Positions 1 to 64,000 of a stretch of 64,000 nucleotides of DNA are shown here, one piece after another. The stretch spans positions 682,001-746,000 of the forward strand of contig NZ_CP065957.1 of NCBI RefSeq assembly GCF_017310505.1, in the 5' to 3' direction. The first letter of the stretch is position 1. The number at the start of each line of letters is the position of its first letter. The translations under genes and the position numbers were made by a program. A model generated the notes under the pieces. It was given only the letters and a program-made list of their open reading frames with translations. It had not been told where the DNA came from and searched no databases. Source of the stretch: Methylacidiphilum caldifontis (lineage in GTDB: Bacteria; Verrucomicrobiota; Verrucomicrobiia; Methylacidiphilales; Methylacidiphilaceae).

Positions 1-396
1 CAATTCTTTTTGTCTATTTTAGGGAAAAAATTCTTTCATGAAAATATATAGCTTTTCAGCCTTTTCATCTTCAAAAGATTATAAAATTCTTGTAAAAGCA
101 ATAAATTATTTTCCACCCTGCGCATGCCTCTGAAGACCTTTTTTACCATACTTGACCAACAAAATAAGAAAAAGCCATCAAATTCAATAACTGAATATCA
201 AAGATATTTGTTCAAAGATATTTGTCACTGCCAGCTTATGTCACTAATAATGCAAGATACTGATCTTTCTTTGAAAAAGTAGAATCCAGTTGTCGATATA
301 CTTGATTATTTAATATTGTCTTCCATTTTCAAACTCTATTTCGTAATTAGCGTTTTTCTTATTTGTTTTTCAGTTTATGTTATATCCCTTCTTAAT
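1..396. other. AT-rich stretch without a recognisable gene
   Basis: No open reading frame of convincing length or composition is visible on either strand, and I see no RNA gene. It lies downstream of the minus-strand gene at 397-957 and is probably part of the decayed accessory region. Confidence 0.5.
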
Positions 397-957
397 TTAT
401 TTTCGACTTTGTTGTATCCCATACACCCGATTCAGAAACTCATCCAGATCGTCAAACTCTTTTAATTGTAAAAGAAGAACCACTTCTTGTTTTACAATTA
501 TCTCACCAATCTGTTTTAGATCTCTCAGACCACTAGGCTCATTTTGTACTAAATGAGTTATTTCATGTTTAAGAAAATCCGTCCGATCACAAAGCTCATT
601 ATATACCATTCGAGTAATATTCTTTAGTTTCTTGAAGTATCTTAATTCCTCATCTATTTTCCTTCTTGGATATTTATTAAGTTCATAAATATATTCTTTA
701 GCAACAGTTTTCGCTTGTTGTAATGTTTCTTCAAAGGTATTTTTGCTTTGATATAAGTCATCCGTCAAATAGCCTTCACTAATACACTTATCAACCTCAT
801 TAATAAATTCATGAGCATATACATCTAATTCAGCTGTTAAACCAGCTAACTTTTCCAATTTCTTATTAGGAGATGGTGAATATGTAAAGAAAGTAAGGCA
901 TAAAAAAAGAACGAACATCGCTCCAATCACCATTAATATGTCCTTTATGATTTTCAC
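397..957 (-). CDS. hypothetical membrane-anchored helical protein
   Basis: I do not recognise this 186-residue protein. Residues about 5-27 form one hydrophobic segment (IKDILMVIGAMFVLFLCLTF), followed by a charged, probably helical region (about 35-186) rich in Lys, Glu and Leu, as in a single-span protein with an extramembrane coiled-coil-like part. The start ATG immediately precedes the hydrophobic segment. It stands alone in a decayed region with no operon partner. Base composition matches the AT-rich host. It could be a genuine orphan gene or a remnant of a longer one. Confidence 0.55.
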   Translation of the reverse strand: MKIIKDILMVIGAMFVLFLCLTFFTYSPSPNKKLEKLAGLTAELDVYAHEFINEVDKCISEGYLTDDLYQSKNTFEETLQQAKTVAKEYIYELNKYPRRKIDEELRYFKKLKNITRMVYNELCDRTDFLKHEITHLVQNEPSGLRDLKQIGEIIVKQEVVLLLQLKEFDDLDEFLNRVYGIQQSRK

Positions 958-1043
958 ATTTCTCTTCAGATTATTTTTATGAGATTAACCTTTTCATTTT
1001 CTGATTACAATATTTCGTTAAAACTTTTTCTTACTTTATAGAA

Positions 1044-1244
1044 GTGCTAACTGAACTTCAGAAACTCCAAGATAAATATATTGAAGTAGAATTACATTGG
1101 CTTTTTATCTGCCTAACTAACCCACTTGGGCGAATAAACGAAAAGCTGAAGCAGGTCAATTTTTGAAGCAACGCGTTGAGCTCTGTATGAATCCGAGATA
1201 AGAGGACGATCACAGGCTTTTCCTTGGTAGAGAGTTAAACCAAG
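1044..1244 (+). repeat. inverted repeat, copy A
   Basis: This stretch is about 75-80% identical (by eye) to the reverse complement of 3716-3918. The best-conserved core is a 24-bp identical block at 1160-1183 matching 3777-3800 in inverted orientation. On the minus strand both copies can be read as related but broken peptides sharing LSTKxKPVI and ELNALLQKL, so the repeat probably derives from two copies of the same gene rather than from terminal repeats of an insertion sequence. Confidence 0.7.
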
Positions 1245-1435
1245 CGAATTTCCTGAAAGCGGGTGATCGCTTTAGGAAATTCTTCAGTGAACTTCTTCTC
1301 TCTCAATTCTATTTTGTACCTATCGCTAATCCAAAAGGTTAAGAAGCTGAGCCTAATTCCATAGGGACAAGCTTCTTTCTCTGCAAGACAGCCCTGACAG
1401 CAGTTGTTTAATGCTGGAACAATGTTTAGTGGCAT
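1235..1435 (-). pseudogene. remnant of a small Cys-rich protein gene
   Basis: An open frame of 66 residues begins with a cysteine cluster (NNCCQGCLAEKEACPYG). It stops just before inverted repeat A. Past that stop, the same strand continues with a peptide (LSTKEKPVIVLL, ELNALLQKL) matching the C-terminal half of the frame at 3636-3857, so this looks like the N-terminal part of a gene interrupted by a stop or frameshift. The family is not recognised. It might instead be a real short gene, but the paralogous context favours decay. Confidence 0.35.
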
Positions 1436-2272
1436 CTTTAATTGTCAAAAAACTGAGGCTTTCTATTACTTATCAGCTACGAAAAGCCTCTGAAAAATTG
1501 CTTAAGGAAACGGTGTGTTAATAGATCAATTGCTAGGTTAAAATATTATGTTGCCCTCCAAAGGAACTTACTCTACCCTTACAAGATAATTATGCTTGTT
1601 GAAACTAAATCTAGACTACTCATTAGAACGGAAGGCGTATTCTTTTTCTTTTCCTTATGATGTGTATGATGCTGTAGTTGGCAGGATCATCATGGGTTAC
1701 CTTATTAAAAAAGAGGAAAACGAGCGTTTTATCGGTCAGAGTTATTTTCCAAAAAGAGTATGGAAAGATAGTATGGAGAAACAAAAAGAAAGATAATAGG
1801 CGGTCAGTCGACAGTCTACACTACTGCTCGACAATGAAGGAAGCTCTCACAGACGATTTCATAAAAGTTGGCATTCTGATTTGTTTTCTCCGAATGATAT
1901 TATAGCCTTTAAATATTATTGTACTTTAACGATGCCTCAAGGATTATTGTGGGAAGGCATTATACAGGAAAACTACAGTTGGACTTACATAGACATTCAT
2001 TGACAAACAAGAAACTGAGACTAGGTACGTATAATTGATTCGATCCTTTTATGCAGACACAGAGGGGATGTTTAGGTTTTTATTTACAGAGTAGAGATGA
2101 AATAAGACAATTTCCTTACCGAGGTTAGTGAAAAAGTTTTTCAAGGATGTGTTTAGGATAGAAAAAGATGTATTGCTTTTACAAGGATTTTATAATATCA
2201 TGAAAAAATCTGAAATGTTACTTACTTCCCTGAGAAAGTTTTTAGCCTGAAATAGATAAAAGAATGGGGTGT
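1436..2272. other. gene debris, no intact gene
   Basis: About 0.8 kb with only short broken frames. A 66-codon frame at 1596-1796 (+) contains a plausible peptide (YSFSFPYDVYDAVVGR), and another frame near 1855-1930 reads HSDLFSPNDIIAFKYY, but the pieces lie in different frames and do not join. I read it as an eroded gene of unknown family. Confidence 0.4.
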
Positions 2273-2707
2273 ATGGAATGGTACTTATCTGCATTGCGGA
2301 AATATGCAGACTTTTCTGGGCGAGCGCGACGCCGTGAGTTTTGGTATTTTTTTTTGTTCAACACTCTTTTTTTTGTAGGCTTCAGAATTTTGGATGAGTT
2401 TATTATTACTGAACATCCCGAAATATGGAACCTGAGTCATCCAGATCGAATTTATGGTCTTCCTGGTCTTCTGTTTCTTATTAGTGGTCCGCTCAGTGGC
2501 ATTTACCTACTAGTTACAATAGTTCCTACCTTGGCAGTCATCGTTCGACGTTTGCATGATATCTCACGTAGTGGTTGGTTATGGTTGGTACTGATAATAA
2601 ACTTGCCGCTTGGGTTTCCAGTGCTTTTACCATTTTTTCTGCGAGACAGTACACCTGGTGAGAACCGTTATGGCCCTAACCCGAAGGAGGTTTACAGCCT
2701 TGATTGA
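2273..2707 (+). CDS. DUF805 family inner-membrane protein
   Basis: The N-terminus (MEWYLSALRKYADFSGRARR) carries the family signature: an aromatic-rich amphipathic start followed by FSGRARRREFWYF. Three hydrophobic segments follow (about residues 27-43, 70-100, 108-130), then the loop VRRLHDISRSGW, which is also typical of DUF805, and the end motif GENRYGPNP. The length is about normal for the family. An ATG 9 bases upstream is possible, but the family start aligns with 2273. The biochemical role of DUF805 proteins is not established. Its neighbours on both sides are decayed, so it is the only intact recognisable gene between the inverted repeats. Confidence 0.85.
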   Translation: MEWYLSALRKYADFSGRARRREFWYFFLFNTLFFVGFRILDEFIITEHPEIWNLSHPDRIYGLPGLLFLISGPLSGIYLLVTIVPTLAVIVRRLHDISRSGWLWLVLIINLPLGFPVLLPFFLRDSTPGENRYGPNPKEVYSLD

Positions 2708-3436
2708 GGCTGGCTTTATAATTGATTGGAATCTACTAAAAACAAGATTCTTTAGTATAAATCCATCGAAATTACCTCAGTGGGTGTGGGATCTTTCCTT
2801 GATAATTTTTGCATTTATAGTTGGGACTCTAGTCATGTGGTTGACTATCATTTTAGTTACGATTTTATTGTTTCTCATTATAAGCAGAGGCCTTCCGAAT
2901 GGCAATATTGCACACTTTTTTTGAACTGTATTTTTTCAGCACCCTTTGGAGACTTTTTAGCAGATCAGATAGCGGTCAAACACGACAAAATACTCGGAGC
3001 TTTGGTCATATCAGCACCGTTTATTTAGAGTTATTGAGTCTTGCAATTGGTGCGCGTAATGTTCATGATAACAAACCGTATGCAATTTTGATAATAATCC
3101 CTGCAATGCTTGGGGGCATTATGTAGAAAAGTTACGATCAATCTCTATCTCTAAATTAATAGCTATATCCTTTGTTTTGGTAGATGGATAATATATGCGG
3201 TCACAGCTGTCATATCTTTTGTTTTAAATCTTTCCATCATCATAAGAGCATCAGAATATTGGGGTGGTCTTATTGCCTTTATGATCTTGCCAATTACCTT
3301 CATATTTATACTCTGGCATACTGGAATTGCACAACATAATTGGTTATCACTCATTGTGATGTATGGAGGGTAGTTTTTGGGATCAGGGTTCATTGCAATC
3401 GGTCATTTAATAACTAATCGGTGGGAAAAGTATTAA
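2700..3436 (+). pseudogene. frameshifted multi-pass membrane protein
   Basis: Hydrophobic coding signal runs through all three forward frames. It starts near a TTG at 2700 (LIEAGFIIDWNLLK, then WDLSLIIFAFIVGTLVMWL) up to a stop at 2922-2924. It continues in a second frame to about 3126 (LELLSLAIGARN, YAILIIIPAMLGGIM) and in a third from about 3150 to the stop at 3434-3436 (WIIYAVTAVISFVLNLSIII, FIFILWHTGIAQHNWLSLIV), with an in-frame TAG at 3371-3373. This is most simply one decayed gene for a protein with perhaps five to six membrane spans. The family is unknown. It overlaps the DUF805 stop, suggesting a former operon. Confidence 0.6.
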
Positions 3437-3635
3437 AGCTAGTTTTCAACGGAATTCTGATGGAACAGTTGAGAACATAACAAGGAATGAGATTTTTGTT
3501 ACTTTACAATATACTCTGCATAAATTGATTTTCGTTTCTTTGTATTTTCTTCATGAGAATGTAGGTTTTGCTGAAGAAAAATGTTCTCAAGAAAAAACAG
3601 AAACCATAAGTTAATGATGATCAATCCGTAGGCAA

Positions 3636-3857
3636 ATGTCTCAAGACAAATTATCTTGGGCTTTGACCATTTTCAAATATTTTGACATACGGGGGCTTGG
3701 CGGTCCTCGAGCAAGTTTGGTCCAACTCTCTACCAAAGGAAAGCCTGTGATTGGGCTCTTACTCCTGATTCCTGCTGAGCTCAACGCGTTGCTTCAAAAA
3801 CTCGACATGCTTTCGCTCTTTGCTCGCCCGCCCAAGTGGGCCATGCAGAAAGAATAA
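3636..3857 (+). pseudogene. fragment paralogous to the 1044-1435 remnant
   Basis: A 73-residue frame whose C-terminal half (LSTKGKPVIGLLLLIPAELN, then ALLQKLDMLSLFARP) is the sense-strand reading of inverted repeat B. The equivalent peptide in copy A is interrupted. The N-terminal half (MSQDKLSWALTIFKYFDIRG) has no visible counterpart in copy A. I do not recognise the family. Because the similarity with copy A extends beyond the stop codon here, the frame is likely a fragment of a longer ancestral gene. Confidence 0.3.
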
Positions 3858-3918
3858 AATGTTATGTCGTTCTGCTTCAATGTCTTATATCTCAGAGTTT
3901 CAGAAGTTTAGTTAACGA
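3716..3918 (-). repeat. inverted repeat, copy B
   Basis: Reverse-complement partner of 1044-1244. It includes the 24-bp identical core (3777-3800) and a conserved block over the word CCCAAGTGGG at 3831-3840. About 2.5 kb separates the two copies, enclosing the DUF805 gene and the membrane-protein pseudogene. Confidence 0.7.
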
Positions 3919-4020
3919 TTAATTCCTATAACAGGTCATATAATCGAGGGACCAATTTCTTAATACTGTTATCAACCGAAAAAGAGATTAAATGATCCAG
4001 ATTCAAATTCAAATCATCGT

Positions 4021-4191
4021 TCACGATTGCATAAGCTCTACAGTGATCGGAACACCAGGTTTGCCTTCTTGATTGGTGTCAGATCTTTGAGATAAAATTA
4101 GGGCTAGAAGTGGATCTTGACCTAGGGCATATCTTTCCCAAATTTGAATGAGTCGTACATCTAAGCCATTCATGGTACGAAAGAGTACCAT
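4021..4191 (-). CDS. small hypothetical ORF (56 aa)
   Basis: This frame runs from an ATG at 4191 to a TGA at 4021. The peptide (MVLFRTMNGLDVRLIQIWER and so on, ending in GVPITVELMQS) has a balanced, protein-like composition and no low-complexity runs. I do not recognise it and see no clear Shine-Dalgarno sequence. It may be the C-terminal end of a decayed gene, like its neighbours, rather than a functional small protein. Confidence 0.25.
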   Translation of the reverse strand: MVLFRTMNGLDVRLIQIWERYALGQDPLLALILSQRSDTNQEGKPGVPITVELMQS

Positions 4192-4346
4192 AGGAATAAA
4201 TCATGCTTTAACAATTTTTTTAGGATGCTTTTATTGAATTTTAATTTCGCTATTAATCCAATAATAATTTTCATTTATTTTTATTGTGAAAATAAAATAT
4301 AATTTAATAAAATTTATTACTATTTAGCAATGGCTAAGGAATGTGA

Positions 4347-5003
4347 ATGCAGACACTTATTTTGTATTGGGTGACATCAGCTTGCCGTGGCAGTGGTCTT
4401 TGGTATTTAGCTGTAGAATTTGATGGATTTCCTCATTTTGTTGGTCGAGCACTTGCTCCAGTCATGATGTGCTTCTTCCCCGCTTGGGCCGTGGTTGTTG
4501 GTTTTATGACAGTAGCAACCGTGTGGGCATTTGTTGATAAGGAACCGTTTGCAAATATTAAATTTGCGTTGCTGATTCATTATATTTATACCCTACAATG
4601 GATAACATGTCCATTAAGTGCTTGGTGGCTTTTTACACATGCAAATACTTGGATCGCTGTCTTTGCTCTTTTGTATCCATTCTTTACATCATTTCCAATT
4701 CAAATTCCGATGCAATCAATGATTATTGGTTTAGTAGGAGGCCTAGCTAAACGAGAACCAATACTTCAAATCGGAGGCTTACAGTACAAGTTTTTCAGAG
4801 ATGCCGTGTTTGAAGTCGTCCGTTCTAAAGATTATCCTATAAGTGTTGTAAGATTGATGGACCAAATAATTCCTAGAAGGTTTCTTGAATGTGGTACTAA
4901 CTTACAGGAATCACTAGATAAATTAGGGCGAATTCTAATGTCTGTCACTTTTGGAACCAAACCGGCAGTAGTTCTTGAAGAGGTTCGGACCTTGTTTAGC
5001 TAA
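4347..5003 (+). CDS. hypothetical multi-pass membrane protein
   Basis: This 218-residue protein is of no family I recognise. Hydrophobic segments are visible at about residues 33-60 (APVMMCFFPAWAVVVGFMTV), 70-92, 98-117 (TWIAVFALLYPFFTSFPI) and 120-133 (MQSMIIGLVGG), so the N-terminal two thirds are membrane-embedded. The last 80 residues are soluble and mixed-charge. The start is supported by AAGGA at 4336-4340, six bases before the ATG. It is a solitary gene between decayed sequence and the tRNA-Ser region. It is intact, which suggests recent arrival or selection. Confidence 0.6.
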   Translation: MQTLILYWVTSACRGSGLWYLAVEFDGFPHFVGRALAPVMMCFFPAWAVVVGFMTVATVWAFVDKEPFANIKFALLIHYIYTLQWITCPLSAWWLFTHANTWIAVFALLYPFFTSFPIQIPMQSMIIGLVGGLAKREPILQIGGLQYKFFRDAVFEVVRSKDYPISVVRLMDQIIPRRFLECGTNLQESLDKLGRILMSVTFGTKPAVVLEEVRTLFS

Positions 5004-5279
5004 AAGGTTATATTTACAGGACAATCTTGCGCATTATGTATCAGCTAAAAGGAGAGGGAGATGGGGTTTATTGAGTTCAGATAGTTTAAATGCAATAAAT
5101 TGCAATGGACTACAAACCATAAAGAATAATCGAAACAGTGGCCTTTCAATCAACCTTGGAAGAAGAAATTGTTTAATCATGTCTTATCAGCATGTATCTG
5201 TCCGCGGTTTCACACGTCGAAAAAGGATTAATTTTCTTTTGGGAACTCTAAACCACACATTCGAACAGAAGTTCAGTCC

Positions 5280-5390
5280 GCCGTTGAATCGGTACAGAAC
5301 AATTAAAGCTGACGTTGAAAGAGGACTCGGACGAACAATGAAAAGCGACGTTGAAGTGTAGACAAGTGAGCAAGAACATCTGACGTTGAA
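5280..5390 (+). repeat. four spaced copies of a GACGTTGAA-like motif
   Basis: The nonamer GACGTTGAA occurs at 5311, 5347 and 5382, and the variant GCCGTTGAA at 5280. Start-to-start spacings are 31, 36 and 35 bases. The sequences in between are not similar. Repeats this short with nearly regular spacing could be phased protein-binding sites or leftovers of a degenerate repeat. There is no evidence for CRISPR. Confidence 0.5.
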
Positions 5391-5418
5391 GCTTTAACGA
5401 GCGTACAAAAGAGAGGGT

Positions 5419-5443
5419 GGGCCGAAATGCCCTTTTTCTTTTT
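5419..5443 (+). terminator. weak terminator-like hairpin
   Basis: GGGC, a six-base loop and GCCC are followed by TTTTTCTTTTT. The stem is only four base pairs and no clear gene ends directly upstream, so the assignment is weak. Confidence 0.25.
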
Positions 5444-5932
5444 GCCCTCACCGCGGGCGCTCGAGCCTGCTGCCTTTGATGCGGCCTAAAACAGCCACAG
5501 CGTAAAAGACAGCAGGTCGCAAGATCTTTAGGCCACCGCACTCGTTATCATACTCGTTACAAACACAAAAACGATTATAGGGCATTTTATGCGACTTGGC
5601 CTGAAAAGCTAGTTTATATGAGCAAATGAGGGCGGTAATGCTTGCACTCGCCTTACCTCGCCAAACGATGTGAACTCATTCGAAAAACCGAACTTGTGTA
5701 AGTCGCTGATGTCAGCATATATGCGGGATGCGAGAGGCTGCAAGCATATATCTAGCCTTGAAAGAAAATGCGTCTAACTACTTGATTTTCTTGCTCATTT
5801 CTTGCTCTTTTTGAGCCTAATGAGCCTAATATTGAGATATTATTAAGTATTTTATGGATCTATAAGTAAAGCTTATATTTATTTGCTCTTGCATACGGTT
5901 GCTTATCTAATCTTGATTTTCGAGGTGGAAAG

Positions 5933-6021
5933 CGGAGTCGGAGGGATTCGAACCCTCGAGGGGATTTTTGTCCCCTAACGGTTTAGCAAACCGCTGCCTT
6001 CAGCCACTCGGCCACGACTCC
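5933..6021 (-). tRNA. tRNA-Ser (GCU)
   Basis: The reverse complement folds as a class II tRNA. The acceptor stem is GGAGTCG/CGACTCC, the D arm GCCGAGTGGCTGAAGGC, and the anticodon stem-loop has GCT (GGTTTGCTAAACC). There is a long variable arm (GGGGA/TCCCC), and the T arm contains GGTTCGAATCC. The discriminator is G, as expected for serine, and no CCA is encoded. It reads AGY serine codons. Its 3' end faces the decayed accessory region 1-5932. Confidence 0.97.
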
Positions 6022-6149
6022 ATGAAATGAATCCTTATTATAATCTTTATACTAATCCCTGACAAAACTAAACTTTAGAGAATCATTTAGTAAAAGTCAG
6101 ATATATTTGTTGCAAAATTTTTAATTTTTTTATAGAAATAAAGACCGCC

Positions 6150-6782
6150 ATGAAATACATCTCCCTCGAAAAACTCGCTTCTACTCCTGTAGAACATGAC
6201 CCTTTTGAATACCTTGTCGTTAAAGGGTTTGTCAAAACCGAAAACAAAGATCAACTTCTTTCAGACTTTCCTCAGATAAAAAAACCGGGTGTTTTTCCTC
6301 TTTCTGAAGTGCAATTTGGTCCCTCTTTTTCTGCATTCATTGAAGAATTGGAGAGTCCAGCCCTAACAGAAATTCTTCAAGAAAAGTTCAATATCGAATT
6401 ACTTAACAGGCCTATCTTAACAACCGTCAGGGGATGGTGTTCCAAAGATAGGGATGGCAATATTCATACCGATTCAGTATGGAAATTGGTCACTTTGCTT
6501 ATTTACTTAAATGAGGAATGGGAACCTCAAGGAGGTAGGCTCCGGTTGTTACGGTCCAAGAACATTAACGATTATGTGGCTGAAGTTCCACCTGAATGGG
6601 GTTCGCTCATCGCCTTTAAAAGATCGGATAATTCCTTTCATGGCCATTTGCCTTTTGAAGGACAGAGAAGAGTAGTAATGCTTAACTGGGTAACTGACCA
6701 AGAAACCCTTAATAAGGAATTAGGAAGGCATAATTTTTCAAGCCTATTCAAAAAGTTTGTTCCTTTTACGATTAAAAGATAG
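6150..6782 (+). CDS. 2OG-Fe(II) oxygenase superfamily protein
   Basis: This 210-residue protein has the iron and 2-oxoglutarate ligand pattern of the superfamily: H106 and D108 in GNIHTDS, a distal His in FHGH (H164 or H166), and Arg173/174 in EGQRRVVMLNW. LVTLLIYLNEEWEPQGGRLR gives the strand preceding the distal motif, as in prolyl-hydroxylase-like members. The substrate cannot be deduced. Proteins of this shape act on protein side chains, small molecules or sugar-linked substrates. The gene follows tRNA-Ser and is followed, 64 bp later, by a lipoprotein gene on the same strand. Confidence 0.8.
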   Translation: MKYISLEKLASTPVEHDPFEYLVVKGFVKTENKDQLLSDFPQIKKPGVFPLSEVQFGPSFSAFIEELESPALTEILQEKFNIELLNRPILTTVRGWCSKDRDGNIHTDSVWKLVTLLIYLNEEWEPQGGRLRLLRSKNINDYVAEVPPEWGSLIAFKRSDNSFHGHLPFEGQRRVVMLNWVTDQETLNKELGRHNFSSLFKKFVPFTIKR

Positions 6783-6846
6783 CCATTTGCTTTCTTTTTT
6801 CTTGTATTTCAAGTATTTAGAGCCAAAATGAGTTGGCCTAAAGTCT

Positions 6847-8796
6847 ATGCGCCACTCAGCCTGTCTCTTTTTCTTGCTTATTTTATGCGTTGGATGTTCG
6901 GGAATTCGAACTCCTTCTGAAGATCAAAAACTTTATCTAAAAGAGCAGGCTGTTCATAACCATGGGAAAAAAACTCTCTATGACCATGTTGTCGATATTG
7001 ATCCAGGAAAGATCCGGGCCGGGGTAAGTTCTCTTTTCTATGAGTTGCCTCCGAAAACTGTTGCTGTTTTACCTTTCGTTGATCAAGATAAAGGAGATTA
7101 TTATCTTAACAAACTTCCTCTAAATCAGCGCGATCCAGAATTACGGGAAAAATATCGGTGGACGAGGGCACAAAGAGTCCGAAAACTCATTTACGGAAAC
7201 CTCGCTCAAAGAGAATACTACCCTATTAAACTGGGCAAAATCGATGCTGTATTAAAACAACATGGTATTTGGAACAGTAAAGATCTATCTAAAGTTTCTC
7301 CTGAGCAATTGGGCTCTTGGTTAAATACCGATGCCGTGATTTATGGAGTAGTAAAAAATTACGAAAGTTATTATGCCGGAGTCCTTTGTGGTTATAGCGT
7401 CGCTGCGGACATACAGATGCTTTCAACTAAAAACGGTGAGCAGCTCTTTTATGCTTCCGGTTTAAGGAATCAATTGGGTTTTGATTTCGGTCTAAATCCA
7501 ACTGATCTGCTCATCAACTCAGTAATCAATTTTACTTATTTAAGAGATGTCGTATTGAGGCGCGCTGAAGAAGACATCTCAAGAGAAATCGTAATAAGAA
7601 TTCCCACAAGAAGGCCAACTCCTTATTTCCCTCAGGCTGAAAATGCCCTTGCCCTTTCCCATAACTCTTCTTCAAAAGAAATACGGAATGAAAAAAAAGG
7701 CAGGGCTGGAAGTCCTCCACCCTCTACTCGATCCCTTAGCCATGAAAATGAAAAGAGAAGTCCTTTTCTTTTCACACAAGGCTCAGTGCATAAAATGCCT
7801 ATCGAGCCTGATAATCCTCATTTTTCCTTTCGCCTTTCCAAAAAAAATGAATTGTCCCAAAAAAATATTGAAATAAGAAAAGCGGATTTTGCCCTTGCTG
7901 CTATCGATGAACCTAAGGGAAAACCGACTAAACAAAAAGCCATGCCAACTATTCTGTTTAATAACGTTTCAGATCAAAAGTTCTTTCTGTCCGAAATTGG
8001 TGATAAGATTCATGGAAAAAAATCTATATACGATCGGTTGATCGAGATGGATATCCAAAAACCTGAAGTGATCGCCCATCCCGATTATTCTCATGAAGCA
8101 AGCGGTAAAATAGCCGTTCTTCCTTTTTCAGATCAAGCAACAGGAGGTGATTTTCTTGTTAACCGCATTCCACTATTCCCCAAGTCAAAAATGCAAAAAG
8201 AAAATTGGCAATGGACAGTCAGTAATAGATTACGCAGAACCATTGCTGGTTATCTGGCCCAAAGGGATTTTGAAATTTTAAACCTTGGTGAAGTCGACAC
8301 GACCTTAAAAGCTCATGGACTTGCAACCATGAAAGATTTATTGAGCATTCCTCCTAAAATCTTGGGAAAATGGCTTTCGGCTGATCTTCTGCTTTATGGG
8401 GAAGTGACCCATTACGAGGGTTTCTATTCGGTCGTTTGGGCTGCCTGGAAAGTGGGAGCACGATTGAATCTTGTTTCTGCCCATTCGGGAAAAAAACTTC
8501 TTTCTACCAATGCAACACGAATGTCTAACCGTTTTATTCCAGCTATCACTCCTGTCGATTTAGCTATTTCAGGAATTACAACCATGACCACGATGATGCG
8601 CGATTACAAATTAAAACAGGCTGAAGAAGAATTATCTAGAGAACTTGTATTGCGTTTTCCTGCTGTCAAACAGGTTAATGAAAATTCTGAAAATCGAGAT
8701 CTTCCCCATCCTTTAGTCCATAAAATTTCTATTCTCGAATCTTCGCCTAAAAAAAGAAAAAATCTCGATCTTTTCGAAAAAAGCCCCTTCGCATAG
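6847..8796 (+). CDS. lipoprotein with two GNA1162-type (DUF799) domains
   Basis: A lipoprotein signal peptide ends in LCVGC, with Cys16 as the lipidated residue. Two homologous domains follow. The first is at about residues 70-255 (VAVLPFVDQDKG, SWLNTDAVIYGVVKNYESYY, RAEEDISREIVIRIP). The second is at about 420-610 (IAVLPFSDQATGG, KWLSADLLLYGEVTHYEGFY, QAEEELSRELVLRFP). The family normally has one domain in a protein of about 220 residues. A polar linker of roughly 160 residues separates the repeats. GNA1162-like lipoproteins are thought to be outer-membrane or periplasmic assembly factors of export machines. It is followed 46 bp later by an HlyD-type gene, which suggests a shared envelope transport role (inference). 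Confidence 0.8.
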   Translation: MRHSACLFFLLILCVGCSGIRTPSEDQKLYLKEQAVHNHGKKTLYDHVVDIDPGKIRAGVSSLFYELPPKTVAVLPFVDQDKGDYYLNKLPLNQRDPELREKYRWTRAQRVRKLIYGNLAQREYYPIKLGKIDAVLKQHGIWNSKDLSKVSPEQLGSWLNTDAVIYGVVKNYESYYAGVLCGYSVAADIQMLSTKNGEQLFYASGLRNQLGFDFGLNPTDLLINSVINFTYLRDVVLRRAEEDISREIVIRIPTRRPTPYFPQAENALALSHNSSSKEIRNEKKGRAGSPPPSTRSLSHENEKRSPFLFTQGSVHKMPIEPDNPHFSFRLSKKNELSQKNIEIRKADFALAAIDEPKGKPTKQKAMPTILFNNVSDQKFFLSEIGDKIHGKKSIYDRLIEMDIQKPEVIAHPDYSHEASGKIAVLPFSDQATGGDFLVNRIPLFPKSKMQKENWQWTVSNRLRRTIAGYLAQRDFEILNLGEVDTTLKAHGLATMKDLLSIPPKILGKWLSADLLLYGEVTHYEGFYSVVWAAWKVGARLNLVSAHSGKKLLSTNATRMSNRFIPAITPVDLAISGITTMTTMMRDYKLKQAEEELSRELVLRFPAVKQVNENSENRDLPHPLVHKISILESSPKKRKNLDLFEKSPFA

Positions 8797-8842
8797 ACTC
8801 GCTTTCATTTGTTCCTTTTGTATAGTAATTGTTTACTGAGCT

Positions 8843-9778
8843 ATGAATTTTTTCAGCAAATCCTCTTTCAGGGCTGATTTATTTTTGATCCTGCTTGGAT
8901 TGTCATCCTTTTTTGTTTGGAAAATGCTGTTTGAAAGATCCTGCTATCAAAAAACTGAGGATGCTTATATGAGTTCTCATGTTTTGAGAATATCCTCGAA
9001 AGTTTCAGGTTACGTCGAGAAAGTGTTTGTAAATGATAATTGGAAAGTCAAAAAAGGTGAACTTTTGGTAAAAATTGATCCCAGGGATTACATCGCAAGA
9101 GTAGCGGTTGCGGATGCCATCAGAAAATTCGCTCAAAGCGAATGGTTAAGACTCCGTGAATTAAGTGTTGTCAATGCTTTAAGCGCTTTTAATTATGATC
9201 TTTCTTTAGCCTCAAACTTGATTACCCGATCCATTCTCCGCTTAGAAAGTCTTTCTCTTGGCTATACCGACATTTACAGTCCCATCCAAGGAAACATTAC
9301 CAACAAGATGGTCGAACAAGGTGATTACGTGAGCAGCGGTCAATATCTTTTTTCAATAGTTTCCGGGGATTTCTGGATTATTGGGAATTTCAAAGAAGGA
9401 CAGTTAAATAAAATCCGCCCGGGTCAACCAACCTGGATCAAAATTGATGCGTATCCCAACAGATGGCTATCGGCACATGTCGACAGCATACAAAAAGGGA
9501 CAAAAAATGCCTTTAGCCCTTATTCTTCTGAAGACCTTAGCCTTAATTACGTCAAAACTTCGCAGCGGATACCTATTAAAATACTCCTTGATGAAACGCT
9601 ACCTTCCGACTACTTGAACATTGGCCCTTGGATGACGGTAAAGGTTAAGATAAAAACAGCTGAAGACAACTACATTTATCCGTTAAGTATCCTTTGCTCC
9701 CTGCTTAGTTTAATAGGTTTATTCTTTTTGAGAACAATCGCCAAAAAATATTTGCCCAAGAAATTCTTCTACTTTTAG
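8843..9778 (+). CDS. HlyD/EmrA-type membrane fusion protein
   Basis: A periplasmic adaptor of 311 residues. An N-terminal anchor (about 10-28) is followed by the biotinyl-lipoyl-like half motif YMSSHVLRISSKVSGYVEKV and KKGELLVKIDPRDY. After a very short helical hairpin comes the second half (YSPIQGNITNKMVEQGDYVS, then SGQYLFSIV) and a beta-barrel part (FWIIGNFKEGQLNKIRPGQP). Unusually, a second hydrophobic segment closes the protein (about 281-300, PLSILCSLLSLIGLFFL). No inner-membrane transporter or TolC-like partner lies alongside. It ends 7 bp from the convergent secY stop. Confidence 0.85.
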   Translation: MNFFSKSSFRADLFLILLGLSSFFVWKMLFERSCYQKTEDAYMSSHVLRISSKVSGYVEKVFVNDNWKVKKGELLVKIDPRDYIARVAVADAIRKFAQSEWLRLRELSVVNALSAFNYDLSLASNLITRSILRLESLSLGYTDIYSPIQGNITNKMVEQGDYVSSGQYLFSIVSGDFWIIGNFKEGQLNKIRPGQPTWIKIDAYPNRWLSAHVDSIQKGTKNAFSPYSSEDLSLNYVKTSQRIPIKILLDETLPSDYLNIGPWMTVKVKIKTAEDNYIYPLSILCSLLSLIGLFFLRTIAKKYLPKKFFYF

Positions 9779-9785
9779 CTTGTCT

Positions 9786-11276
9786 TTATTTCTTAAAAAG
9801 AGAAACCGTAATGCCGGCAATAACAAGAATGCCAATAAAAGTGTATATCCATACTAGAGTCCTTTCCTTGGCAACATCGCTAGATATTGTTCCTACGGCA
9901 GCTTTGCTCAATTTCCTCTTTTTAAGAAATCCATCATAATTTCTCTGGAGTAAATAGGTTTCTGTTTGCCGCATTGTATCCAATATCACACCCACAACAA
10001 TCAGCAAACTTGTCCCCCCAAAAAACTGAGCTGTAATCGCAGGAATACCCAGCAAGTTCTGGACAACCATGGGCAATACAGCAAGGATAGACAAGAATAC
10101 AGCTCCGGCTAGCGTTAGTCTGGTCATGGAATAGTCGAGAAACTCGGAAGTCGGAGCTCCAGGCCTTATACCGGGAATAAACCCTCCATGCTTTTTCAAA
10201 TCATCAGCGATCTGTACGGGATTAAATTGGGTAGCAACCCAAAAATAGGAAAAGAAAAAAATCAGCACGACCGAAAGCGCATAATACAGAGAGCCTGCCG
10301 ACAAGGAGTTGGCAATCCTAGCAGCAGTTGCTGAATTAGGAACTAAAAACCCAATCAAGGTTGAAGGGAACAGAAGAATAGCTTGGGCAAAAATGATGGG
10401 CATCACCCCGGCATAGTTCACTTTTAAGGGTAAAAAAGAAGTTTGACCACCATAAATTCGGTTTCCCCTTACCTGTTTTGCGTAATGTATAGTAATTTTT
10501 CTCATCGCCTGAGTCATAGCCACAGTCGTAGCAATAACACCGAAGAGAAAAAGGAGAAGAAGGGCTATCAGGAAAGGACTTGAAGCGGTAATACTCGAAG
10601 GAGAAATGAGTTTCGACCATCCCTGGACAAGGCCAGCGGGTAAGCGAGCCAAAATGCCTATTGTAATAATCAAAGAGACCCCATTACCAATACCCTTATC
10701 CGAAATCTGCTCTCCCAACCACATGAGAAGCAAGGTTCCCGTGGTCAAACTAATCATGGTGATGAGTCTAAAACCCCAGCCAGGTTCAGGAACAAGTGGG
10801 CTGCCTAATTTTTCAATAATTCCATGAATTCCATGAAGCAAAGGAATGCTTTCAGGATTTTCAAAACCGATAGCGAGCAAATATCCCTGGAAAAGACACA
10901 ACAAAACGGTTAACATCCGAGCATACTGCGTCAATTTCTGTCTTCCTCCCTCTTCTCTAGCCAGTTTTCCCAGGGTTGGGACAACCGTTGTCAGCAGCTG
11001 CATCATAATGCTCGCACTGATATAAGGCATAACGCTGAGAGAAAAAATGGCACAATTTTCAAGTGCTCCACCACTAAAAAGATTGAGCATGCCCACAACA
11101 GACCCCTGGGCTTGCTGGTCAACAACGGTACGAAAAAACTCTCCAAGAACATTGGGATTTACTCCCGGAGTAGGAATTGCCGAGCCCAATCGAATTATAA
11201 TAATAACCCCTAGAGTAAAGAGTATCCTTGACCTGAGTTCTGGTATTTTAAAAATGTTAACGAAGGCTGACAGCAT
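9786..11276 (-). CDS. secY: preprotein translocase subunit SecY
   Basis: Central channel subunit of the Sec translocon in the inner membrane. The 496-residue sequence contains ten hydrophobic segments and family motifs such as RLGSAIPTPGVN near the N-terminus, the plug-region SGGALENCAIFSLSVMPYIS, MWLGEQISDKGIGNGVSLII, and the cytosolic loop KKHGGFIPGIRPG. It is the last gene of the ribosomal-protein cluster, after rplO, the usual spc-operon position. The adk, map, infA and alpha-operon genes that often follow are absent; instead the next gene is convergent and its stop lies 7 bp away. Confidence 0.98.
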   Translation of the reverse strand: MLSAFVNIFKIPELRSRILFTLGVIIIIRLGSAIPTPGVNPNVLGEFFRTVVDQQAQGSVVGMLNLFSGGALENCAIFSLSVMPYISASIMMQLLTTVVPTLGKLAREEGGRQKLTQYARMLTVLLCLFQGYLLAIGFENPESIPLLHGIHGIIEKLGSPLVPEPGWGFRLITMISLTTGTLLLMWLGEQISDKGIGNGVSLIITIGILARLPAGLVQGWSKLISPSSITASSPFLIALLLLFLFGVIATTVAMTQAMRKITIHYAKQVRGNRIYGGQTSFLPLKVNYAGVMPIIFAQAILLFPSTLIGFLVPNSATAARIANSLSAGSLYYALSVVLIFFFSYFWVATQFNPVQIADDLKKHGGFIPGIRPGAPTSEFLDYSMTRLTLAGAVFLSILAVLPMVVQNLLGIPAITAQFFGGTSLLIVVGVILDTMRQTETYLLQRNYDGFLKKRKLSKAAVGTISSDVAKERTLVWIYTFIGILVIAGITVSLFKK

Positions 11277-11381
11277 GAATTATTATCCACTTATCTTTTA
11301 TAACCTACTGTTTTATAACCTACTGTTTTATCAGTAATATATAGACAACTATTCAAGGGTAAGATTCAAGAGGAAATATTC

Positions 11382-11834
11382 TTAAGAATGGGATTTTATC
11401 AGTTCAATTTGCCCACCCGCTTTCTCAATCTTTTCTTTTGCGGTGGTACTTACAGCATGGACTCTAAAAACATACGGCCTGCTAACCTCTCCCATCCCCA
11501 GGATCTTTACCCCATCCCACTTTCCTTTAACCAATCCAAGCTTCCTAAGTAAAGTTTCATCAATCGTATTTTCTTCAATTCCCGCAATCGCTGAAAGATT
11601 AACAGGAGCATAAAAAACATGAAACCGCTTATTATTAAATCCTCTTTTAGGAATCCTTCGGATCAGGGGCATTTGTCCACCCTCAAAACCGATACGGATG
11701 GATCCCCCAGAACGTGCTTTCTGCCCCTTATGCCCTCTTCCGCTCGTCTTTCCATGCCCAGAACTCTCCCCACATCCCACTCTTTTCTTCCGTTTCTTAG
11801 CTCCAATGGCCGGTTTAACATCGTGTAGCATCAT
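11382..11834 (-). CDS. rplO: 50S ribosomal protein L15
   Basis: The N-terminal part shows the typical Gly/Arg-rich extension (GCGESSGHGKTSGRGHKGQ) followed by GGQMPLIRRIPKRGFNN. The globular domain ends in GGQIELIKSHS. The length of 150 residues is normal. It lies between rpsE and secY. The L30 gene (rpmD) that commonly separates S5 and L15 is missing, since only 21 bp lie between the two coding regions. Confidence 0.97.
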   Translation of the reverse strand: MMLHDVKPAIGAKKRKKRVGCGESSGHGKTSGRGHKGQKARSGGSIRIGFEGGQMPLIRRIPKRGFNNKRFHVFYAPVNLSAIAGIEENTIDETLLRKLGLVKGKWDGVKILGMGEVSRPYVFRVHAVSTTAKEKIEKAGGQIELIKSHS

Positions 11835-11855
11835 AATGCAATCCCTATCAATTTT

Positions 11856-12503
11856 TTATTCCGTAAAAGGTTGAGAGGAAAGATGGATTTCTTTACCTCT
11901 TTTATGCAAGACCTCATCTCTGGATTTTAACTGTAACAAAGCCTTAAATGTAGCTTTCGCAACATTATAAGGGTTTTTTGACCCTAACGACTTGGTTAAA
12001 ACATCTTTAATACCCGCAGCCTCTAGTATAGATCGGACAGTTACCCCCGCTATAACTCCTGTACCAGGGGAAGCAGGTTTCAATAAAACTTTTCCTCCAC
12101 TAAATTCACCAATGACTTCGTGAGGAATGGTATCGCCATTTCTAACAATCTGTTGCATTTTCTGCCTTGCACTTTCGGTTGCCTTTTTTACAGCGTCAGT
12201 CACTTCATTGGCTTTCCCAAAACCTATTCCGATCCGTCCAGCACGATCTCCGACAACCACCAAGGCTCCAAAACTGTAACGTCGGCCTCCTTTAACCACT
12301 TTGGCACACCGATTCACATGAATTACCCTATCCATGAGTTCTTCATGGTAAGACTCTTCCTGTTTAAAATCTCTTTTTTCAAACTGACGTCGAACCTTCT
12401 TTCGAGGCCCTTTCGGTTCAAGAATCTGTTCTTCTTCCTTTTGGTCTAGAGATTGTTTTTCTTCTAAAATAGTTGCCGATAAGTTAACGTCTTTGGGATT
12501 CAT
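11856..12503 (-). CDS. rpsE: 30S ribosomal protein S5
   Basis: The S5 double-stranded RNA-binding domain ([40 protein letters not shown]) and the C-terminal domain ([35 protein letters not shown]) are intact. At 215 residues it is longer than typical forms of about 165, because of a charged N-terminal extension of about 50 residues (acidic, then Lys/Arg-rich). The start lies 3 bp from the rplR stop, consistent with translational coupling. Confidence 0.97.
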
Positions 12504-12506
12504 TCG

Positions 12507-12860
12507 TTAAAACTCCAATCCTTTTTCTCTAGCAGAATCTGCAAGAGCTTTAACCTTTCCATGATAGAGAAACCCTCCTCGATCGAAAACTACTTTGTGA
12601 ATGTTTTTTTCTAAGGCCCTTATCGCCAAAGCTTCTCCAATTTTGGCTGCCCCATCGATATTCGGTTTTATCTCAGAAAAGGCTTTTTCCATAGTAGATG
12701 CACAAGCAAGTGTACGGCCCTCTTCATCATTGATGAGCTGGGCATAAATATGCTTGTTTGAAAAATATACACTCAACCGCGGTCTTTCAGAAGATCCAAA
12801 AACTTTTTTCCTAATGCGCCGATGGCGTAGTTGCCTTGCATCCAATCTTGTCTTCTTCAT
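12507..12860 (-). CDS. rplR: 50S ribosomal protein L18
   Basis: This 117-residue protein contacts 5S rRNA. Family signatures are the basic N-terminus ([20 protein letters not shown]), [20 protein letters not shown] and the end [20 protein letters not shown] with AREKGLEF. It sits in spc-operon order between rplF and rpsE. Confidence 0.97.
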
Positions 12861-12882
12861 AGTCTGTTTAGTGATCTCTCAT

Positions 12883-13422
12883 TTACTTTTGAGCCGTTTT
12901 ACCCGCTTTCCTACGGATAACTTCTCCTTCATATCTTATTCCTTTTCCTTTATAGGGTTCAGGAACATAAAATCCTCGAATATCCGCTGCCACCGCACCA
13001 ACCAAGCATTTGTCGATCCCCTCGATGGTTAATTTCGTATTGTCTTGAACCTTAACCGATATACTTTGAGGAATTTCATACACGACCGGATGTGAAAATC
13101 CCAGGTTCATGACTAACTTTTTGCCCTCTACCGCAGCTCTAAATCCAACTCCATTAATCTCCAGTTTCTTCTGAAAACCCTCATGTACCCCCATGACCGC
13201 ATTATATAACAAAGAGCGATGCAACCCATACATCGCCTTTGATTGCCGAGTATCAGAAGTGTTCTCTAAAATCAAAGAACCGTCTTTGAGTTGAACCTTT
13301 AAAAATTCGGGTAATCTGTGGGATAGTTTGCCTTTTTTCCCTTCTATGGTTACATTATTTCCCTCAATACTTACTTTTGTTCCCAACGGGAGTTTAATGG
13401 GCAATCTTCCAATTCTTGACAT
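12883..13422 (-). CDS. rplF: 50S ribosomal protein L6
   Basis: Two repeated L6 domains are visible. The start MSRIGRLPIKLPLGTKV and the C-terminal signature PEPYKGKGIRYEGEVIRRKA with GKTAQK are canonical. The length of 179 residues is standard. It is placed between rpsH and rplR with short gaps on both sides. Confidence 0.98.
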   Translation of the reverse strand: MSRIGRLPIKLPLGTKVSIEGNNVTIEGKKGKLSHRLPEFLKVQLKDGSLILENTSDTRQSKAMYGLHRSLLYNAVMGVHEGFQKKLEINGVGFRAAVEGKKLVMNLGFSHPVVYEIPQSISVKVQDNTKLTIEGIDKCLVGAVAADIRGFYVPEPYKGKGIRYEGEVIRRKAGKTAQK

Positions 13423-13435
13423 TTTCAGATCCTTT

Positions 13436-13822
13436 TTAATAAATGGCTAAAAGCAACTCTCCACCCAAACGTAGTTTTTTAGCTCTGTGACCCGCCATGA
13501 TCCCTTTTGGGGTAGAAAGTATGCATATTCCCAATCCTCTTAAAATATTAGGAATTTCTTTAGAACCCACGTACTGACGCAATCCTGGCTTACTAATCCT
13601 CTTTATCTTGGTGATGAGAGCGGGTTCTTTAATCACAACTTTCAACTCATACTTGTTTTTCCCTATCTCTATTTTTTCTATTTTCTCCAGGTAACCCTCA
13701 TCAAGCATCACTTGAGCAATTCTCTCCTTTAACAAAGAATGAGGCATCTTGACCTCTTTCTTCTTTACATAAGCCGCATTTTGTATAGCGGAACAAAAAT
13801 CAGCGATGGGATCGGTTGTCAT
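13436..13822 (-). CDS. rpsH: 30S ribosomal protein S8
   Basis: S8 binds the central domain of 16S rRNA and often acts as spc-operon repressor. The N-terminus TTDPIADFCSAIQNA and the C-terminal RNA-binding signature ILSTPKGIMAGHRAKKLRLG with GELLLAIY are clear. It has 128 residues. I did not identify an S8 operator structure. Confidence 0.97.
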   Translation of the reverse strand: MTTDPIADFCSAIQNAAYVKKKEVKMPHSLLKERIAQVMLDEGYLEKIEKIEIGKNKYELKVVIKEPALITKIKRISKPGLRQYVGSKEIPNILRGLGICILSTPKGIMAGHRAKKLRLGGELLLAIY

Positions 13823-13838
13823 ATTCTCTTTTATTAAA

Positions 13839-14024
13839 TTACCAACTGGCCTTCATTACGCCAGGAATTTCCCCCCATGAAGCAAGTTCTCTAAACTGAA
13901 TCCTACTCAATCCAAACTTTCGCATATAAGCTCTTCTTCGACCAGAAATTCTACACCGGTTGTATTTTCTTGTGCTGAATTTCGGTTTTCTCTTCTGCTT
14001 TTCAATCCATGCTTTAGTAGCCAT
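13839..14024 (-). CDS. rpsN: 30S ribosomal protein S14, short zinc-free form
   Basis: At 61 residues it has the size of the short S14 type (sometimes called S14Z), ending [27 protein letters not shown]. In zinc-binding S14 the motif is CxxC...CxxC. Here only C24 remains, and the other three positions are S27, S40 and Q43, so zinc coordination should be lost. Short sequence with missing cysteines is therefore a C-minus variant of the short lineage. It keeps its place between rplE and rpsH. Confidence 0.95.
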
Positions 14025-14046
14025 CTGTTTGTCTCCCCTCTATTTT

Positions 14047-14637
14047 TTAAGCCGATAACACAAGCGGCTTGCTTTTTTCTCCAATGAAAGGAAAACCCAT
14101 CGAAGAAAGAAGATCAATAGCTTCTTTCTTGGTTTTGGCCGTTGTCACGATTGTGATGTCAAAACCGATGTTCCTCTTTAAATTTTCGATATCTACCTCT
14201 GGAAAAATGGTATGATCTTTAACTCCAATCGTATAGTTTCCCTGGGCATCAAAAGACCGAGTAGGTAGCCCTCTAAAATCTCTGACCCGAGGCAATGCCG
14301 CCCAGACAAATCTTTCCAAAAACTCGTACATCCTCTCCCCCCTTAGCGTAACCTTACAACCAATTTCTTGTCCCTTTCTTAGCTTAAAATTAGAGATACT
14401 TTTTTTAGCCCTAGTTTTCACAGGCTTCTGTCCTGTAATAAGAGCCATCTCCTTAGCCGCCTCTTCTAAGGCTACCTTGATATCTCCCGATGAACCCATG
14501 CAACAGTTAAGGGTTATCTTTACAATCTTAGGCACCTCGTGAATGTTTTTATACCCGTTTTTCTCAATAAGATAGGGAACAACAACTTCCCGGTAGGCTT
14601 TCAAAAATTTAGGGACGTTACTTTTCATTCCACTCAA
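14047..14637 (-). CDS. rplE: 50S ribosomal protein L5
   Basis: L5 binds 5S rRNA and contacts P-site tRNA. Signatures include VPKIVKITLNCCMGSSGD, TGQKPVKTRAKKSISNFKLR, LPRVRDFRGLPTRSFDAQGN and the C-terminal FPEVDIENLKRNIGFDITIV. It has 196 residues, slightly longer than usual because of a short N-terminal extension. It is transcribed between rplX and rpsN. Confidence 0.98.
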   Translation of the reverse strand: MSGMKSNVPKFLKAYREVVVPYLIEKNGYKNIHEVPKIVKITLNCCMGSSGDIKVALEEAAKEMALITGQKPVKTRAKKSISNFKLRKGQEIGCKVTLRGERMYEFLERFVWAALPRVRDFRGLPTRSFDAQGNYTIGVKDHTIFPEVDIENLKRNIGFDITIVTTAKTKKEAIDLLSSMGFPFIGEKSKPLVLSA

Positions 14638-14695
14638 TAAACCTTTTGTTTTTCATTAACCAAAATAAAACCAATCTTTTTCCCGAGGGTTATTT

Positions 14696-15010
14696 TTAAG
14701 TCTCCTCTTTAGGCTGGCCTTTCTTTTTTTCCTGCTTCTTTTCCCATTTCGAAGCAAGCATCACATTGGAGATAGAAATAGCCGCTTCTCTTTCCACAAT
14801 GCCTCCTTGAGGATTATTCTGCGAGGGTCTTACCGCTTTTTTAATTATCTTGACCCCTTCAACCACTACCTTGTGGTTTTCCCTCAATACCTTGATGACT
14901 TTACCTCTTTTTCCCCGCTCACTGCCCGTGATAACCACGACCTCATCCCCTCTTTTAACATGACTCTTTTTCAAGGGAAGCAAGTTCTTTCTTTTATTTC
15001 TTTTATTCAT
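14696..15010 (-). CDS. rplX: 50S ribosomal protein L24
   Basis: A KOW motif ([20 protein letters not shown]) and the following [20 protein letters not shown] identify this assembly-initiator protein. The 104-residue sequence ends in a Lys/Glu-rich tail. Its start overlaps the rplN stop by four bases (ATGA), indicating coupled translation. Confidence 0.97.
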
Positions 15011-15372
15011 ACAACCTCCGGAGCAAGCGATAGAATTTTTATGAAATTCTTCTCGCGTAACTCCCGGGCAACGGGACCAAATATACGAGTCCCCCTGGGA
15101 TTAGATTCTTTATCAATAATGACAATAGCATTTTTGTCAAATTTAAGATAAGACCCATCATTCCTTCTAATTGGGCTCTTGGTCCGGACTACAACCGCTC
15201 TAACCACTTCTCCTTTCTTGACCGTCCCATTGGGTATAGCATCCTTTACCGAAGCAGTTATAATATCTCCAACCCTAGCGACCAGGGTTTTTCTTCCGAT
15301 AACTCCAATCATGGTCGCTTTTTTTGCCCCGCTATTATCGGCAACTTCTAACCAACTGCGGACTTGAAGCAT
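15007..15372 (-). CDS. rplN: 50S ribosomal protein L14
   Basis: Start [20 protein letters not shown] and end [20 protein letters not shown] (with LSLAPEVV) are canonical, and the 121-residue length is standard. It lies at the 50S-30S interface in the ribosome. It is the first gene of the classical spc group, but here it is continuous with the S10 group because rpsQ ends only 15 bp upstream. Confidence 0.98.
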
Positions 15373-15387
15373 TTTTGACTCCCTTCT

Positions 15388-15681
15388 TTACGACTTCAAA
15401 ACTTCTACCACTTTCCATCTTTTCAACCGACTGAGAGGTCGACATTCCTGAATTCTGACAGTATCTCCTTCCTTGGCCAATCCCTCCTCATCATGCGCAT
15501 AAAATTTTTTTCTAACCACAACAATTTTCTTATATCTGGGATGAGCCTTATGCCTACTGACCATCACAACGGCGGTCTTTGCCATTTTCGTTGAAACCAC
15601 TTTCCCAATCTTTTCTTTAGGTTTACTCTGCTTAACTGCATTTTGGTTGGAGCGATTTTGAGTATCTAAACGTTCTTCCAT
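15388..15681 (-). CDS. rpsQ: 30S ribosomal protein S17
   Basis: The core [20 protein letters not shown] and [20 protein letters not shown] identify S17. An N-terminal polar extension of about 22 residues brings it to 97 residues, above the usual 80-88. It sits between rpmC and rplN. Confidence 0.96.
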
Positions 15682-15694
15682 AGTATGCTCCCTT

Positions 15695-15910
15695 TTAGCT
15701 TAAATTTTCTGCCTTACTCTTCTCTTTAGATATAGTCTTTATCCTTGCGATCATCTTTTTCAACTCCTTAATACGCGAAGGTTTTTCCAAGGCAGCTGTC
15801 GATTTCTGCATCCGCAGCCGAAACAACTCTTCACGGCATTCCTGCTCTTTTGCTAAAAGCTCTTTTAATCCAAGTGCTCTAAGTTCAACGAGCTGATTTT
15901 TACTTTTCAT
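15695..15910 (-). CDS. rpmC: 50S ribosomal protein L29
   Basis: A small two-helix protein near the exit tunnel, 71 residues. The pattern [20 protein letters not shown] with [20 protein letters not shown] and the IARIKTI end is typical of L29. Start overlaps the rplP stop by four bases, as is common for this pair. Confidence 0.95.
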
Positions 15911-16332
15911 ACTTTAATCAACCTTTCCCGAGTTATAAACCGAGTATGAATCGGTAGCTTTGCTGCTGCCAGCCTCATTGACTCCTTGGCAACCTGTTCA
16001 GGTAGACCATCCAGTTCAAAAAGAATCCTTCCCGGTAGAACCACCGCAACCCAGAATGCAGGCTGCCCTTTTCCTTTACCCATACGCGTTTCTGGGGGTC
16101 TTGCGGTTACCGATTTATCAGGGAAAATCCTGATCCATAGTCTTCCTTTCCTCTTTACATTACGCATGATAGCTACGCGAGCTGCCTCAATCTGCGTGTT
16201 CGTAATCCATGCCCTTTCCAGGGCCTGCATTCCATATGAACCAAAAGCCAGCTCGGTCCCTCTCGTTGCACTTCCTTTCCGACTTCCCCGCTGACTCTTC
16301 CTGTATTTTACTCTTCGAGGCAATAGAGCCAT
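15907..16332 (-). CDS. rplP: 50S ribosomal protein L16
   Basis: The start [20 protein letters not shown] and the internal signature [20 protein letters not shown] followed by ILFELDG are canonical. It has 141 residues. L16 helps position the A-site tRNA. It is encoded between rpsC and rpmC in S10-operon order. Confidence 0.98.
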
Positions 16333-16353
16333 ATCTTTCTCCCTTCAAATGAG

Positions 16354-17001
16354 TTAAACAACAGCTGTTGCGATGTCTTCTTTCCTACAGATCCATACTT
16401 TTACACCGATTTTACCGGCTACCGTTTTTGCTTCCGCAAACCCATAGTCAATATCAGCCCTTAATGAATGTAAAGGCACTTTTCCTTCATGATACCGTTC
16501 AGCTCTAGCGATTTCTGCTCCACCAAGCCGCCCTGCACACCTCACTTTGATACCTACCGCACCCGCATCCATGGTCAATTGAATCGCCCTTTTTATGGCT
16601 CTCCTGTAAGCCACTCTTCTTTCAATTTGCAGCGCTATGTTTTCAGCAACAAGTTGTGCCTCCAGTTCAGGATGTTTAACTTCTTTAACGTCAATTAAAA
16701 CTTCCCTCCCTTTTTCGACAAGATCCATGATCTCTTCTTTTATTTTATCCAGCTCGGCTGCTCTTCTTCCTATAACCAATCCTGGTCTTGCGGTATGGAT
16801 GTTTATTCTTACCCTATTACCGGCTCTTTCTATAACAATTTTCGATACAGCCGCCGATTCTAACCGTTTCTTTATAAATTTTCGAATCTGATAATCTTCC
16901 CAAATAAATCTTGGGAATGTCTTTTTGTCCGCATACCATATCGATCGCCACTGCCTGTTTATTGGCAACCGAAATATAATGGGATTAACTTTTTGACCCA
17001 T
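16354..17001 (-). CDS. rpsC: 30S ribosomal protein S3
   Basis: The N-terminus MGQKVNPIIFRLPINRQWRS, a KH domain (ARPGLVIGRRAAELDKIKEE) and the C-terminal GCAGRLGGAEIARAE-type segment (here RCAGRLGGAEIARAERYHEG) with SLRADIDYGFAEAKT are clear. The length of 215 residues is near normal. S3 forms part of the mRNA entry channel. Confidence 0.98.
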   Translation of the reverse strand: MGQKVNPIIFRLPINRQWRSIWYADKKTFPRFIWEDYQIRKFIKKRLESAAVSKIVIERAGNRVRINIHTARPGLVIGRRAAELDKIKEEIMDLVEKGREVLIDVKEVKHPELEAQLVAENIALQIERRVAYRRAIKRAIQLTMDAGAVGIKVRCAGRLGGAEIARAERYHEGKVPLHSLRADIDYGFAEAKTVAGKIGVKVWICRKEDIATAVV

Positions 17002-17021
17002 AATAATACCTTAATTAGTTC

Positions 17022-17360
17022 TTATTTTTCTTTTTCATCCAGGATAACACAGATATGACTTGTCCGCTTTCTTATTATCCCTGCACTACCCCGTGCTTTA
17101 GGTTGATACCGACGAAATTTAGGTCCTTCATCCACAAAAACTCTTTTTACATACAGATCTTGGGCCCTTAAATTATAATTATTTTCCGCATTGGCTATGG
17201 CCGAACCCAGAGTTTTTCGTATAAGCCGCGCTGCCTTCTTTGGATAAAAAGCCAGGACCTGGAAAGCATCGCGCGCATCCATGCCTTTTATGGAACGAGC
17301 AACATCCCTGGATTTGAAAGGGGATATTCGAGCCATTTTATACACTGCACGCACTTCCAT
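17022..17360 (-). CDS. rplV: 50S ribosomal protein L22
   Basis: This 112-residue protein lines the exit tunnel. Typical segments are SPFKSRDVARSIKGMDARDA, ARLIRKTLGSAIANAENNYN and the C-terminal beta-hairpin FRRYQPKARGSAGIIRKRTS. It lies 9 bp after the rpsS stop in transcription order. Confidence 0.97.
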   Translation of the reverse strand: MEVRAVYKMARISPFKSRDVARSIKGMDARDAFQVLAFYPKKAARLIRKTLGSAIANAENNYNLRAQDLYVKRVFVDEGPKFRRYQPKARGSAGIIRKRTSHICVILDEKEK

Positions 17361-17369
17361 ACTTTTCTC

Positions 17370-17645
17370 CTATTTGACTGAAGCCTTCTCTGTATGGGCA
17401 CCATGTTTCTTAAAGGTCCGCGTTGGAGCAAACTCCCCCAATCTATGGCCCACCATATTCTCGGTGACATAAACGGATTGAAAAGATTTTCCATTATGCA
17501 CAAGAAAAGTATGACCCACAAAATCGGGGATGATCATCGAACGGCGCGACCATGTTTTGATGGGTTTTTTTGCTGTTCCCATTTTTTCAATCTTCTCTAA
17601 TAAATGCTCATCTACAAAAGGACCCTTTTTAAGACTTCTGCCCAT
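17370..17645 (-). CDS. rpsS: 30S ribosomal protein S19
   Basis: [20 protein letters not shown], then [20 protein letters not shown] and [20 protein letters not shown] identify S19, which sits in the 30S head with S13. It has 91 residues and the standard position between rplB and rplV. Confidence 0.98.
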
Positions 17646-17663
17646 AAACCATCTCCCTTTTGT

Positions 17664-18515
17664 TTATTTTTTCTTCTTTTTCTTCGGTCTTCTTTCAATA
17701 ATAAACCTTGTCGTGGTTTTACGTTTTTGCCTTGTCTTTTTCCCTTTAGCAGGTTTACCCCATGGGGACTCCAACTGCTGCCAGCCTCCTCCCCCCTTGC
17801 TTTTTCCTTGACCTCCTCCATTAGGATGATCAACAGGGTTCATAGCCACCCCCCTTACCCTAGGTCTCCAGCCAAGCCAGCGCGTTCTACCTGCCTTACC
17901 CAAGGATTGATTGAAATGATCAGGATTGCTGACCTGTCCAATCGTCGCATAACATTCAGACAAAACTTTTCTCACTTCTCCAGAAGGCAGTTTGATTATC
18001 GCATATTCCTTGTCTAATCCCATCATTCGTGCACTACTTCCCGCTGAACGTACAAGCTGGCCACCTTTGCCCGGGACAAGCTCAATGTTATAGATAGGAA
18101 GTCCAGAAGGGATTCTTTTTAGAGGCAAAGAGTTGCCCACTTCCGGAGGAGCATCAGGACCACTAATGATCCGGCTACCTACTTTAAGCTCTTGGGGAGC
18201 AATAATATATCTTTTTTCTTGGTCATCATATTTAATCAAGGCGATCCGTGCCGTCCGCATGGGATCATATTCAATGGCTTCGACTGTTCCATAAACCCCT
18301 TTCTTGTCCCTTTTAAAATCGATAATCCTGTATCTTTGTTTATGTCCACCCCCTCTATGGCGTGCTGTTACCCTGCCGTAGTTGTTGCGGCCTCCTTTCT
18401 TTTTATAGGGTTCAGTCAGTTCCCACTCGGGCTCTGTTTTTGTAATATCCGAGAAATCATCCAGCGCCATGAAGCGTTGAACGGGTGTCAATGGTCTAAA
18501 ATTTTTGATTCCCAT
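17664..18515 (-). CDS. rplB: 50S ribosomal protein L2
   Basis: L2 supports the peptidyl-transferase centre and subunit joining. It is 283 residues long. The N-terminal RNA-binding region ([20 protein letters not shown]) and the C-terminal region ([20 protein letters not shown]) are present. In the catalytic-site loop, His220 (equivalent to the functionally important His of DHPH) is kept but the second His is Asn222. The protein ends in a run of lysines after FIIERRP, longer than in most L2 proteins. Confidence 0.98.
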
Positions 18516-18539
18516 ACGCTTTCCTTAATTCGACAAGGT

Positions 18540-18824
18540 TCAAACCGTTATATCAATTTTCTCACCAGGGGCTAATTGAACAATCGCCCTTTTTGTTCGT
18601 GGAGTCTTGCCAGGACGGCCTAACCTGCTCCACTTCTTTTTGGGTTGTACATTAAATAAATTAACCTTCAGGACCTTTTTCCCAAAAGCTTTTTCGACCG
18701 CTTTCTTGACATCTATTTTTGTAGCCTTCGGGTCCACATCAAAAATGTATTGATTCTGTTCTCTTAGCATCGTCGCTTTTTCCGTAATGCGCGCACTCCG
18801 TAGGATCGAAAAAAGATCGGTCAT
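18540..18824 (-). CDS. rplW: 50S ribosomal protein L23
   Basis: An exit-tunnel protein and docking site for trigger factor and SRP. The 94-residue sequence has RITEKATMLREQNQYIFDVD with KATKIDVKKAVEKAFGKKVL and the loop RLGRPGKTPRTKRAIVQLAP. The start overlaps the rplD stop by four bases. Confidence 0.97.
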   Translation of the reverse strand: MTDLFSILRSARITEKATMLREQNQYIFDVDPKATKIDVKKAVEKAFGKKVLKVNLFNVQPKKKWSRLGRPGKTPRTKRAIVQLAPGEKIDITV

Positions 18825-19477
18825 CGCACAGCCTCCCCTTCATCATTTTGGGTGTTTTTGCTAATCAATTTTTTTGCCCTTTCAACAAACACATCCAAGG
18901 CTTCTTTTTCTATATAAACTTTCTTATAACTTAATAAGTCCAGGGCATTAACATCTTGTGCCCTTACGATAGCCAGATGAGGAATATTCCTTCCCGATAA
19001 AAGCACATTCCTATGCGGCAATTTCAAAACAAGCAAGCAACTTTCTCTACCATCCCATCCTTCCAGGAGCGAGAATATTTTTTTGGTCTTAATTTCATCC
19101 AACTCTACTTTATCCAAGCAGTAGAGCTCTTCGCTGGTTATCTTCGCAGCAAAAGCTTTAAGAAAAGCGAGGTTTTTGACCTTTTTAGGCAACTTTTTTG
19201 AAAAATCCCTTGGTTGGGGACCAAAAACCACTCCTCCCCCAACCCACAGCGGTGAAGAAACATAACCGGCCCGGGCTCTGCCTGTTCCTTTTTGTCTCCA
19301 CGGCTTTTTGCCTGAAGCCTTGACCGTTGCTTTGGTTTTCGTTGCCCGTGTCCCACTTCTTAAATTAGCAAGATATCCACTGAGAGCATCGTGCAAAACC
19401 TGATCTCTCTCCCCTACTTCAGGAAGTACAAATCCATAAGCTTTCGCTTTTTCTAAAGTCATCAATTCCATAACCAA
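18821..19477 (-). CDS. rplD: 50S ribosomal protein L4
   Basis: The tunnel-lining loop is intact (RSGTRATKTKATVKASGKKP followed by WRQKGTGRARAGYVSSPLWV and GGGVVFGPQPRDFSKKLPKK). The 218-residue length is normal. In some bacteria L4 represses its own operon, but no leader structure for that was identified here. An ATG three codons downstream is also possible as start. Confidence 0.97.
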   Translation of the reverse strand: MVMELMTLEKAKAYGFVLPEVGERDQVLHDALSGYLANLRSGTRATKTKATVKASGKKPWRQKGTGRARAGYVSSPLWVGGGVVFGPQPRDFSKKLPKKVKNLAFLKAFAAKITSEELYCLDKVELDEIKTKKIFSLLEGWDGRESCLLVLKLPHRNVLLSGRNIPHLAIVRAQDVNALDLLSYKKVYIEKEALDVFVERAKKLISKNTQNDEGEAVR

Positions 19478-19508
19478 CCTTTAGTTAAGAGGGTACAATC
19501 CATGTTGC

Positions 19509-20156
19509 TTAAACAGTCGTCGCTTTGATCGCTTTTCTTACAACGACCATATCCCCTTTGGCTCCAGGAACACTGCCCCTCACCAGTAAAACGTTGTCTT
19601 CGGGTATGATTTTAAACAGATCTAGATTTTGTATCGTCACTTTTTTTCTTCCCATATGTCCAGGCATCCCTTGATTTTTAAACACTCTGCCCGGAAACGA
19701 TCTTTCTCCTATAGCTCCATTTCTTCGATGGGTTTTCGATCCATGAGAAGCGGGCTGTCCTCCAAATCCATGTTTCTTGATCACCCCTTGAAAACCTTTT
19801 CCCTTAGTTATCCCTATTACATCAACCTTTTCCCCTTCTTTAAAATGTCCTACATCTAGGCTTTGGCCAGAAGTCCAACTCTGATCGGTATTGAACACGA
19901 ACTCTTTCAGATGTCTTCTTGGACTTATCCCATTCTTTTTGTAATGACCCAGTAGAGGCTTGCTGAGTTTGCTTTCCTTTACTTCTTCATAGCCTATCTG
20001 TAGCCGCACTCCTTTGCCCTCGGCTTCTTTTTTACACTGAACCACGACATTCGACTCAGCTACCAACACGGTCAAGGGGTGTAGTGTCCCTTTCTCATCA
20101 AAGAGCTGGGTCATGCCCACTTTTCTTGCCATTATCCCAAAACCCTTCACACTCAT
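19509..20156 (-). CDS. rplC: 50S ribosomal protein L3
   Basis: Signatures are IMARKVGMTQLFDEKG at the N-terminus and the central loop FGGQPASHGSKTHRRNGAIG followed by FPGRVFKNQGMPGHMG, which approaches the peptidyl-transferase centre. It is 215 residues long. It lies between rpsJ and rplD. Confidence 0.98.
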   Translation of the reverse strand: MSVKGFGIMARKVGMTQLFDEKGTLHPLTVLVAESNVVVQCKKEAEGKGVRLQIGYEEVKESKLSKPLLGHYKKNGISPRRHLKEFVFNTDQSWTSGQSLDVGHFKEGEKVDVIGITKGKGFQGVIKKHGFGGQPASHGSKTHRRNGAIGERSFPGRVFKNQGMPGHMGRKKVTIQNLDLFKIIPEDNVLLVRGSVPGAKGDMVVVRKAIKATTV

Positions 20157-20210
20157 AATATTGCCTTCCGTTTCTTAACCTCATCACACCAGTTTGAGTT
20201 CTTAGCCAAA

Positions 20211-20516
20211 TTAAATCCGAATACTAATATCTACTCCTGCAGGTAAATTTAATTTTTTTAATTCATCTACCGTTTTAGAGGTCGGCTCTTTTATATCGAT
20301 TAGTCTTTTATGAGTCCTAATCTCAAAGAGATCCATGCTCTTTTTGTCGACATGAGGAGATCGGTTAACCGCATAACGCTCTATTTTCGTAGGCAAAGGG
20401 ATCGGACCTGATACAGCAGACCCCGTCCTTCGAGCTGTTTCGGCAATCTCGGAAGCAGCCCGGTCAAGAAGACGATAATCGAAAGATTTTAACCGAATTC
20501 TAATTTTATTAGCCAC
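20211..20516 (-). CDS. rpsJ: 30S ribosomal protein S10
   Basis: [20 protein letters not shown], then [20 protein letters not shown] and [16 protein letters not shown] identify S10 (NusE), which also acts in transcription antitermination. It has 101 residues. It starts 20 bp after the fusA stop, so the S10 group is fused to the str group without an intervening tuf gene. Confidence 0.98.
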
Positions 20517-20536
20517 CGTTGTTCCCTCCCTTCTTT

Positions 20537-22708
20537 TTATTTTTTCTTCTGATCTAAAAGTGCGTTATAGATATGAGTGGGCACTTCTTCGAAATGAGAG
20601 GGCTCCATCGAATAAGCCGCTCGTCCTTTAGACATGGAGCGAATGTCATTCACATAACCAAACATTTCAGCCAAAGGAACCTCAGCACTGATAATGGAAG
20701 TATTTCCCTTTGTTTCGACATTGAGAATTTTGCCTCTTCGCCTGGTCAAATCCCCAAGGATGTCTCCTTGAAATTCGGTAGGGGTGGACACTTCTACCTT
20801 CATAATGGGCTCAAGCAAGTAACAATCAGCCTTTTTCAATGCGTCCTTGACTGCAAAAATAGCCGCCATTTTAAAGGCTAGTTCACTGGAGTCCACCTCG
20901 TGATAGCTTCCATCGATAATGGTAATTTTGACATCTGTAACAGGGCTTCCATAAAGTATGCCTGAACTTAATGCTTCCTGTACTCCTTTAAAACAAGCTG
21001 GAATGTACTCTTTAGGGATCGTCCCTCCCACAATTTTACTTTCCCAGTCTGTTCCTTTACCTCGTTCAAGAGGAACCATTTCCAAAATCACATGTCCATA
21101 TTGGCCCCGGCCACCCGTCTGCTTGATCAATTTCCCTTCTCCCACAGCTGCTCTTCTAATTGTCTCTCGATAAGAAATCTGTGGAGCACCCGCGTTGACA
21201 TTTACCCCAAACTCTCTTCTTAGTCGGTCGGTAATAATGTCTAGGTGAAGTTCTCCCATCCCTGAAATAATAGTCTGGCCTGTTTCGGTATCCGTATGGA
21301 CCCTAAAGGTTGGATCTTCTTCCATGAGCCGTTGTAGAGAATGAGAAAGCTTTTCTCTATCAGACTGTGCCTTAGGTTCAACAGCCATGGATATGACCGG
21401 TTCAGGGAAAACCGGGGGTTCTAATGAAACCTCAAAACCTTCTTCAACTAGAGTATCTCCTGTAGCCACATCTTTAATACCCACCAGAGCTGCAATGTCC
21501 CCTGAATAGACCGCTTCTATATCTTTTCTCTCGTTGGCTTGGATTTGAACAATCCGACTTACCCGCTCCTTCTTTCCTGTCCTTACATTATATACGCTAT
21601 CCCCCTTTCTCAACACACCTGAGTAGACTCTAAAAAAGACCAACTTCCCCACGTAAGGATCAGACCATATTTTAAAAACGAGAGCACAGAACTTAGCCTG
21701 ATCATTGGAGACAACCTCGATAGTTTCTTGCGTATAAGGATTATGTCCTTTTGCCGGTTCAATATCCAGAGGATTAGGCAGATAATCGATGACCGCATCA
21801 ATTAAAGACTGCACCCCTTTGTTCCTGAAAGCCGATCCCCCCACAACAGGGACAAACTCATTTTTGACCACCAATCTGCGTATAGCTTGCTTTATCTGAA
21901 CGGGAGTAGGCTCCTTTTCTTCCAAGAAAAGCTCTGCCATCTGTTCATCGCGATCGGCAAGAGCCGCAATGAGCTGGGCTTTTGCCTTGAGTGCAAGCTC
22001 CTTGTGCTCCTCTGGAATATCTGTAACGACATAGGTTGATCCAAGTTTATCGTTATCCGTATAGATGATCGCTTTTTGGCAGATCACATCGATCTGACCA
22101 CGCAGCTGGTCTTCATTGCCTAAAGGCAGAAGTACCGGCCAAGCATAACCATCCAGTTTGGTCCGGATTTCCTCGACAACCCTGTCAAAACCTGATCCTA
22201 TGCGATCCATCTTGTTAACGAAAGCGATCCGAGGAACCTTGTAGCGATTGGCTTGTCTCCATACCGTTTCAGATTGGGGTTGAACACCGGCCACACCACA
22301 AAACACCACAATCACTCCATCGAGAACTCGCAGAGACCTTTCTACTTCAGCTGTAAAATCCACATGGCCAGGAGTATCGATGATATTGATTCTGAACTTT
22401 TCCCCTTCAAACAATTTCACTAAACCCGGTTCTTTTTTTTCCAACCAAAAACAGGAGATAGCCGCAGCCGTAATCGTAATGCCTCTTTCTCTTTCTTGCT
22501 CCATCCAATCGGTCACCGTTGTCCCTTCATGGACTTCGCCCATTTTATGGATCATCCCTGTATAGAAAAGGATTCTTTCGGTAAGAGTGGTCTTGCCCGC
22601 ATCAATGTGAGCGGCAATACCAATGTTTCTTGTCCTTTCCAGGGGAAAAGGCCGATGTGGTGAATTCATCAGTTGGCTCTTAACTGTCTGAGATAAATCG
22701 CTACTCAT
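20537..22708 (-). CDS. fusA: elongation factor G
   Basis: Translocase GTPase of 723 residues. The P-loop AHIDAGKTT (33-41), switch [10 protein letters not shown], and NKMD are all present in the N-terminal G domain, which carries the EF-G-specific G' insertion. Domains II-V follow, with [20 protein letters not shown] and the C-terminal [20 protein letters not shown]. The N-terminus has about 20 extra residues before [12 protein letters not shown]. It lies between rpsG and rpsJ, and tuf is not adjacent. Confidence 0.98.
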
Positions 22709-22778
22709 AACCCATCCTTAAATTTAAATCTCTTTAGCTTCCTTAAACATACGATCTATGCATAAAATACTACAGTTT

Positions 22779-23249
22779 TTAGAATCGAAGATGAGCAAAA
22801 GCCCTGTTAGCCTGTGCCATTTTATGGACTTCATCGCGCTTTTTAATTGAGTTGCCCGTCCCATTAGAGGCATCCATAAGTTCCAAACTCAGCGACTTAG
22901 CCATCGGAACCCCCTTTCTTGAGTTGGCATAATGTACTATCCAGCGCAAGGCCAGTGAAACCTGCCGATGCGGATTAACCTCAACAGGAACCTGATAGGT
23001 TGCTCCTCCCACCCTTCTCGATTTGACTTCAAGCTTAGGTTTCACGTTATCGACCGCTTTTCTAACAATTTCAACAGGATCCCCTTCTTTATTATCTTGA
23101 TTCAAATCCTCGATAGCCTCATAAACTATTCTTCTTGCCACACTTTTCTTTCCTTTCCTCATTACCGTATTGACAAGTCTTGTAATGAGCTCGGAACCAT
23201 ATTTTGGATCAGGCTCAAGCTCCCTTCTTTCAGCTCTTCTTCTTCTCAT
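22779..23249 (-). CDS. rpsG: 30S ribosomal protein S7
   Basis: The assembly-initiating 30S head protein, 156 residues. Signatures are DPKYGSELITRLVNTVMRKG with KKSVARRIVYEA, and RVGGATYQVPVEVNPHRQVS followed by LALRWIV. A gap of 222 bp separates it from rpsL, which is unusually large for this pair and contains a candidate promoter. Confidence 0.98.
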   Translation of the reverse strand: MRRRRAERRELEPDPKYGSELITRLVNTVMRKGKKSVARRIVYEAIEDLNQDNKEGDPVEIVRKAVDNVKPKLEVKSRRVGGATYQVPVEVNPHRQVSLALRWIVHYANSRKGVPMAKSLSLELMDASNGTGNSIKKRDEVHKMAQANRAFAHLRF

Positions 23250-23471
23250 ATCGACTCTTACTACTTTCCAATAGGCTTCTTTAAAATAAAAATTTCCTTT
23301 AAAACCAGTCCGTTAAATAAGCAAAGGGATTTTAAACTTCGTCTCCCCGTGTTACATTGGCTGCTCTTTGCGGTATTTTCTATAGCCCCATCAATATCAA
23401 AATCTCAAATATACATATCTGTTTTTTTTACAGATGCAAATACCTTAATTCCTACACTGGATAAAAATATC
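23250..23471 (-). other. long rpsL-rpsG intergenic region
   Basis: No gene fits here. On the minus strand it contains a perfect 6-bp inverted repeat (ATCTGT, seven A residues, ACAGAT at 23417-23435) and, just downstream, a possible sigma-70 promoter. It may separate rpsL expression from the rest of the cluster. Confidence 0.4.
23379..23408 (-). promoter_or_regulatory. candidate promoter for rpsG onward
   Basis: On the minus strand TTGAGA and TATAGA are separated by 18 bases, a fair match to -35 and -10 consensus. It lies about 130 bases before the rpsG start. In such AT-rich DNA chance matches are common. Confidence 0.3.
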
Positions 23472-23897
23472 TCATTTTGCCTTGGCTTGAGGCTTTGCTC
23501 CCGTTTTTGGCCTTTTTACTCCATATTTACTTCGAGAAACGTTCCGGTTAAGCTTATTGGTATTGCTTGGACCAACCGCTCCCGCGGCATCAAGCGTCCC
23601 CCGGATGATATGGTAACGGACACCCGGCAAATCTTTTACTCTTCCTCCCCTCACAAGAACAATAGAATGCTCCTGGAGATTATGGCCTTCTCCAGGGATA
23701 TAGGCGATCACTTCCTTTCCATTCGTAAGCCTTACTTTTGCAACCTTTCTTAAAGCCGAATTAGGCTTTTTGGGAGTTCTGGTCATTACCTGGACACAAA
23801 CTCCTCTTCTTTGAGGGCAACTATCCAAAGCAGGGGCTTTGGTCTTTCTTTTTAACTTTTCCCTCCCTCTGCGTACAAGTTGATTGATCGTAGGCAT
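23472..23897 (-). CDS. rpsL: 30S ribosomal protein S12
   Basis: S12 monitors codon-anticodon pairing in the decoding centre. [20 protein letters not shown], the loop [20 protein letters not shown] and [20 protein letters not shown] are canonical, and the lysines linked to streptomycin sensitivity are present. The protein is 141 residues, longer than the common 123-125. There is an insertion of about 7-8 residues ([14 protein letters not shown] region) before [11 protein letters not shown], and a [10 protein letters not shown] tail. It is the first gene of the cluster. Confidence 0.98.
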
Positions 23898-24195
23898 AAT
23901 CTCACACCATGCTTTACGTTAAAAACCCCTTTAACTTTTTACAATTGTTACTTTTAACTTATCCAACTCTCACTTAGAGCTCCCTACTGCCTTCGTAGAA
24001 AACGAACACAGCCTCTACTCTAGACAAAGACAAAACTCTGTTTAGTTGAGAACTAATAAAAATGGGAAAATTGAAAGAAAAATCAAGTTTTTATTTAATA
24101 CTTTATTCTATTTATTGCCCATCATCCTTTCATAATCGGATAAATAATCCCTTAGAAAATCTGGGAACAAGCATAGAAAACATATATAAAAAAGA
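23898..24195. other. leader region of the ribosomal cluster
   Basis: About 300 bp between rpsL and the downstream end of the lipid-kinase gene, both on the minus strand. It must contain the main promoter of the cluster. AT-rich stretches are present, but I cannot single out one promoter with confidence and see no small gene. Confidence 0.4.
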
Positions 24196-25068
24196 TTAAG
24201 GAACAATGACTTTAAGTTTTTGAGGTTCACAAGAAAAGCTCACTGGAGTATGGCCATAAAAATCTCCGTCAAGTTCTACAGGAACCTCCTCTTTAGATTG
24301 AACAACAAAACTTCGCGATTGGAAACGAATGACTTCCCCCTCCGACTCCTCCTCGTCATAGAGACCACCCATAAAACTTCTTAACCAATATTTTATTAAT
24401 ACCGTAGAACTTACCCGGCTAAAGAGATAACCATCCAGAAGGCCATCGTCTAGACGTGCCTTGGGGAAAACAGCAAAAGGACCCCCATAATACCTGCCGT
24501 TGCCTATTAAAAGAAAAGACCCTGACAGCCGACTGCCTTCCTCTAATGTTATTTGAAGGGAAGGCTGAGTTTCTTTCAAAAGATAAGCTACGGTAAACAG
24601 ATAGCTAAGAGGCCCCAGGGTTTTCCTCACATTCCAATGAGTCAATTGCAGGACCTTTGCATCTAATCCTACTCCGGCAAGTTGTACAAAATGCTGGTCA
24701 TTGGCTTTCGGGAAATCAATAGCCCTTATATTTCCTTGAAGTATGGTTGCCCAGGCCTTTTCTATGCTTCTTGGCAGTCCCAGTTCCATGGCAAAGACAT
24801 TAATCGTCCCCAAGGGAATGACTCCAAGGATAACTTCCCTGCCGTTAAACCCATTTACGACTTCGTTAATCGTCCCATCTCCTCCCGCAGCCACTATCAG
24901 ATCATATCCCTGTTCGATAGCCCATTCGGTTTTTGCTTCGGCATCTCCTGGATATTGACTAACCTTGATCGGGACATCTCCCACAAGGGTATAAAGCTTC
25001 GAAAGCAGATGTTTAGCTTTTTCTCCCCGAGCTGCCGGATTGAAAATAATACAAATTTTATTCTGCAC
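24196..25068 (-). CDS. diacylglycerol/lipid kinase family protein (YegS/DgkB-like)
   Basis: 290 residues with the DAGK catalytic fold: IIFNPAARGEKAKHLLSKL at the N-terminus, the nucleotide-binding AAGGDGTINEVVNGF, LGVIPLGTINVFAMELGLPR, and the C-terminal beta-domain with NGRYYGGPFAVFPKARLDDG followed by LLDGYLF. Members phosphorylate diacylglycerol, sphingoid bases or related lipids at the inner membrane using ATP; the substrate here is not predictable. It is transcribed divergently from the AsmA-like gene, 36 bp away. Confidence 0.92.
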   Translation of the reverse strand: MQNKICIIFNPAARGEKAKHLLSKLYTLVGDVPIKVSQYPGDAEAKTEWAIEQGYDLIVAAGGDGTINEVVNGFNGREVILGVIPLGTINVFAMELGLPRSIEKAWATILQGNIRAIDFPKANDQHFVQLAGVGLDAKVLQLTHWNVRKTLGPLSYLFTVAYLLKETQPSLQITLEEGSRLSGSFLLIGNGRYYGGPFAVFPKARLDDGLLDGYLFSRVSSTVLIKYWLRSFMGGLYDEEESEGEVIRFQSRSFVVQSKEEVPVELDGDFYGHTPVSFSCEPQKLKVIVP

Positions 25069-25104
25069 TAGCCTTTACTCCAAATCCAAATAAACTTATA
25101 GGTT

Positions 25105-26460
25105 GTGCGCCTTATTGTTAAGCTTATTGAAGCTCTTTTATTGGTCATTACTACTCTTTTTTTGTTATATCTATGCTTTTTCTTCGTCTTGCAAAATATG
25201 GAAAAAAAGCAAGCTACAATCCACTTTATTCAGTCAGCTCTCACAGATCTCCTCGGCGTACCCGTTGATGTTGAAAAAATCCACTTTTCTTTTCCTCTAG
25301 GTATAAACCTAGAAAAATTAAAGGTTGAAAACTCACTTTCTAAAAGTTGCCCTTCTCTATTCGAGTGTAATTCTATTAAACTCAAAAGCCACATATCACC
25401 CTTTTTATATGGCCTCTATTTGAATGTTCTGCTCACAGAACCAAAGACATCCTTTGAACTCAACAGCGGTCGGCGGCTGCTCCTACCTTTAATTGAAGAA
25501 GGGAGCAATGGGGAAGAACTCCCTTCCCTATTTTCGGGTAAACTTGCCGCTTCCTTACCAATCCGAAAAATCTCTATCCAAAAGGGCATAATCAAGATTT
25601 TTTCTGCTCATCAACAGCCTCTTTTAATGATCGAAGGCATCGACGAAGAGGAAGAGCTAGATTTAAGGAATCAGAAAACATTGAGTAGAGGCCAGGCAAA
25701 ACGAGTTTTTTTCAATTCGACCCCCTTCCTTTACAACCTGAAATTTAAATATCTTTTTTCCTCAAAGGTATTTCAAAATTTCGATTTGGATTCACAACTT
25801 TCTGGTGGAAAATTGCATCTTGATCTCTACAATCAAGCAAACCAAAAAGATAAGAAAAAAACTTTAGGTTGGAAAATCTTCGCTTCTGGGTTAAAAGCCC
25901 AGGAAATATTCGAACTACTCGAAGCCCATGGTTACTCTTCCATTTCAGGTCTACTGCATTGCAATGCTGAAGGATCGATCCATGGTATGGGTCTTGATTC
26001 TTTTGAAGGCAAGGGGACGTTTGAAATAGAACGAGGAAAATTCGAAAACATGGCCCTGTTCGATAAACTGTCCAATTTGCTTAAAAATGCCTCCATGAAA
26101 ACTCCTGAATTTGATCAATGGAAAGGTTCTTTTATAATCAAAGAGGGCAAAATTTTATTCACGGATATGTCCCTTTCGTCCAATTCTTTTTCAATGGTGG
26201 GAAGCGGCTTAGTTAAATTTAATAGCTCCATGGAAATGGATTTAAAAATATTGCTCAACAAGCCCTTTTTTAAAGCTAACCTTCCTGAGTCGCTCTTAAG
26301 CAGAATCAAAATGCCCCAAAACTCGGTTTTTTCAGTTCCTGTAAAAATTTCTGGAACATTATCTAATCCTCAAGTCGCATTTATAGAAACCCATTCTATG
26401 CCCCAACTTTCTCCTAGTGGATCAACTTTACTTTCCCCACTTCCTATTCCTGCTAAATAA
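25105..26460 (+). CDS. AsmA-like membrane-anchored protein
   Basis: 451 residues. A single N-terminal hydrophobic anchor (about 8-31) is followed by a long, beta-rich periplasmic region. The start LLGVPVDVEKIHFSFPLGIN and the C-terminal part (GLLHCNAEGSIHGMGLDSFE, GKGTFEIERGKFENMALFDK, SFSMVGSGLVKFNSSMEMDL, VPVKISGTLSNPQVAF) are typical of AsmA/TamB-like proteins involved in lipid transport or envelope homeostasis. The start codon is GTG at 25105, needed to include the anchor; an ATG at 25198 would lose it. The rsmD gene follows 26 bp later. Confidence 0.75.
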   Translation: MRLIVKLIEALLLVITTLFLLYLCFFFVLQNMEKKQATIHFIQSALTDLLGVPVDVEKIHFSFPLGINLEKLKVENSLSKSCPSLFECNSIKLKSHISPFLYGLYLNVLLTEPKTSFELNSGRRLLLPLIEEGSNGEELPSLFSGKLAASLPIRKISIQKGIIKIFSAHQQPLLMIEGIDEEEELDLRNQKTLSRGQAKRVFFNSTPFLYNLKFKYLFSSKVFQNFDLDSQLSGGKLHLDLYNQANQKDKKKTLGWKIFASGLKAQEIFELLEAHGYSSISGLLHCNAEGSIHGMGLDSFEGKGTFEIERGKFENMALFDKLSNLLKNASMKTPEFDQWKGSFIIKEGKILFTDMSLSSNSFSMVGSGLVKFNSSMEMDLKILLNKPFFKANLPESLLSRIKMPQNSVFSVPVKISGTLSNPQVAFIETHSMPQLSPSGSTLLSPLPIPAK

Positions 26461-26486
26461 TTTGAAATCAACTTTTCTTTTTAACC

Positions 26487-27041
26487 ATGTCGCTAAGAAT
26501 TACGGGGGGTATCGCCAAGGGAATAATACTTAAAGTACCCCAAAAAACCCCGGTTAGACCCGCACTGTCCAAAATAAGATCGGCCATTTTTTCTTCCCTT
26601 GGAGATTGGATAGAAGGAAAAAAAGTGATCGATCTTTATGCAGGCTCTGGAGCCCTAGGCATCGAAGCCCTAAGCAGGGGAGCCTTATGCTGCACATTCG
26701 TGGATAAATCAAGAGAATGCTGTGAATGTATCAAAAACAACCTTAAAAAAACCCATCTTGAAGGAAAAGTCATTTTAGCTGATGTTTACAAGTTTTTAAA
26801 ATCGGATACTGAACAATATGATCTCGTCTTTGCTTCTCCCCCCTATTTTAAAGAACCAAAACTATTAGATGATCCCCTTTTTTCTTTTGTTTATCCCCGG
26901 CTCAATCCCGAAGGCACTTTCATTTATGAGTTCTTTTCCAAAAACATCGTAAAACTTGCCGATCAGTGGTTATTGAGCTGGGAAAAATCCGTGGGAGAAA
27001 CCAAAGTCTGGATGCTTAAGCCCAAATGTTTATCCCCTTAA
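26487..27041 (+). CDS. rsmD: 16S rRNA (guanine966-N2)-methyltransferase
   Basis: 184 residues. The substrate-recognition start RITGGIAKGIILKVPQ..VRPALSKIRSAIFSSL, SAM-binding motif I DLYAGSGALGIEALSRGA (49-66) and the catalytic motif are visible. The catalytic tetrapeptide is SPPY (117-120) where DPPY is usual; S/N variants occur in N2-guanine methyltransferases. It modifies G966 of 16S rRNA during 30S assembly. The stop codon is immediately followed by the right end of an IS605-type element, which left the gene intact. Confidence 0.92.
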   Translation: MSLRITGGIAKGIILKVPQKTPVRPALSKIRSAIFSSLGDWIEGKKVIDLYAGSGALGIEALSRGALCCTFVDKSRECCECIKNNLKKTHLEGKVILADVYKFLKSDTEQYDLVFASPPYFKEPKLLDDPLFSFVYPRLNPEGTFIYEFFSKNIVKLADQWLLSWEKSVGETKVWMLKPKCLSP

Positions 27042-27042
27042 A

Positions 27043-27250
27043 TTGACATCCTCCCCGGCCTGAAGGCCGGAGATTCCTACGGCGCTCAGGGGTGGCATGG
27101 CGCCTCTCCTGGGTCGCTTCGGTGGGTTCCTGCTTCCGACCGCCAGCGCGGTTCGATCCACAGGCCATCCGGGCTGACGGCTTGCGCCATCCCGCTGCAA
27201 GCGTGCAGCGTGCCCTGCCCTTCGTCCCGCAACATTTGCATCCCACAAGA
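27043..27250 (-). ncRNA. predicted omega-RNA (reRNA) at the tnpB right end
   Basis: In IS605-family elements the 3' part of tnpB and the adjoining right end encode the guide RNA of TnpB. Here the right-end hairpin (27056-27072) and the terminal TCAA are present, so the same layout is expected, with the guide running into flanking DNA, that is into the antisense of the rsmD 3' end. The upstream boundary is a guess. Confidence 0.4.
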
Positions 27251-28366
27251 GAAGATGTTGATTGCACCGACCACATCGGCGTTGTCCTCAAAACCACATT
27301 CCACACACGCAAACCGGGCCTGCGTCTGGCGGTTGTCCGCCGAAACGTGTCCGCAGCACGGACAGGCGCGGCTCGTATTCTGCGGCGGCACGGTGATCAG
27401 CCGGCCGCCCCGCCATGCCAGCTTGTAGTCCAGTTGGCGACCGAACTCGAACCAACCTTGATCCAGGATCGACTTGTTCAGGCCGGACATGGCCCGAACG
27501 TTTCGGCCTGGAGCCTCGACAGTGCCCGCCGCCGACCCGGACATGTTCCGTACCTGCAGGTCCTCGACGAAGACTACAGCGTGGTTTTTGCTGATCGCGG
27601 TCGAGGTCTTATGCAGGAAGTCGCGGCGGACATTGGCGATGCGTGCGTGGATGCGCCCGACTCTTGCTTTTGCCTTCCTCCAGTTGTTGCTGAATCTGAC
27701 CCTGCGGCTCAATGACTGCTGCGCCTTGCGCAACGCCATCTCATGCCGCCTGAAGCTGTGGAGCGGGGCGTAGAACGTGCCATCCGAAAGCGTAGCGAAG
27801 CGGGCGATCCCCATGTCGATGCCAACCGTACCCCCTTGCGGGACGATCTGCTCAACCTCCCGCTCGGCCTGGATGCTCACGTACCACTTACCGCATGACT
27901 GGCTTACGGTGACGTTCTTGACTACACCGAGCAGCTCCCGGCTGTTGCGGTAGCGCAGCCAACCGAGCTTGGCCAGAAAGATGCGGTTGTTGTGCTGCTC
28001 CAGCTTGATCTGCTTCGGGTCGGGGTAGCGGAAGCTATCCGACATGCCTTTCTTCCTGAAGCGTGGGAAACCAGCCCACTTGGCAAAGAAGTTGGCGTAG
28101 GCTCGCTCCAGGTCTTTGAGGGATTGTTGCAAGGGATGCACCGGAGCGTCCTTGAGCCATGCCGTCTCCGCGCTGTTGCGCCACTCGGTGAGCAGCTTGC
28201 ACAACCCAGCGTAGCCAAGTTTTTTCTCGCCTCGCTCGTGGCGCTCCTTCTGCAACGCCAGCGCCCTGTTGTAGACGAACCGGCATGAGCCAGCAAAGCG
28301 GCACATTTGCCGCTCTTGCTGGCCGTTTGGCATCAATTCGTACTTGAAGGCTTGGCGGATAAGCAT
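27086..28366 (-). CDS. tnpB: RNA-guided endonuclease TnpB
   Basis: 426 residues, the OrfB/TnpB of the element. N-terminal helix-turn-helix-like start (FKYELMPNGQQERQMCRFAG) and RuvC-like motifs are visible: D184 in GIDMGIARFATLSDG, E269 in VVFVEDLQVRNM, and the probable third acid D364 in DNADVVGAINI. The zinc-finger cysteines C335/C338 and C354/C357 (CPCC, CVEC) are intact. All catalytic positions are present, so it may be active. TnpB cuts DNA at sites matching its omega-RNA and promotes element retention. It is divergently transcribed from tnpA. Confidence 0.93.
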   Translation of the reverse strand: MLIRQAFKYELMPNGQQERQMCRFAGSCRFVYNRALALQKERHERGEKKLGYAGLCKLLTEWRNSAETAWLKDAPVHPLQQSLKDLERAYANFFAKWAGFPRFRKKGMSDSFRYPDPKQIKLEQHNNRIFLAKLGWLRYRNSRELLGVVKNVTVSQSCGKWYVSIQAEREVEQIVPQGGTVGIDMGIARFATLSDGTFYAPLHSFRRHEMALRKAQQSLSRRVRFSNNWRKAKARVGRIHARIANVRRDFLHKTSTAISKNHAVVFVEDLQVRNMSGSAAGTVEAPGRNVRAMSGLNKSILDQGWFEFGRQLDYKLAWRGGRLITVPPQNTSRACPCCGHVSADNRQTQARFACVECGFEDNADVVGAINIFSCGMQMLRDEGQGTLHACSGMAQAVSPDGLWIEPRWRSEAGTHRSDPGEAPCHP

Positions 28367-28386
28367 AGAAACATTATACTTAGCCT

Positions 28387-28890
28387 ATGGCGCAAAATCA
28401 AGATATAAGACATGGACGGCACTATGTCTTCAAGATGCACCTCCATTTGGTCTTCGTGACGAAATACCGCCGCAATGTGTTCGACGACGACGCCATCAAC
28501 CGGCTGCGCACGATCTTCGCCAAGGTCTGTGCCGACTTTGAGGCGCAACTCGTCGAGATGGATGGCAAGGACGATCACGTCCATCTGCTCGTGGAATATC
28601 CGCCCAAGGTCGCCGTCTCCAACCTCATGAACAGTCTCAAGGGCGTATCCAGCCGGCTGCTGCGCAAGGAGCGGCCCGACATTCAGAAGCGTTACTGGAA
28701 AGGCGTGCTGTGGTCGCCGTCGTACTTCGCTTCAAGCTGTGGCGGTGCGCCGATTTCCATCGTGCGCCAGTACACCAGAGCAGCTGCAGACGCCACACTG
28801 AACCCAAGGACGGCTACGCCCTCCGCGCTATCCTTCCCCGCCCCAAGCGGCGGGGCAAGCCCGTGCACTTGGTCAATCAACATGGCATAA
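28387..28890 (+). CDS. tnpA: IS200-type Y1 transposase TnpA, frameshifted C-terminus
   Basis: Single-strand DNA transposase with the HUH motif H64-V-H66 (DDHVHLLVEYPPKV) and catalytic Tyr129 (SIVRQY). Directly after the Tyr the expected ending is lost. Removing one A at about 28777 would restore a reading TEQLQTPH and a stop at 28799-28801, as in typical family members. In the present frame the protein runs on for 38 unrelated residues to 28890. Catalytic residues are intact, but the C-terminal helix region is altered, so activity is uncertain. Confidence 0.85.
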   Translation: MAQNQDIRHGRHYVFKMHLHLVFVTKYRRNVFDDDAINRLRTIFAKVCADFEAQLVEMDGKDDHVHLLVEYPPKVAVSNLMNSLKGVSSRLLRKERPDIQKRYWKGVLWSPSYFASSCGGAPISIVRQYTRAAADATLNPRTATPSALSFPAPSGGASPCTWSINMA

Positions 28891-28911
28891 GATCTGCTTT
28901 AATGTTTTTAC

Positions 28912-29073
28912 ATGAGCAAGAGCTTAAGAAAAAACGAAGAAAAGAAAAAAGGATACAAAAAAGAAGAAAAAAAACTAAACATTCCTTATTATCCTGTTGA
29001 AAAAGAACGGTCAACGGATCGTAACGAACCTTTAATCCTGATTCCTTACCGCTATAGTCGGTATATCGAATAA
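28912..29073 (+). CDS. small Lys-rich ORF, possibly a DUF2252 N-terminal remnant
   Basis: A 53-residue frame starting MSKSLRKNEEKKK and ending EPLILIPYRYSRYIE. The last part faintly resembles the N-terminal PIRYGRM region of DUF2252 proteins, but nothing downstream continues that family. It is either a truncated remnant next to the insertion element or an independent small gene. The composition is AT-rich like the host, not like the element. Confidence 0.25.
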   Translation: MSKSLRKNEEKKKGYKKEEKKLNIPYYPVEKERSTDRNEPLILIPYRYSRYIE

Positions 29074-29195
29074 AACATTAAAAAAAGGAAACCCTCCATG
29101 GCTAAAGTATACTGTCAACCTATCTGCAGATAATATGAGCAATTCATATTAATTTTTCTTTTCAAGAAAGCTCACTCCATGTAATTTCTCAACTT

Positions 29196-29840
29196 ATGGG
29201 GAAAACATGGAGAAGCCTTTTAAAACTTTTTTTCTTTCTTTCCCTCTCTTTTGATCTCATAGCTCAATCCGCCCATAGTTCTATCGAAAGCCCAAAAACT
29301 TCGGTCCACCGAATTGTTAAAGTTTCCTTACAAAATCAAGCCGTTTATGTGTTGGAAGGCACTAAACCCATTTTTGTTGCTGCCTGTACAGTAGGCAAAG
29401 CCGGTCATCCTACACCTAAAGGGACCTTTCATGTGACTTCAAAATCTATGAAAAAACGCTCCAATAGCTACGGTTTCTGGGTCAGGGGTGAGGAAATCAG
29501 AATGACCGAAAGCCCCTCTTCTCCGCCTCCTGGAGGGAACTGGCGCTACGTGGGCTATCCCATGCCCTACTGGGTTGAGTTTTTTCCAGGTTATGGTTTC
29601 CATGAAGGATTCGTATGGTCTTCTCCTCGAACTCATGGTTGCATTCGGCTTCATGGGCAATCCGCTATTCAATTTTTTAACCTGGTTAACGTCGGAACGC
29701 CCATTTTTATTGCTGATTCTTTTCCTGAAGATCTGACCCTAGGAAAACATATCCTAAGACCAAGAGATGAACTGCTTCCCGATCCTCCCGGCCAATTCAT
29801 GATTTCTGATAAAGCTTTTGAAAAACCCTGGGAATTCTAG
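29196..29840 (+). CDS. L,D-transpeptidase (YkuD domain)
   Basis: 214 residues with an N-terminal signal peptide (LLKLFFFLSLSFDLIAQSAH). The YkuD domain starts at RIVKVSLQNQAVYVLEG and includes GKAGHPTPKGTFHVTSK. The catalytic motif is SPRTHGCIRLHG with nucleophile C149 and H147. Such enzymes make 3-3 cross-links in peptidoglycan or attach lipoproteins to it, in the periplasm. It stands upstream of the sulfite dehydrogenase genes but is 90 bp away and functionally unrelated. Confidence 0.92.
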   Translation: MGKTWRSLLKLFFFLSLSFDLIAQSAHSSIESPKTSVHRIVKVSLQNQAVYVLEGTKPIFVAACTVGKAGHPTPKGTFHVTSKSMKKRSNSYGFWVRGEEIRMTESPSSPPPGGNWRYVGYPMPYWVEFFPGYGFHEGFVWSSPRTHGCIRLHGQSAIQFFNLVNVGTPIFIADSFPEDLTLGKHILRPRDELLPDPPGQFMISDKAFEKPWEF

Positions 29841-29930
29841 GAAAAAATTTTTTAGTCCTTTCCTTAAACAATAAACAAAACCTTTTTATTTTTGGCTGTT
29901 TACTGTATATTACAGGATATTACTTATAAA

Positions 29931-31235
29931 ATGAACAAGGATTTTTTAAGCTATTTTTCACATTTTCCCGTAATTTCGAGAAGAGAATGGTTAAAGCTTT
30001 TTGGTCTTTCGACGCTTTCCACCTTGTCTTTGCAGAAATCCTTTGGAGGAGAAGAAGCACGGAAGACCCATTTGGACATATCAAGTCCAAGTCCTTTTTG
30101 GACCAGCCAGAATCCTTTTGCCTATGAGCCTCAAAAGTTGCCCCTCATTCGACTCAATGACAGGCCGATTGTCCTTGAAACACCTAGGGAGTTTTTTGAA
30201 TTTTCCTTTACTCCTAATGCCGCCTTTTATGTGAGATACCATCTTGATTGCATTCCAAACTCCATAGATCTGTCCAAGTGGAGACTTTTCCTCCAAGGCA
30301 ATTTTTTAAACCCCGTTTCATTTAGTTTTGCTGACCTGCTTACTCGTTTTGAACCTGTCTCGATTGTCGCTGTTAACCAGTGTTCTGGAAACTCTAGAAG
30401 TCGATTTTATCCAAGAGTGCCCGGTGCTCAATGGGGAAATGGAGCCATGGGAAATGCCAAATGGACGGGAGTTCGTCTTATGGACGTCCTGAACAAGGCA
30501 AAGATGAAAGAAAACACAGTCCAAATCCAGTTTCAGGGGTTTGATTACGGTCGATCTCCAGAAGGAACTCCGGCCCATAGTTTCATCAAATCTCTAGATA
30601 GGGATGATCCCATACTCGAAGAAACGATTCTAGCCTACGCAATGAATGACGAGCCTTTACCCTTATTGAATGGATTTCCACTTAGATTAGTTGTTCCTGG
30701 AAAATTCGCGACTTACTGGATTAAACACCTTACATGGATCAGGGCTTTGGACTCCCTTGATACGAATTTCTGGATGAAAACAGCTTATCGCATTCCCAAG
30801 AACAGGCATAATTCGGTCTCCTTTGAAGACTACCAAAAGGGTGTTTCCTTTGAAACCATTCCTATTGGGGCAATACAGATGCCAGTCAGATCTTTTATCA
30901 TTCAGCCAGCTGGAGACTCAAAACTGATTGAAAAAATGCCTGTCCAGGTCAAAGGGATAGCTTTTAGTGGTTATGGGGCAGTTGCGAAAGTCGAATTTTC
31001 TTCTGACGGAGGAAACCATTGGCAAGATACAACTCTTGGAAAAGATCTAGGGAAATATTCCTTTCGGAACTGGCACATTTTCTGGACACCCAAGAAGGCT
31101 GGCGAATATATCCTTGCTTCAAGGGCATGGGATGAAAAAGGGAATACTCAACCGCTAACACCTATTTGGAACCCTGGAGGATATTGTTGGAACACGGTAG
31201 AAACTCAAAGAATTTGGGTAGGTAAAAATTCATAA
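29931..31235 (+). CDS. sulfite dehydrogenase molybdopterin subunit (SorA-like)
   Basis: 434 residues with a twin-arginine signal (SRREWLKLFGLSTLS), so exported folded. The molybdopterin domain has the Mo-ligating cysteine in VAVNQCSGNSRSRFYPRVPG (C151 from this start) and GAQWGNGAMGNAKWTGVRL. The C-terminal Mo-co dimerisation domain includes KIMPVQVKGIAFSGYG-like and GNHWQDTTLG. It probably oxidises sulfite to sulfate in the periplasm and passes electrons to the cytochrome encoded 12 bp downstream. A TTG 39 bases upstream would add a non-signal-like prefix, so the ATG is preferred. Confidence 0.85.
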   Translation: MNKDFLSYFSHFPVISRREWLKLFGLSTLSTLSLQKSFGGEEARKTHLDISSPSPFWTSQNPFAYEPQKLPLIRLNDRPIVLETPREFFEFSFTPNAAFYVRYHLDCIPNSIDLSKWRLFLQGNFLNPVSFSFADLLTRFEPVSIVAVNQCSGNSRSRFYPRVPGAQWGNGAMGNAKWTGVRLMDVLNKAKMKENTVQIQFQGFDYGRSPEGTPAHSFIKSLDRDDPILEETILAYAMNDEPLPLLNGFPLRLVVPGKFATYWIKHLTWIRALDSLDTNFWMKTAYRIPKNRHNSVSFEDYQKGVSFETIPIGAIQMPVRSFIIQPAGDSKLIEKMPVQVKGIAFSGYGAVAKVEFSSDGGNHWQDTTLGKDLGKYSFRNWHIFWTPKKAGEYILASRAWDEKGNTQPLTPIWNPGGYCWNTVETQRIWVGKNS

Positions 31236-31247
31236 AAAGGCTTTCCA

Positions 31248-31694
31248 ATGTCTATGCTTCGCAAAGCTTCTAACTTTTTTTTCTATTTTTTCTTCATTAT
31301 CTTCGCTTCAATGAGTTTTGCTCAATCCTCTAGCGAATTTCCATCCAATGAACCTATGGAAATAGGAGAAGCGGGATTGTATACTCTGGATTCTACCGGT
31401 TTAATCTTCCCCTTCGTTGCTTACCCTCAAGATGCCAGCTCCGTTTACTCGGTGGGGGCTTATCCGCTTACCACTGAACCTCTCCCTATGGGAGAAAGAC
31501 AGGAAATAGTACAGAGTTTCTGCTCCATGTGCCATAGCACCACGGTCATTAGTCTCCAGCCTAAATTTTCTGGTCAAGTATGGAGACATGAAGTTGAAAA
31601 AATGAAACTACTCGGTGCCCAAATTCCCGATGATATGATCACTCATATAATCGACTATCTCGAAAAAAACTGCTCAGTAAAAAGCAAAAACTAA
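31248..31694 (+). CDS. c-type cytochrome, sulfite dehydrogenase subunit (SorB-like)
   Basis: 148 residues with an N-terminal signal peptide (FFFYFFFIIFASMSFA). A single haem-binding motif C92-S-M-C95-H96 lies in EIVQSFCSMCHSTTVISLQP, and a following Met-containing helix (VEKMKLLGAQIPDDMITHII) could supply the axial ligand. The mono-haem subunit of sulfite:cytochrome c oxidoreductases has this size and motif placement. The tight coupling to the preceding SorA-like gene supports the assignment. The haem-containing protein would act in the periplasm. Confidence 0.8.
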   Translation: MSMLRKASNFFFYFFFIIFASMSFAQSSSEFPSNEPMEIGEAGLYTLDSTGLIFPFVAYPQDASSVYSVGAYPLTTEPLPMGERQEIVQSFCSMCHSTTVISLQPKFSGQVWRHEVEKMKLLGAQIPDDMITHIIDYLEKNCSVKSKN

Positions 31695-31796
31695 TCACTT
31701 TAAAATGGGCTATTTGCTCAAAGCCGAAAACAGGAAGGCCTAGAGTAGACAATCCATTTCCCAATACATCGATGAGTTTAGCCAACGATCACAGCC

Positions 31797-31816
31797 AAAA
31801 CAGCGTTTGCTGTTTT
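31797..31816. terminator. hairpin between convergent genes
   Basis: AAAACAGC, GTTT, GCTGTTTT form a perfect 8-bp stem with a four-base loop, placed between the stops of the cytochrome gene (+) and ahcY (-). The A and T runs at the stem base suit termination in both directions, but the T run lies within the stem. Confidence 0.55.
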
Positions 31817-31856
31817 GCTTTCATATAAAATGATAACTACTCCAGTTGGCTTTTTT

Positions 31857-33161
31857 TTAGTACCGATAATGATCGGGTTTGTAAGGACCGTCTACAGGAA
31901 CACCCAGATAGTCAGCCTGCTCTTTTGTTAACTGGGTAAGCTTAACCCCCAGTTTTTTCAGATGAAGCCTGGCTACTTTTTCATCAAGGATCTTGGGCAG
32001 GGTGTAAACTTTACCTCTTTTATATCGGCCAGTTTGGCGATTTGTCCATAATTCAATTTGAGCCAAAACCTGGTTCGTAAAGCTCGCACTCATCACAAAA
32101 CTAGGATGCCCACTGGCACAACCTAAGTTTACTAACCTTCCCTCAGCTAAAACATAAAGCTTTTTGCCATTCGGCCAAACAAACATGTCAAGCTGCGGTT
32201 TGATCTGAACCCGTGTAAGATTTCTATCCCCATAAAGGGAGCTGACTTCAATCTCTGAATCAAAATGACCGATGTTACACACAATCGCTCCCGACTTCAT
32301 CCTATCCATATGTTCTCTTGTTATGACATTGATACAACCCGTTGCAGTCACAAATATGTCCGCTTTATCAACGATTTCTTCTAAAAGAGTGACTTCGTAA
32401 CCATCCATCGAGGCTTGAAGTGCATTGATGGGATCAATTTCGGTAACAACTACCCTAGCTCCCATTCCTTTAGCCGATTGCACGCAGCCCTTACCCACAT
32501 CTCCATAGCCACAAACAACCACGATCTTTCCTGCGATCATCACGTCAGTTGCTCTTTTAACACCGTCAAGAAAGGATTCCCTGCAACCATAGAGATTATC
32601 AAATTTGCTTTTCGTACAGGAATCATTGACATTCATACTGGGAGGTCCCAATGTCCCTTTGGCTTCCCTATGATACAACCGGTGTACTCCTGTAGTCGTT
32701 TCTTCTGAAATGCCTACAATGCCATCTAAAAGCTGCGGATATTTTTGATGAACAAGCTCTGTAAGATCTCCTCCATCATCTAATATCATGTTTAAAGGTT
32801 GTCCATCAGGCCACCTCAATGTTTGTTCTATGCACCACTCATATTCTTCTAAGGTTTCTCCTTTCCATGCAAAAACCGGAATTCCTCTTGCTGCAATGGC
32901 TGCTGCAGCATGATCTTGAGTGGAGAAAATATTACAGGAACTCCACCTGACTGATGCACCCAGCGCAACCAGAGTTTCGATCAAAACAGCCGTTTCAACA
33001 GTCATGTGCAAGCAGCCGGCAATTCTTGTGCCTTTTAAAGGATACAATCCCTTGTATTCTTCCCTAAGGGCCATTAAACCGGGCATTTCATCTTGAGCTA
33101 TTTCTATTTCTTTACGCCCAAAGTCAGCCAGCTCCATATCTTTCACTTTAAAGTCAGCCAT
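31857..33161 (-). CDS. ahcY: adenosylhomocysteinase
   Basis: Hydrolyses S-adenosylhomocysteine to adenosine and homocysteine, relieving product inhibition of methyltransferases. About 434 residues. Signatures are [50 protein letters not shown], the NAD-binding [20 protein letters not shown] and C-terminal YKPDHYRY. The start is taken at [15 protein letters not shown], because AAGGAG precedes it by seven bases; an upstream ATG adds six residues. It is transcribed after metK. Confidence 0.97.
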
Positions 33162-33256
33162 AACATACTCCTTAATCATTAAAGGCTATCCTTTTCATTT
33201 CTTTTTAAAACTTAAAAAAAAGGGGTTCTATCGCCTTGTCTATTTTTGCCTGATCA

Positions 33257-34444
33257 TTAATCCAGACCCACGGCAACGAGCAGATCATCGACTCTATCGG
33301 TTTTTTCCCAGCTGAAGATATCGTATTGATCATTTCTCCCAAAGTGACCATAATTTGTCGTTTTACTATAAATAGGCCTTAGCAAGTCAAGATCCTCAAT
33401 GATTTCAGCAGGTTTTAACCGAAATACCTCCCGAATCGCCTTTTCTATTTTTCGATCATCGACTAGAGCTGTCTCAAAGGTATCAACAGACACTGACACT
33501 GGATCAGCCCTACCAATAACATAAGCGATTTGAACTTCTACTTTTGAGGCAATCTTAGCGGCCACAATATTCTTAGCTATATACCTAGCCATGTATGCAG
33601 CGCTCCGATCGACCTTTGAGGGGTCTTTTCCGCTAAATGCTCCTCCTCCATGCCTACCCATACCTCCATAGGTATCGACGATGATTTTCCTTCCTGTAAC
33701 TCCGGAGTCCGCATCAGGTCCTCCGACCACAAATCTGCCCGTGGGATTAATGTAGAAAACCGTTTTTTTATGGAGATACTCTTCTGGAATCGCTTTTTGA
33801 ATCACTTCTTTTTTTATTGTTTCCTCTATTTCCTTCTTCGACACCTCTGCGGAATGCTGTGTCGAAACCACAATAGCCTCTATGCGCACCGGCCTGTGAT
33901 CTTCATAATAAAGAGAAACTTGAGTTTTGCCATCTGGACGTAGCCAAGAACAGCCTTCTTTTTTTCTTAGTTCAGTCAACCTTCTAGATAACCTATGGGC
34001 AAAGGTGATCGGAGCGGGCATGAGTTCCGGAGTTTCTGTGCAAGCAAAACCGAACATGAGCCCCTGGTCTCCTGCTCCTTGATCATAATTAACATGAACC
34101 GAAGATGTTTTCTTTCCATCTACTCCTAATGCTATGTCTGGACTCTGCTTGGAAATCGCACAAACGATATGCAATTTCTCAGGGTAAAACAAGCATTGGG
34201 GATCATTGTAGCCTATCTGTTGCACGGTCTCTTTGACAATCTTCACATAGTCAAGATTCGCCTTGGTAGTGATCTCTCCAGCAAGGACGACAAGATTTTC
34301 CTTAACAAGCGTTTCACAGGCAACCCGACTGAACTTGTCCTGCTGAAGGCAGTTGTCTAAAACCGCATCGGATATGGTGTCACATACCTTATCTGGATGG
34401 CCTTCAGTCACCGATTCTGAAGCAAACACAAATGATTTAGACAT
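33257..34444 (-). CDS. metK: S-adenosylmethionine synthase
   Basis: Makes SAM from methionine and ATP. The 395 residues contain [20 protein letters not shown] at the N-terminus, [40 protein letters not shown] and [20 protein letters not shown], all family signatures. With ahcY downstream it forms the core of the methyl cycle. I saw no SAM or SAH riboswitch in the 66-bp upstream gap. Confidence 0.98.
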
Positions 34445-34510
34445 AGGAGATAAAATTTATGAGTTATAAAAGCGTTTTTCTTAAAATAAGACAATCATAT
34501 TTTGATTTAA

Positions 34511-34972
34511 TCACCTACTGATATCTTTTTGGAAAAGTATCCGGTAATTATTCCTCAAAAGCACAGATTCAGCTAGCTCTTCATCTTCGACCCTTAAGGC
34601 CAGCACCGCTTTCCCATAGGGTCTGGTCAAAAAAGGATAGCTAAAATATATGTTGATTTCAGCCTGAAGCAGAATAGTCAGAACTTTTCTTAAATCTTCA
34701 GCTGTTTGAGGCAGCTCCAAGGCAATCAGGGAACATTCCGTAAATGAGATATTGTTTTCAGAAAGAATTCTCCTTGCCTTTTGTGGATCATCGACAACCA
34801 ACCGAATGGTGGAAGCCTCCGAAGTATCCAGAATGGTAAAACCTATAATATGGATTTCATGACCTTCCAAAAGCCGAACCAGCTCCAAAAGCCTACCGGC
34901 TTTATTTTCCATAAAAACACTAAATTGATTAACTTTTTCGGGATGCCTGTCTTGAGTTGTTTGAATACCCAC
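34511..34972 (-). CDS. tandem ACT-domain protein
   Basis: 153 residues made of two ACT-like ligand-binding units, about 18-85 (FSVFMENKAGRLLELVRLLE, FTILDTSEASTIRLVVDDPQ) and 86-150 (LIALELPQTAEDLRKVLTIL, KAVLALRVEDEELAESVLLR). Stand-alone ACT proteins of this form are presumed amino-acid sensors or regulators, but the ligand is unknown. Its position between an aminotransferase gene and metK hints at amino-acid metabolism (inference). Confidence 0.85.
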   Translation of the reverse strand: MGIQTTQDRHPEKVNQFSVFMENKAGRLLELVRLLEGHEIHIIGFTILDTSEASTIRLVVDDPQKARRILSENNISFTECSLIALELPQTAEDLRKVLTILLQAEINIYFSYPFLTRPYGKAVLALRVEDEELAESVLLRNNYRILFQKDISR

Positions 34973-35029
34973 GATTCTCCTCTAAAAAAGTTTGTAGCTA
35001 ATATAAAATCCTTTTTCTACTTCCATCTA

Positions 35030-36265
35030 TTATTTATTAGCCTCTTTTTCAATTTTTTTTAGCCATTTTTCTATACGGCGCACAGCCATCTGCAGATCTT
35101 CAAAGCGAGCTGCAAAACTACACCGTACATATCCTTCTCCTCCCTGACCAAAAGCTGACCCAGGAACAATGGCCACCCCCCCTTCTTGAAGAAGCCGATA
35201 AGAAAAATCCCTAGAAGATAGGCCATAAGTACGAATAGAGGGAAAGTAGTAAAATGTTCCTCTAGGAAAACAGCCGGTTAAGCCCAAAGAGGAAAGGTTT
35301 TTCCAAAGAAAATTCCTCCTTAGCTTGTATTCTTCGACCATCTTCTCCATTTCTTTCCTCCCCTTAGACAAGGCTTCGATAGCCGCATATTGGGCAACCG
35401 AAGGAGCACAGAGGATAGAGTATTGATGAATTTTAACCATCGCCTCAATCCATTCTTTGGGACCGCAGCCATAACCTATCCGGTATCCCGTCATCGAGAA
35501 AGCCTTGGATAAGCCATGAAGAAAAAGGGTTCTCTCTTTCATCCCTTCAAAGGCTGCGATAGAAAAATGCTTACCTTCATAAGTCAACTCCGCATAGATC
35601 TCATCGGTAATAACAAAAAGATTATGTTTATGGACTATTTCGGCAAGGGCTTTAAGCTGCTGTTCACTTTCTGTTGCCCCCGTGGGGTTTGTTGGAAAAT
35701 TAAGGATTATGGCTTTTGTCCGAGGGGTAATTTTTTTTTCAAGTTCTATGGGACTGAGTCGAAACTCATCTTTTTCATGTGTTTCAACAATGACAGGAAT
35801 ACCATGGGCAAGAACAACAAGAGGAACATAAGATACATAAGAAGGCTGGTGGATGATGACTTCGTCTTGCGGATCAATTAATGCTCTCAGAGCACAGTCA
35901 AGCGCTTCGGAAACTCCCACGGTGACAATGATCTCTTCGTGGGGATCATATTCGACACCGATCAGCTTAAGGACATATTGAGAAATCAGTTTTCTGAGCT
36001 CGATTAGCCCTAAATTTGAAGTGTATCCGGTCTCCCCTTTTTCTAAAGCATATATGGATGCCTCCCTGATCAACCATGGTGTTTCGAAATCCGGTTCTCC
36101 AATGCCCAAAGAAATAACGCCTTTTTGATTTTGGACGATTTCAAAGAAATCCCGGATTCCAGATTTTCCGATGAGAGAAAGCTGCTTGGCCAGCGCTCTT
36201 TTTGGGCTCAAACTAAAAGGTAATATTTTTGCAGAATGGTCAACAACCGATTGTTTTTTCATCAA
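35030..36265 (-). CDS. class I/II PLP-dependent aminotransferase (alanine/aspartate type)
   Basis: 411 residues of fold-type I aminotransferase. FEIVQNQKGVISLGIGEPDF near the N-terminus, TVGVSEALDCALRALIDPQD, NFPTNPTGATESEQQLKALA and the PLP-lysine region LHGLSKAFSMTGYRIGYGCG are present, with the substrate-carboxylate arginine in YVRCSFAAR. The gene is 1 bp downstream of an Lrp-family regulator, an arrangement like B. subtilis alaR-alaT, so alanine transamination is a reasonable guess. Aspartate or aromatic substrates are possible. Confidence 0.88.
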   Translation of the reverse strand: MMKKQSVVDHSAKILPFSLSPKRALAKQLSLIGKSGIRDFFEIVQNQKGVISLGIGEPDFETPWLIREASIYALEKGETGYTSNLGLIELRKLISQYVLKLIGVEYDPHEEIIVTVGVSEALDCALRALIDPQDEVIIHQPSYVSYVPLVVLAHGIPVIVETHEKDEFRLSPIELEKKITPRTKAIILNFPTNPTGATESEQQLKALAEIVHKHNLFVITDEIYAELTYEGKHFSIAAFEGMKERTLFLHGLSKAFSMTGYRIGYGCGPKEWIEAMVKIHQYSILCAPSVAQYAAIEALSKGRKEMEKMVEEYKLRRNFLWKNLSSLGLTGCFPRGTFYYFPSIRTYGLSSRDFSYRLLQEGGVAIVPGSAFGQGGEGYVRCSFAARFEDLQMAVRRIEKWLKKIEKEANK

Positions 36266-36266
36266 G

Positions 36267-36776
36267 TTAAGGGCTAATGGGAAGGCGTGAATGCACAGGG
36301 GTTGAGAAAATAATCCCCTGTTCTTTATAAGTCTTTAGCATAAAATGGGTAGCTGTTGAAATAACCCCCGGCAGAGTGGCTAATTTTTCGGATACGAAAA
36401 GAGCAACTTCTTTTAAACTCTCTCCTTCAAGAAAAACAAGAAGATCATAAGCTCCACTCATCAAAAAGCAGGATGTCACTTCTTCAAAAGCCGCAATGCG
36501 ACGAGAAAGCTTATCAAATCCTCCCCCTCTTTCTGGAGTAATTTTCACTTCAATGACCGCACGGACAGGTTTTCCTTGTATTTTTTCAGGATCAAAAATA
36601 GTTCTATAAGCTAATATATATTTTTCTTTTTCCAACTCCGCTAAAAGCCGGCTCACTTCATCAGTAGAAATACCCAATGCTGAAGCAATATCCGCAACAT
36701 CTAGCCGGGCATTTCTTTCTAATAACCTAACTATGTCATTTAATAATTGAGCTTTAATATTCAATGGGCTATGCAA
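36267..36776 (-). CDS. Lrp/AsnC-family transcriptional regulator
   Basis: 169 residues. An N-terminal helix-turn-helix (LNDIVRLLERNARLDVADIA, SALGISTDEVSRLLAELEKE) is followed by the RAM/AsnC effector domain (AVIEVKITPERGGGFDKLSR, SCFLMSGAYDLLVFLEGES). It overlaps the translation unit of the downstream aminotransferase (gap of 1 bp), so it likely controls amino-acid metabolism including that gene. Confidence 0.9.
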   Translation of the reverse strand: MHSPLNIKAQLLNDIVRLLERNARLDVADIASALGISTDEVSRLLAELEKEKYILAYRTIFDPEKIQGKPVRAVIEVKITPERGGGFDKLSRRIAAFEEVTSCFLMSGAYDLLVFLEGESLKEVALFVSEKLATLPGVISTATHFMLKTYKEQGIIFSTPVHSRLPISP

Positions 36777-36790
36777 CTATTTTTTCTTTT

Positions 36791-37759
36791 TTAAAGATTT
36801 ATTTTCTTTCCGTCAACTTCAAACAGAGAGGTAACGGACATCCCCGTATGAATTCTTTTAATGGCTTCCCCTAAAAGGGGAGCAACATCCAAGACAGTCA
36901 GCCGAATCCCTTCAACCATGGGCACCGGAACACTATTAGTGGTTATCAATGCTTCAAGTTGAGAATCCCTTAACCGGTTAATGCCAATTTGATTAAGAAC
37001 GGCATGGGAAATGCCAGCAAAAACACGCCTTGCCCCCTTTTTTTTCAAAATATTGGCAGCAGAAACAACCGTACCTGCCGTTTCGGTTAAATCATCGACG
37101 ATCAAGACATCCTTTCCTTGTACATCGCCCACCACAAAATCCGCCTCCGTATGATAAGCATCTATTCTTTTTTTAACAACTAGCGCAAGACCCTTGCCCA
37201 GTAATTGGGAATAGGTTGAGGCCATTTTAATCCCTCCCACATCTGGAGATACAACTACTAGATCAAGCAGACTATTTGTTTCTAAATACTTGTAGAATAC
37301 AGGGACGGCGGTGAGGTGATCCACCGGAATATCAAAAAACCCTTGTATTTGTTGAGCATGGAGATCCATGGCCAAGACTCTATTCGCCCCGGCAGCAACA
37401 AGCAGATTGGCTACCAGCTTAGCTGTTATAGATACTCGGGGTTGATCCTTTCGATCTTGGCGGGCATAGCCATAAAATGGAATGACAGCCGTAACTCTTG
37501 CCGCACTGGCCCTTTTAGCCGCATCAATCATGATTAGCAACTCCATCAGGTTGTGATTGGTGGGAGGACAAGTAGGCTGTACGATAAAAACATCTCTGCC
37601 CCGAATATTTTCGTTAAACTTGACAAAGGTCTCTCCATCTGGAAATGAAGAAATGGTCGCTTGTCCAAGAGGAATTCCCACATACTGAGCGATCTTTGTG
37701 GCTAAAGAGGGATTGGCTCTTCCAGAAAAAATCTTAAGCAATTGATAATCTTCATTCAT
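36791..37759 (-). CDS. prs: ribose-phosphate pyrophosphokinase
   Basis: Makes PRPP from ribose 5-phosphate and ATP for nucleotide, histidine and tryptophan synthesis. 322 residues with LKIFSGRANPSLATKIAQYV at the N-terminus, the ATP flexible-loop region PFYGYARQDRKD, the metal-binding MDLHAQQIQGFFDIPVDHL and the PRPP loop VDDLTETAGTVVSAANILK, where the Thr replaces the more common Asp of DDIIDTAGT. It lies upstream of the Lrp gene on the same strand. Confidence 0.97.
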   Translation of the reverse strand: MNEDYQLLKIFSGRANPSLATKIAQYVGIPLGQATISSFPDGETFVKFNENIRGRDVFIVQPTCPPTNHNLMELLIMIDAAKRASAARVTAVIPFYGYARQDRKDQPRVSITAKLVANLLVAAGANRVLAMDLHAQQIQGFFDIPVDHLTAVPVFYKYLETNSLLDLVVVSPDVGGIKMASTYSQLLGKGLALVVKKRIDAYHTEADFVVGDVQGKDVLIVDDLTETAGTVVSAANILKKKGARRVFAGISHAVLNQIGINRLRDSQLEALITTNSVPVPMVEGIRLTVLDVAPLLGEAIKRIHTGMSVTSLFEVDGKKINL

Positions 37760-37930
37760 TCCAAAGAACCCTCCCTAAAATTAATCATTTTCTTTTTCAT
37801 TTTCATAACAATAAATTGCATGATCTCTTCATTTTTTGGATAGGATTAGGGATCAATTCTGACTTTTAAATTTTGGTTACCGATTGAAAAGAGCAAAAAA
37901 AACTCATATTGAGAAAAAAGGATTATAGCC

Positions 37931-38209
37931 TTATTCGACGAGCCTATCGTTGAGAGGGCTCCAGCCTATTTGACGAATAAAATGCCCTCTGCTTGAGGGC
38001 AAAATCTCTCTACTCAAGGACAAAGCAGGAGAAACAAAAAGAAAAGCTCTTTTCTTTAACCTAGTTTCTTTAAGCTTTATTAAAGCTTTCAATAAGACTT
38101 CTGATCCATGGGGACTGATCATATCGATCAATTCTTCTTTCTGAGCTTTGAGCAGGATCCCATTCCAAAAACCACCCTCATCCAAACCCTCCTTCTTGCC
38201 GTTGCCCAT
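37931..38209 (-). CDS. hypothetical protein
   Basis: A 92-residue basic protein of unknown family. It has an amphipathic middle (KEELIDMISPHGSEVLLKAL, IKLKETRLKKRAFLFVSPAL) and no membrane segment. It lies 60 bp downstream of efp on the same strand. The frame has the codon usage of its neighbours, but without a recognised relative it remains a tentative gene. Confidence 0.45.
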   Translation of the reverse strand: MGNGKKEGLDEGGFWNGILLKAQKEELIDMISPHGSEVLLKALIKLKETRLKKRAFLFVSPALSLSREILPSSRGHFIRQIGWSPLNDRLVE

Positions 38210-38269
38210 ATGGTTAAATTCAGACTTCTTATAAAGAAGAGCTATCTCCCTTGAGAGCCTTATGATTCC

Positions 38270-38830
38270 CTATGCTCGACTCAAATATTTCCCATCGGTT
38301 GTACTCACTTTCACCAACTCCCCCTCTTTGATAAAAAGTGGAACCTGTATACAAAGTCCTGTTTCTAGGATCGCTGGTTTCATGACATTGGTTGCTGAGT
38401 CTCCTTTTACTCCTTCAGGGGCTTCAACAACTTTCAATACCACACTTTGGGGCAGTTCGATGGCGGCAAGGGAGTCGTCAGCAAAGAGAAGATCCACAGG
38501 CTGATTTTCTTTCAAAAAATCCTTGGCTTTACCGACCATTTCTTCCGAAACCGGAAACGTGTCATAGGTTTCAGGATCCATGAAAACAAAGTTGTTTCCT
38601 TCCCTATAGCTGTATTCGCAACGCTTTCGCACCAGGGAAAGCAACTCCACTTTGTCCTGTGAGCCAAATCTTTCAACAAAAGATTTCCCCGTTTTAAGAT
38701 TTCTCAAAACCATCTGGACAAATGCCCTCAAGTTACCCGGTGTCCTATGCATCGTTTCCAGGACAAGACAAATGGCCCCATTATGCCTAATCGCTTGACC
38801 TTTTCCTACATCCGTCGCATTCACAAACAT
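38270..38830 (-). CDS. efp: translation elongation factor P
   Basis: Relieves ribosome stalling at proline runs. 186 residues with three beta-domains. The KOW-like N-terminal domain ([20 protein letters not shown]), the middle domain ([20 protein letters not shown]) and the end [20 protein letters not shown] are standard. At the tip of domain I the loop reads TPGNLRAF, giving Asn33 where E. coli has Lys34 and EarP-type forms have Arg. No modification enzyme (epmA, earP) lies nearby, so the factor may work unmodified or by another route (inference). Confidence 0.96.
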
Positions 38831-38841
38831 AACAATCTCCC

Positions 38842-39819
38842 TTATAATAATCGATGAATAGCTAAATCTTGGGAATCAATTAATCCGACTACCCGATACT
38901 GCTCATCCACAACAATCAAATCTTCTATTTTATTGTGTTCAAAAACATTGAGTACTTCAACTGCAAGTTTGTCAACCCTGACCGTGATAGGTTTTTTAGT
39001 CATCACTCGGCCTAAAGGTTCTTCTCCTATCCGGGGATTGATTTCGTAATTTCTTACAAAATCTCCATGAGTAAATATCCCTATAACCTTTCTCTCGGGA
39101 TTGACAACCACAACAGCCCCAACTCTTTTTATGTTCCACAACTTCAAAGCCTCTTTGACCTTTGCCTCTTCCTCTAGAATAACCATTTGGGACATGGGCC
39201 TCATGATATCCCCGACTTTAAGCAATAAATTACGACCAAGTGTCCCACCGGGATGGAACCGAGCAAAATCCTCCTTCTTAAACCCTCTTTTTTCCAAAAG
39301 CACCATAGCTAAGGCATCCCCCAGGACAAGCATCGCCGTCGTGCTAGAGGTAGGAGCCAAGTTCAGGGGACAAGCTTCTCTGTCAATACGCACGCTCAGA
39401 ACAATATCTGAATTTTTAGCCAGGGTTGAATGTTCATTACCTGTAATCGAAATCAAAGAGGTCGTCAATCTTTTCAAATGGGGAACCAGCCTAAGAATTT
39501 CGTCCGTCTCTCCGCTATAACTCAAAGCCACAATGGCATCACCCCTATTGACCATCCCTAGGTCTCCATGAAAAGCATTAACAGCATCAAGCACTACACT
39601 AGGAGCTCCTGTGCTTGTTAAAGTGGCCGCTATTTTCCTTCCTATATGACCTGACTTTCCCACTCCAGTCACTACAATTTTTCTGTCAGCCAGGATGGTC
39701 TTTTCTAAAACATCAATGGCTTTTTCAAAATCAGAGTTCAACTGCTTCTGAACGATGCGCAAAGCATCCATTTCCAGCTCAAAAACTCTTTTTGCTAAAC
39801 CGATTATGTCCATTTGCAT
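38842..39819 (-). CDS. kdsD: arabinose-5-phosphate isomerase (SIS plus CBS)
   Basis: 325 residues. A SIS sugar-isomerase domain ([77 protein letters not shown]) is followed by two CBS domains (about 205-325). This is the KdsD/KpsF architecture, which converts ribulose 5-phosphate to arabinose 5-phosphate for Kdo synthesis and thus lipopolysaccharide. It indicates an outer membrane. The next gene downstream is efp. Confidence 0.95.
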
Positions 39820-39908
39820 GGTTGTTTAATTCGAACAAAGGAAAAAAAAGATTAACAAGGAGAACAAAAGAAATTCAAGGTTATTTTCAGAAAATCAACC
39901 AAGATTAT

Positions 39909-39933
39909 AAACCCAATTGCTTGGGTTTTTTTT
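39909..39933. terminator. hairpin between kdsD and mgtA
   Basis: AAACCCAA, loop TTGC, TTGGGTTT, then a T run on the plus strand form a clear terminator in the + direction, although both neighbours are on the minus strand. On the minus strand the sequence after the stem (TATAATCTT) is moderately T-rich and could end the mgtA transcript. Confidence 0.45.
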
Positions 39934-40014
39934 GTTTCCTTCTTTTTCTAAAGCGATCTTATTTTTGCTGTCTAAGATCAAAGCCGATCAATTGAGATCT
40001 TCTGGCCTACCTCA

Positions 40015-42786
40015 TTAGAGCCATTCTCCATTGAACTTCTTTATGTACCAACTTTTTACCGTTTGCACGACAATACAATAAGCAAGAAGGATTCCCCAAA
40101 GCCAGAAATAATAGTTTATAGGTAAAGGAACAAGTCCTGCAGCCTCTCCAAAATAACTTTTTGAAATCAAATGCCCAATGACGATAACGACCGCCGTAGC
40201 CAACACCAGTGGTCTTGTTGCTATACTCTGTATGAAGGGAATCTTCCTTGTTCTAATCATATGAACAATCAAGCTTTGGGAAAGCAAGGACTCCACGAAC
40301 CAACCTGAGTGAAATAAAGCTTGTTTTTCTATAGAATTGGCACCAAAAACAAACCACATTACCCCGTAGGTGACATAGTCAAAAATGGAACTCAGAGGCC
40401 CAATAATCAGCATGAACCTTAAAATTCCCTCCGCTTCCCACCTTCTAGGCTTGGCAATGAACTCTTCGTCCATTCTATCCCAAGGAATAAGTGTCTGTGA
40501 AAGATCATAAATCAAATTTAAAATGAGTATTTGCAGGGGACTCATCGGTAAAAAGGGAAGCAATATCCCAGAGCCTAAGATACTCAAGACATTGCCGAAA
40601 TTTGAACTCACCGCCATTTTTATATACTTGACCATGTTGCCGAACATTATCCTGCCTTCGATAACCGCCTGCTCGAGAACAATAAGGCTCTTTTCCAACA
40701 GAATGATATCGGCTGACTCCTTAGCTATGTCCACCGCCGTATCTACAGATATACCCACGTCCGCCTCCCTTAATGCTTGGGCATCATTTATCCCATCACC
40801 TAAGAAGCCAACAACATGTCCTCCTGTCCTTAAGGCTCGGATTACCCTGGCCTTTTGCAAAGGCGACATTTTAACAAAAATATTGGCTTTTTCAGAAGCG
40901 GTAATGAGTTCGTCATCCGTTAAACTTTCGACTTCATACCCTCGCATTACCCCTTTGACTTCCAATCCTATCCAATCACAGATTTTCCGGGTAACGATCT
41001 CGTTGTCTCCTGTAATAATTTTGACCTCCACACCAAAGTTTCTCAACGCTCGTAAAGCCTCTTCGGCATCATGCTTTGGAGGATCCAAAAAGGCGATGAA
41101 ACCACAAAGGGTCATCTCTTTTTCATCGTTTACCGACACGGGCCTATTCATGTCCAGCGGCAATTCTCTATAGGCCACAGCTAATACCCTCAATCCATCG
41201 CTGTTCAGGTCATCACGCAGGGCCAGGGCCTTTTTTTTCATCTCTGGACTTAATTCGATGACTTTTCCTTTCTTAAGGAGCGTCTTACAAATAGCCATCA
41301 TCTCTTCTACTGCCCCCTTGGTAATTAAAAGGTCTTTTCCTGTAGCAACTTCTCGCGCTACAACTGACATTCTACGCCTGGAAAAGTCGAATGGGATCTC
41401 GTCTACCTTGGAATAATGAAAAATGAAGTTTTTAGCTTCTTCTTTCTTATCGAGGACAGCTTGATCAAGCAGATTACGTAGCCCACTCTGATAGTAGCTA
41501 TTAATGTAAGCGTACTTTAAAACCTCTTCGTTCTCTTCTCCTTCTGGATCCAGATATTTTTCAAGAATTATTTTATTATGAGTTAAGGTGCCTGTTTTAT
41601 CTGTACAAAGGATCTCCATCGCCCCTATATTCTGAATGGCATTGAGCCGCTTAGTCACCACTTTATTTTTTGAAAGCAACAATGCGCCTCGAGCCAGACA
41701 ACCACTGACAATCACCGGCAGCATGGTAGGAGTGAGTCCTACTCCTACAGCCAAAGAGAAAAGGAAAGCGTCCATCCAGTTCCCTTTAGTGAACCCGTTG
41801 ATGAGAAAAATAACGGGGATCATGGTGCCTATAATCTGGAGAAGTAACCAGCTAATTCGGTTTACACCGAGATCGAAACTGGTTACCGTCCTATAACCGC
41901 GAAGGCTCTTATAAAAAGCACCAAAATAGGTATTTTCACCTGTTGAAAGCACCACGGCCGTAGCCGTTCCACTAATCACATTTGTCCCCAAGTAAGCTAT
42001 GTTGGGCAGGGAAAACGGATCAGTTCTTTTCTGTTCTGTCAACGAAGAGGGATAAGCGCTATCATATTTTTCTACGGGCATAGACTCACCCGTAAGCACT
42101 CCCTGGCTTACGAATAGATCTCTTGTAAAGATTAACCGCACATCAGCTGGAATCATATCTCCAGCGGATAGCTGCAAAATGTCTCCAGGAACAATCTGGC
42201 TGATAGGGACTTCTCTAGCTTGGTTTACTTCAGGAACAAGGGGTTTTTCTGTGTCATCTCCTTTTTGTTCCCAAATTCTCTTCACCGTAGCGGTCGTTCT
42301 CACCATGGCTTTGAGCCTTTCAGCCGCTTTAGTCGACTGGAACTCCTGGACGAATCGCAAAAGTACGCTCACAACGACCATGATCATCATGACAATGACA
42401 CTTTCCTTTTCACCCACAGACCATGCTACTAATGCAAGAAAAGTTAAAAGCAGGGCAAAAGGATTAAAATAGCTCTGCAGAAGCATAACGAACCAATGGG
42501 GAACTTCTTCCTGTTTGATCTCGTTATAGCCGTATTTCTCCAACCGCTCTTCGACTTCTGCTTCAGTCAAGCCTTCGGGACGAGTGCCCAATTGTTCGTA
42601 AAGATCGTTAAGGGAAATAACACTGGCTTCTTTAAGCTTTTTAAAAATGCTCTCTTCTCTTTCCTTTAAAAAAGCTTCTTTTTTTCTTTCCCCTAGTCGA
42701 ACTTTTCCAAGAAATAGGCTAAAGAAAAGACTCCTCCATTTTTTTTCTTCAACGGGCTTCTTTTCTTTTGTTGCGTTTCTCATCAT
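40015..42786 (-). CDS. mgtA: Mg2+-importing P-type ATPase (MgtA/MgtB type)
   Basis: 923 residues, P-type IIIB ATPase. The phosphorylation motif is CTDKTGTLTHNKIILEKYLD, the TGES actuator motif appears in LTGESMPVEKYD, and the hinge is VVGFLGDGINDAQALREADV. Membrane spans (about ten) include the region around VGVGLTPTMLPVIVSGCLAR with the conserved proline of the transport site. The N-terminal extension is polar. It imports Mg2+ across the inner membrane, typically when magnesium is scarce. No Mg2+-sensing leader was identified. Confidence 0.95.
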   Translation of the reverse strand: MMRNATKEKKPVEEKKWRSLFFSLFLGKVRLGERKKEAFLKEREESIFKKLKEASVISLNDLYEQLGTRPEGLTEAEVEERLEKYGYNEIKQEEVPHWFVMLLQSYFNPFALLLTFLALVAWSVGEKESVIVMMIMVVVSVLLRFVQEFQSTKAAERLKAMVRTTATVKRIWEQKGDDTEKPLVPEVNQAREVPISQIVPGDILQLSAGDMIPADVRLIFTRDLFVSQGVLTGESMPVEKYDSAYPSSLTEQKRTDPFSLPNIAYLGTNVISGTATAVVLSTGENTYFGAFYKSLRGYRTVTSFDLGVNRISWLLLQIIGTMIPVIFLINGFTKGNWMDAFLFSLAVGVGLTPTMLPVIVSGCLARGALLLSKNKVVTKRLNAIQNIGAMEILCTDKTGTLTHNKIILEKYLDPEGEENEEVLKYAYINSYYQSGLRNLLDQAVLDKKEEAKNFIFHYSKVDEIPFDFSRRRMSVVAREVATGKDLLITKGAVEEMMAICKTLLKKGKVIELSPEMKKKALALRDDLNSDGLRVLAVAYRELPLDMNRPVSVNDEKEMTLCGFIAFLDPPKHDAEEALRALRNFGVEVKIITGDNEIVTRKICDWIGLEVKGVMRGYEVESLTDDELITASEKANIFVKMSPLQKARVIRALRTGGHVVGFLGDGINDAQALREADVGISVDTAVDIAKESADIILLEKSLIVLEQAVIEGRIMFGNMVKYIKMAVSSNFGNVLSILGSGILLPFLPMSPLQILILNLIYDLSQTLIPWDRMDEEFIAKPRRWEAEGILRFMLIIGPLSSIFDYVTYGVMWFVFGANSIEKQALFHSGWFVESLLSQSLIVHMIRTRKIPFIQSIATRPLVLATAVVIVIGHLISKSYFGEAAGLVPLPINYYFWLWGILLAYCIVVQTVKSWYIKKFNGEWL

Positions 42787-42910
42787 CGCCTATAGGTTGT
42801 ATTTCTAAGATCCTTTGAAAACTTAAAGCCTGAACAATGTTGAAAATCTAATAAAAAAGAAAAGGCAGCAAAGCCATAGTCTGTTTCCTTTTGTTTTTCA
42901 AGCTAAAAAA

Positions 42911-43291
42911 TCACAAATTTTCCTCATTTTCCCACTCCGCTTTCCAGGGTGGACTCACTATGCATAGGAAACTCAAGGGTTCTTCAGCTGGATTTTCCAC
43001 CCATTGTAGGCAGCCTGCAGGCACATAGACTAGACTGTAAGTCCGAACAGGATAGCTCTTTTCGGCACCCGTTTTAAAGATACCTTCACCACTGAGAAAA
43101 AGATAAATTTCGGGTTGGTTCAGTCGATGAGCTTTGGTCGATTTTTTGGGATCAACCCTCCCATAAGCGATGGAAAAAGAAAGAGACAGGCCTTCTTTCT
43201 CAGGATGAAAAAGTTCGTTTAAAAAAGCACCATCTTTGGCCACAAAATAGGCCTCCTTGTTCAGCTCCTTTACAAAGAAACGATCATTCAT
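42911..43291 (-). CDS. cupin-domain protein
   Basis: 126 residues with a single cupin barrel (about 24-115). YGRVDPKKSTKAHRLNQPEI contains the first motif His, YLFLSGEGIFKTGAEKSYPV follows, and the second motif lies in YVPAGCLQWVENPAEEPLSF, though several usual metal-binding residues are replaced. The function is unknown; small cupins range from isomerases to sensors. It stands between mgtA and tRNA-Leu. Confidence 0.75.
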   Translation of the reverse strand: MNDRFFVKELNKEAYFVAKDGAFLNELFHPEKEGLSLSFSIAYGRVDPKKSTKAHRLNQPEIYLFLSGEGIFKTGAEKSYPVRTYSLVYVPAGCLQWVENPAEEPLSFLCIVSPPWKAEWENEENL

Positions 43292-43382
43292 CGATTGGAA
43301 TAAAGGATAGCGGGTTTGCTTTGCGGGTTATATTAAACTCGATAACCAAACGAAAGAATCAAACCTTAATTAGAAATCGCTT

Positions 43383-43464
43383 TGCGCTCGAGAGGATTTG
43401 AACCTCCACGGGTTGCCCCACTAGAACCTGAATCTAGCGCGTCTGCCAATTCCGCCACGAGCGC
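43383..43464 (-). tRNA. tRNA-Leu (CAG)
   Basis: The reverse complement forms acceptor stem GCGCTCG/CGAGCGC, a D arm with GGCGGAATTGGCAGACGC, and an anticodon stem-loop CTAGATTCAGGTTCTAG with anticodon CAG. A long variable arm (GGGGCAACCC) and T arm GGTTCAAATCC follow. The discriminator is A, as required for leucine. No CCA is encoded. It reads CUG codons. Confidence 0.96.
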
Positions 43465-43533
43465 TTTTTTAAATTTAGTAAAAACCGACTAATAAATCTA
43501 AAGATTTAAGATACAATTGCAATTATCCTAAAA

Positions 43534-44892
43534 CTAACTGCGGTTTAACATCAAAGGAGAACCTTGACTTCCTGGATATTGCCCCTGTCTTTCTTGAATT
43601 TTTTCTTTTAGCTCCTCTTCATACTCCTTGACCAACTTATCCCTGTAAGCTTCAACCTTTTCATTAACTTCCCTTATTTTTTCTCGTCGCTCGGCAAGTC
43701 TTCTTCTATAAATGCCTTTTCTGCGTTCATGGCTGTACAGATATCCTCCTAAACCTCCCCCGAGTAGTCCTAACCCTGCACCAATACCCGCACCCAATCC
43801 ACCTCCTGCAAGTCCACCAATGAGCGCACCGCCTAACAGCCCGATACCAGCCCCTTCAAGAGTGGTGGTCGGAGTTCCAGATCCTGAGGCAAAAGGTTTA
43901 CCCATCCTGGGAACTCCGGGTATATCCTTTACCAGCTGGTTTCTATACTCGATAACCTGATCACGGATCTGGTTAATACGTGAAAAAAAATTCTGCCAAC
44001 TCTGGTCTTGTTCGCGCATGAGTTCATTAAGAACTGGATCAGATTTTATAGAAAAGACCTCTTCGGTCGGGGCTAAAAGTGACCTTCGAATATTCAGGCT
44101 ATCGGCATCTTCAAAGGGCGTAGGCCCCACTTCTAATATCCTCCAATAGCCTCCTTGAACAGCAGCTTTTTTTACAGTCCAACTAAACTCGTAATTTTCC
44201 TGGGCCTTACATAGGATTTTCTTTTCTCCAAAAAAGTAAATAAAGCCCGGAGGAAGATCCCGTGTAAAAAGAACGAGCTGTACAAGTTTCTTTTGAATCT
44301 TATCCTCATTTGAGCTGGGTAGCATGGCTTTACCCCTCGGCACAATCCACTCCGTATAGGTAGGAAGAACCTTTACATTGTAAGTCACTTGAATGAAATC
44401 TTTTGTTTTTTCGAACTGGACAGGCTCTATTTTAAGTACCGTTATGCCTTGAGGCAAATGTCTCAACAACGCCGCTTTGACAGCTTTAATATTGGGCAGA
44501 TCATGATAAAGCTGCCAGAAATTTGGCCGATTGAACTCCTTAAGGGGTTCAAAAGGAACGACGCTATTTTGCATGTATCTACTTATTTGTTCGTTCCAAA
44601 AAAGATATTTTGAATAAGCAATTTCTGAAGAATTGATTTCATCGTTGGCCGTAGAGCCGGGTAAAGGCTTTGTAAAAAAATAAATTAAAAAAGCCAAAGT
44701 GACGACTCCAAGCAAAATTCCAACAGAGAAAAATAAGGTTTGTCTTCTTGGTCTTTTACCAGTAGGGATTCGAGTAGCCGTTTTCAGGGAATCAAACAAG
44801 AAAGGTCCCCGACTGCTCCCGTTTTTCGCTTCCTTTGGGATAGGAGGAGGTTCAGGTTTTCTTTCAAAAAGGTGTTGGTTTATGTTGCCCAT
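43534..44892 (-). CDS. hypothetical membrane protein with Gly-zipper segment
   Basis: 452 residues of no family I recognise. A Pro/Arg-rich cytosolic N-terminus (about 1-50) leads to one membrane span (about 51-73, TLFFSVGILLGVVTLAFLIY). A middle soluble region follows. Residues about 345-385 are a long Gly-zipper (GIGLLGGALIGGLAGGGLGA), which can form a membrane-inserting helix pair, ahead of an Arg/Glu-rich coiled-coil tail (RRKGIYRRRLAERREKIREV) and a Pro/Gln/Gly end. It stands alone on the minus strand facing glgP. Confidence 0.6.
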   Translation of the reverse strand: MGNINQHLFERKPEPPPIPKEAKNGSSRGPFLFDSLKTATRIPTGKRPRRQTLFFSVGILLGVVTLAFLIYFFTKPLPGSTANDEINSSEIAYSKYLFWNEQISRYMQNSVVPFEPLKEFNRPNFWQLYHDLPNIKAVKAALLRHLPQGITVLKIEPVQFEKTKDFIQVTYNVKVLPTYTEWIVPRGKAMLPSSNEDKIQKKLVQLVLFTRDLPPGFIYFFGEKKILCKAQENYEFSWTVKKAAVQGGYWRILEVGPTPFEDADSLNIRRSLLAPTEEVFSIKSDPVLNELMREQDQSWQNFFSRINQIRDQVIEYRNQLVKDIPGVPRMGKPFASGSGTPTTTLEGAGIGLLGGALIGGLAGGGLGAGIGAGLGLLGGGLGGYLYSHERRKGIYRRRLAERREKIREVNEKVEAYRDKLVKEYEEELKEKIQERQGQYPGSQGSPLMLNRS

Positions 44893-45207
44893 AGTGATAG
44901 TTTATGAGTTTATCATTTTTAGTAAAATATCTTACAAAGAAAGAAAAAAGTAAGAAATATAAATAAAAAAATATAAAAAACCATTATTTTAATTAATAGA
45001 ATATCATTTGCAATGAATGACTTTCCTTCCCCGTTATCTGGTCCATGAACAAAAATGATGCGGCTCTAAGATTAGGTTTTTAATCCATGGGAAATGAGGG
45101 ACAAGAATAATTGATGAAAAAAAATTGCATTTAATATTTCATTAATTAATTTTATGAGATAGTAATACGGGTTTGGGAATAGACCTACTCTGTTTAAATA
45201 ATTTAAT
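44893..45207. other. AT-rich divergent intergenic region
   Basis: About 315 bp between divergent genes (the Gly-zipper protein and glgP). Very AT-rich, with A/T runs at 44935-45000. No gene or RNA is evident. Promoters for both genes should lie here but are not clear enough to place. Confidence 0.45.
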
Positions 45208-47667
45208 ATGACTTCTCGTAATGGATTTTGGCGTTTTGCCACCGACACCTCCCCAGAAGGGATCCGGGAATCTATACTTTCTCATCTGAGGCTAAGCTTG
45301 GCCCGTTCACCTGATACCGCTACGACTTTCGATTGGTGGATATCCACGGCAATGATGTGTCAAGATCATATTGTTGATCGGTTCCTAGCTACCTATAGGG
45401 CGCAAAAAGCTGAAAAGGTTAAAAGGCTTTATTTTTTCTCCCTGGAATATTTTCTAGGCAGGCTTCTCCATCAAAACCTCATTAGCTTGGGAATTCTTGA
45501 ACAAACAAAAAAAGCTCTTATTGGGCTTGGGCTAGATATAGATCAAATTTTTGAAGAAGAGCCTCAAATAGGTCTTGGCAATGGAGGTTTAGGAAGACTA
45601 GCGGCCTGTTTTCTTGATAGCCTATCTACACTCAGGTATCCTGCTTTTGGCTATGGTCTTCATTACGAATTTGGCCTTTTTCATCAGGATATAATTAATG
45701 GCTACCAGGTAGAAAGACCTGATGATTGGACCAGATTTGGAGTCCCTTGGGAGATTATCCGTCCTCGGTATTCTCAAGTGATCCGACTATATGGAAACAT
45801 TGACTGGAATAAACAAAAACCCGTTTGGGTAGGTGGGAAAGAAATTCTTGGAGTTCCTTACGATTACTTAATACCCGGCTACAATAGCCCCGTGGTTAAC
45901 GTGTTACGTCTATGGAGATCCAAATCCACGGTAGAGTTCGATCTTGAAGCCTTTAACCGGGGAGGATATTTTGAAGCGGTTGCCGAAAAAAATTTTTCTG
46001 AGTCGATCTCCAAGGTCCTTTATCCTAATGATAAAACAGAAATCGGCAGAGAACTGCGTTTAATTCAACAATATTTTTTCGTCTCCTGTTCTCTCCACGA
46101 CATCATTCGGAGATTTCTCAAGGAACATAGTAATCTAGACGATTTTCCCTCAAAAGTAGTCATCCATCTCAATGATACCCATCCGGCCATCGCCATTGCT
46201 GAACTAATGCGGATTTTCCTCGATGAACATAATCTTTCCTGGTCAAAATCTTGGGAGCTTGTCTCTCAATGTTTTGCTTACACAAACCATACCCTTATGC
46301 CTGAAGCCCTTGAAAAATGGTCTGTTCCCCTCTTTGAAAGAGTCTTGCCTAGGCATCTTCAAATCATCTATGAAATAAACAAGCAGCTTTTGGATAACAT
46401 CCCTTTAAATATACAAGAAAGAGATAAGCTTATCCGACAGGTCTCGCTTATTGAAGAGACCCAACCCAAACTCGTGCGGATGGCTAACCTAGCCATTTGT
46501 GGCAGCTATTCCATCAATGGTGTTTCAGCCCTTCATAGCGAGCTGCTTAAAAAGGAACTTTTTCATCCCTTTTATATCTTGTACCCCAAGAAATTTCACA
46601 ATGTAACCAATGGGATTACTCCTAGACTTTGGCTCCTTGCCTCCAACCCAAGACTGTCTAACCTCATCACAGAAGTGATTGGCGATGGCTGGCCATCTGA
46701 TCTTGAGCAATTAGATGCCCTGAAACCCTATGCCCAAGACCCTGCTTTCAAGGAAAAGTATAACCTTGTCAAACAATCCAACAAGGCTGAGCTTTCAAGC
46801 TTACTCAAGAAAAAGTACAATTTTGTATTAGATCCCGAGGCCATATTCGATGTCCAGATTAAAAGAATCCATGAATACAAAAGACAGCATCTTAATCTCT
46901 TACATATACTTTCACTTTACCGCAGGCTTTTAGATAATCCCAACCTCGATATTCATCCCCGGGTTTTTCTCATCGCCGGGAAAGCTGCCCCCGGATATGA
47001 TCTTGCAAAATGTATCATCAAGGCCATTAACGCGGTCGGTTATAAAATTAATAATGACCCTCGGGTAAATAAAAAACTGCGAGTTTATTTTGTCCCCAAC
47101 TATGGAGTCTGGTCAGCAAGCAAAATTATTCCTGCAGCAGATGTTTCTGAGCAGATATCCACGGCGGGCAAAGAAGCTTCCGGCACAGGTAACATGAAAC
47201 TTGCCCTCAATGGTGCACTGACCGTGGGCACCATGGATGGGGCTAATATAGAAATTTTAGAAGCGGTCGGAGAACGCAATATTTTTATTTTCGGCCTCAG
47301 AGCCGAAGAAATCAGGAAATTGTCAACATCCGGTTATTCTTCAAGAAAAATCTACGAATCGGATCCCGAGATAAAATACCTTTTGGATTGGTTGAAAAGT
47401 GGTGAATTTAGCCAAAACGAACCTCCATCTGTTCTCTATCCGGTAGTTCACAGCCTTATTGATGGAGGAGATCCCTTTTTTGTTCTAGCCGATTTTCATG
47501 CCTACAAGCAAACTCAGCTTGAAGTTGATCAGCAATATAAGGACAGGCAAATGTGGATTTCAAAGGCTATCCTTAATACCGCTTCTCTTGGATGGTTTTC
47601 AAGCGATCGATCTATCCAACAATATGCTACCAACATTTGGGATCTCTCTCCTTGTTTGCCTAAATAA
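45208..47667 (+). CDS. glgP: glycogen/starch phosphorylase
   Basis: 819 residues, family GT35. It releases glucose 1-phosphate from alpha-glucans. The PLP-binding lysine lies in EASGTGNMKLALNGALTVGT followed by MDGANIEI. Other signatures are YFFSLEYFLGRLLHQNLISL, GLGNGGLGRLAACFLDSLST, YGLHYEFGLFHQDIINGYQV and VHLNDTHPAIAIAELMRIFL. The length matches the bacterial family. It is likely important for use of storage glycogen. No glgABC gene is adjacent. Confidence 0.97.
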   Translation: MTSRNGFWRFATDTSPEGIRESILSHLRLSLARSPDTATTFDWWISTAMMCQDHIVDRFLATYRAQKAEKVKRLYFFSLEYFLGRLLHQNLISLGILEQTKKALIGLGLDIDQIFEEEPQIGLGNGGLGRLAACFLDSLSTLRYPAFGYGLHYEFGLFHQDIINGYQVERPDDWTRFGVPWEIIRPRYSQVIRLYGNIDWNKQKPVWVGGKEILGVPYDYLIPGYNSPVVNVLRLWRSKSTVEFDLEAFNRGGYFEAVAEKNFSESISKVLYPNDKTEIGRELRLIQQYFFVSCSLHDIIRRFLKEHSNLDDFPSKVVIHLNDTHPAIAIAELMRIFLDEHNLSWSKSWELVSQCFAYTNHTLMPEALEKWSVPLFERVLPRHLQIIYEINKQLLDNIPLNIQERDKLIRQVSLIEETQPKLVRMANLAICGSYSINGVSALHSELLKKELFHPFYILYPKKFHNVTNGITPRLWLLASNPRLSNLITEVIGDGWPSDLEQLDALKPYAQDPAFKEKYNLVKQSNKAELSSLLKKKYNFVLDPEAIFDVQIKRIHEYKRQHLNLLHILSLYRRLLDNPNLDIHPRVFLIAGKAAPGYDLAKCIIKAINAVGYKINNDPRVNKKLRVYFVPNYGVWSASKIIPAADVSEQISTAGKEASGTGNMKLALNGALTVGTMDGANIEILEAVGERNIFIFGLRAEEIRKLSTSGYSSRKIYESDPEIKYLLDWLKSGEFSQNEPPSVLYPVVHSLIDGGDPFFVLADFHAYKQTQLEVDQQYKDRQMWISKAILNTASLGWFSSDRSIQQYATNIWDLSPCLPK

Positions 47668-47704
47668 CACAGTTTATTGAGAGGTCATTCAAACAGGATT
47701 GGAT

Positions 47705-48211
47705 TTATCCCATGAGATAAGAAATACAGTTTTCCTGGAGATAAGCTAAAAAATGAATTTCCCAAATAGCTTGTTGTAGGGTTTTCGATTTTATAAGGAA
47801 AGGATCCCAATCCATTTGCTCTTCAGTTATTCCATGAATAAGTGCAAGAGTGATACGGCGGTCGTTCAACAAACACAAAAAATGATCAATATCCCTTTTG
47901 GCTATGCGAAGGTAACCTTTGGTTGGGTTTAACAAAGAGCTATCCTTTGAAAGCCAATTTTCAAGCAACTTGAGCCTTTCTGAACGTAACTCAAGTCTTT
48001 CAGCAGCCAAATCTTCGAGAAGTTCCTCAACCTCTTCTGGGTCAGTACTTCGACTTAACTGCCCAATCCAAAACTTCTTTAAAGGATCGGGAAGTTCTGT
48101 AATCTCCTGCTTGTAATGTTTTTTAAGCTCAAAAAGAGAAGTCAAAAGGAGTTCTCTTTCTGTCGGTTCAAACTGGATAATCAACTCATCCTTATCCTCC
48201 CGAATTTTCAC
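47705..48211 (-). CDS. DUF2017 family protein
   Basis: 168 residues, mostly helical, with a Glu-rich middle (DPEEVEELLEDLAAERLELR) and an ATLIHGITEEQMDWD-like segment (LALIHGITEEQMDWDPFLIK). DUF2017 genes are commonly neighbours of clpS, and here it overlaps clpS by four bases, so a role together with ClpS/ClpP proteolysis is likely, although its biochemistry is unknown. Confidence 0.75.
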   Translation of the reverse strand: MKIREDKDELIIQFEPTERELLLTSLFELKKHYKQEITELPDPLKKFWIGQLSRSTDPEEVEELLEDLAAERLELRSERLKLLENWLSKDSSLLNPTKGYLRIAKRDIDHFLCLLNDRRITLALIHGITEEQMDWDPFLIKSKTLQQAIWEIHFLAYLQENCISYLMG

Positions 48212-48513
48212 GTTTTCTCCATCGTCGCTTGCAAACCAAAACCTTGAAGCTGGTGTACCAGGAGTTCTGCCTTTTCTTTTGTTTCTTTTGCTACCATGCT
48301 CTTGCCCTTATTATGGACTTCTAACATGTGACGGGTAGCATCCTGTTTGCTCATTTTAAGAACCCTCTGAAAAACATACACCACGTAACTCATTAAATTT
48401 ATCGGGTCATTCCAGACAATTACACCCCAAAGCTGGTCAAAAGCTTCTTTAACCTTATCTTCGACCGACTCTTCTTTAACCACTTCAGGACTTGTAAGTT
48501 GCGCAACCGCCAT
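48208..48513 (-). CDS. clpS: ATP-dependent Clp protease adaptor ClpS
   Basis: Adaptor that delivers N-degron substrates to ClpA/ClpC. The core is WGVIVWNDPINLMSYVVYVF (N-terminal substrate-binding region) and MLEVHNKGKSMVAKETKEKA, with the conserved ExHxxGK-type helix. About 101 residues. An ATG 21 bases upstream is possible, but AAGGGAGGT lies close before the ATG at 48513, so that start is chosen. It overlaps the downstream DUF2017 gene. Confidence 0.92.
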   Translation of the reverse strand: MAVAQLTSPEVVKEESVEDKVKEAFDQLWGVIVWNDPINLMSYVVYVFQRVLKMSKQDATRHMLEVHNKGKSMVAKETKEKAELLVHQLQGFGLQATMEKT

Positions 48514-48803
48514 CAACCACCTCCCTTCAGTCATTGATTGGAATGGTCATAAAAAAATAATATTTATAAAAAAAACATATCAAAATTCATTATCTAAAAA
48601 TTATACGGTTTAGCTCCAATTTTTCTTTAAGAAAAATTTGACTCTCACAATTATACTTAGCCGAAGCAAGCCGATCAACAATCCTGAAAATAAAAATAAA
48701 AAAGACTATCTTTTAAATTATAAAACTGGAGTTCCTATCCCAAAACAGGAATTGGGATTAGCCTTTATGAGTATGAACTGAATAAAGTTTTTGGGCCTTA
48801 CCC

Positions 48804-49991
48804 TTAGTATCGAGGAATAGAGGGATCGATTAACTGACTCCAGGCATCAATACCCCCATGAACGTTCCAAATGTTTTTGAAGCCAGCATTAAATAAAATG
48901 TGACAGGCTTTTAAACTTCTTCCCCCCATCTTACAATGAATCACGATCTTTTTAGTGCTATCCAGTTCGTGAAGCCTAGCTTGTAATTGACTGAGGGGAA
49001 TGAGCTTGGATTGTGGAATGCGGGCTATTTGATATTCATGTTCTTCCCGAACATCGATCAGTAGAAAATCTTCTCCTCTGTCGAGAGCCCGTTTTAGCTC
49101 TTCGACCGTCATCGAAGGCACTCCATTGTTATAATCAACAGGTTGTTGCCGATTTAATCCACAAAAGGCTTCGTAGTCAATAAGCTTTGTAATTGTTGGG
49201 TTTTTCCCGCACAACGGACAATCTGGGTCTTTCCTCAGTATATATTCCCTGAAACGCATCTGCAAAGCATCGAAATGAAGCAACCTGCCAATCAAAGGTT
49301 TGCCAATACCCAAAATTAATTTAACCGTTTCAATGGCCTGCAAGACGCCGATGACTCCAGGAAGAACTCCCAAGACTCCTCCCTCAGCACAACTGGGAAC
49401 CATTCCAGGTTCAGGAGGTTCAGGATAAAGACAACGATAGCATGGCCCCTTTTCAGCCCAGAAAACCGTCGACTGCCCTTCAAATCGAAAAATGGATCCA
49501 TATACATTGGGTTTGCCCAGGAGCACACAAGCGTCATTCACCAGGTAACGAGTTGGAAAATTATCGGTTCCGTCAACTACGCAATCATAATCTTTGATGA
49601 TTTCCAAGGCGTTTTCAGATTTTAATGCCATCTCGTAAGGAATGATGTGCACGTTGGGATTGATCTCTGAAATGGTATCGATGGCCGACTCTATTTTGGG
49701 TTTACCCACACTGCTTGTTTTGTGAACAATCTGCCTATGAAGATTGGAATGATCCACAACGTCGAAATCGACTATACCTATCGTTCCCACACCCGCAGCA
49801 GCGAGATAAAGAAGCAGGGGAGATCCTAATCCTCCCGTCCCTACCGCTAATACTTTGGCCGCTTTTAGCTTTTTTTGCCCCTCTAGGGTCACTTCGGGCA
49901 TAATCAGATGCCGACCATAACGCTTGATTTCTTCAAGAGAGAATTCCACTTCTGAAAATGTTTTTTCTATTCTCGGTAGAAAGCTTTTCAT
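48804..49991 (-). CDS. MoeB/ThiF-type adenylyltransferase with rhodanese domain
   Basis: 395 residues. The E1-like adenylating domain (about 20-265) has GTGGLGSPLLLYLAAAGVGT, DVVDHSNLHRQIVHKTSSVG, VDGTDNFPTRYLVNDACVLL and two Cys pairs (CYRC, CPLC) for zinc. A C-terminal rhodanese domain (about 290-390) has the active-site Cys in VIHCKMGGRSLKAC. This MoeZ-like fusion activates and sulfurylates a small sulfur carrier such as MoaD or ThiS. It supports molybdopterin, needed by the SorA-like enzyme in this window. No carrier gene is adjacent. Confidence 0.92.
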   Translation of the reverse strand: MKSFLPRIEKTFSEVEFSLEEIKRYGRHLIMPEVTLEGQKKLKAAKVLAVGTGGLGSPLLLYLAAAGVGTIGIVDFDVVDHSNLHRQIVHKTSSVGKPKIESAIDTISEINPNVHIIPYEMALKSENALEIIKDYDCVVDGTDNFPTRYLVNDACVLLGKPNVYGSIFRFEGQSTVFWAEKGPCYRCLYPEPPEPGMVPSCAEGGVLGVLPGVIGVLQAIETVKLILGIGKPLIGRLLHFDALQMRFREYILRKDPDCPLCGKNPTITKLIDYEAFCGLNRQQPVDYNNGVPSMTVEELKRALDRGEDFLLIDVREEHEYQIARIPQSKLIPLSQLQARLHELDSTKKIVIHCKMGGRSLKACHILFNAGFKNIWNVHGGIDAWSQLIDPSIPRY

Positions 49992-50166
49992 TTTTAGATC
50001 ACTTTTCCCTGGATAAAATTGGAATCACTGTTAATCTCAATCCCACAGGCTCACTATGCCTTGATGAGTGAAGTAATTCTATAGATTTTTTTCGCAAAGA
50101 AAAGAATTTTCTTTTATAGTGAATCCTTATCCTCATAGGTTATTAGAAATCAATGAATGATAAATA

Positions 50167-51297
50167 ATGGAACAAAAAAAAGAAATTCAACTCCCCTTCT
50201 TTTCATTAAATCAGCCGATAAAATGGATCGATAACAAAAACATCCTTCAAGAATTTTTATCTTTAATTGACCCTTCAAAACCTATTGCCATCGATATTGA
50301 AGGAGACAGCCTCTATCACTATCCTGAAAAACTATGCGTGGTTTCCCTCTGTCAAGGACGAAATTTAGCGGTTATCGACTGCCTCCAAGGCAACTTAGCT
50401 CTGCTTTGGGATGTTCTTGCAGCAACCGAATGGATCTGTCATGGAATGGATTATGATCTAAAAATGCTCAGAAAGTCGGGTTGCCCTCAACCCAGAGCAA
50501 TTTTCGATACCCATATCGCGGCTAAACTTTGTGGTTTTGAGTCTGTCGGATATGCTCATCTTGTCTCGTTATTTTTCCAAACAAAACTCTCTAAGGAACA
50601 TCAAAAAGCCGATTGGTCTCGTAGGCCACTATCTCCATCTTTAATCAGCTACACAGCCAAAGATGTCCTTTATCTTGAAAAACTTAAAGAAATTTTATCC
50701 AGGCTTCTCCAAAGCCTTGGAAGGAGAGAGTGGATGGAACAGAGCTGCAAAAGAATCCAGAGAAAAATCGAAAATTCTTTTCTCAGCTCTACTCAGCAAC
50801 TGGAAAGAATGGAAGGCATTCACAAACTGGATTCCTTGGGTCAATCGATTTTATTTGAATTGCAACAGTGGCGACAGAAACTCGCTCTTCTAAGGGATAT
50901 TCCTCCTTTTAAAATCATTCCTACCGAAGAGCTCATTCAAATGAGTTTCATCTTGGCTCATGGTGGATCGATTTTAAAGATTCCTGCTGTTAAAAGCCTG
51001 GAAAAAGAGATGCTTGGTGATTTGTTACAAGCGATAGAAAAGGGAAAACAAAATGAAGCCCAAAAAGAACCTTTCGTTGGAAAAAAATTATTTTTCTTAG
51101 ATAGGGAAGCAGCCAAAAGATTTGAACTGTTGAAAAATAAACGCAACAAAATAGCCTCTTTTCTTGGCATAGATCCTTCATTGATCGCTTCTAGGACCAT
51201 TTTAACCGAAATGGCGATTAACCCTAAATCGGCGCGCCAGAAGTTAATTGAAGACAACAAGCTTTGTCCATGGCAAGCAGATTTACTGGGGATATGA
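50167..51297 (+). CDS. rnd: ribonuclease D
   Basis: 376 residues with the DEDDy 3'-exonuclease domain: PIAIDIEGDSLYHYPEKLC (first D and E), ICHGMDYDLKMLRKSG (second D) and the YxxxD motif in ISYTAKDVLYLEKLKEILSR. A C-terminal HRDC-like helical region follows, ending near KLIEDNKLCPWQADLLG. It trims the 3' ends of tRNA precursors. Alone on the plus strand ahead of the yebC-alaS pair. Confidence 0.93.
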   Translation: MEQKKEIQLPFFSLNQPIKWIDNKNILQEFLSLIDPSKPIAIDIEGDSLYHYPEKLCVVSLCQGRNLAVIDCLQGNLALLWDVLAATEWICHGMDYDLKMLRKSGCPQPRAIFDTHIAAKLCGFESVGYAHLVSLFFQTKLSKEHQKADWSRRPLSPSLISYTAKDVLYLEKLKEILSRLLQSLGRREWMEQSCKRIQRKIENSFLSSTQQLERMEGIHKLDSLGQSILFELQQWRQKLALLRDIPPFKIIPTEELIQMSFILAHGGSILKIPAVKSLEKEMLGDLLQAIEKGKQNEAQKEPFVGKKLFFLDREAAKRFELLKNKRNKIASFLGIDPSLIASRTILTEMAINPKSARQKLIEDNKLCPWQADLLGI

Positions 51298-51423
51298 TAA
51301 GATAAATTGAGCTCTTTTTTATATTATTTATTTTTAAATAGATTGTTATTATGTAATAAGAGGCTTTTTTCGGGTAAAAAAACAGCTTTAAGAAGTTTTA
51401 TTAGTAGGACAAAAATTTGAGTT

Positions 51424-52173
51424 ATGGCTGGACATAGTCATTGGGCAAAGGTCAAACACCAGAAAGGCTTGACCGATATTCGAAAAGGAAAACTCTTTAG
51501 CAAACTTTCCAGGGAGATCTCCATTGCTGCACGGCTTGGAGGAGGAGATCCCACTTTCAATTCAAGGCTTAGGAGGGCCATTGCTACTGCACGAGACGAA
51601 GGGGTGCCTCAAGAAAACATAATGCGAGCCATACAGAAAGGAACGGGAGAAATTGCTGGTAGTCATTATGAAGAAGTGCTTTATGAAGGCTATGGCCCAG
51701 GTGGGGTAGCTGTCTTGATTGAAGCGGCTACAGATAATCGAAATAGAACGACAGCAGAGATCCGAAACCTCTTTTCAAAACATGGAGGAAATCTTGGAGC
51801 CGCAGGAAGTGTGAGTTGGATATTCCAGAAAAGAGGTAAAATTGTTGTTGATGCCGAGAAGAACGACTTCGATAAGGTTTTTGAAGTCGCTCTCGAAGCT
51901 GGAGCTGAAGAAGTTGAACAAAAGGGGACTGAAATAGAAGTGATCGTTTTGCCCGAAAAACTCGATGAACTCCAAAAACAATTCGACTCGGCTGGAATTG
52001 TAATCAAATCTAGCCAAATGATCTATATTCCCAAAAATTCGATTTCCCTTTCAGACAAAGAAACGCTTAAATCCCTATTTCGTCTTCTTGATATTCTTGA
52101 AGACCAGGATGACGTTCAAAATGTCTATGCCAATTTCGATGCTCCTCAAGAAATTTTAGAACAATGTGAGTAA
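51424..52173 (+). CDS. yebC: YebC/PmpR (TACO1-like) family protein
   Basis: 249 residues, all three domains of the family: MAGHSHWAKVKHQKGLTDIR and KGKLFSKLSREISIAARLGG, then the acidic middle (GYGPGGVAVLIEAATDNRNR) and AGSVSWIFQKRGKIVVDAEK. Members are transcription regulators or, as shown more recently for relatives, ribosome-associated factors that relieve stalling at proline stretches. It is 17 bp upstream of alaS, presumably in the same transcript. Confidence 0.95.
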   Translation: MAGHSHWAKVKHQKGLTDIRKGKLFSKLSREISIAARLGGGDPTFNSRLRRAIATARDEGVPQENIMRAIQKGTGEIAGSHYEEVLYEGYGPGGVAVLIEAATDNRNRTTAEIRNLFSKHGGNLGAAGSVSWIFQKRGKIVVDAEKNDFDKVFEVALEAGAEEVEQKGTEIEVIVLPEKLDELQKQFDSAGIVIKSSQMIYIPKNSISLSDKETLKSLFRLLDILEDQDDVQNVYANFDAPQEILEQCE

Positions 52174-52190
52174 CCCTTTCTTGCAATTTG

Positions 52191-54953
52191 ATGAAATCGA
52201 GTGAGATTCGAAAAAGCTTCCTTGAGTTTTTCAAAGAAAGAGGTCATACAATCCTCCTTTCGGCTAGCCTTGTCCCCCAATCTCCTAATCTTCTTTTTAC
52301 CAATGCGGGGATGAACCCTTTTGTTCCCTTTTTTTTGGGCAAACAAAAATGCCCCTATGTACCCCCTCGTATAGCTGATAGTCAAAAATGCCTCAGAGCG
52401 GGAGGAAAACACAACGATCTGGAAGAAGTCGGCTACGATGGCTATCACCACACCTTTTTCGAAATGCTGGGTAACTGGTCTTTCAATGATTATTTTAAAG
52501 AAGAGGCGATCTACTGGTCATGGGAACTGTTGACCGAACGATGGGGATTTCCCAAGGAACGGATATACGCCACGGTTTACAAGCCTGCCCCTGGTGAACC
52601 TGCGGAATTTGACGAAGAATCGTATAGAATCTGGTTTCAGCTTTTTCAGGAAGCCAGGTTAAATCCCCTCGAGCATATCCATTTTGGAACTAAAAAAGAC
52701 AATTTTTGGATGATGGGCGAAACTGGACCCTGCGGTCCATGCTCTGAAATTCATGTAGATCTTACTGTAGAGGGTAATTCTGAAGGGAAATTGATCAACA
52801 AAAACAGCCCACTATGCATCGAGATTTGGAATCTTGTTTTCATTCAGTTCAACGCTAATGAAGATGGATCTTTGTCACTACTCCCTTCAAGGCATGTTGA
52901 CACGGGTATGGGGCTTGAAAGAGTATGTGCCATAATTCAGGGAACTTCCTCTTTCCAGCAATTTCATACCCCTATCTCCGATTACGACACAGATCTTTTC
53001 ATTCCCCTTATTCAGAAACTCCAAGATATATCTAAAACCACTTATACGGGGACATTTCCCTCTTCATCAAAAGAGATTTCCAACTCCCAGCTTCAAAAAG
53101 ACATCGCCTTTAGAGTAATCGTCGATCATCTACGGGCTATTACTTTTGCCATCGCTGATGGTATTTTGCCAAGCAATCTAGGCAGAGGTCATGTTTTACG
53201 AAGGCTTCTAAGAAGGGCTACCCGATTCGGCCAAGTCCTTGGAGTCAATCCTCCTTTCATTTTTGAGATGGTTGATCCCCTGGTCAAGATCATGGGTCAC
53301 CACTATCCGGAGCTCATCGATAAACAAAACCTGGTTGAGGAAGTGATCAGTGCGGAAGAGGAGCTGTTTGCCCGAACGCTTGCTCATGGATTGGCCCTTT
53401 TTGAAGAAATAAAACAGAAAATGATCGCTGAAAAGAGAAAGGAAGTCCTGGGCAAGGAGGCTTTTGTGCTTTATGACACTTATGGATTTCCAGTTGATTT
53501 AACGCAACTTTTGGCCAAGGAACAAGGATTTAGCGTTGATACAAAGGGCTTTGAAAAGCTTATGGAAGAACAGAGGCAAAGATCTATTGTTGCCCATGAA
53601 GAAGACATCGTCAGTTTGACACGAACATCTGAATTTGTGGGTTACGAAGAGCTTGAAGCTGAAGCTGAAGTGGTTGTTTTGCTTTCTGCTAATCGGGCAA
53701 TATTTGACCGTACTCCATTCTACGCGGAGATGGGAGGCCAAGTGGGAGATAAGGGTTATGTTGTTTTTGACCAGAAAAAAATAGAAGTTGTTGACACGAT
53801 TAAATCGGCAAGTGGAGCTCACATTCATAGGCTTGCTTTTACTGATGACCTCAAGCCCGGCAGCCGAGTTTACCTCCAAGTCGACAAGGAAAGAAGGCAC
53901 TCTATTGCCGCCCATCATACCGCCACCCATCTTCTCCATTGGGCATTGCGCAAGGTCCTGGGCCCGGAAACGGTACAAAGGGGAAGCTATGTGGGCCCAG
54001 ACAGACTAAGATTTGACTTCACGCATTCCGGGCCCCTTACTCCTGAAGAGCTTGAAAAGATTGAAAAGCTGGTTAACGAAAAAATCGAACTCAACGACCC
54101 TGTAACAACAGAAGAAGAAAACTACGAGGTTGTAAAAAACAACCCTGAAATCCTGCAGCTCTTTGGTGAGAAATATGGTCAAAGGGTAAGAGTTGTCTCT
54201 GTGGGCAATTATTCCAAAGAGCTATGTGGCGGAACGCATGCCCAGAGTACCGGCGAAATAGGCTACTTTAAGATCCTCAATGAATGCGGAGTTTCAGCTG
54301 GCGTAAGAAGAATTGAAGCAGCCTGTGGTAAAGCCCTGTTAAATTTTCTTCAGGCGCAAGCTATAGAGCAGGATAAAAGGTGGCAAATTCTCCACAGTAA
54401 AGATCCAACTCTTCGCAAGCTTCCAAAGTTTGTCGAGTCCTTGGATTTCGATACTCTCATCGAGATCTTCAACAGGAGAAATGAAGAACTGAACCTGATT
54501 GAAAAAGAGATCAAAGAAAGGCAAAAAGCGAAAGCCAAAAAGCAAGAAGAAGAGCTTCGCCGGGAAGCCAGGCAACAGGTTACCGAAGTTCTATCCAGGG
54601 TCGAGAAAATAGGTAGCCTTCCGGTTTTATTCTTGGATTGTGGTTCCAAGCCCCAATCCTATCTTTCCCTCTTGTGGAATGAATTATCCAAAAGAGTCGA
54701 AGTCGTAGCCATCCTTGCTTGCAGCCAAGAAGAGAAAATCCATCTTTTTATTGGTGTTGGACCTTCTTTAACAGAAAAGATCCAAGCTCACCTACTTCTG
54801 TCCAAAACGATCGGTCCTTTGGAAGGAAAAGGAGGGGGATCGAAAACCCTTGCTCAAGGTGGACTTAAAAACACAATAGGGATAAGAGTTGTTTTTGAAA
54901 AAGCTCAAAAAGCGATTCGTGAATGTTTGGGAGAACCCATTGGCTCTATCTAA
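52191..54953 (+). CDS. alaS: alanine--tRNA ligase
   Basis: 920 residues. The class II catalytic core begins MKSSEIRKSFLEFFKERGH and has LFTNAGMNPFVPFFLGKQKC and ETGPCGPCSEIHVDL. The editing domain carries zinc ligands in HHTATHLLHWALRKVLG and LCGGTHAQSTGEIGYFKI. A C-Ala-like domain follows (GGGSKTLAQGGLKNTIGIRV). The ATG at 52191 is preferred over a TTG immediately upstream. Sequence features are those of a normal full-length enzyme. Confidence 0.98.
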   Translation: MKSSEIRKSFLEFFKERGHTILLSASLVPQSPNLLFTNAGMNPFVPFFLGKQKCPYVPPRIADSQKCLRAGGKHNDLEEVGYDGYHHTFFEMLGNWSFNDYFKEEAIYWSWELLTERWGFPKERIYATVYKPAPGEPAEFDEESYRIWFQLFQEARLNPLEHIHFGTKKDNFWMMGETGPCGPCSEIHVDLTVEGNSEGKLINKNSPLCIEIWNLVFIQFNANEDGSLSLLPSRHVDTGMGLERVCAIIQGTSSFQQFHTPISDYDTDLFIPLIQKLQDISKTTYTGTFPSSSKEISNSQLQKDIAFRVIVDHLRAITFAIADGILPSNLGRGHVLRRLLRRATRFGQVLGVNPPFIFEMVDPLVKIMGHHYPELIDKQNLVEEVISAEEELFARTLAHGLALFEEIKQKMIAEKRKEVLGKEAFVLYDTYGFPVDLTQLLAKEQGFSVDTKGFEKLMEEQRQRSIVAHEEDIVSLTRTSEFVGYEELEAEAEVVVLLSANRAIFDRTPFYAEMGGQVGDKGYVVFDQKKIEVVDTIKSASGAHIHRLAFTDDLKPGSRVYLQVDKERRHSIAAHHTATHLLHWALRKVLGPETVQRGSYVGPDRLRFDFTHSGPLTPEELEKIEKLVNEKIELNDPVTTEEENYEVVKNNPEILQLFGEKYGQRVRVVSVGNYSKELCGGTHAQSTGEIGYFKILNECGVSAGVRRIEAACGKALLNFLQAQAIEQDKRWQILHSKDPTLRKLPKFVESLDFDTLIEIFNRRNEELNLIEKEIKERQKAKAKKQEEELRREARQQVTEVLSRVEKIGSLPVLFLDCGSKPQSYLSLLWNELSKRVEVVAILACSQEEKIHLFIGVGPSLTEKIQAHLLLSKTIGPLEGKGGGSKTLAQGGLKNTIGIRVVFEKAQKAIRECLGEPIGSI

Positions 54954-55012
54954 GGTCAAACTGTTTTTAGAGTGTTGATTAACTCGGTATTCTATTCTAT
55001 TTTTTAGTAGCT

Positions 55013-55225
55013 ATGCAGGAATTAGGGAAAATTCTTGTTTTTCTAGGAGTTTTTCTTGTCATTGTGGGACTACTCATCGGATTTGGATTTGGCAAAGGCT
55101 GGATAGGAAAATTGCCTGGTGACATTAAAATTGAAAAAGGGAATTTCACTTTCTATTTTCCTCTCACTACCTCCATTTTAATCAGTATTGTGTTAAGCCT
55201 TGTTTTCTGGTTAATCAGGAAGTGA
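55013..55225 (+). CDS. DUF2905 family small membrane protein
   Basis: 70 residues with two membrane helices (about 6-28 and 47-68) around the family signature GKGWIGKLPGDIKIEKGNFT. The function is unknown. It lies 59 bp after alaS on the same strand and just before the convergent rpoN, so it may end the alaS transcript. Confidence 0.9.
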   Translation: MQELGKILVFLGVFLVIVGLLIGFGFGKGWIGKLPGDIKIEKGNFTFYFPLTTSILISIVLSLVFWLIRK

Positions 55226-55233
55226 GCTAATCT

Positions 55234-56610
55234 TTAGCTTGTCCGACGTAAATGGCTCGGTAAGATTTTTAAATGAGCCCTATACTTAGCAATGGTTCGT
55301 CGAGCCATTTTTATTCCCTCTTTAGCTAGAAGAGCAACTATTTGCTGATCGGATAAAGGAGATTTTGGGTCTTCGTTGCGGATGAGCCTTTCTATGGCTT
55401 CTTTAACGATCTGATTGGCCACAAACTCCCCAGTCTCCTTTTGAAAACCTGAATTGAAAAAATACTTAAGTTCGAATATACCGTGAGGGGTTTTTATATA
55501 TTTATTAGCGATGGCACGGCTGACCGTCGTTTCATGCACATCGATCTTTTTGGCTATTTCGCTCATTGTCAAGGGTTTCAAGGAATGAGGGCCGAAATTA
55601 AAAAAATCCTCCTGGCTTTGGATAATCGCTTCGGCAACCCTTAAAAGAGTACTTTCCCTCATCTTCAAACACTTAATCAAGAAAAGCCCCGAACGTTTTT
55701 TTTCTTTCAAATAATTTTTTAAATAGGGATCTTTATCCTGTTGACTGAGCAGACTCTCATAATAGTGATTAATACGCAACCTAGGTATTACCTCTTCGTT
55801 GAAGTAAACTTTCCAGCTTCCCGCTTCTTTAACAACAATAAGATCTACCTGGATTATCTTTTCTTTCTCATCACCCCGATACTTCGAACCTGGAAAGGGA
55901 TTAAGGGAACGAATGGACTCAACCGCTTCCTGGACTTGTTTAAGGTTTACTTTTAATTGTTTTGCTATTTCAGATAATTTTTTCTTTTCTAGCAGAGTTA
56001 AATACTCGCTAACAATACGAAACTCTAAAGAGTTTTCCTTTCCCAAGGCTTTGAGCTGTAACAAAAGGCATTCAGAAAGGTTTCTCGCAGCTATACCTGG
56101 GGGATCAAGAGATTGAACAAGCTCCAAAGCTTTTTCCACCAAACCATAAGGCAAACCCAGTTCATGAGCGATGTTTTCCAACTCAGTGTTTAAATATCCC
56201 CTGTCATCTAAATTACCAATGATGTAATGAGCGGCTTCCAAAAGGGTGTTGTCGGTGCAAACCAAAGAAAGTTGCTTAGAAAGTTCCGTAACCATGGATT
56301 CAGGGACAACCTGGGAATCGAAAAAAAACTGCCTCTTTTTTTCATCTTCAGTCGATCTTTGAGATCCCTCAAAATTCGGTCCCAAATAGTCATACCATTT
56401 TTCTTTTTCCTGGAGTAACCCTTCGATAGATTGTCCTCCCAAAGGCTTGTCTTCAGACATTTCTAAAAGGGGATTGGATAACAACTCCTGCTGGATAATT
56501 GCAGACAGCTCAACAGCAGGAGCTTGCAAAATAGTTAAAGAATGTTGCATTTGAGGCGACAACGCCTGATGCAACTTAATCGATTGATAAAGTCCTAACG
56601 ATGTTGACAC
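55234..56610 (-). CDS. rpoN: RNA polymerase sigma-54 factor
   Basis: 458 residues. Region I is Gln/Leu-rich (LGLYQSIKLHQALSPQMQHS), the core-binding region spans about 100-300, and the HTH precedes the C-terminal RpoN box (ARRTIAKYRAHLKI) that reads the -24 element. It drives genes under enhancer-dependent activators, often nitrogen-related. The gene converges with the DUF2905 gene and is divergent from the downstream MBL-hydrolase gene. Confidence 0.97.
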   Translation of the reverse strand: MSTSLGLYQSIKLHQALSPQMQHSLTILQAPAVELSAIIQQELLSNPLLEMSEDKPLGGQSIEGLLQEKEKWYDYLGPNFEGSQRSTEDEKKRQFFFDSQVVPESMVTELSKQLSLVCTDNTLLEAAHYIIGNLDDRGYLNTELENIAHELGLPYGLVEKALELVQSLDPPGIAARNLSECLLLQLKALGKENSLEFRIVSEYLTLLEKKKLSEIAKQLKVNLKQVQEAVESIRSLNPFPGSKYRGDEKEKIIQVDLIVVKEAGSWKVYFNEEVIPRLRINHYYESLLSQQDKDPYLKNYLKEKKRSGLFLIKCLKMRESTLLRVAEAIIQSQEDFFNFGPHSLKPLTMSEIAKKIDVHETTVSRAIANKYIKTPHGIFELKYFFNSGFQKETGEFVANQIVKEAIERLIRNEDPKSPLSDQQIVALLAKEGIKMARRTIAKYRAHLKILPSHLRRTS

Positions 56611-56706
56611 AGTTTATTCTATTCCAATATGAAGCATTTTCTAGGCCAATTTATTTTTTTCTTTTTTTTCTCGCAAAAAAAAAGTTGAAATGAAATAGTC
56701 AAAAAA

Positions 56707-57495
56707 ATGGTCAGGCTGAGCGTTCTAGCGAGTGGAAGCAAAGGCAACGGTTACTTGTTGGAAACTGAAAAATCCCGTGTTCTTATAGACCCTGGAATTC
56801 GGTGCAAACAGATCCTTGATCATCTTTCTAGGTTAGCCATTTCTCTTGAGTCCATAACAGCCGTTTTTATTACCCATGAACATGCCGACCATGTCGCTGG
56901 GCTACCTGTCTTGTTAAAAAAACTGCCTTTGCCTTTATATTGCAACACCCTTACTTGGAAATCGTTGAAAAAAGCAATGGGATGGGAAGATAAAGCAGTG
57001 AATTGGAAGCCTTTTGAGTCGAGTAGTCGATTTCTCTTGGATGAGATAGAAATCGAAAGCTTCCCCGTGCCCCATGATGCAGCTGATCCCGTAGGGCTTC
57101 TCTTCCATCACCGACATGGAACGATTGGACTTCTCACAGACCTCGGCTACATCACAAAATTAGTGAAAGAAAAGATTATCCGCTCTCATACCTTAATTCT
57201 GGAATCCAACTATGACATGAACTTGCTACAAGCGGACAAGAAAAGACCTTGGTCAGTAAAACAAAGAATTTTATCTCGCCACGGGCATCTTTCCAATGAA
57301 GCGAGTTCTTTAATCGCCTGTGACTTGGCCAGGGAAGGAGTTAAAAACCTATTCTTGGCTCATTTGAGTGAAGATTGTAACCGCGTAGAACTGGCCGAAA
57401 CGACCGTAAAAAATAAGATCCTTTCTTCCAAACTTCCCATTCCTCACATCCAGGCCATAGATCCGGCTCATCCCTTCTTACAAATTACGCTCTAA
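56707..57495 (+). CDS. MBL-fold metallohydrolase (YycJ/WalJ-like)
   Basis: 262 residues. The beta-lactamase-like motif THEHADHVAGLP supplies zinc ligands. LSVLASGSKGNGYLLETEKS, DPGIRCKQILDHLSRL and LESNYDMNLLQADKKRPWSV with HGHLSNEASSLIACDLAREG match YycJ-like exo-nucleases or related metal enzymes. The natural substrate is uncertain. It is the last host-like gene before the second accessory island. Confidence 0.88.
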   Translation: MVRLSVLASGSKGNGYLLETEKSRVLIDPGIRCKQILDHLSRLAISLESITAVFITHEHADHVAGLPVLLKKLPLPLYCNTLTWKSLKKAMGWEDKAVNWKPFESSSRFLLDEIEIESFPVPHDAADPVGLLFHHRHGTIGLLTDLGYITKLVKEKIIRSHTLILESNYDMNLLQADKKRPWSVKQRILSRHGHLSNEASSLIACDLAREGVKNLFLAHLSEDCNRVELAETTVKNKILSSKLPIPHIQAIDPAHPFLQITL

Positions 57496-57516
57496 ACAAA
57501 ACCGTTGCGCTTCGCG

Positions 57517-58259
57517 GGCAAAATCCTGTCCTCCACTATCTTCCATGTTGCGGATATATGGTTTGTCAGCATCACCGTGGACAGCCAAGACCCGCTGCGA
57601 CACCGCGATGAAAACAAAGGCATGGTTTGGGGTGGATTTGGGCATTGTGACCCAGGCGAAGCTCTTGACGGGAGAGACCCTCCCCGGCCCCAAGGCCGCA
57701 CACGGCCCTGCTCAAGAGTCTTTGCAGGCTCTTGCGCCGTCTTTCGCGCAACCGGGCGAAGGTGCGCATTAAGCTTGCGCAGCTTCACGCCCGCATCGCC
57801 AAACATACGACAGGAGGCCCTGCACAAGCTTATATCCAGCCTCAGCCGGCGATTACACACCACCGCCATCGAGGTACTGAATGCGCGTGGGAGAGGCAGA
57901 AACCGCCATCTGGCCCAATCCATTGCCAACATGGGCTTTTTCGAGTTCCGGTGAAAGTTGGAATACAAGGCCGAACGGCACGGCGGCTTGGTGCTTGTGG
58001 CGGATCGGTTCTTCGCCAGTAGCTAAGAGGTGCTCCGCGTGCGGGTAGGCGATCGATGTGCTGCCGTTATCGACGCGGAAAGGGGCATGACCGGCTCGTG
58101 ACACACGCCGGAGGTCAAGCCTGTAGAGAGAAAGGCTCTGGATTCAGTCACAAGGCCGAAGTAAAACCGGTCTCGATAAAGAAGGAAGTTAGCTCTGTTG
58201 CTGTTTGAGCTGGAATGAGTAAGTCTGATGGAACGAATGTCAACTACGTTGTAGCCTAG
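57517..58259 (+). pseudogene. degenerate tnpB (OrfB) of an IS605-family element
   Basis: Pieces of a different TnpB lie in successive frames. KILSSTIFHVADIWFVSITV is followed by WFGVDLGIVTQAKLLTGETL, NRHLAQSIANMGFFEFR, LEYKAERHGG and VADRFFAS. The typical C-terminal tail KPVSIKKEVSSVAV and MSKSDGTNVNYVVA stops at 58257-58259. The N-terminal third is missing and several frameshifts and stops interrupt the rest. It belongs to another OrfB subgroup than the copy at 27086. No tnpA accompanies it. Confidence 0.8.
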
Positions 58260-58263
58260 CAGT

Positions 58264-58641
58264 CTACGCGACGAAGTACCGTATCATAAAGCCCGATGTC
58301 TTCTCCCTCATGCTTATTAATGCAAGTGTAGGCAAGGCTGGGGCTTCGTAGCGCTTGAATTTATACACCGCATCGTTCATCAGGGCGCTGTTGAACACCC
58401 CCAGGCTGACGAGTAGTTCAAAGTCCTTTACCGTCAATCCAGTGACCTTCTTGAACAACCCTGGCTCCAATTTCGAGAGGCGGATACCTCCTCGAAGGTC
58501 CTGGTTGTATTCTTCAACCGTACGAGGTGGTTTGCTCCAACTAGTTTCTTTGATAAAAAAAGCCAGTTCCTTGCGGGTCATGCAGATTTTGTTGCCGTGG
58601 TAGATCATCATGGGATTGGCTCGACAAGGTGGATCCACCAA
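58264..58641 (-). CDS. hypothetical protein, probably a C-terminal fragment
   Basis: 125 residues whose start is not convincing. The region VEEYNQDLRGGIRLSKLEPG, LFKKVTGLTVKDFELLVSLG and VFNSALMNDAVYKFKRYEAP looks like the end of a larger enzyme. It gives me a faint impression of restriction-modification proteins, but I cannot name the family. It ends five bases from the broken tnpB, so it was probably truncated by rearrangement. Confidence 0.35.
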   Translation of the reverse strand: MVDPPCRANPMMIYHGNKICMTRKELAFFIKETSWSKPPRTVEEYNQDLRGGIRLSKLEPGLFKKVTGLTVKDFELLVSLGVFNSALMNDAVYKFKRYEAPALPTLALISMREKTSGFMIRYFVA

Positions 58642-58700
58642 TAGATTACCACCAAACGCCCACCCCTGCCTAGAAGGAGAGTAAACTGATAGTTATACCT

Positions 58701-59033
58701 GTGTTCGATTCGCTCAACCTCCACCTCGAAGAGAAAGGCATGTCTAGAAAACAAGCCGAACCGGAGGCGCTGAGCGAGTTCGTTTTTGCCAATTTGGCCA
58801 CAAAGGCAGACATCGCCGAGATCAAAGGCGAGATTGCTGGGTTGGACCGGCGCATCTCATCGTTCAAGAACGAAATTGTAGACCTGCACGGAAAGCTGTG
58901 TAAAATCGACGCCAGTTTCGAACGCATAGACCGCAAATTCACTCTCTACTTCACGGCGATTCTGTTCGCCGTGATCTTTCTCAACCAGGATGCACTGGCG
59001 TTCATTGCCCGACTGTTCAGACTGATCCGCTAG
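58701..59033 (+). CDS. small coiled-coil membrane protein (DUF1640/CCDC90-like)
   Basis: 110 residues starting at GTG. SLNLHLEEKGMSRKQAEPEA and LSEFVFANLATKADIAEIKG are typical of the LATKADIA-type coiled-coil family. A heptad-like helix (about 38-78) leads to a C-terminal membrane span (about 80-98, FTLYFTAILFAVIFL). An AAGGAGAG lies at about 58673-58680, rather far from the GTG; an internal ATG at 58740 is an alternative. Function unknown. It ends in a strong terminator. Confidence 0.7.
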   Translation: MFDSLNLHLEEKGMSRKQAEPEALSEFVFANLATKADIAEIKGEIAGLDRRISSFKNEIVDLHGKLCKIDASFERIDRKFTLYFTAILFAVIFLNQDALAFIARLFRLIR

Positions 59034-59058
59034 TGCACCTTGTCCGCCAACCCCTTGT

Positions 59059-59106
59059 CGGGGAATATCCGTCCCTGGTAAGGGACGTGGTTTCCCCGGC
59101 TTTTTT
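59059..59106 (+). terminator. rho-independent terminator
   Basis: A two-part stem (CGGGGAA/TTCCCCG outside, CGTCCC/GGGACG inside, loop TGGTAA) is followed by six T residues. It lies 26 bases after the stop of the coiled-coil gene at 58701-59033. Confidence 0.75.
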
Positions 59107-59297
59107 GTCATAAACCCGAACGGCATTCGCCGATAGCGCGCCGGACGACATCATTATCAACGTATGAGCCAATGGGAGTACAGTAAGGACATCCAGTATC
59201 TAAGACAAAAATCGGAAGCAAATCGCATCCTATACTAGATGCCATCTCTTGAAGGGGATTGGGAGTGTTACACTTATCCACGTTGGATGCACAGGCA

Positions 59298-59355
59298 GGC
59301 TAACTTTCCAGTTCATGCGCGAGCGTAGCCGGTTTCGTGGAACCAGTTGTTATAC
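59298..59355 (+). other. weak attC-like sequence
   Basis: GGCTAAC and GTTATAC bound a 58-bp stretch with an internal imperfect inverted repeat (TTTCCAG/CGTGGAACCAG). The size is that of short integron attC sites, and the boxes deviate from RYYYAAC and GTTRRRY at about one position each. It lies in a mobile region but the stem is poor, so chance is possible. Confidence 0.2.
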
Positions 59356-59530
59356 GCCTATTCATTGACGCTGACACCTCAAAAAGCCGCACCTAGACCA
59401 CACAAATGGTCTCCTGACGAAAATTCAAGTTCAACGAGGACTTGAAACTACTACCCTCCCCAAAAAGGGCACATGCCTCCATAACTTTCACAAGATGCGC
59501 CAGATGCACTAGATTAGATTTAGAAAATCG

Positions 59531-59620
59531 TCTTTATCTGAAGGGAAATTGATATAAAAAAAATTTGCTTTTTGGGAAAAAAAATGATTAAATACGAATT
59601 TATCTTTATCTGAAGGGAAA
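59531..59620 (+). repeat. direct repeat including the vWA gene RBS
   Basis: TCTTTATCTGAAGGGAAA (18 bp) occurs at 59531-59548 and again at 59603-59620. GAAGGGAAA of the second copy lies about five to eight bases before the ATG at 59626. A small duplication could have copied a translation-start region. Confidence 0.7.
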
Positions 59621-59625
59621 ATGAC

Positions 59626-60459
59626 ATGGCGTACACAGCAGAAATTAACCGCAGTAATCCGACCGCGTTTCTATTTCTAATCGACCAATCCGGATCGATG
59701 AATGATCAGATGTCATCATGTAAATCAAAAGCGGAGCAGGTAGCCGATGTACTAAACCGAACACTTGCTAGCCTGATCATCCGCTGCACTAAGGCCGAAG
59801 GAGTCCGGGATTACTTCGAGATCGGAGTAATTGGGTATGGCGGTAATGGGGTCTATAACGCCTTTCAGGGCATGCTCGGATCATCCGTTATGCATCCGAT
59901 CTCTGCTATAGAAAAATCCCCGCTGCGCATCGAGGAGCGCAAGAAGAAAATGGACGATGGGGCAGGAGGTATTATCGAACAATCCGTGAAGTTCCCAGTT
60001 TGGTTTGAGCCTCATGCGAGTGGGGGGACACCGATGTGTTTAGCGATCACAAAAGCTGTAGAAGAGCTTGTACCCTGGTGTGATTCCCACCCAAACAGCT
60101 ATCCGCCGACCGTTCTACACATTACGGACGGAGAGTCCACCGACGGAGACCCGGAAGAACTCACCACACAGCTTCGCCAGATTCAGACAAACGATGGTTC
60201 TCTCCTAACGTACAACTTGCACGTCAGCACCTCTGGTGCAAATCCTATTGAGTTTCCGGCCTCCGAAATGGGGCTACCAGACGCCTATGCCAAGCTTCTG
60301 TTTCGAATGTCAAGTCAACTTCCAGCGCACCTCATTAGATATGCCCAAGAGAGAGGTTATACGGTAGGCACGGAGTCCCGAGGCTTCATGTTCAACGGGG
60401 ATATCGTACAGATCGTGGAGTTTTTCGATATTGGTACGCGTGCCTCACAACTGCGCTAA
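59626..60459 (+). CDS. vWA-domain protein, TerY-like (TerY-P triad)
   Basis: 277 residues. The vWA fold carries a complete metal-ion-dependent adhesion site: D20-x-S22-x-S24 (LIDQSGSM), T135 (HASGGTPM) and D168 (HITDGESTDGD). Residues about 180-277 add two beta-hairpin-like segments. It matches TerY-like vWA proteins, which bind a partner through the metal. The gene heads a three-gene operon with a PP2C-like phosphatase and a kinase (gap 19 bp, then a 23-bp overlap), the arrangement named TerY-P triad and linked to stress response and phage defence. Its RBS GAAGGGAAA supports the start. Confidence 0.85.
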   Translation: MAYTAEINRSNPTAFLFLIDQSGSMNDQMSSCKSKAEQVADVLNRTLASLIIRCTKAEGVRDYFEIGVIGYGGNGVYNAFQGMLGSSVMHPISAIEKSPLRIEERKKKMDDGAGGIIEQSVKFPVWFEPHASGGTPMCLAITKAVEELVPWCDSHPNSYPPTVLHITDGESTDGDPEELTTQLRQIQTNDGSLLTYNLHVSTSGANPIEFPASEMGLPDAYAKLLFRMSSQLPAHLIRYAQERGYTVGTESRGFMFNGDIVQIVEFFDIGTRASQLR

Positions 60460-60478
60460 GTTAGTCTAGAACAAGCAC

Positions 60479-61234
60479 ATGCGGGTGGTCTTTGCAGAGC
60501 AGGTACCAAAGGAGCCTTCGTTTCCCGACGTCAATGAAGACGTTCTCGAACTACGAAGAAGCGACATAGGGCGAATTGCAGTAAGCGACGGTGCTTCAGA
60601 GTCGTTCGACTCGAAGAGGTGGGCAAAGCTACTTACGGCCCGCTTCGTCCAGAACCCTAAATTAGACAAAACATGGCTTGATAGCGCCATCTCGGACTAT
60701 CAGACCCAATTTAACCCGGCTCAGATGTCTTGGTCACAGCAGGCAGCTTTCGATCGGGGAAGCTTTGCAACCCTTTTGGGGATCGAACAGCTTGTTGAGC
60801 ATAACTCAATAAGCATCTTCAGTGTTGGCGACAGCATAGCAGTGTTTTTAGACGGTAATGATTTGATTGATTCCTTTCCCTACAGGCGGGCTGAGGAGTT
60901 CCAGCAGCGTCCCGAACTGTTCAGCACCAACGCCGCGCTCAATGACTTCTTCTCATCTCCAGATTTTTCTACCCGCTATTACAAAACTTGGTCCTTGATG
61001 AACAGAAAAGCTCCTGTTGTTCTCTGCATGACAGATGCTATTGGGGAATGGTTCCTCCGAGCCGCACAAGAAGGTAATCATAAGTGGCGCGTACTGACCA
61101 AGATAAGAGACATTTCGGATTTCGAATCACTCGTGCTACAAGAACGTCAATCTGAGAACATGCGGATAGATGACACGACGCTAGTGAGGCTCGCTTTCGA
61201 CGCGATAGATAATGATGAACTACCCTACCCTTGA
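60479..61234 (+). CDS. PP2C-like serine/threonine phosphatase (TerY-P triad)
   Basis: 251 residues with PP2C (PPM) signatures in order: metal-binding E20/D21 (VNEDVLEL), D37 in AVSDGASESFDS, GSFATLLGIE, the SVGDSIAV motif (D118), TDAIGEWFL (D186) and DDTTLVRLAF (D231/D232). Because the metal ligands are kept, it probably removes phosphates placed by the kinase encoded downstream. It overlaps the kinase gene by 23 bases, suggesting translational coupling. The phosphatase could counter the kinase within a signalling switch (inference). Confidence 0.85.
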   Translation: MRVVFAEQVPKEPSFPDVNEDVLELRRSDIGRIAVSDGASESFDSKRWAKLLTARFVQNPKLDKTWLDSAISDYQTQFNPAQMSWSQQAAFDRGSFATLLGIEQLVEHNSISIFSVGDSIAVFLDGNDLIDSFPYRRAEEFQQRPELFSTNAALNDFFSSPDFSTRYYKTWSLMNRKAPVVLCMTDAIGEWFLRAAQEGNHKWRVLTKIRDISDFESLVLQERQSENMRIDDTTLVRLAFDAIDNDELPYP

Positions 61235-62945
61235 GCAGTACAACGAGACGTTACAAAACCCCCAAACCGCTCTTATTGACCCTGAGCTCAAGAAGGGTAC
61301 TATTGCGACAACCTATCTTGGTTTACCGCTCGCTTTGTGCGGCGGCTTTGCACTTACCTACACCATCACGACTGCGAGCGCCCGATACGCTGTTCGATGC
61401 TTCCACAAGCAATCGAATGCTCTCGAGCAGCGTTATAAAGCTATTTCTCAAAGGCTCAAATCGTTACGCTCCCGATACTTCCTCGATTTCGAGTTCCAGA
61501 CTCAAGGTGTACGTGTCAACGGTAAAGTATTCCCTATTGTCAAAATGGCATGGGCGAGTGGTAAGACCCTAGGGGAATTTTTAGAACAACGATATCGAAA
61601 TCCAATGGAATTACAACAGTTGAGATTATCTCTTCGATCCCTTTCCAGCTACTTGGAAAATCATCATTTGGCGCACGGCGATATACAACCTGGCAATGTC
61701 ATGGTTGCTAACGGCGGTCTTTCTGTGCAACTCATTGACTACGACGGTATGTATGTCGATGACCTAAAAGCACTTGGAAGTACTGAACTCGGGCACCGAA
61801 ATTTCCAGCATCCAAAGCGCACTAGTAACTCATGGGATTATCGACTCGACAGATTTTCTTTCATCTCTATCGATCTCGCACTTCGAGTGCTAGAGGAATG
61901 TCCGGAATTGTGGGGCAAAACGCAATCTAGCGGTGACGCTATACTGTTTAAAGCAAATGATTTTATTGATCCAAGGCAATCAGACATTTTCAACAAGCTG
62001 TTTGCACTCCCCAAGTTTTCTCAAGACGCAAAAAACTTTGCTACCATTTGCCAAAGCCCGTTCGAGAAGATTCCAACACTCGAGGAGTTCATCACCTATA
62101 AAAATATACCTCAACCAGTCATCTCGAAACCGCCCATCGCTCCTCTTGGTCCAAGGCCATATATTCCTCCCTTTCCCGTTTTAGATGCTACAAATTACGC
62201 CCTCTGCCTTCAACATGTAGGCGATCGAATAGAGCTAATTGGAAAAATCGTCGAGGTTAAAACTGGATCAACTCGCCACAGAAAGCCTTATGTTTTTGTT
62301 AACTTTGGACCATGGCAAGGGAAAAGCGTCAGAATCAGCATCTGGTCCGAAGGTCTATCTGCACTTGCACAAAAACCTGACGCACAGAAACCTAATCGCA
62401 GTTGGATCGGAAAATGGGTGAGTGTAGTTGGCCTCATGGAACCTCCATACGAAAATCGCAAATATCAATACACTCATTTGGCTATCAGCATCACGCAAGC
62501 TAATCAACTTTGTATAATCAGTGAATTGGAGGCTAAGTTCCGCTTATCGAGCACATCAATGATATCACCCAATAAAAATAGAGAAATATTGGAGGGAATA
62601 CGCAAGAAAAGCGGCACGTTATCCCCAAGCAAGACATTTACACAAGCGCCATCCAGCCCTAACCAAGCGGTTCTGCAGACCATGAAAAATACTCAATCAT
62701 CGAACACAAAGAACGACTGCTTCATTGCCACGGCTGTATACGGACCCGATTCCCCTAAAACCAATGCACTGCGCACTTGGCGCGATAGGGCGCTGGCACC
62801 CTCAAAACTAGGGCGCACTTTTATCAGCTGCTATTACACGTTGTCGCCATGGGTTGTGCCGGTCATCGAACGAAACGAACGACTCGCCTCCATCGTGATG
62901 AGAATGCTGGATTGGCTCGTTACATGGGTCGGTAAACATCCGTGA
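61212..62945 (+). CDS. atypical protein kinase with OB-fold and CFIATA domains (TerY-P triad)
   Basis: 577 residues. The N-terminal kinase-like domain (about 30-230) has YAVRCFHKQ at the usual lysine strand (Arg62 replaces the expected Lys, with K67 nearby), the catalytic loop HGDIQPGNVMV (D157, N162) and LIDYDGMYV (D176/D178) in place of DFG. A middle region (about 330-430) looks like an OB-fold (VGDRIELIGKIVEVKTG, KPYVFVNFGPWQGKSVRISI, VSVVGLMEPPYE). The end (503-577) begins CFIATAVYGPDSPKTNALRT and carries hydrophobic helices. It ends the operon. The kinase presumably phosphorylates a partner in this stress or defence module; OB and CFIATA parts may sense or localise (inference). Confidence 0.8.
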   Translation: MMNYPTLEQYNETLQNPQTALIDPELKKGTIATTYLGLPLALCGGFALTYTITTASARYAVRCFHKQSNALEQRYKAISQRLKSLRSRYFLDFEFQTQGVRVNGKVFPIVKMAWASGKTLGEFLEQRYRNPMELQQLRLSLRSLSSYLENHHLAHGDIQPGNVMVANGGLSVQLIDYDGMYVDDLKALGSTELGHRNFQHPKRTSNSWDYRLDRFSFISIDLALRVLEECPELWGKTQSSGDAILFKANDFIDPRQSDIFNKLFALPKFSQDAKNFATICQSPFEKIPTLEEFITYKNIPQPVISKPPIAPLGPRPYIPPFPVLDATNYALCLQHVGDRIELIGKIVEVKTGSTRHRKPYVFVNFGPWQGKSVRISIWSEGLSALAQKPDAQKPNRSWIGKWVSVVGLMEPPYENRKYQYTHLAISITQANQLCIISELEAKFRLSSTSMISPNKNREILEGIRKKSGTLSPSKTFTQAPSSPNQAVLQTMKNTQSSNTKNDCFIATAVYGPDSPKTNALRTWRDRALAPSKLGRTFISCYYTLSPWVVPVIERNERLASIVMRMLDWLVTWVGKHP

Positions 62946-62970
62946 TCCCATAGTCCACAATTACCCCTAT

Positions 62971-63320
62971 CCGAGCATGGCGGCCTTGATCCGCTGCACG
63001 ATCGCCGTGCCCAAGCCGTTTATCTTCACTGCCTTCAAGATTCTCATCCCGACAACAAGAGACGCCTGGATTGCCGCTTCCTTGTCCGCTTCTCGGTCTG
63101 TGGGCGGTCTAGCGTCTTACCGTTCGCCCTAGCACGGGCGAGGCTCATTTGCACCCGCTCCCGGATCATGGCCCACTCAAATTCGCCAAAGACCCCGAGC
63201 ATCTGAAATATGGCTTTCCAGACTGGCATCGTGGTATCGATCCCCTGCTAATTTAGATAGAGGTAGATCCCGTATCCGTGGATGTGGATGCCGAACAGGA
63301 AGGAAACCATGTATTGTAGC
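62971..63320 (-). pseudogene. serine recombinase/resolvase remnant
   Basis: Reading on the minus strand, FQMLGVFGEFEWAMIRERVQ and MSLARARANGKTLDRPQTEK match the conserved C-terminal half of the resolvase catalytic domain. The helix-turn-helix end (GLGTAIVQRIKAAM) is in another frame. The N-terminal part with the catalytic Ser is missing and the sequence before MPVWKAI is shifted or stopped, so it is a broken gene. It lies 25 bp after the TerY-P kinase stop. Confidence 0.7.
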
Positions 63321-63401
63321 CTCCGACAAAGCGCATCGAGTGCACTCGTACTTGGCAACGTCGGTGGCAATGGCAAAGATAACTTGAAGGTATCATGTAA
63401 C

Positions 63402-63482
63402 GGCTAACGTCCACCATAACCGGTATGTAAAAGCGCCGCTTTATTATGCTTTTGCACGTCCGAGTTGATGGTGTGGTTAGGT
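63402..63482 (-). repeat. attC-like recombination site (81 bp)
   Basis: On the minus strand the sequence starts with ACCTAAC (fits RYYYAAC) and ends with GTTAGCC (GTTRRRY with one mismatch). Between them are CACCAT and ATGGTG inverted arms and an inner GCAAAAGC/GCGCTTTTAC palindrome, with bulged positions, as in integron attC hairpins. It follows the stop of a small membrane-protein gene at short distance, exactly as in a gene cassette. No integrase is in the window. Confidence 0.6.
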
Positions 63483-63488
63483 GTCTTC

Positions 63489-63781
63489 ATTTTCAGCCTG
63501 CTATACATGACTTTTGGTTAGCAGCAAGAACAACCCAGCACAAATGTCGATAAATGCCCAAAACTCTTTTGGCAGTGAATTTTGACGATTGGGTTAAAAA
63601 GACTCGCGAGTAGCCCAAAGACCCACGGAAGAGATTGGTCTTTACGATTGTAACTTACGAGTGCAGCCCACGCAAACACCCCTGTTATCACAAAGCGCAG
63701 GAGCATGTGGTAGCCATATGGCAAAGGCGCAGCCCCAATGAATAATATTGCAACTGCGATATAAATTACGGCTACAGGCAT
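63489..63781 (-). pseudogene. small membrane protein (DUF6804-like), probable frameshift
   Basis: Starts MPVAVIYIAVAILFIGAAPL; three to four hydrophobic segments and VSYNRKDQSLPWVFGLLASL with FNPIVKIH are typical of a small cassette-borne membrane-protein family. After FNPIVKIH the original frame continues into unrelated residues and stops at 63518. A one-base deletion near 63570 seems to have occurred, because another frame continues with PKEFWAFIDICAGLFLLLTK and ends SHV at about 63510. It follows the partial gene at 63785 with a 3-base gap and precedes the attC-like site. Confidence 0.5.
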
Positions 63782-63784
63782 TGG

Positions 63785-64000
63785 CTATGACCTGCTTAAG
63801 AATTTTTTCTGGACTCCCGCGCCCATTGTATGTATGACTCCGATAATCACAAGTGGACCAAAGAAAAGACTGCCCACCTGTAGCCATGACAAGTGCCAAG
63901 CTGTCACAACACCGAACATCCCGACTATGGTACCTACAAGTGCCATGTATTCAGTAAACAACCCTCGATTGAAGTCGAATGCTTTATTCTCGATGGAAAT
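63785..64000 (-). CDS. partial hypothetical membrane protein (5' end beyond window)
   Basis: The C-terminal 71 residues of a gene running off the right edge of the window. They hold two hydrophobic segments (MALVGTIVGMFGVVTAWHL and QVGSLFFGPLVIIGVIHTMG) and end VQKKFLSRS. The frame is open to the window edge. I do not recognise it. Its stop lies three bases before the next gene, suggesting that both belong to one cassette or operon. Confidence 0.55.
   Translation of the reverse strand: MSIENKAFDFNRGLFTEYMALVGTIVGMFGVVTAWHLSWLQVGSLFFGPLVIIGVIHTMGAGVQKKFLSRS

What the first reader, a model, noticed from the sequence alone, without database searches (positions are those of the whole stretch)
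59626..62945. Intact TerY-P triad (vWA, PP2C phosphatase, kinase) inside a mobile-debris island
Seen: three contiguous plus-strand genes with 19-bp gap and 23-bp overlap, complete MIDAS in the vWA protein, all PP2C metal ligands, and a kinase with HGD and DYDG motifs. Known: this triad was described as the TerY-P module and found among candidate antiviral systems. Inference: it is kept in good condition among pseudogenes and mobile remnants, so it may be a selected defence or stress module. The trigger, effector and phosphorylated target are unknown.
Basis: partly seen in the sequence, partly recalled or inferred. Interest (0 to 1): 0.8.

Follow-up and report, generated by a model that had tools for sequence, protein, structure and literature searches.

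The report
Ordinary three-gene TerY-P anti-phage system
This is an intact copy of a known three-gene bacterial anti-virus system (TerY-P: a metal-binding scaffold, a protein phosphatase and a protein kinase) that a heat- and acid-loving methane-eating bacterium picked up by gene transfer, together with broken mobile-DNA debris; the system itself is already known, though how it works is still open.

Summary
Three open genes (59626-60459, 60479-61234, 61212-62945, +) match PADLOC's TerY, PP2C and STK_OB models almost end to end (E 7e-155, 5e-91, 3e-224). This is the stand-alone, OB-fold-kinase type of TerY-P. E. coli homologues (70/43/52% identical, same order) are annotated as TerY-P anti-phage genes, and papers report that stand-alone TerY-P protects against T7-like phages. 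It is a new member of a known kind.

The host is Methylacidiphilum (Verrucomicrobiota). No other genome of its family has the system. It lies in an 8.18-kb, ~50% G+C insert (window 57486 to ~1.7 kb past the window end) that four sister genomes lack. The insert is bounded by the two halves of an IS607-like element and otherwise holds mostly gene fragments. No fourth gene recurs at related loci, so the kinase/phosphatase pair is probably the whole system.

Two details deserve a note. The kinase's beta-3 'VAIK' lysine is arginine in 20 of 21 TerY-P kinases compared, while HGD, N and DYD are intact. The kinase also ends in a CFI-box tail, seen otherwise only in a cyanobacterial plasmid homologue. 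Interest is low to moderate.

The parts
59626..60459 (+). terY: vWA protein with complete MIDAS (277 aa)
   Evidence: PADLOC TerY E=6.9e-155, 1-277/277; MIDAS residues invariant in 9 homologues; 70% identical to E. coli TerY-P vWA protein
60479..61234 (+). PP2C-type serine/threonine phosphatase (251 aa)
   Evidence: PADLOC PP2C E=5.1e-91, 1-240/242; metal-ligand Asp residues invariant
61212..62945 (+). serine/threonine-type kinase with OB fold and CFI-box tail (577 aa as listed; start more likely at 61215)
   Evidence: PADLOC STK_OB E=2.8e-224, residues 2-501; AlphaFold2 model; Foldseek to PknB, YabT and ASK1
61212..62099 (+). kinase domain, residues 1-296
   Evidence: pLDDT about 72-97 per ten-residue block in the model; HGD157, N162, DYD176-178 conserved in 20/20 homologues
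61395..61397 (+). codon of R62, at the position of the beta-3 (VAIK) lysine
   Evidence: aligned with the VAIK lysine of ULK3; Arg in 19/20 kinases aligned, this one included, and in E. coli
62178..62561 (+). OB-fold region of the kinase, residues 323-450
   Evidence: all-beta module in the model, pLDDT about 52-84 per block; covered by STK_OB
62718..62921 (+). CFI-box-CTERM domain, residues 503-570
   Evidence: NCBIfam NF041770 E=1.2e-20; only one in the genome
59531..59555 (+). upstream copy of a 25-bp direct repeat (CTTTATCTGAAGGGAAA core) before terY
59603..59627 (+). downstream copy of the 25-bp repeat, overlapping the terY start
   Evidence: 0 of 100 shuffles of the window had two matches
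57486..64000 (.). inserted island (continues to G000:747,662 beyond the window), absent from sister genomes
   Evidence: blastn against L024-L027; junctions; GC step
57502..58235 (+). left boundary: degenerate 3' half of an IS607-like tnpB plus a 43-bp end motif (58193-58235)
58264..58641 (-). fragment of a DEAD/DEAH helicase-type protein (residues 55-112 match)
59102..59229 (+). fragment of a second TnpB family repeated in the genus
   Evidence: 79% DNA identity to G010 and G000 copies
63044..63229 (-). serine recombinase (resolvase N-terminal domain) fragment
   Evidence: Pfam PF00239 E=1.9e-5
63518..63781 (-). small membrane protein, DUF6804
   Evidence: Pfam PF20619 E=9e-17; plasmid homologues

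Best explanation
It is a complete, probably functional stand-alone TerY-P anti-phage system, acquired by a Methylacidiphilum strain in a mobile insert. Most likely mechanism: the vWA protein (TerY), with a metal ion in its MIDAS, holds a kinase and a PP2C phosphatase together as a phosphorylation switch. In uninfected cells the phosphatase keeps the system off. A phage-derived signal, probably nucleic acid bound by the kinase's OB fold, tips the balance so that the kinase phosphorylates a phage or host protein and blocks the infection. Shown: the gene content, the domain make-up, conservation of nearly all active-site residues, the absence of a recurrent fourth gene at the loci examined, the island, and (from papers on homologues) protection against T7-like phages with most infected cells surviving. 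Inferred: the trigger, the role of the OB fold, the target, and activity in this host.
For: All three proteins match the PADLOC TerY-P models over almost their whole length. The same gene order recurs in Simplicispira, Roseateles, a Pseudomonas MAG, a Campylobacteraceae MAG, Nocardia, Bacteroidales and cyanobacterial plasmids. The E. coli orthologues are annotated as TerY-P anti-phage genes, next to type I restriction-modification genes. The Pseudomonas MAG triad lies beside DRT2 and PDC-S06. Gao et al.'s TerY-P acts against T7-like phages (PMC7699616). OB-fold TerY-P modules are described as stand-alone anti-phage systems (PMC11090510). TerY-P in PAO1 acts against Autographiviridae, protects at low and high MOI, and most cells survive (PMC10889362). 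Catalytic and metal residues are conserved. About 1,100 codons are open inside an island whose mobile-element genes are broken.
Against: No phage or expression data exist for this host. The kinase lacks the standard beta-3 lysine (R62), although nearly all its relatives do too. The last ~75 residues do not fit the STK_OB model. Only one genome carries it, so selection since acquisition cannot be measured.
Confidence: 0.7

Rival explanations
1. The triad is a regulatory module for another defence or restriction system (as in CoCoNuT type II/III-A loci) and does nothing by itself.
For: TerY-P with a zinc-ribbon kinase accompanies most cnuHE-containing CoCoNuT systems; the E. coli and Pseudomonas MAG triads lie next to other defence genes.
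Against: This is the OB-fold type, described as stand-alone. No restriction or CoCoNuT gene is seen in the island. The DUF2357 search of the genome found nothing, but its controls were silent too. Partner genes differ between loci.
Confidence: 0.1
2. It is a metal, tellurite or general stress-response switch rather than an anti-phage system.
For: TerY-P triads have been linked to tellurite resistance and proposed as a metal-sensing phosphorylation switch (Anantharaman 2012, as cited in PMC11090510). The host lives in hot, acid, metal-rich settings (general knowledge).
Against: No TerD gene in the genome, with the TerD control ringing. The closest homologues are anti-phage systems or lie among defence genes.
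Confidence: 0.08
3. It is a recently arrived, non-functional relic that has not yet had time to decay.
For: It lies in debris, is confined to one genome of the family and has an atypical kinase tail.
Against: No stop or frameshift in about 1,100 codons. With random substitution at 3.5% per site, about 5 stops would be expected and none in 1% of simulations, but the age of the insert is unknown. All motifs that its relatives keep are kept.
Confidence: 0.12

Closest known systems
Stand-alone TerY-P of E. coli (NZ_CP020835 locus; PADLOC/Gao et al. 2020 type)
   Same: Same three genes in the same order; TerY 70%, PP2C 43%, kinase 52% identical; OB-fold kinase; AVRCF motif
   Different: E. coli kinase ends in a low-complexity linker and a short amphipathic helix, without a CFI box; it sits next to type I restriction genes; this one is in a verrucomicrobial methanotroph
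TerY-P of Pseudomonas aeruginosa clinical isolates (PMC10889362)
   Same: Same three domains; protects PAO1 against Autographiviridae
   Different: Sequence not compared here; its authors also describe a variant of the original TerY-P
TerY-P modules of CoCoNuT type II/III-A systems (PMC11090510)
   Same: vWA, PP2C and kinase triad
   Different: Zinc ribbon in place of the OB fold; embedded in McrBC-like operons, which were not seen here
Calothrix sp. PCC 7716 plasmid triad (AP025019)
   Same: Triad with a CFI-box tail on the kinase
   Different: Kinase only 29% identical; PP2C has an N-terminal extension

Membership tests
TerY-P (stand-alone, PADLOC/Gao type) | TerY-like vWA protein with MIDAS | tested here: met
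   Model 1-277/277, E 6.9e-155; DxSxS, T, D invariant
TerY-P (stand-alone, PADLOC/Gao type) | PP2C phosphatase with metal ligands | tested here: met
   Model 1-240/242, E 5.1e-91; Asp ligands invariant
TerY-P (stand-alone, PADLOC/Gao type) | Serine/threonine-type kinase fused to an OB fold | tested here: met
   STK_OB E 2.8e-224; kinase and OB modules in the model
TerY-P (stand-alone, PADLOC/Gao type) | Three genes adjacent on one strand in the order vWA-PP2C-STK | tested here: met
   same order in relatives
TerY-P (stand-alone, PADLOC/Gao type) | Protects against phage | not testable with these tools
   Shown in papers for homologues only
CoCoNuT-associated TerY-P | Kinase fused to a zinc ribbon | tested here: not met
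   OB fold in that place
CoCoNuT-associated TerY-P | McrBC/CnuB-CnuC and cnuHE genes alongside | tested here: inconclusive
   None seen in the island or the next 10 kb; DUF2357 search of the genome empty, but the controls were also silent
Ter (tellurite/stress) system | TerD-family genes present | tested here: not met
   PF02342 absent from the genome; controls rang

The most novel reading that the evidence does not exclude
TerY-P kinases as a family may not be ordinary protein kinases. With the beta-3 lysine replaced by arginine in nearly all members and a short hydrophobic C-terminal tail kept in many even when the middle of the tail changes (here to a CFI box), the enzyme may use a different ATP geometry, transfer something other than the gamma phosphate, or act at the membrane.
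Probability: 0.15. Interest if true: 0.6.

Novelty: new member of a known kind. Interest (0 to 1): 0.28.

Why it matters
It extends a tested anti-phage system to an extremophile verrucomicrobial methanotroph, gives a clean example of gain by a mobile insert with the empty site in sister species, and points to a shared, testable oddity (arginine for the catalytic lysine) that could help settle how TerY-P works. The system itself is already catalogued.

Tried and rejected
(1) A fourth, effector gene: neighbours in L002, L003, L004, L068, L069 and E. coli share none that I could see. (2) Phage or viral carriage: no TerY homologue in phage records or in the viral contigs. (3) DNA-level donor: no similar plasmid DNA. 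(4) dN/dS for selection: synonymous sites saturated (pS about 0.8), so not informative for time since acquisition. (5) Solved-structure relatives of TerY and PP2C by sequence profile: none at E 0.01. (6) Sigma-70 promoter scan: not above shuffles. (7) Literature on the CFI box: nothing in the library.

Full report
Observation. The three ORFs lie exactly where stated: terY 59626-60459 (277 aa), PP2C 60479-61234 (251 aa) and kinase 61212-62945 (577 aa), with a 19-bp gap and a 23-bp overlap. Homologues start at the kinase's second methionine, so 61215 is the likelier start.

Identity. PADLOC models TerY (E 6.9e-155, whole length), PP2C (5.1e-91, nearly whole length) and STK_OB (2.8e-224, residues 2-501) are hit. 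Pfam and NCBIfam give only weak general matches plus a CFI-box tail at residues 503-570 (E 1.2e-20). The nearest relatives found are proteobacterial: Simplicispira, a Pseudomonas MAG and Roseateles at 66-70% (TerY), 38-44% (PP2C) and 48-53% (kinase), always in the same order. E. coli homologues at 70/43/52% are annotated as TerY-P anti-phage genes.

Active sites. MIDAS residues are invariant in nine TerY proteins and the PP2C acidic ligands in nine PP2Cs. In 20 kinases H155-G156-D157, N162 and D176-Y177-D178 are invariant. The beta-3 position reads AVRCF: the residue aligned with the VAIK lysine of ULK3 is Arg in 19 of 20, Lys in one (L049), and Arg in E. coli too. Two of the 20 (L002 and L079) come from the same genome, so the count of independent kinases is one lower. 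R62 is thus a family trait, not damage in this copy.

Structure. The AlphaFold2 model (7-sequence alignment, mean pLDDT 71) shows a two-lobed kinase at residues 1-296 and an OB-like barrel at about 323-450; the stretch 449-558 is of very low confidence and a helix is predicted at 551-575. Foldseek returns protein kinases, including PknB, YabT and ASK1. Several proteobacterial kinases end in a short amphipathic helix (for example KGIVSKIFDWLFG); here and in a Calothrix plasmid homologue a CFI box occupies the tail, followed here by a similar hydrophobic end.

Genome and island. The window lies in a 2,254,698-base single-contig genome. The closest sister, G009, has exactly the length of Methylacidiphilum infernorum V4, 2,287,145 bp, so the host is Methylacidiphilum; M. 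caldifontis is my guess for the species and was not verified. In G009, G008, G010 and G011 the metallohydrolase gene is followed directly by the next conserved gene, with about 56 bp unaligned in G009; in this genome 8,177 bp lie between, at about 50% G+C against about 41% outside. The triad is the only one in the family. Full-length STK_OB is found in no other of 388 Verrucomicrobiota, and strong partial matches in two. Among 399 genomes of the order of Simplicispira, 9 have a strong match.

Mobile context. The left end of the island is a degenerate 3' half of an IS607-like tnpB with a 43-bp end motif (58193-58235). The right end (G000:746,604-747,640, beyond the window) is a second copy of that motif followed by the reversed 5' part of tnpB and tnpA. 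In intact copies of G009 the two tnpB parts abut at the same point, within 5 bp. The simplest reading (inference) is that the cargo sat next to an IS607-like element and that a segment from mid-tnpB to the far motif later inverted. The cargo between the motifs also holds fragments of a helicase-like gene, a second TnpB, a resolvase and a CobT-like vWA gene of conjugative plasmids.

Function. Papers report that stand-alone TerY-P protects against T7-like phages and, in P. aeruginosa, against Autographiviridae at low and high MOI with most cells surviving. OB-fold kinases mark the stand-alone type. No fourth gene recurs. The best model is a vWA-scaffolded kinase/phosphatase switch triggered by a phage signal, possibly nucleic acid at the OB fold; the trigger, target and activity in this host are inferred.

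Limits. Selection since acquisition is untested. A random-substitution simulation gives about 5 stops at 3.5% divergence, none in 1% of runs, but the insert's age is unknown. The negative DUF2357 search had silent controls. The kinase model rests on seven sequences and says little about the tail.

Verdict. Confirmed, ordinary in kind: a new member of stand-alone TerY-P in a new host lineage, with a family-wide kinase oddity worth a bench test.

Noticed in passing
window 61395-61397 (R62) and related kinases: The beta-3 catalytic lysine position is arginine in 19 of 20 TerY-P kinases aligned, and in the E. coli one as well, while HGD, N and DYD are kept.
   Followed up: partly
window 57502-58235 and G000:746,604-747,640 (L009:8605-9640): The two halves of one IS607-like element lie at opposite ends of the island, broken at the same point of tnpB, with direct copies of a 43-bp end motif flanking the cargo: looks like an inversion of cargo plus half the element.
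   Followed up: partly
window 59531-59555 and 59603-59627: A 25-bp direct repeat 72 bp apart just before terY; its 17-bp core was not found in the other loci fetched. Could be an operator or a small duplication.
   Followed up: partly
window 62718-62921; L068:10145-12079: CFI-box C-terminal domain on the kinase, shared with a Calothrix plasmid TerY-P kinase; in plasmid records the same domain also appears beside PD-(D/E)XK nuclease annotation (H8). Function unknown.
   Followed up: partly
L009:8190-8590 (G000:746,190-746,590, beyond the window): Fragment of a CobT-like vWA protein typical of large conjugative plasmids, suggesting part of the cargo came from such an element.
   Followed up: partly
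L004:4700-11620: In a Pseudomonas MAG the TerY-P triad lies beside DRT2 and the candidate system PDC-S06 (split into two ORFs).
   Followed up: no
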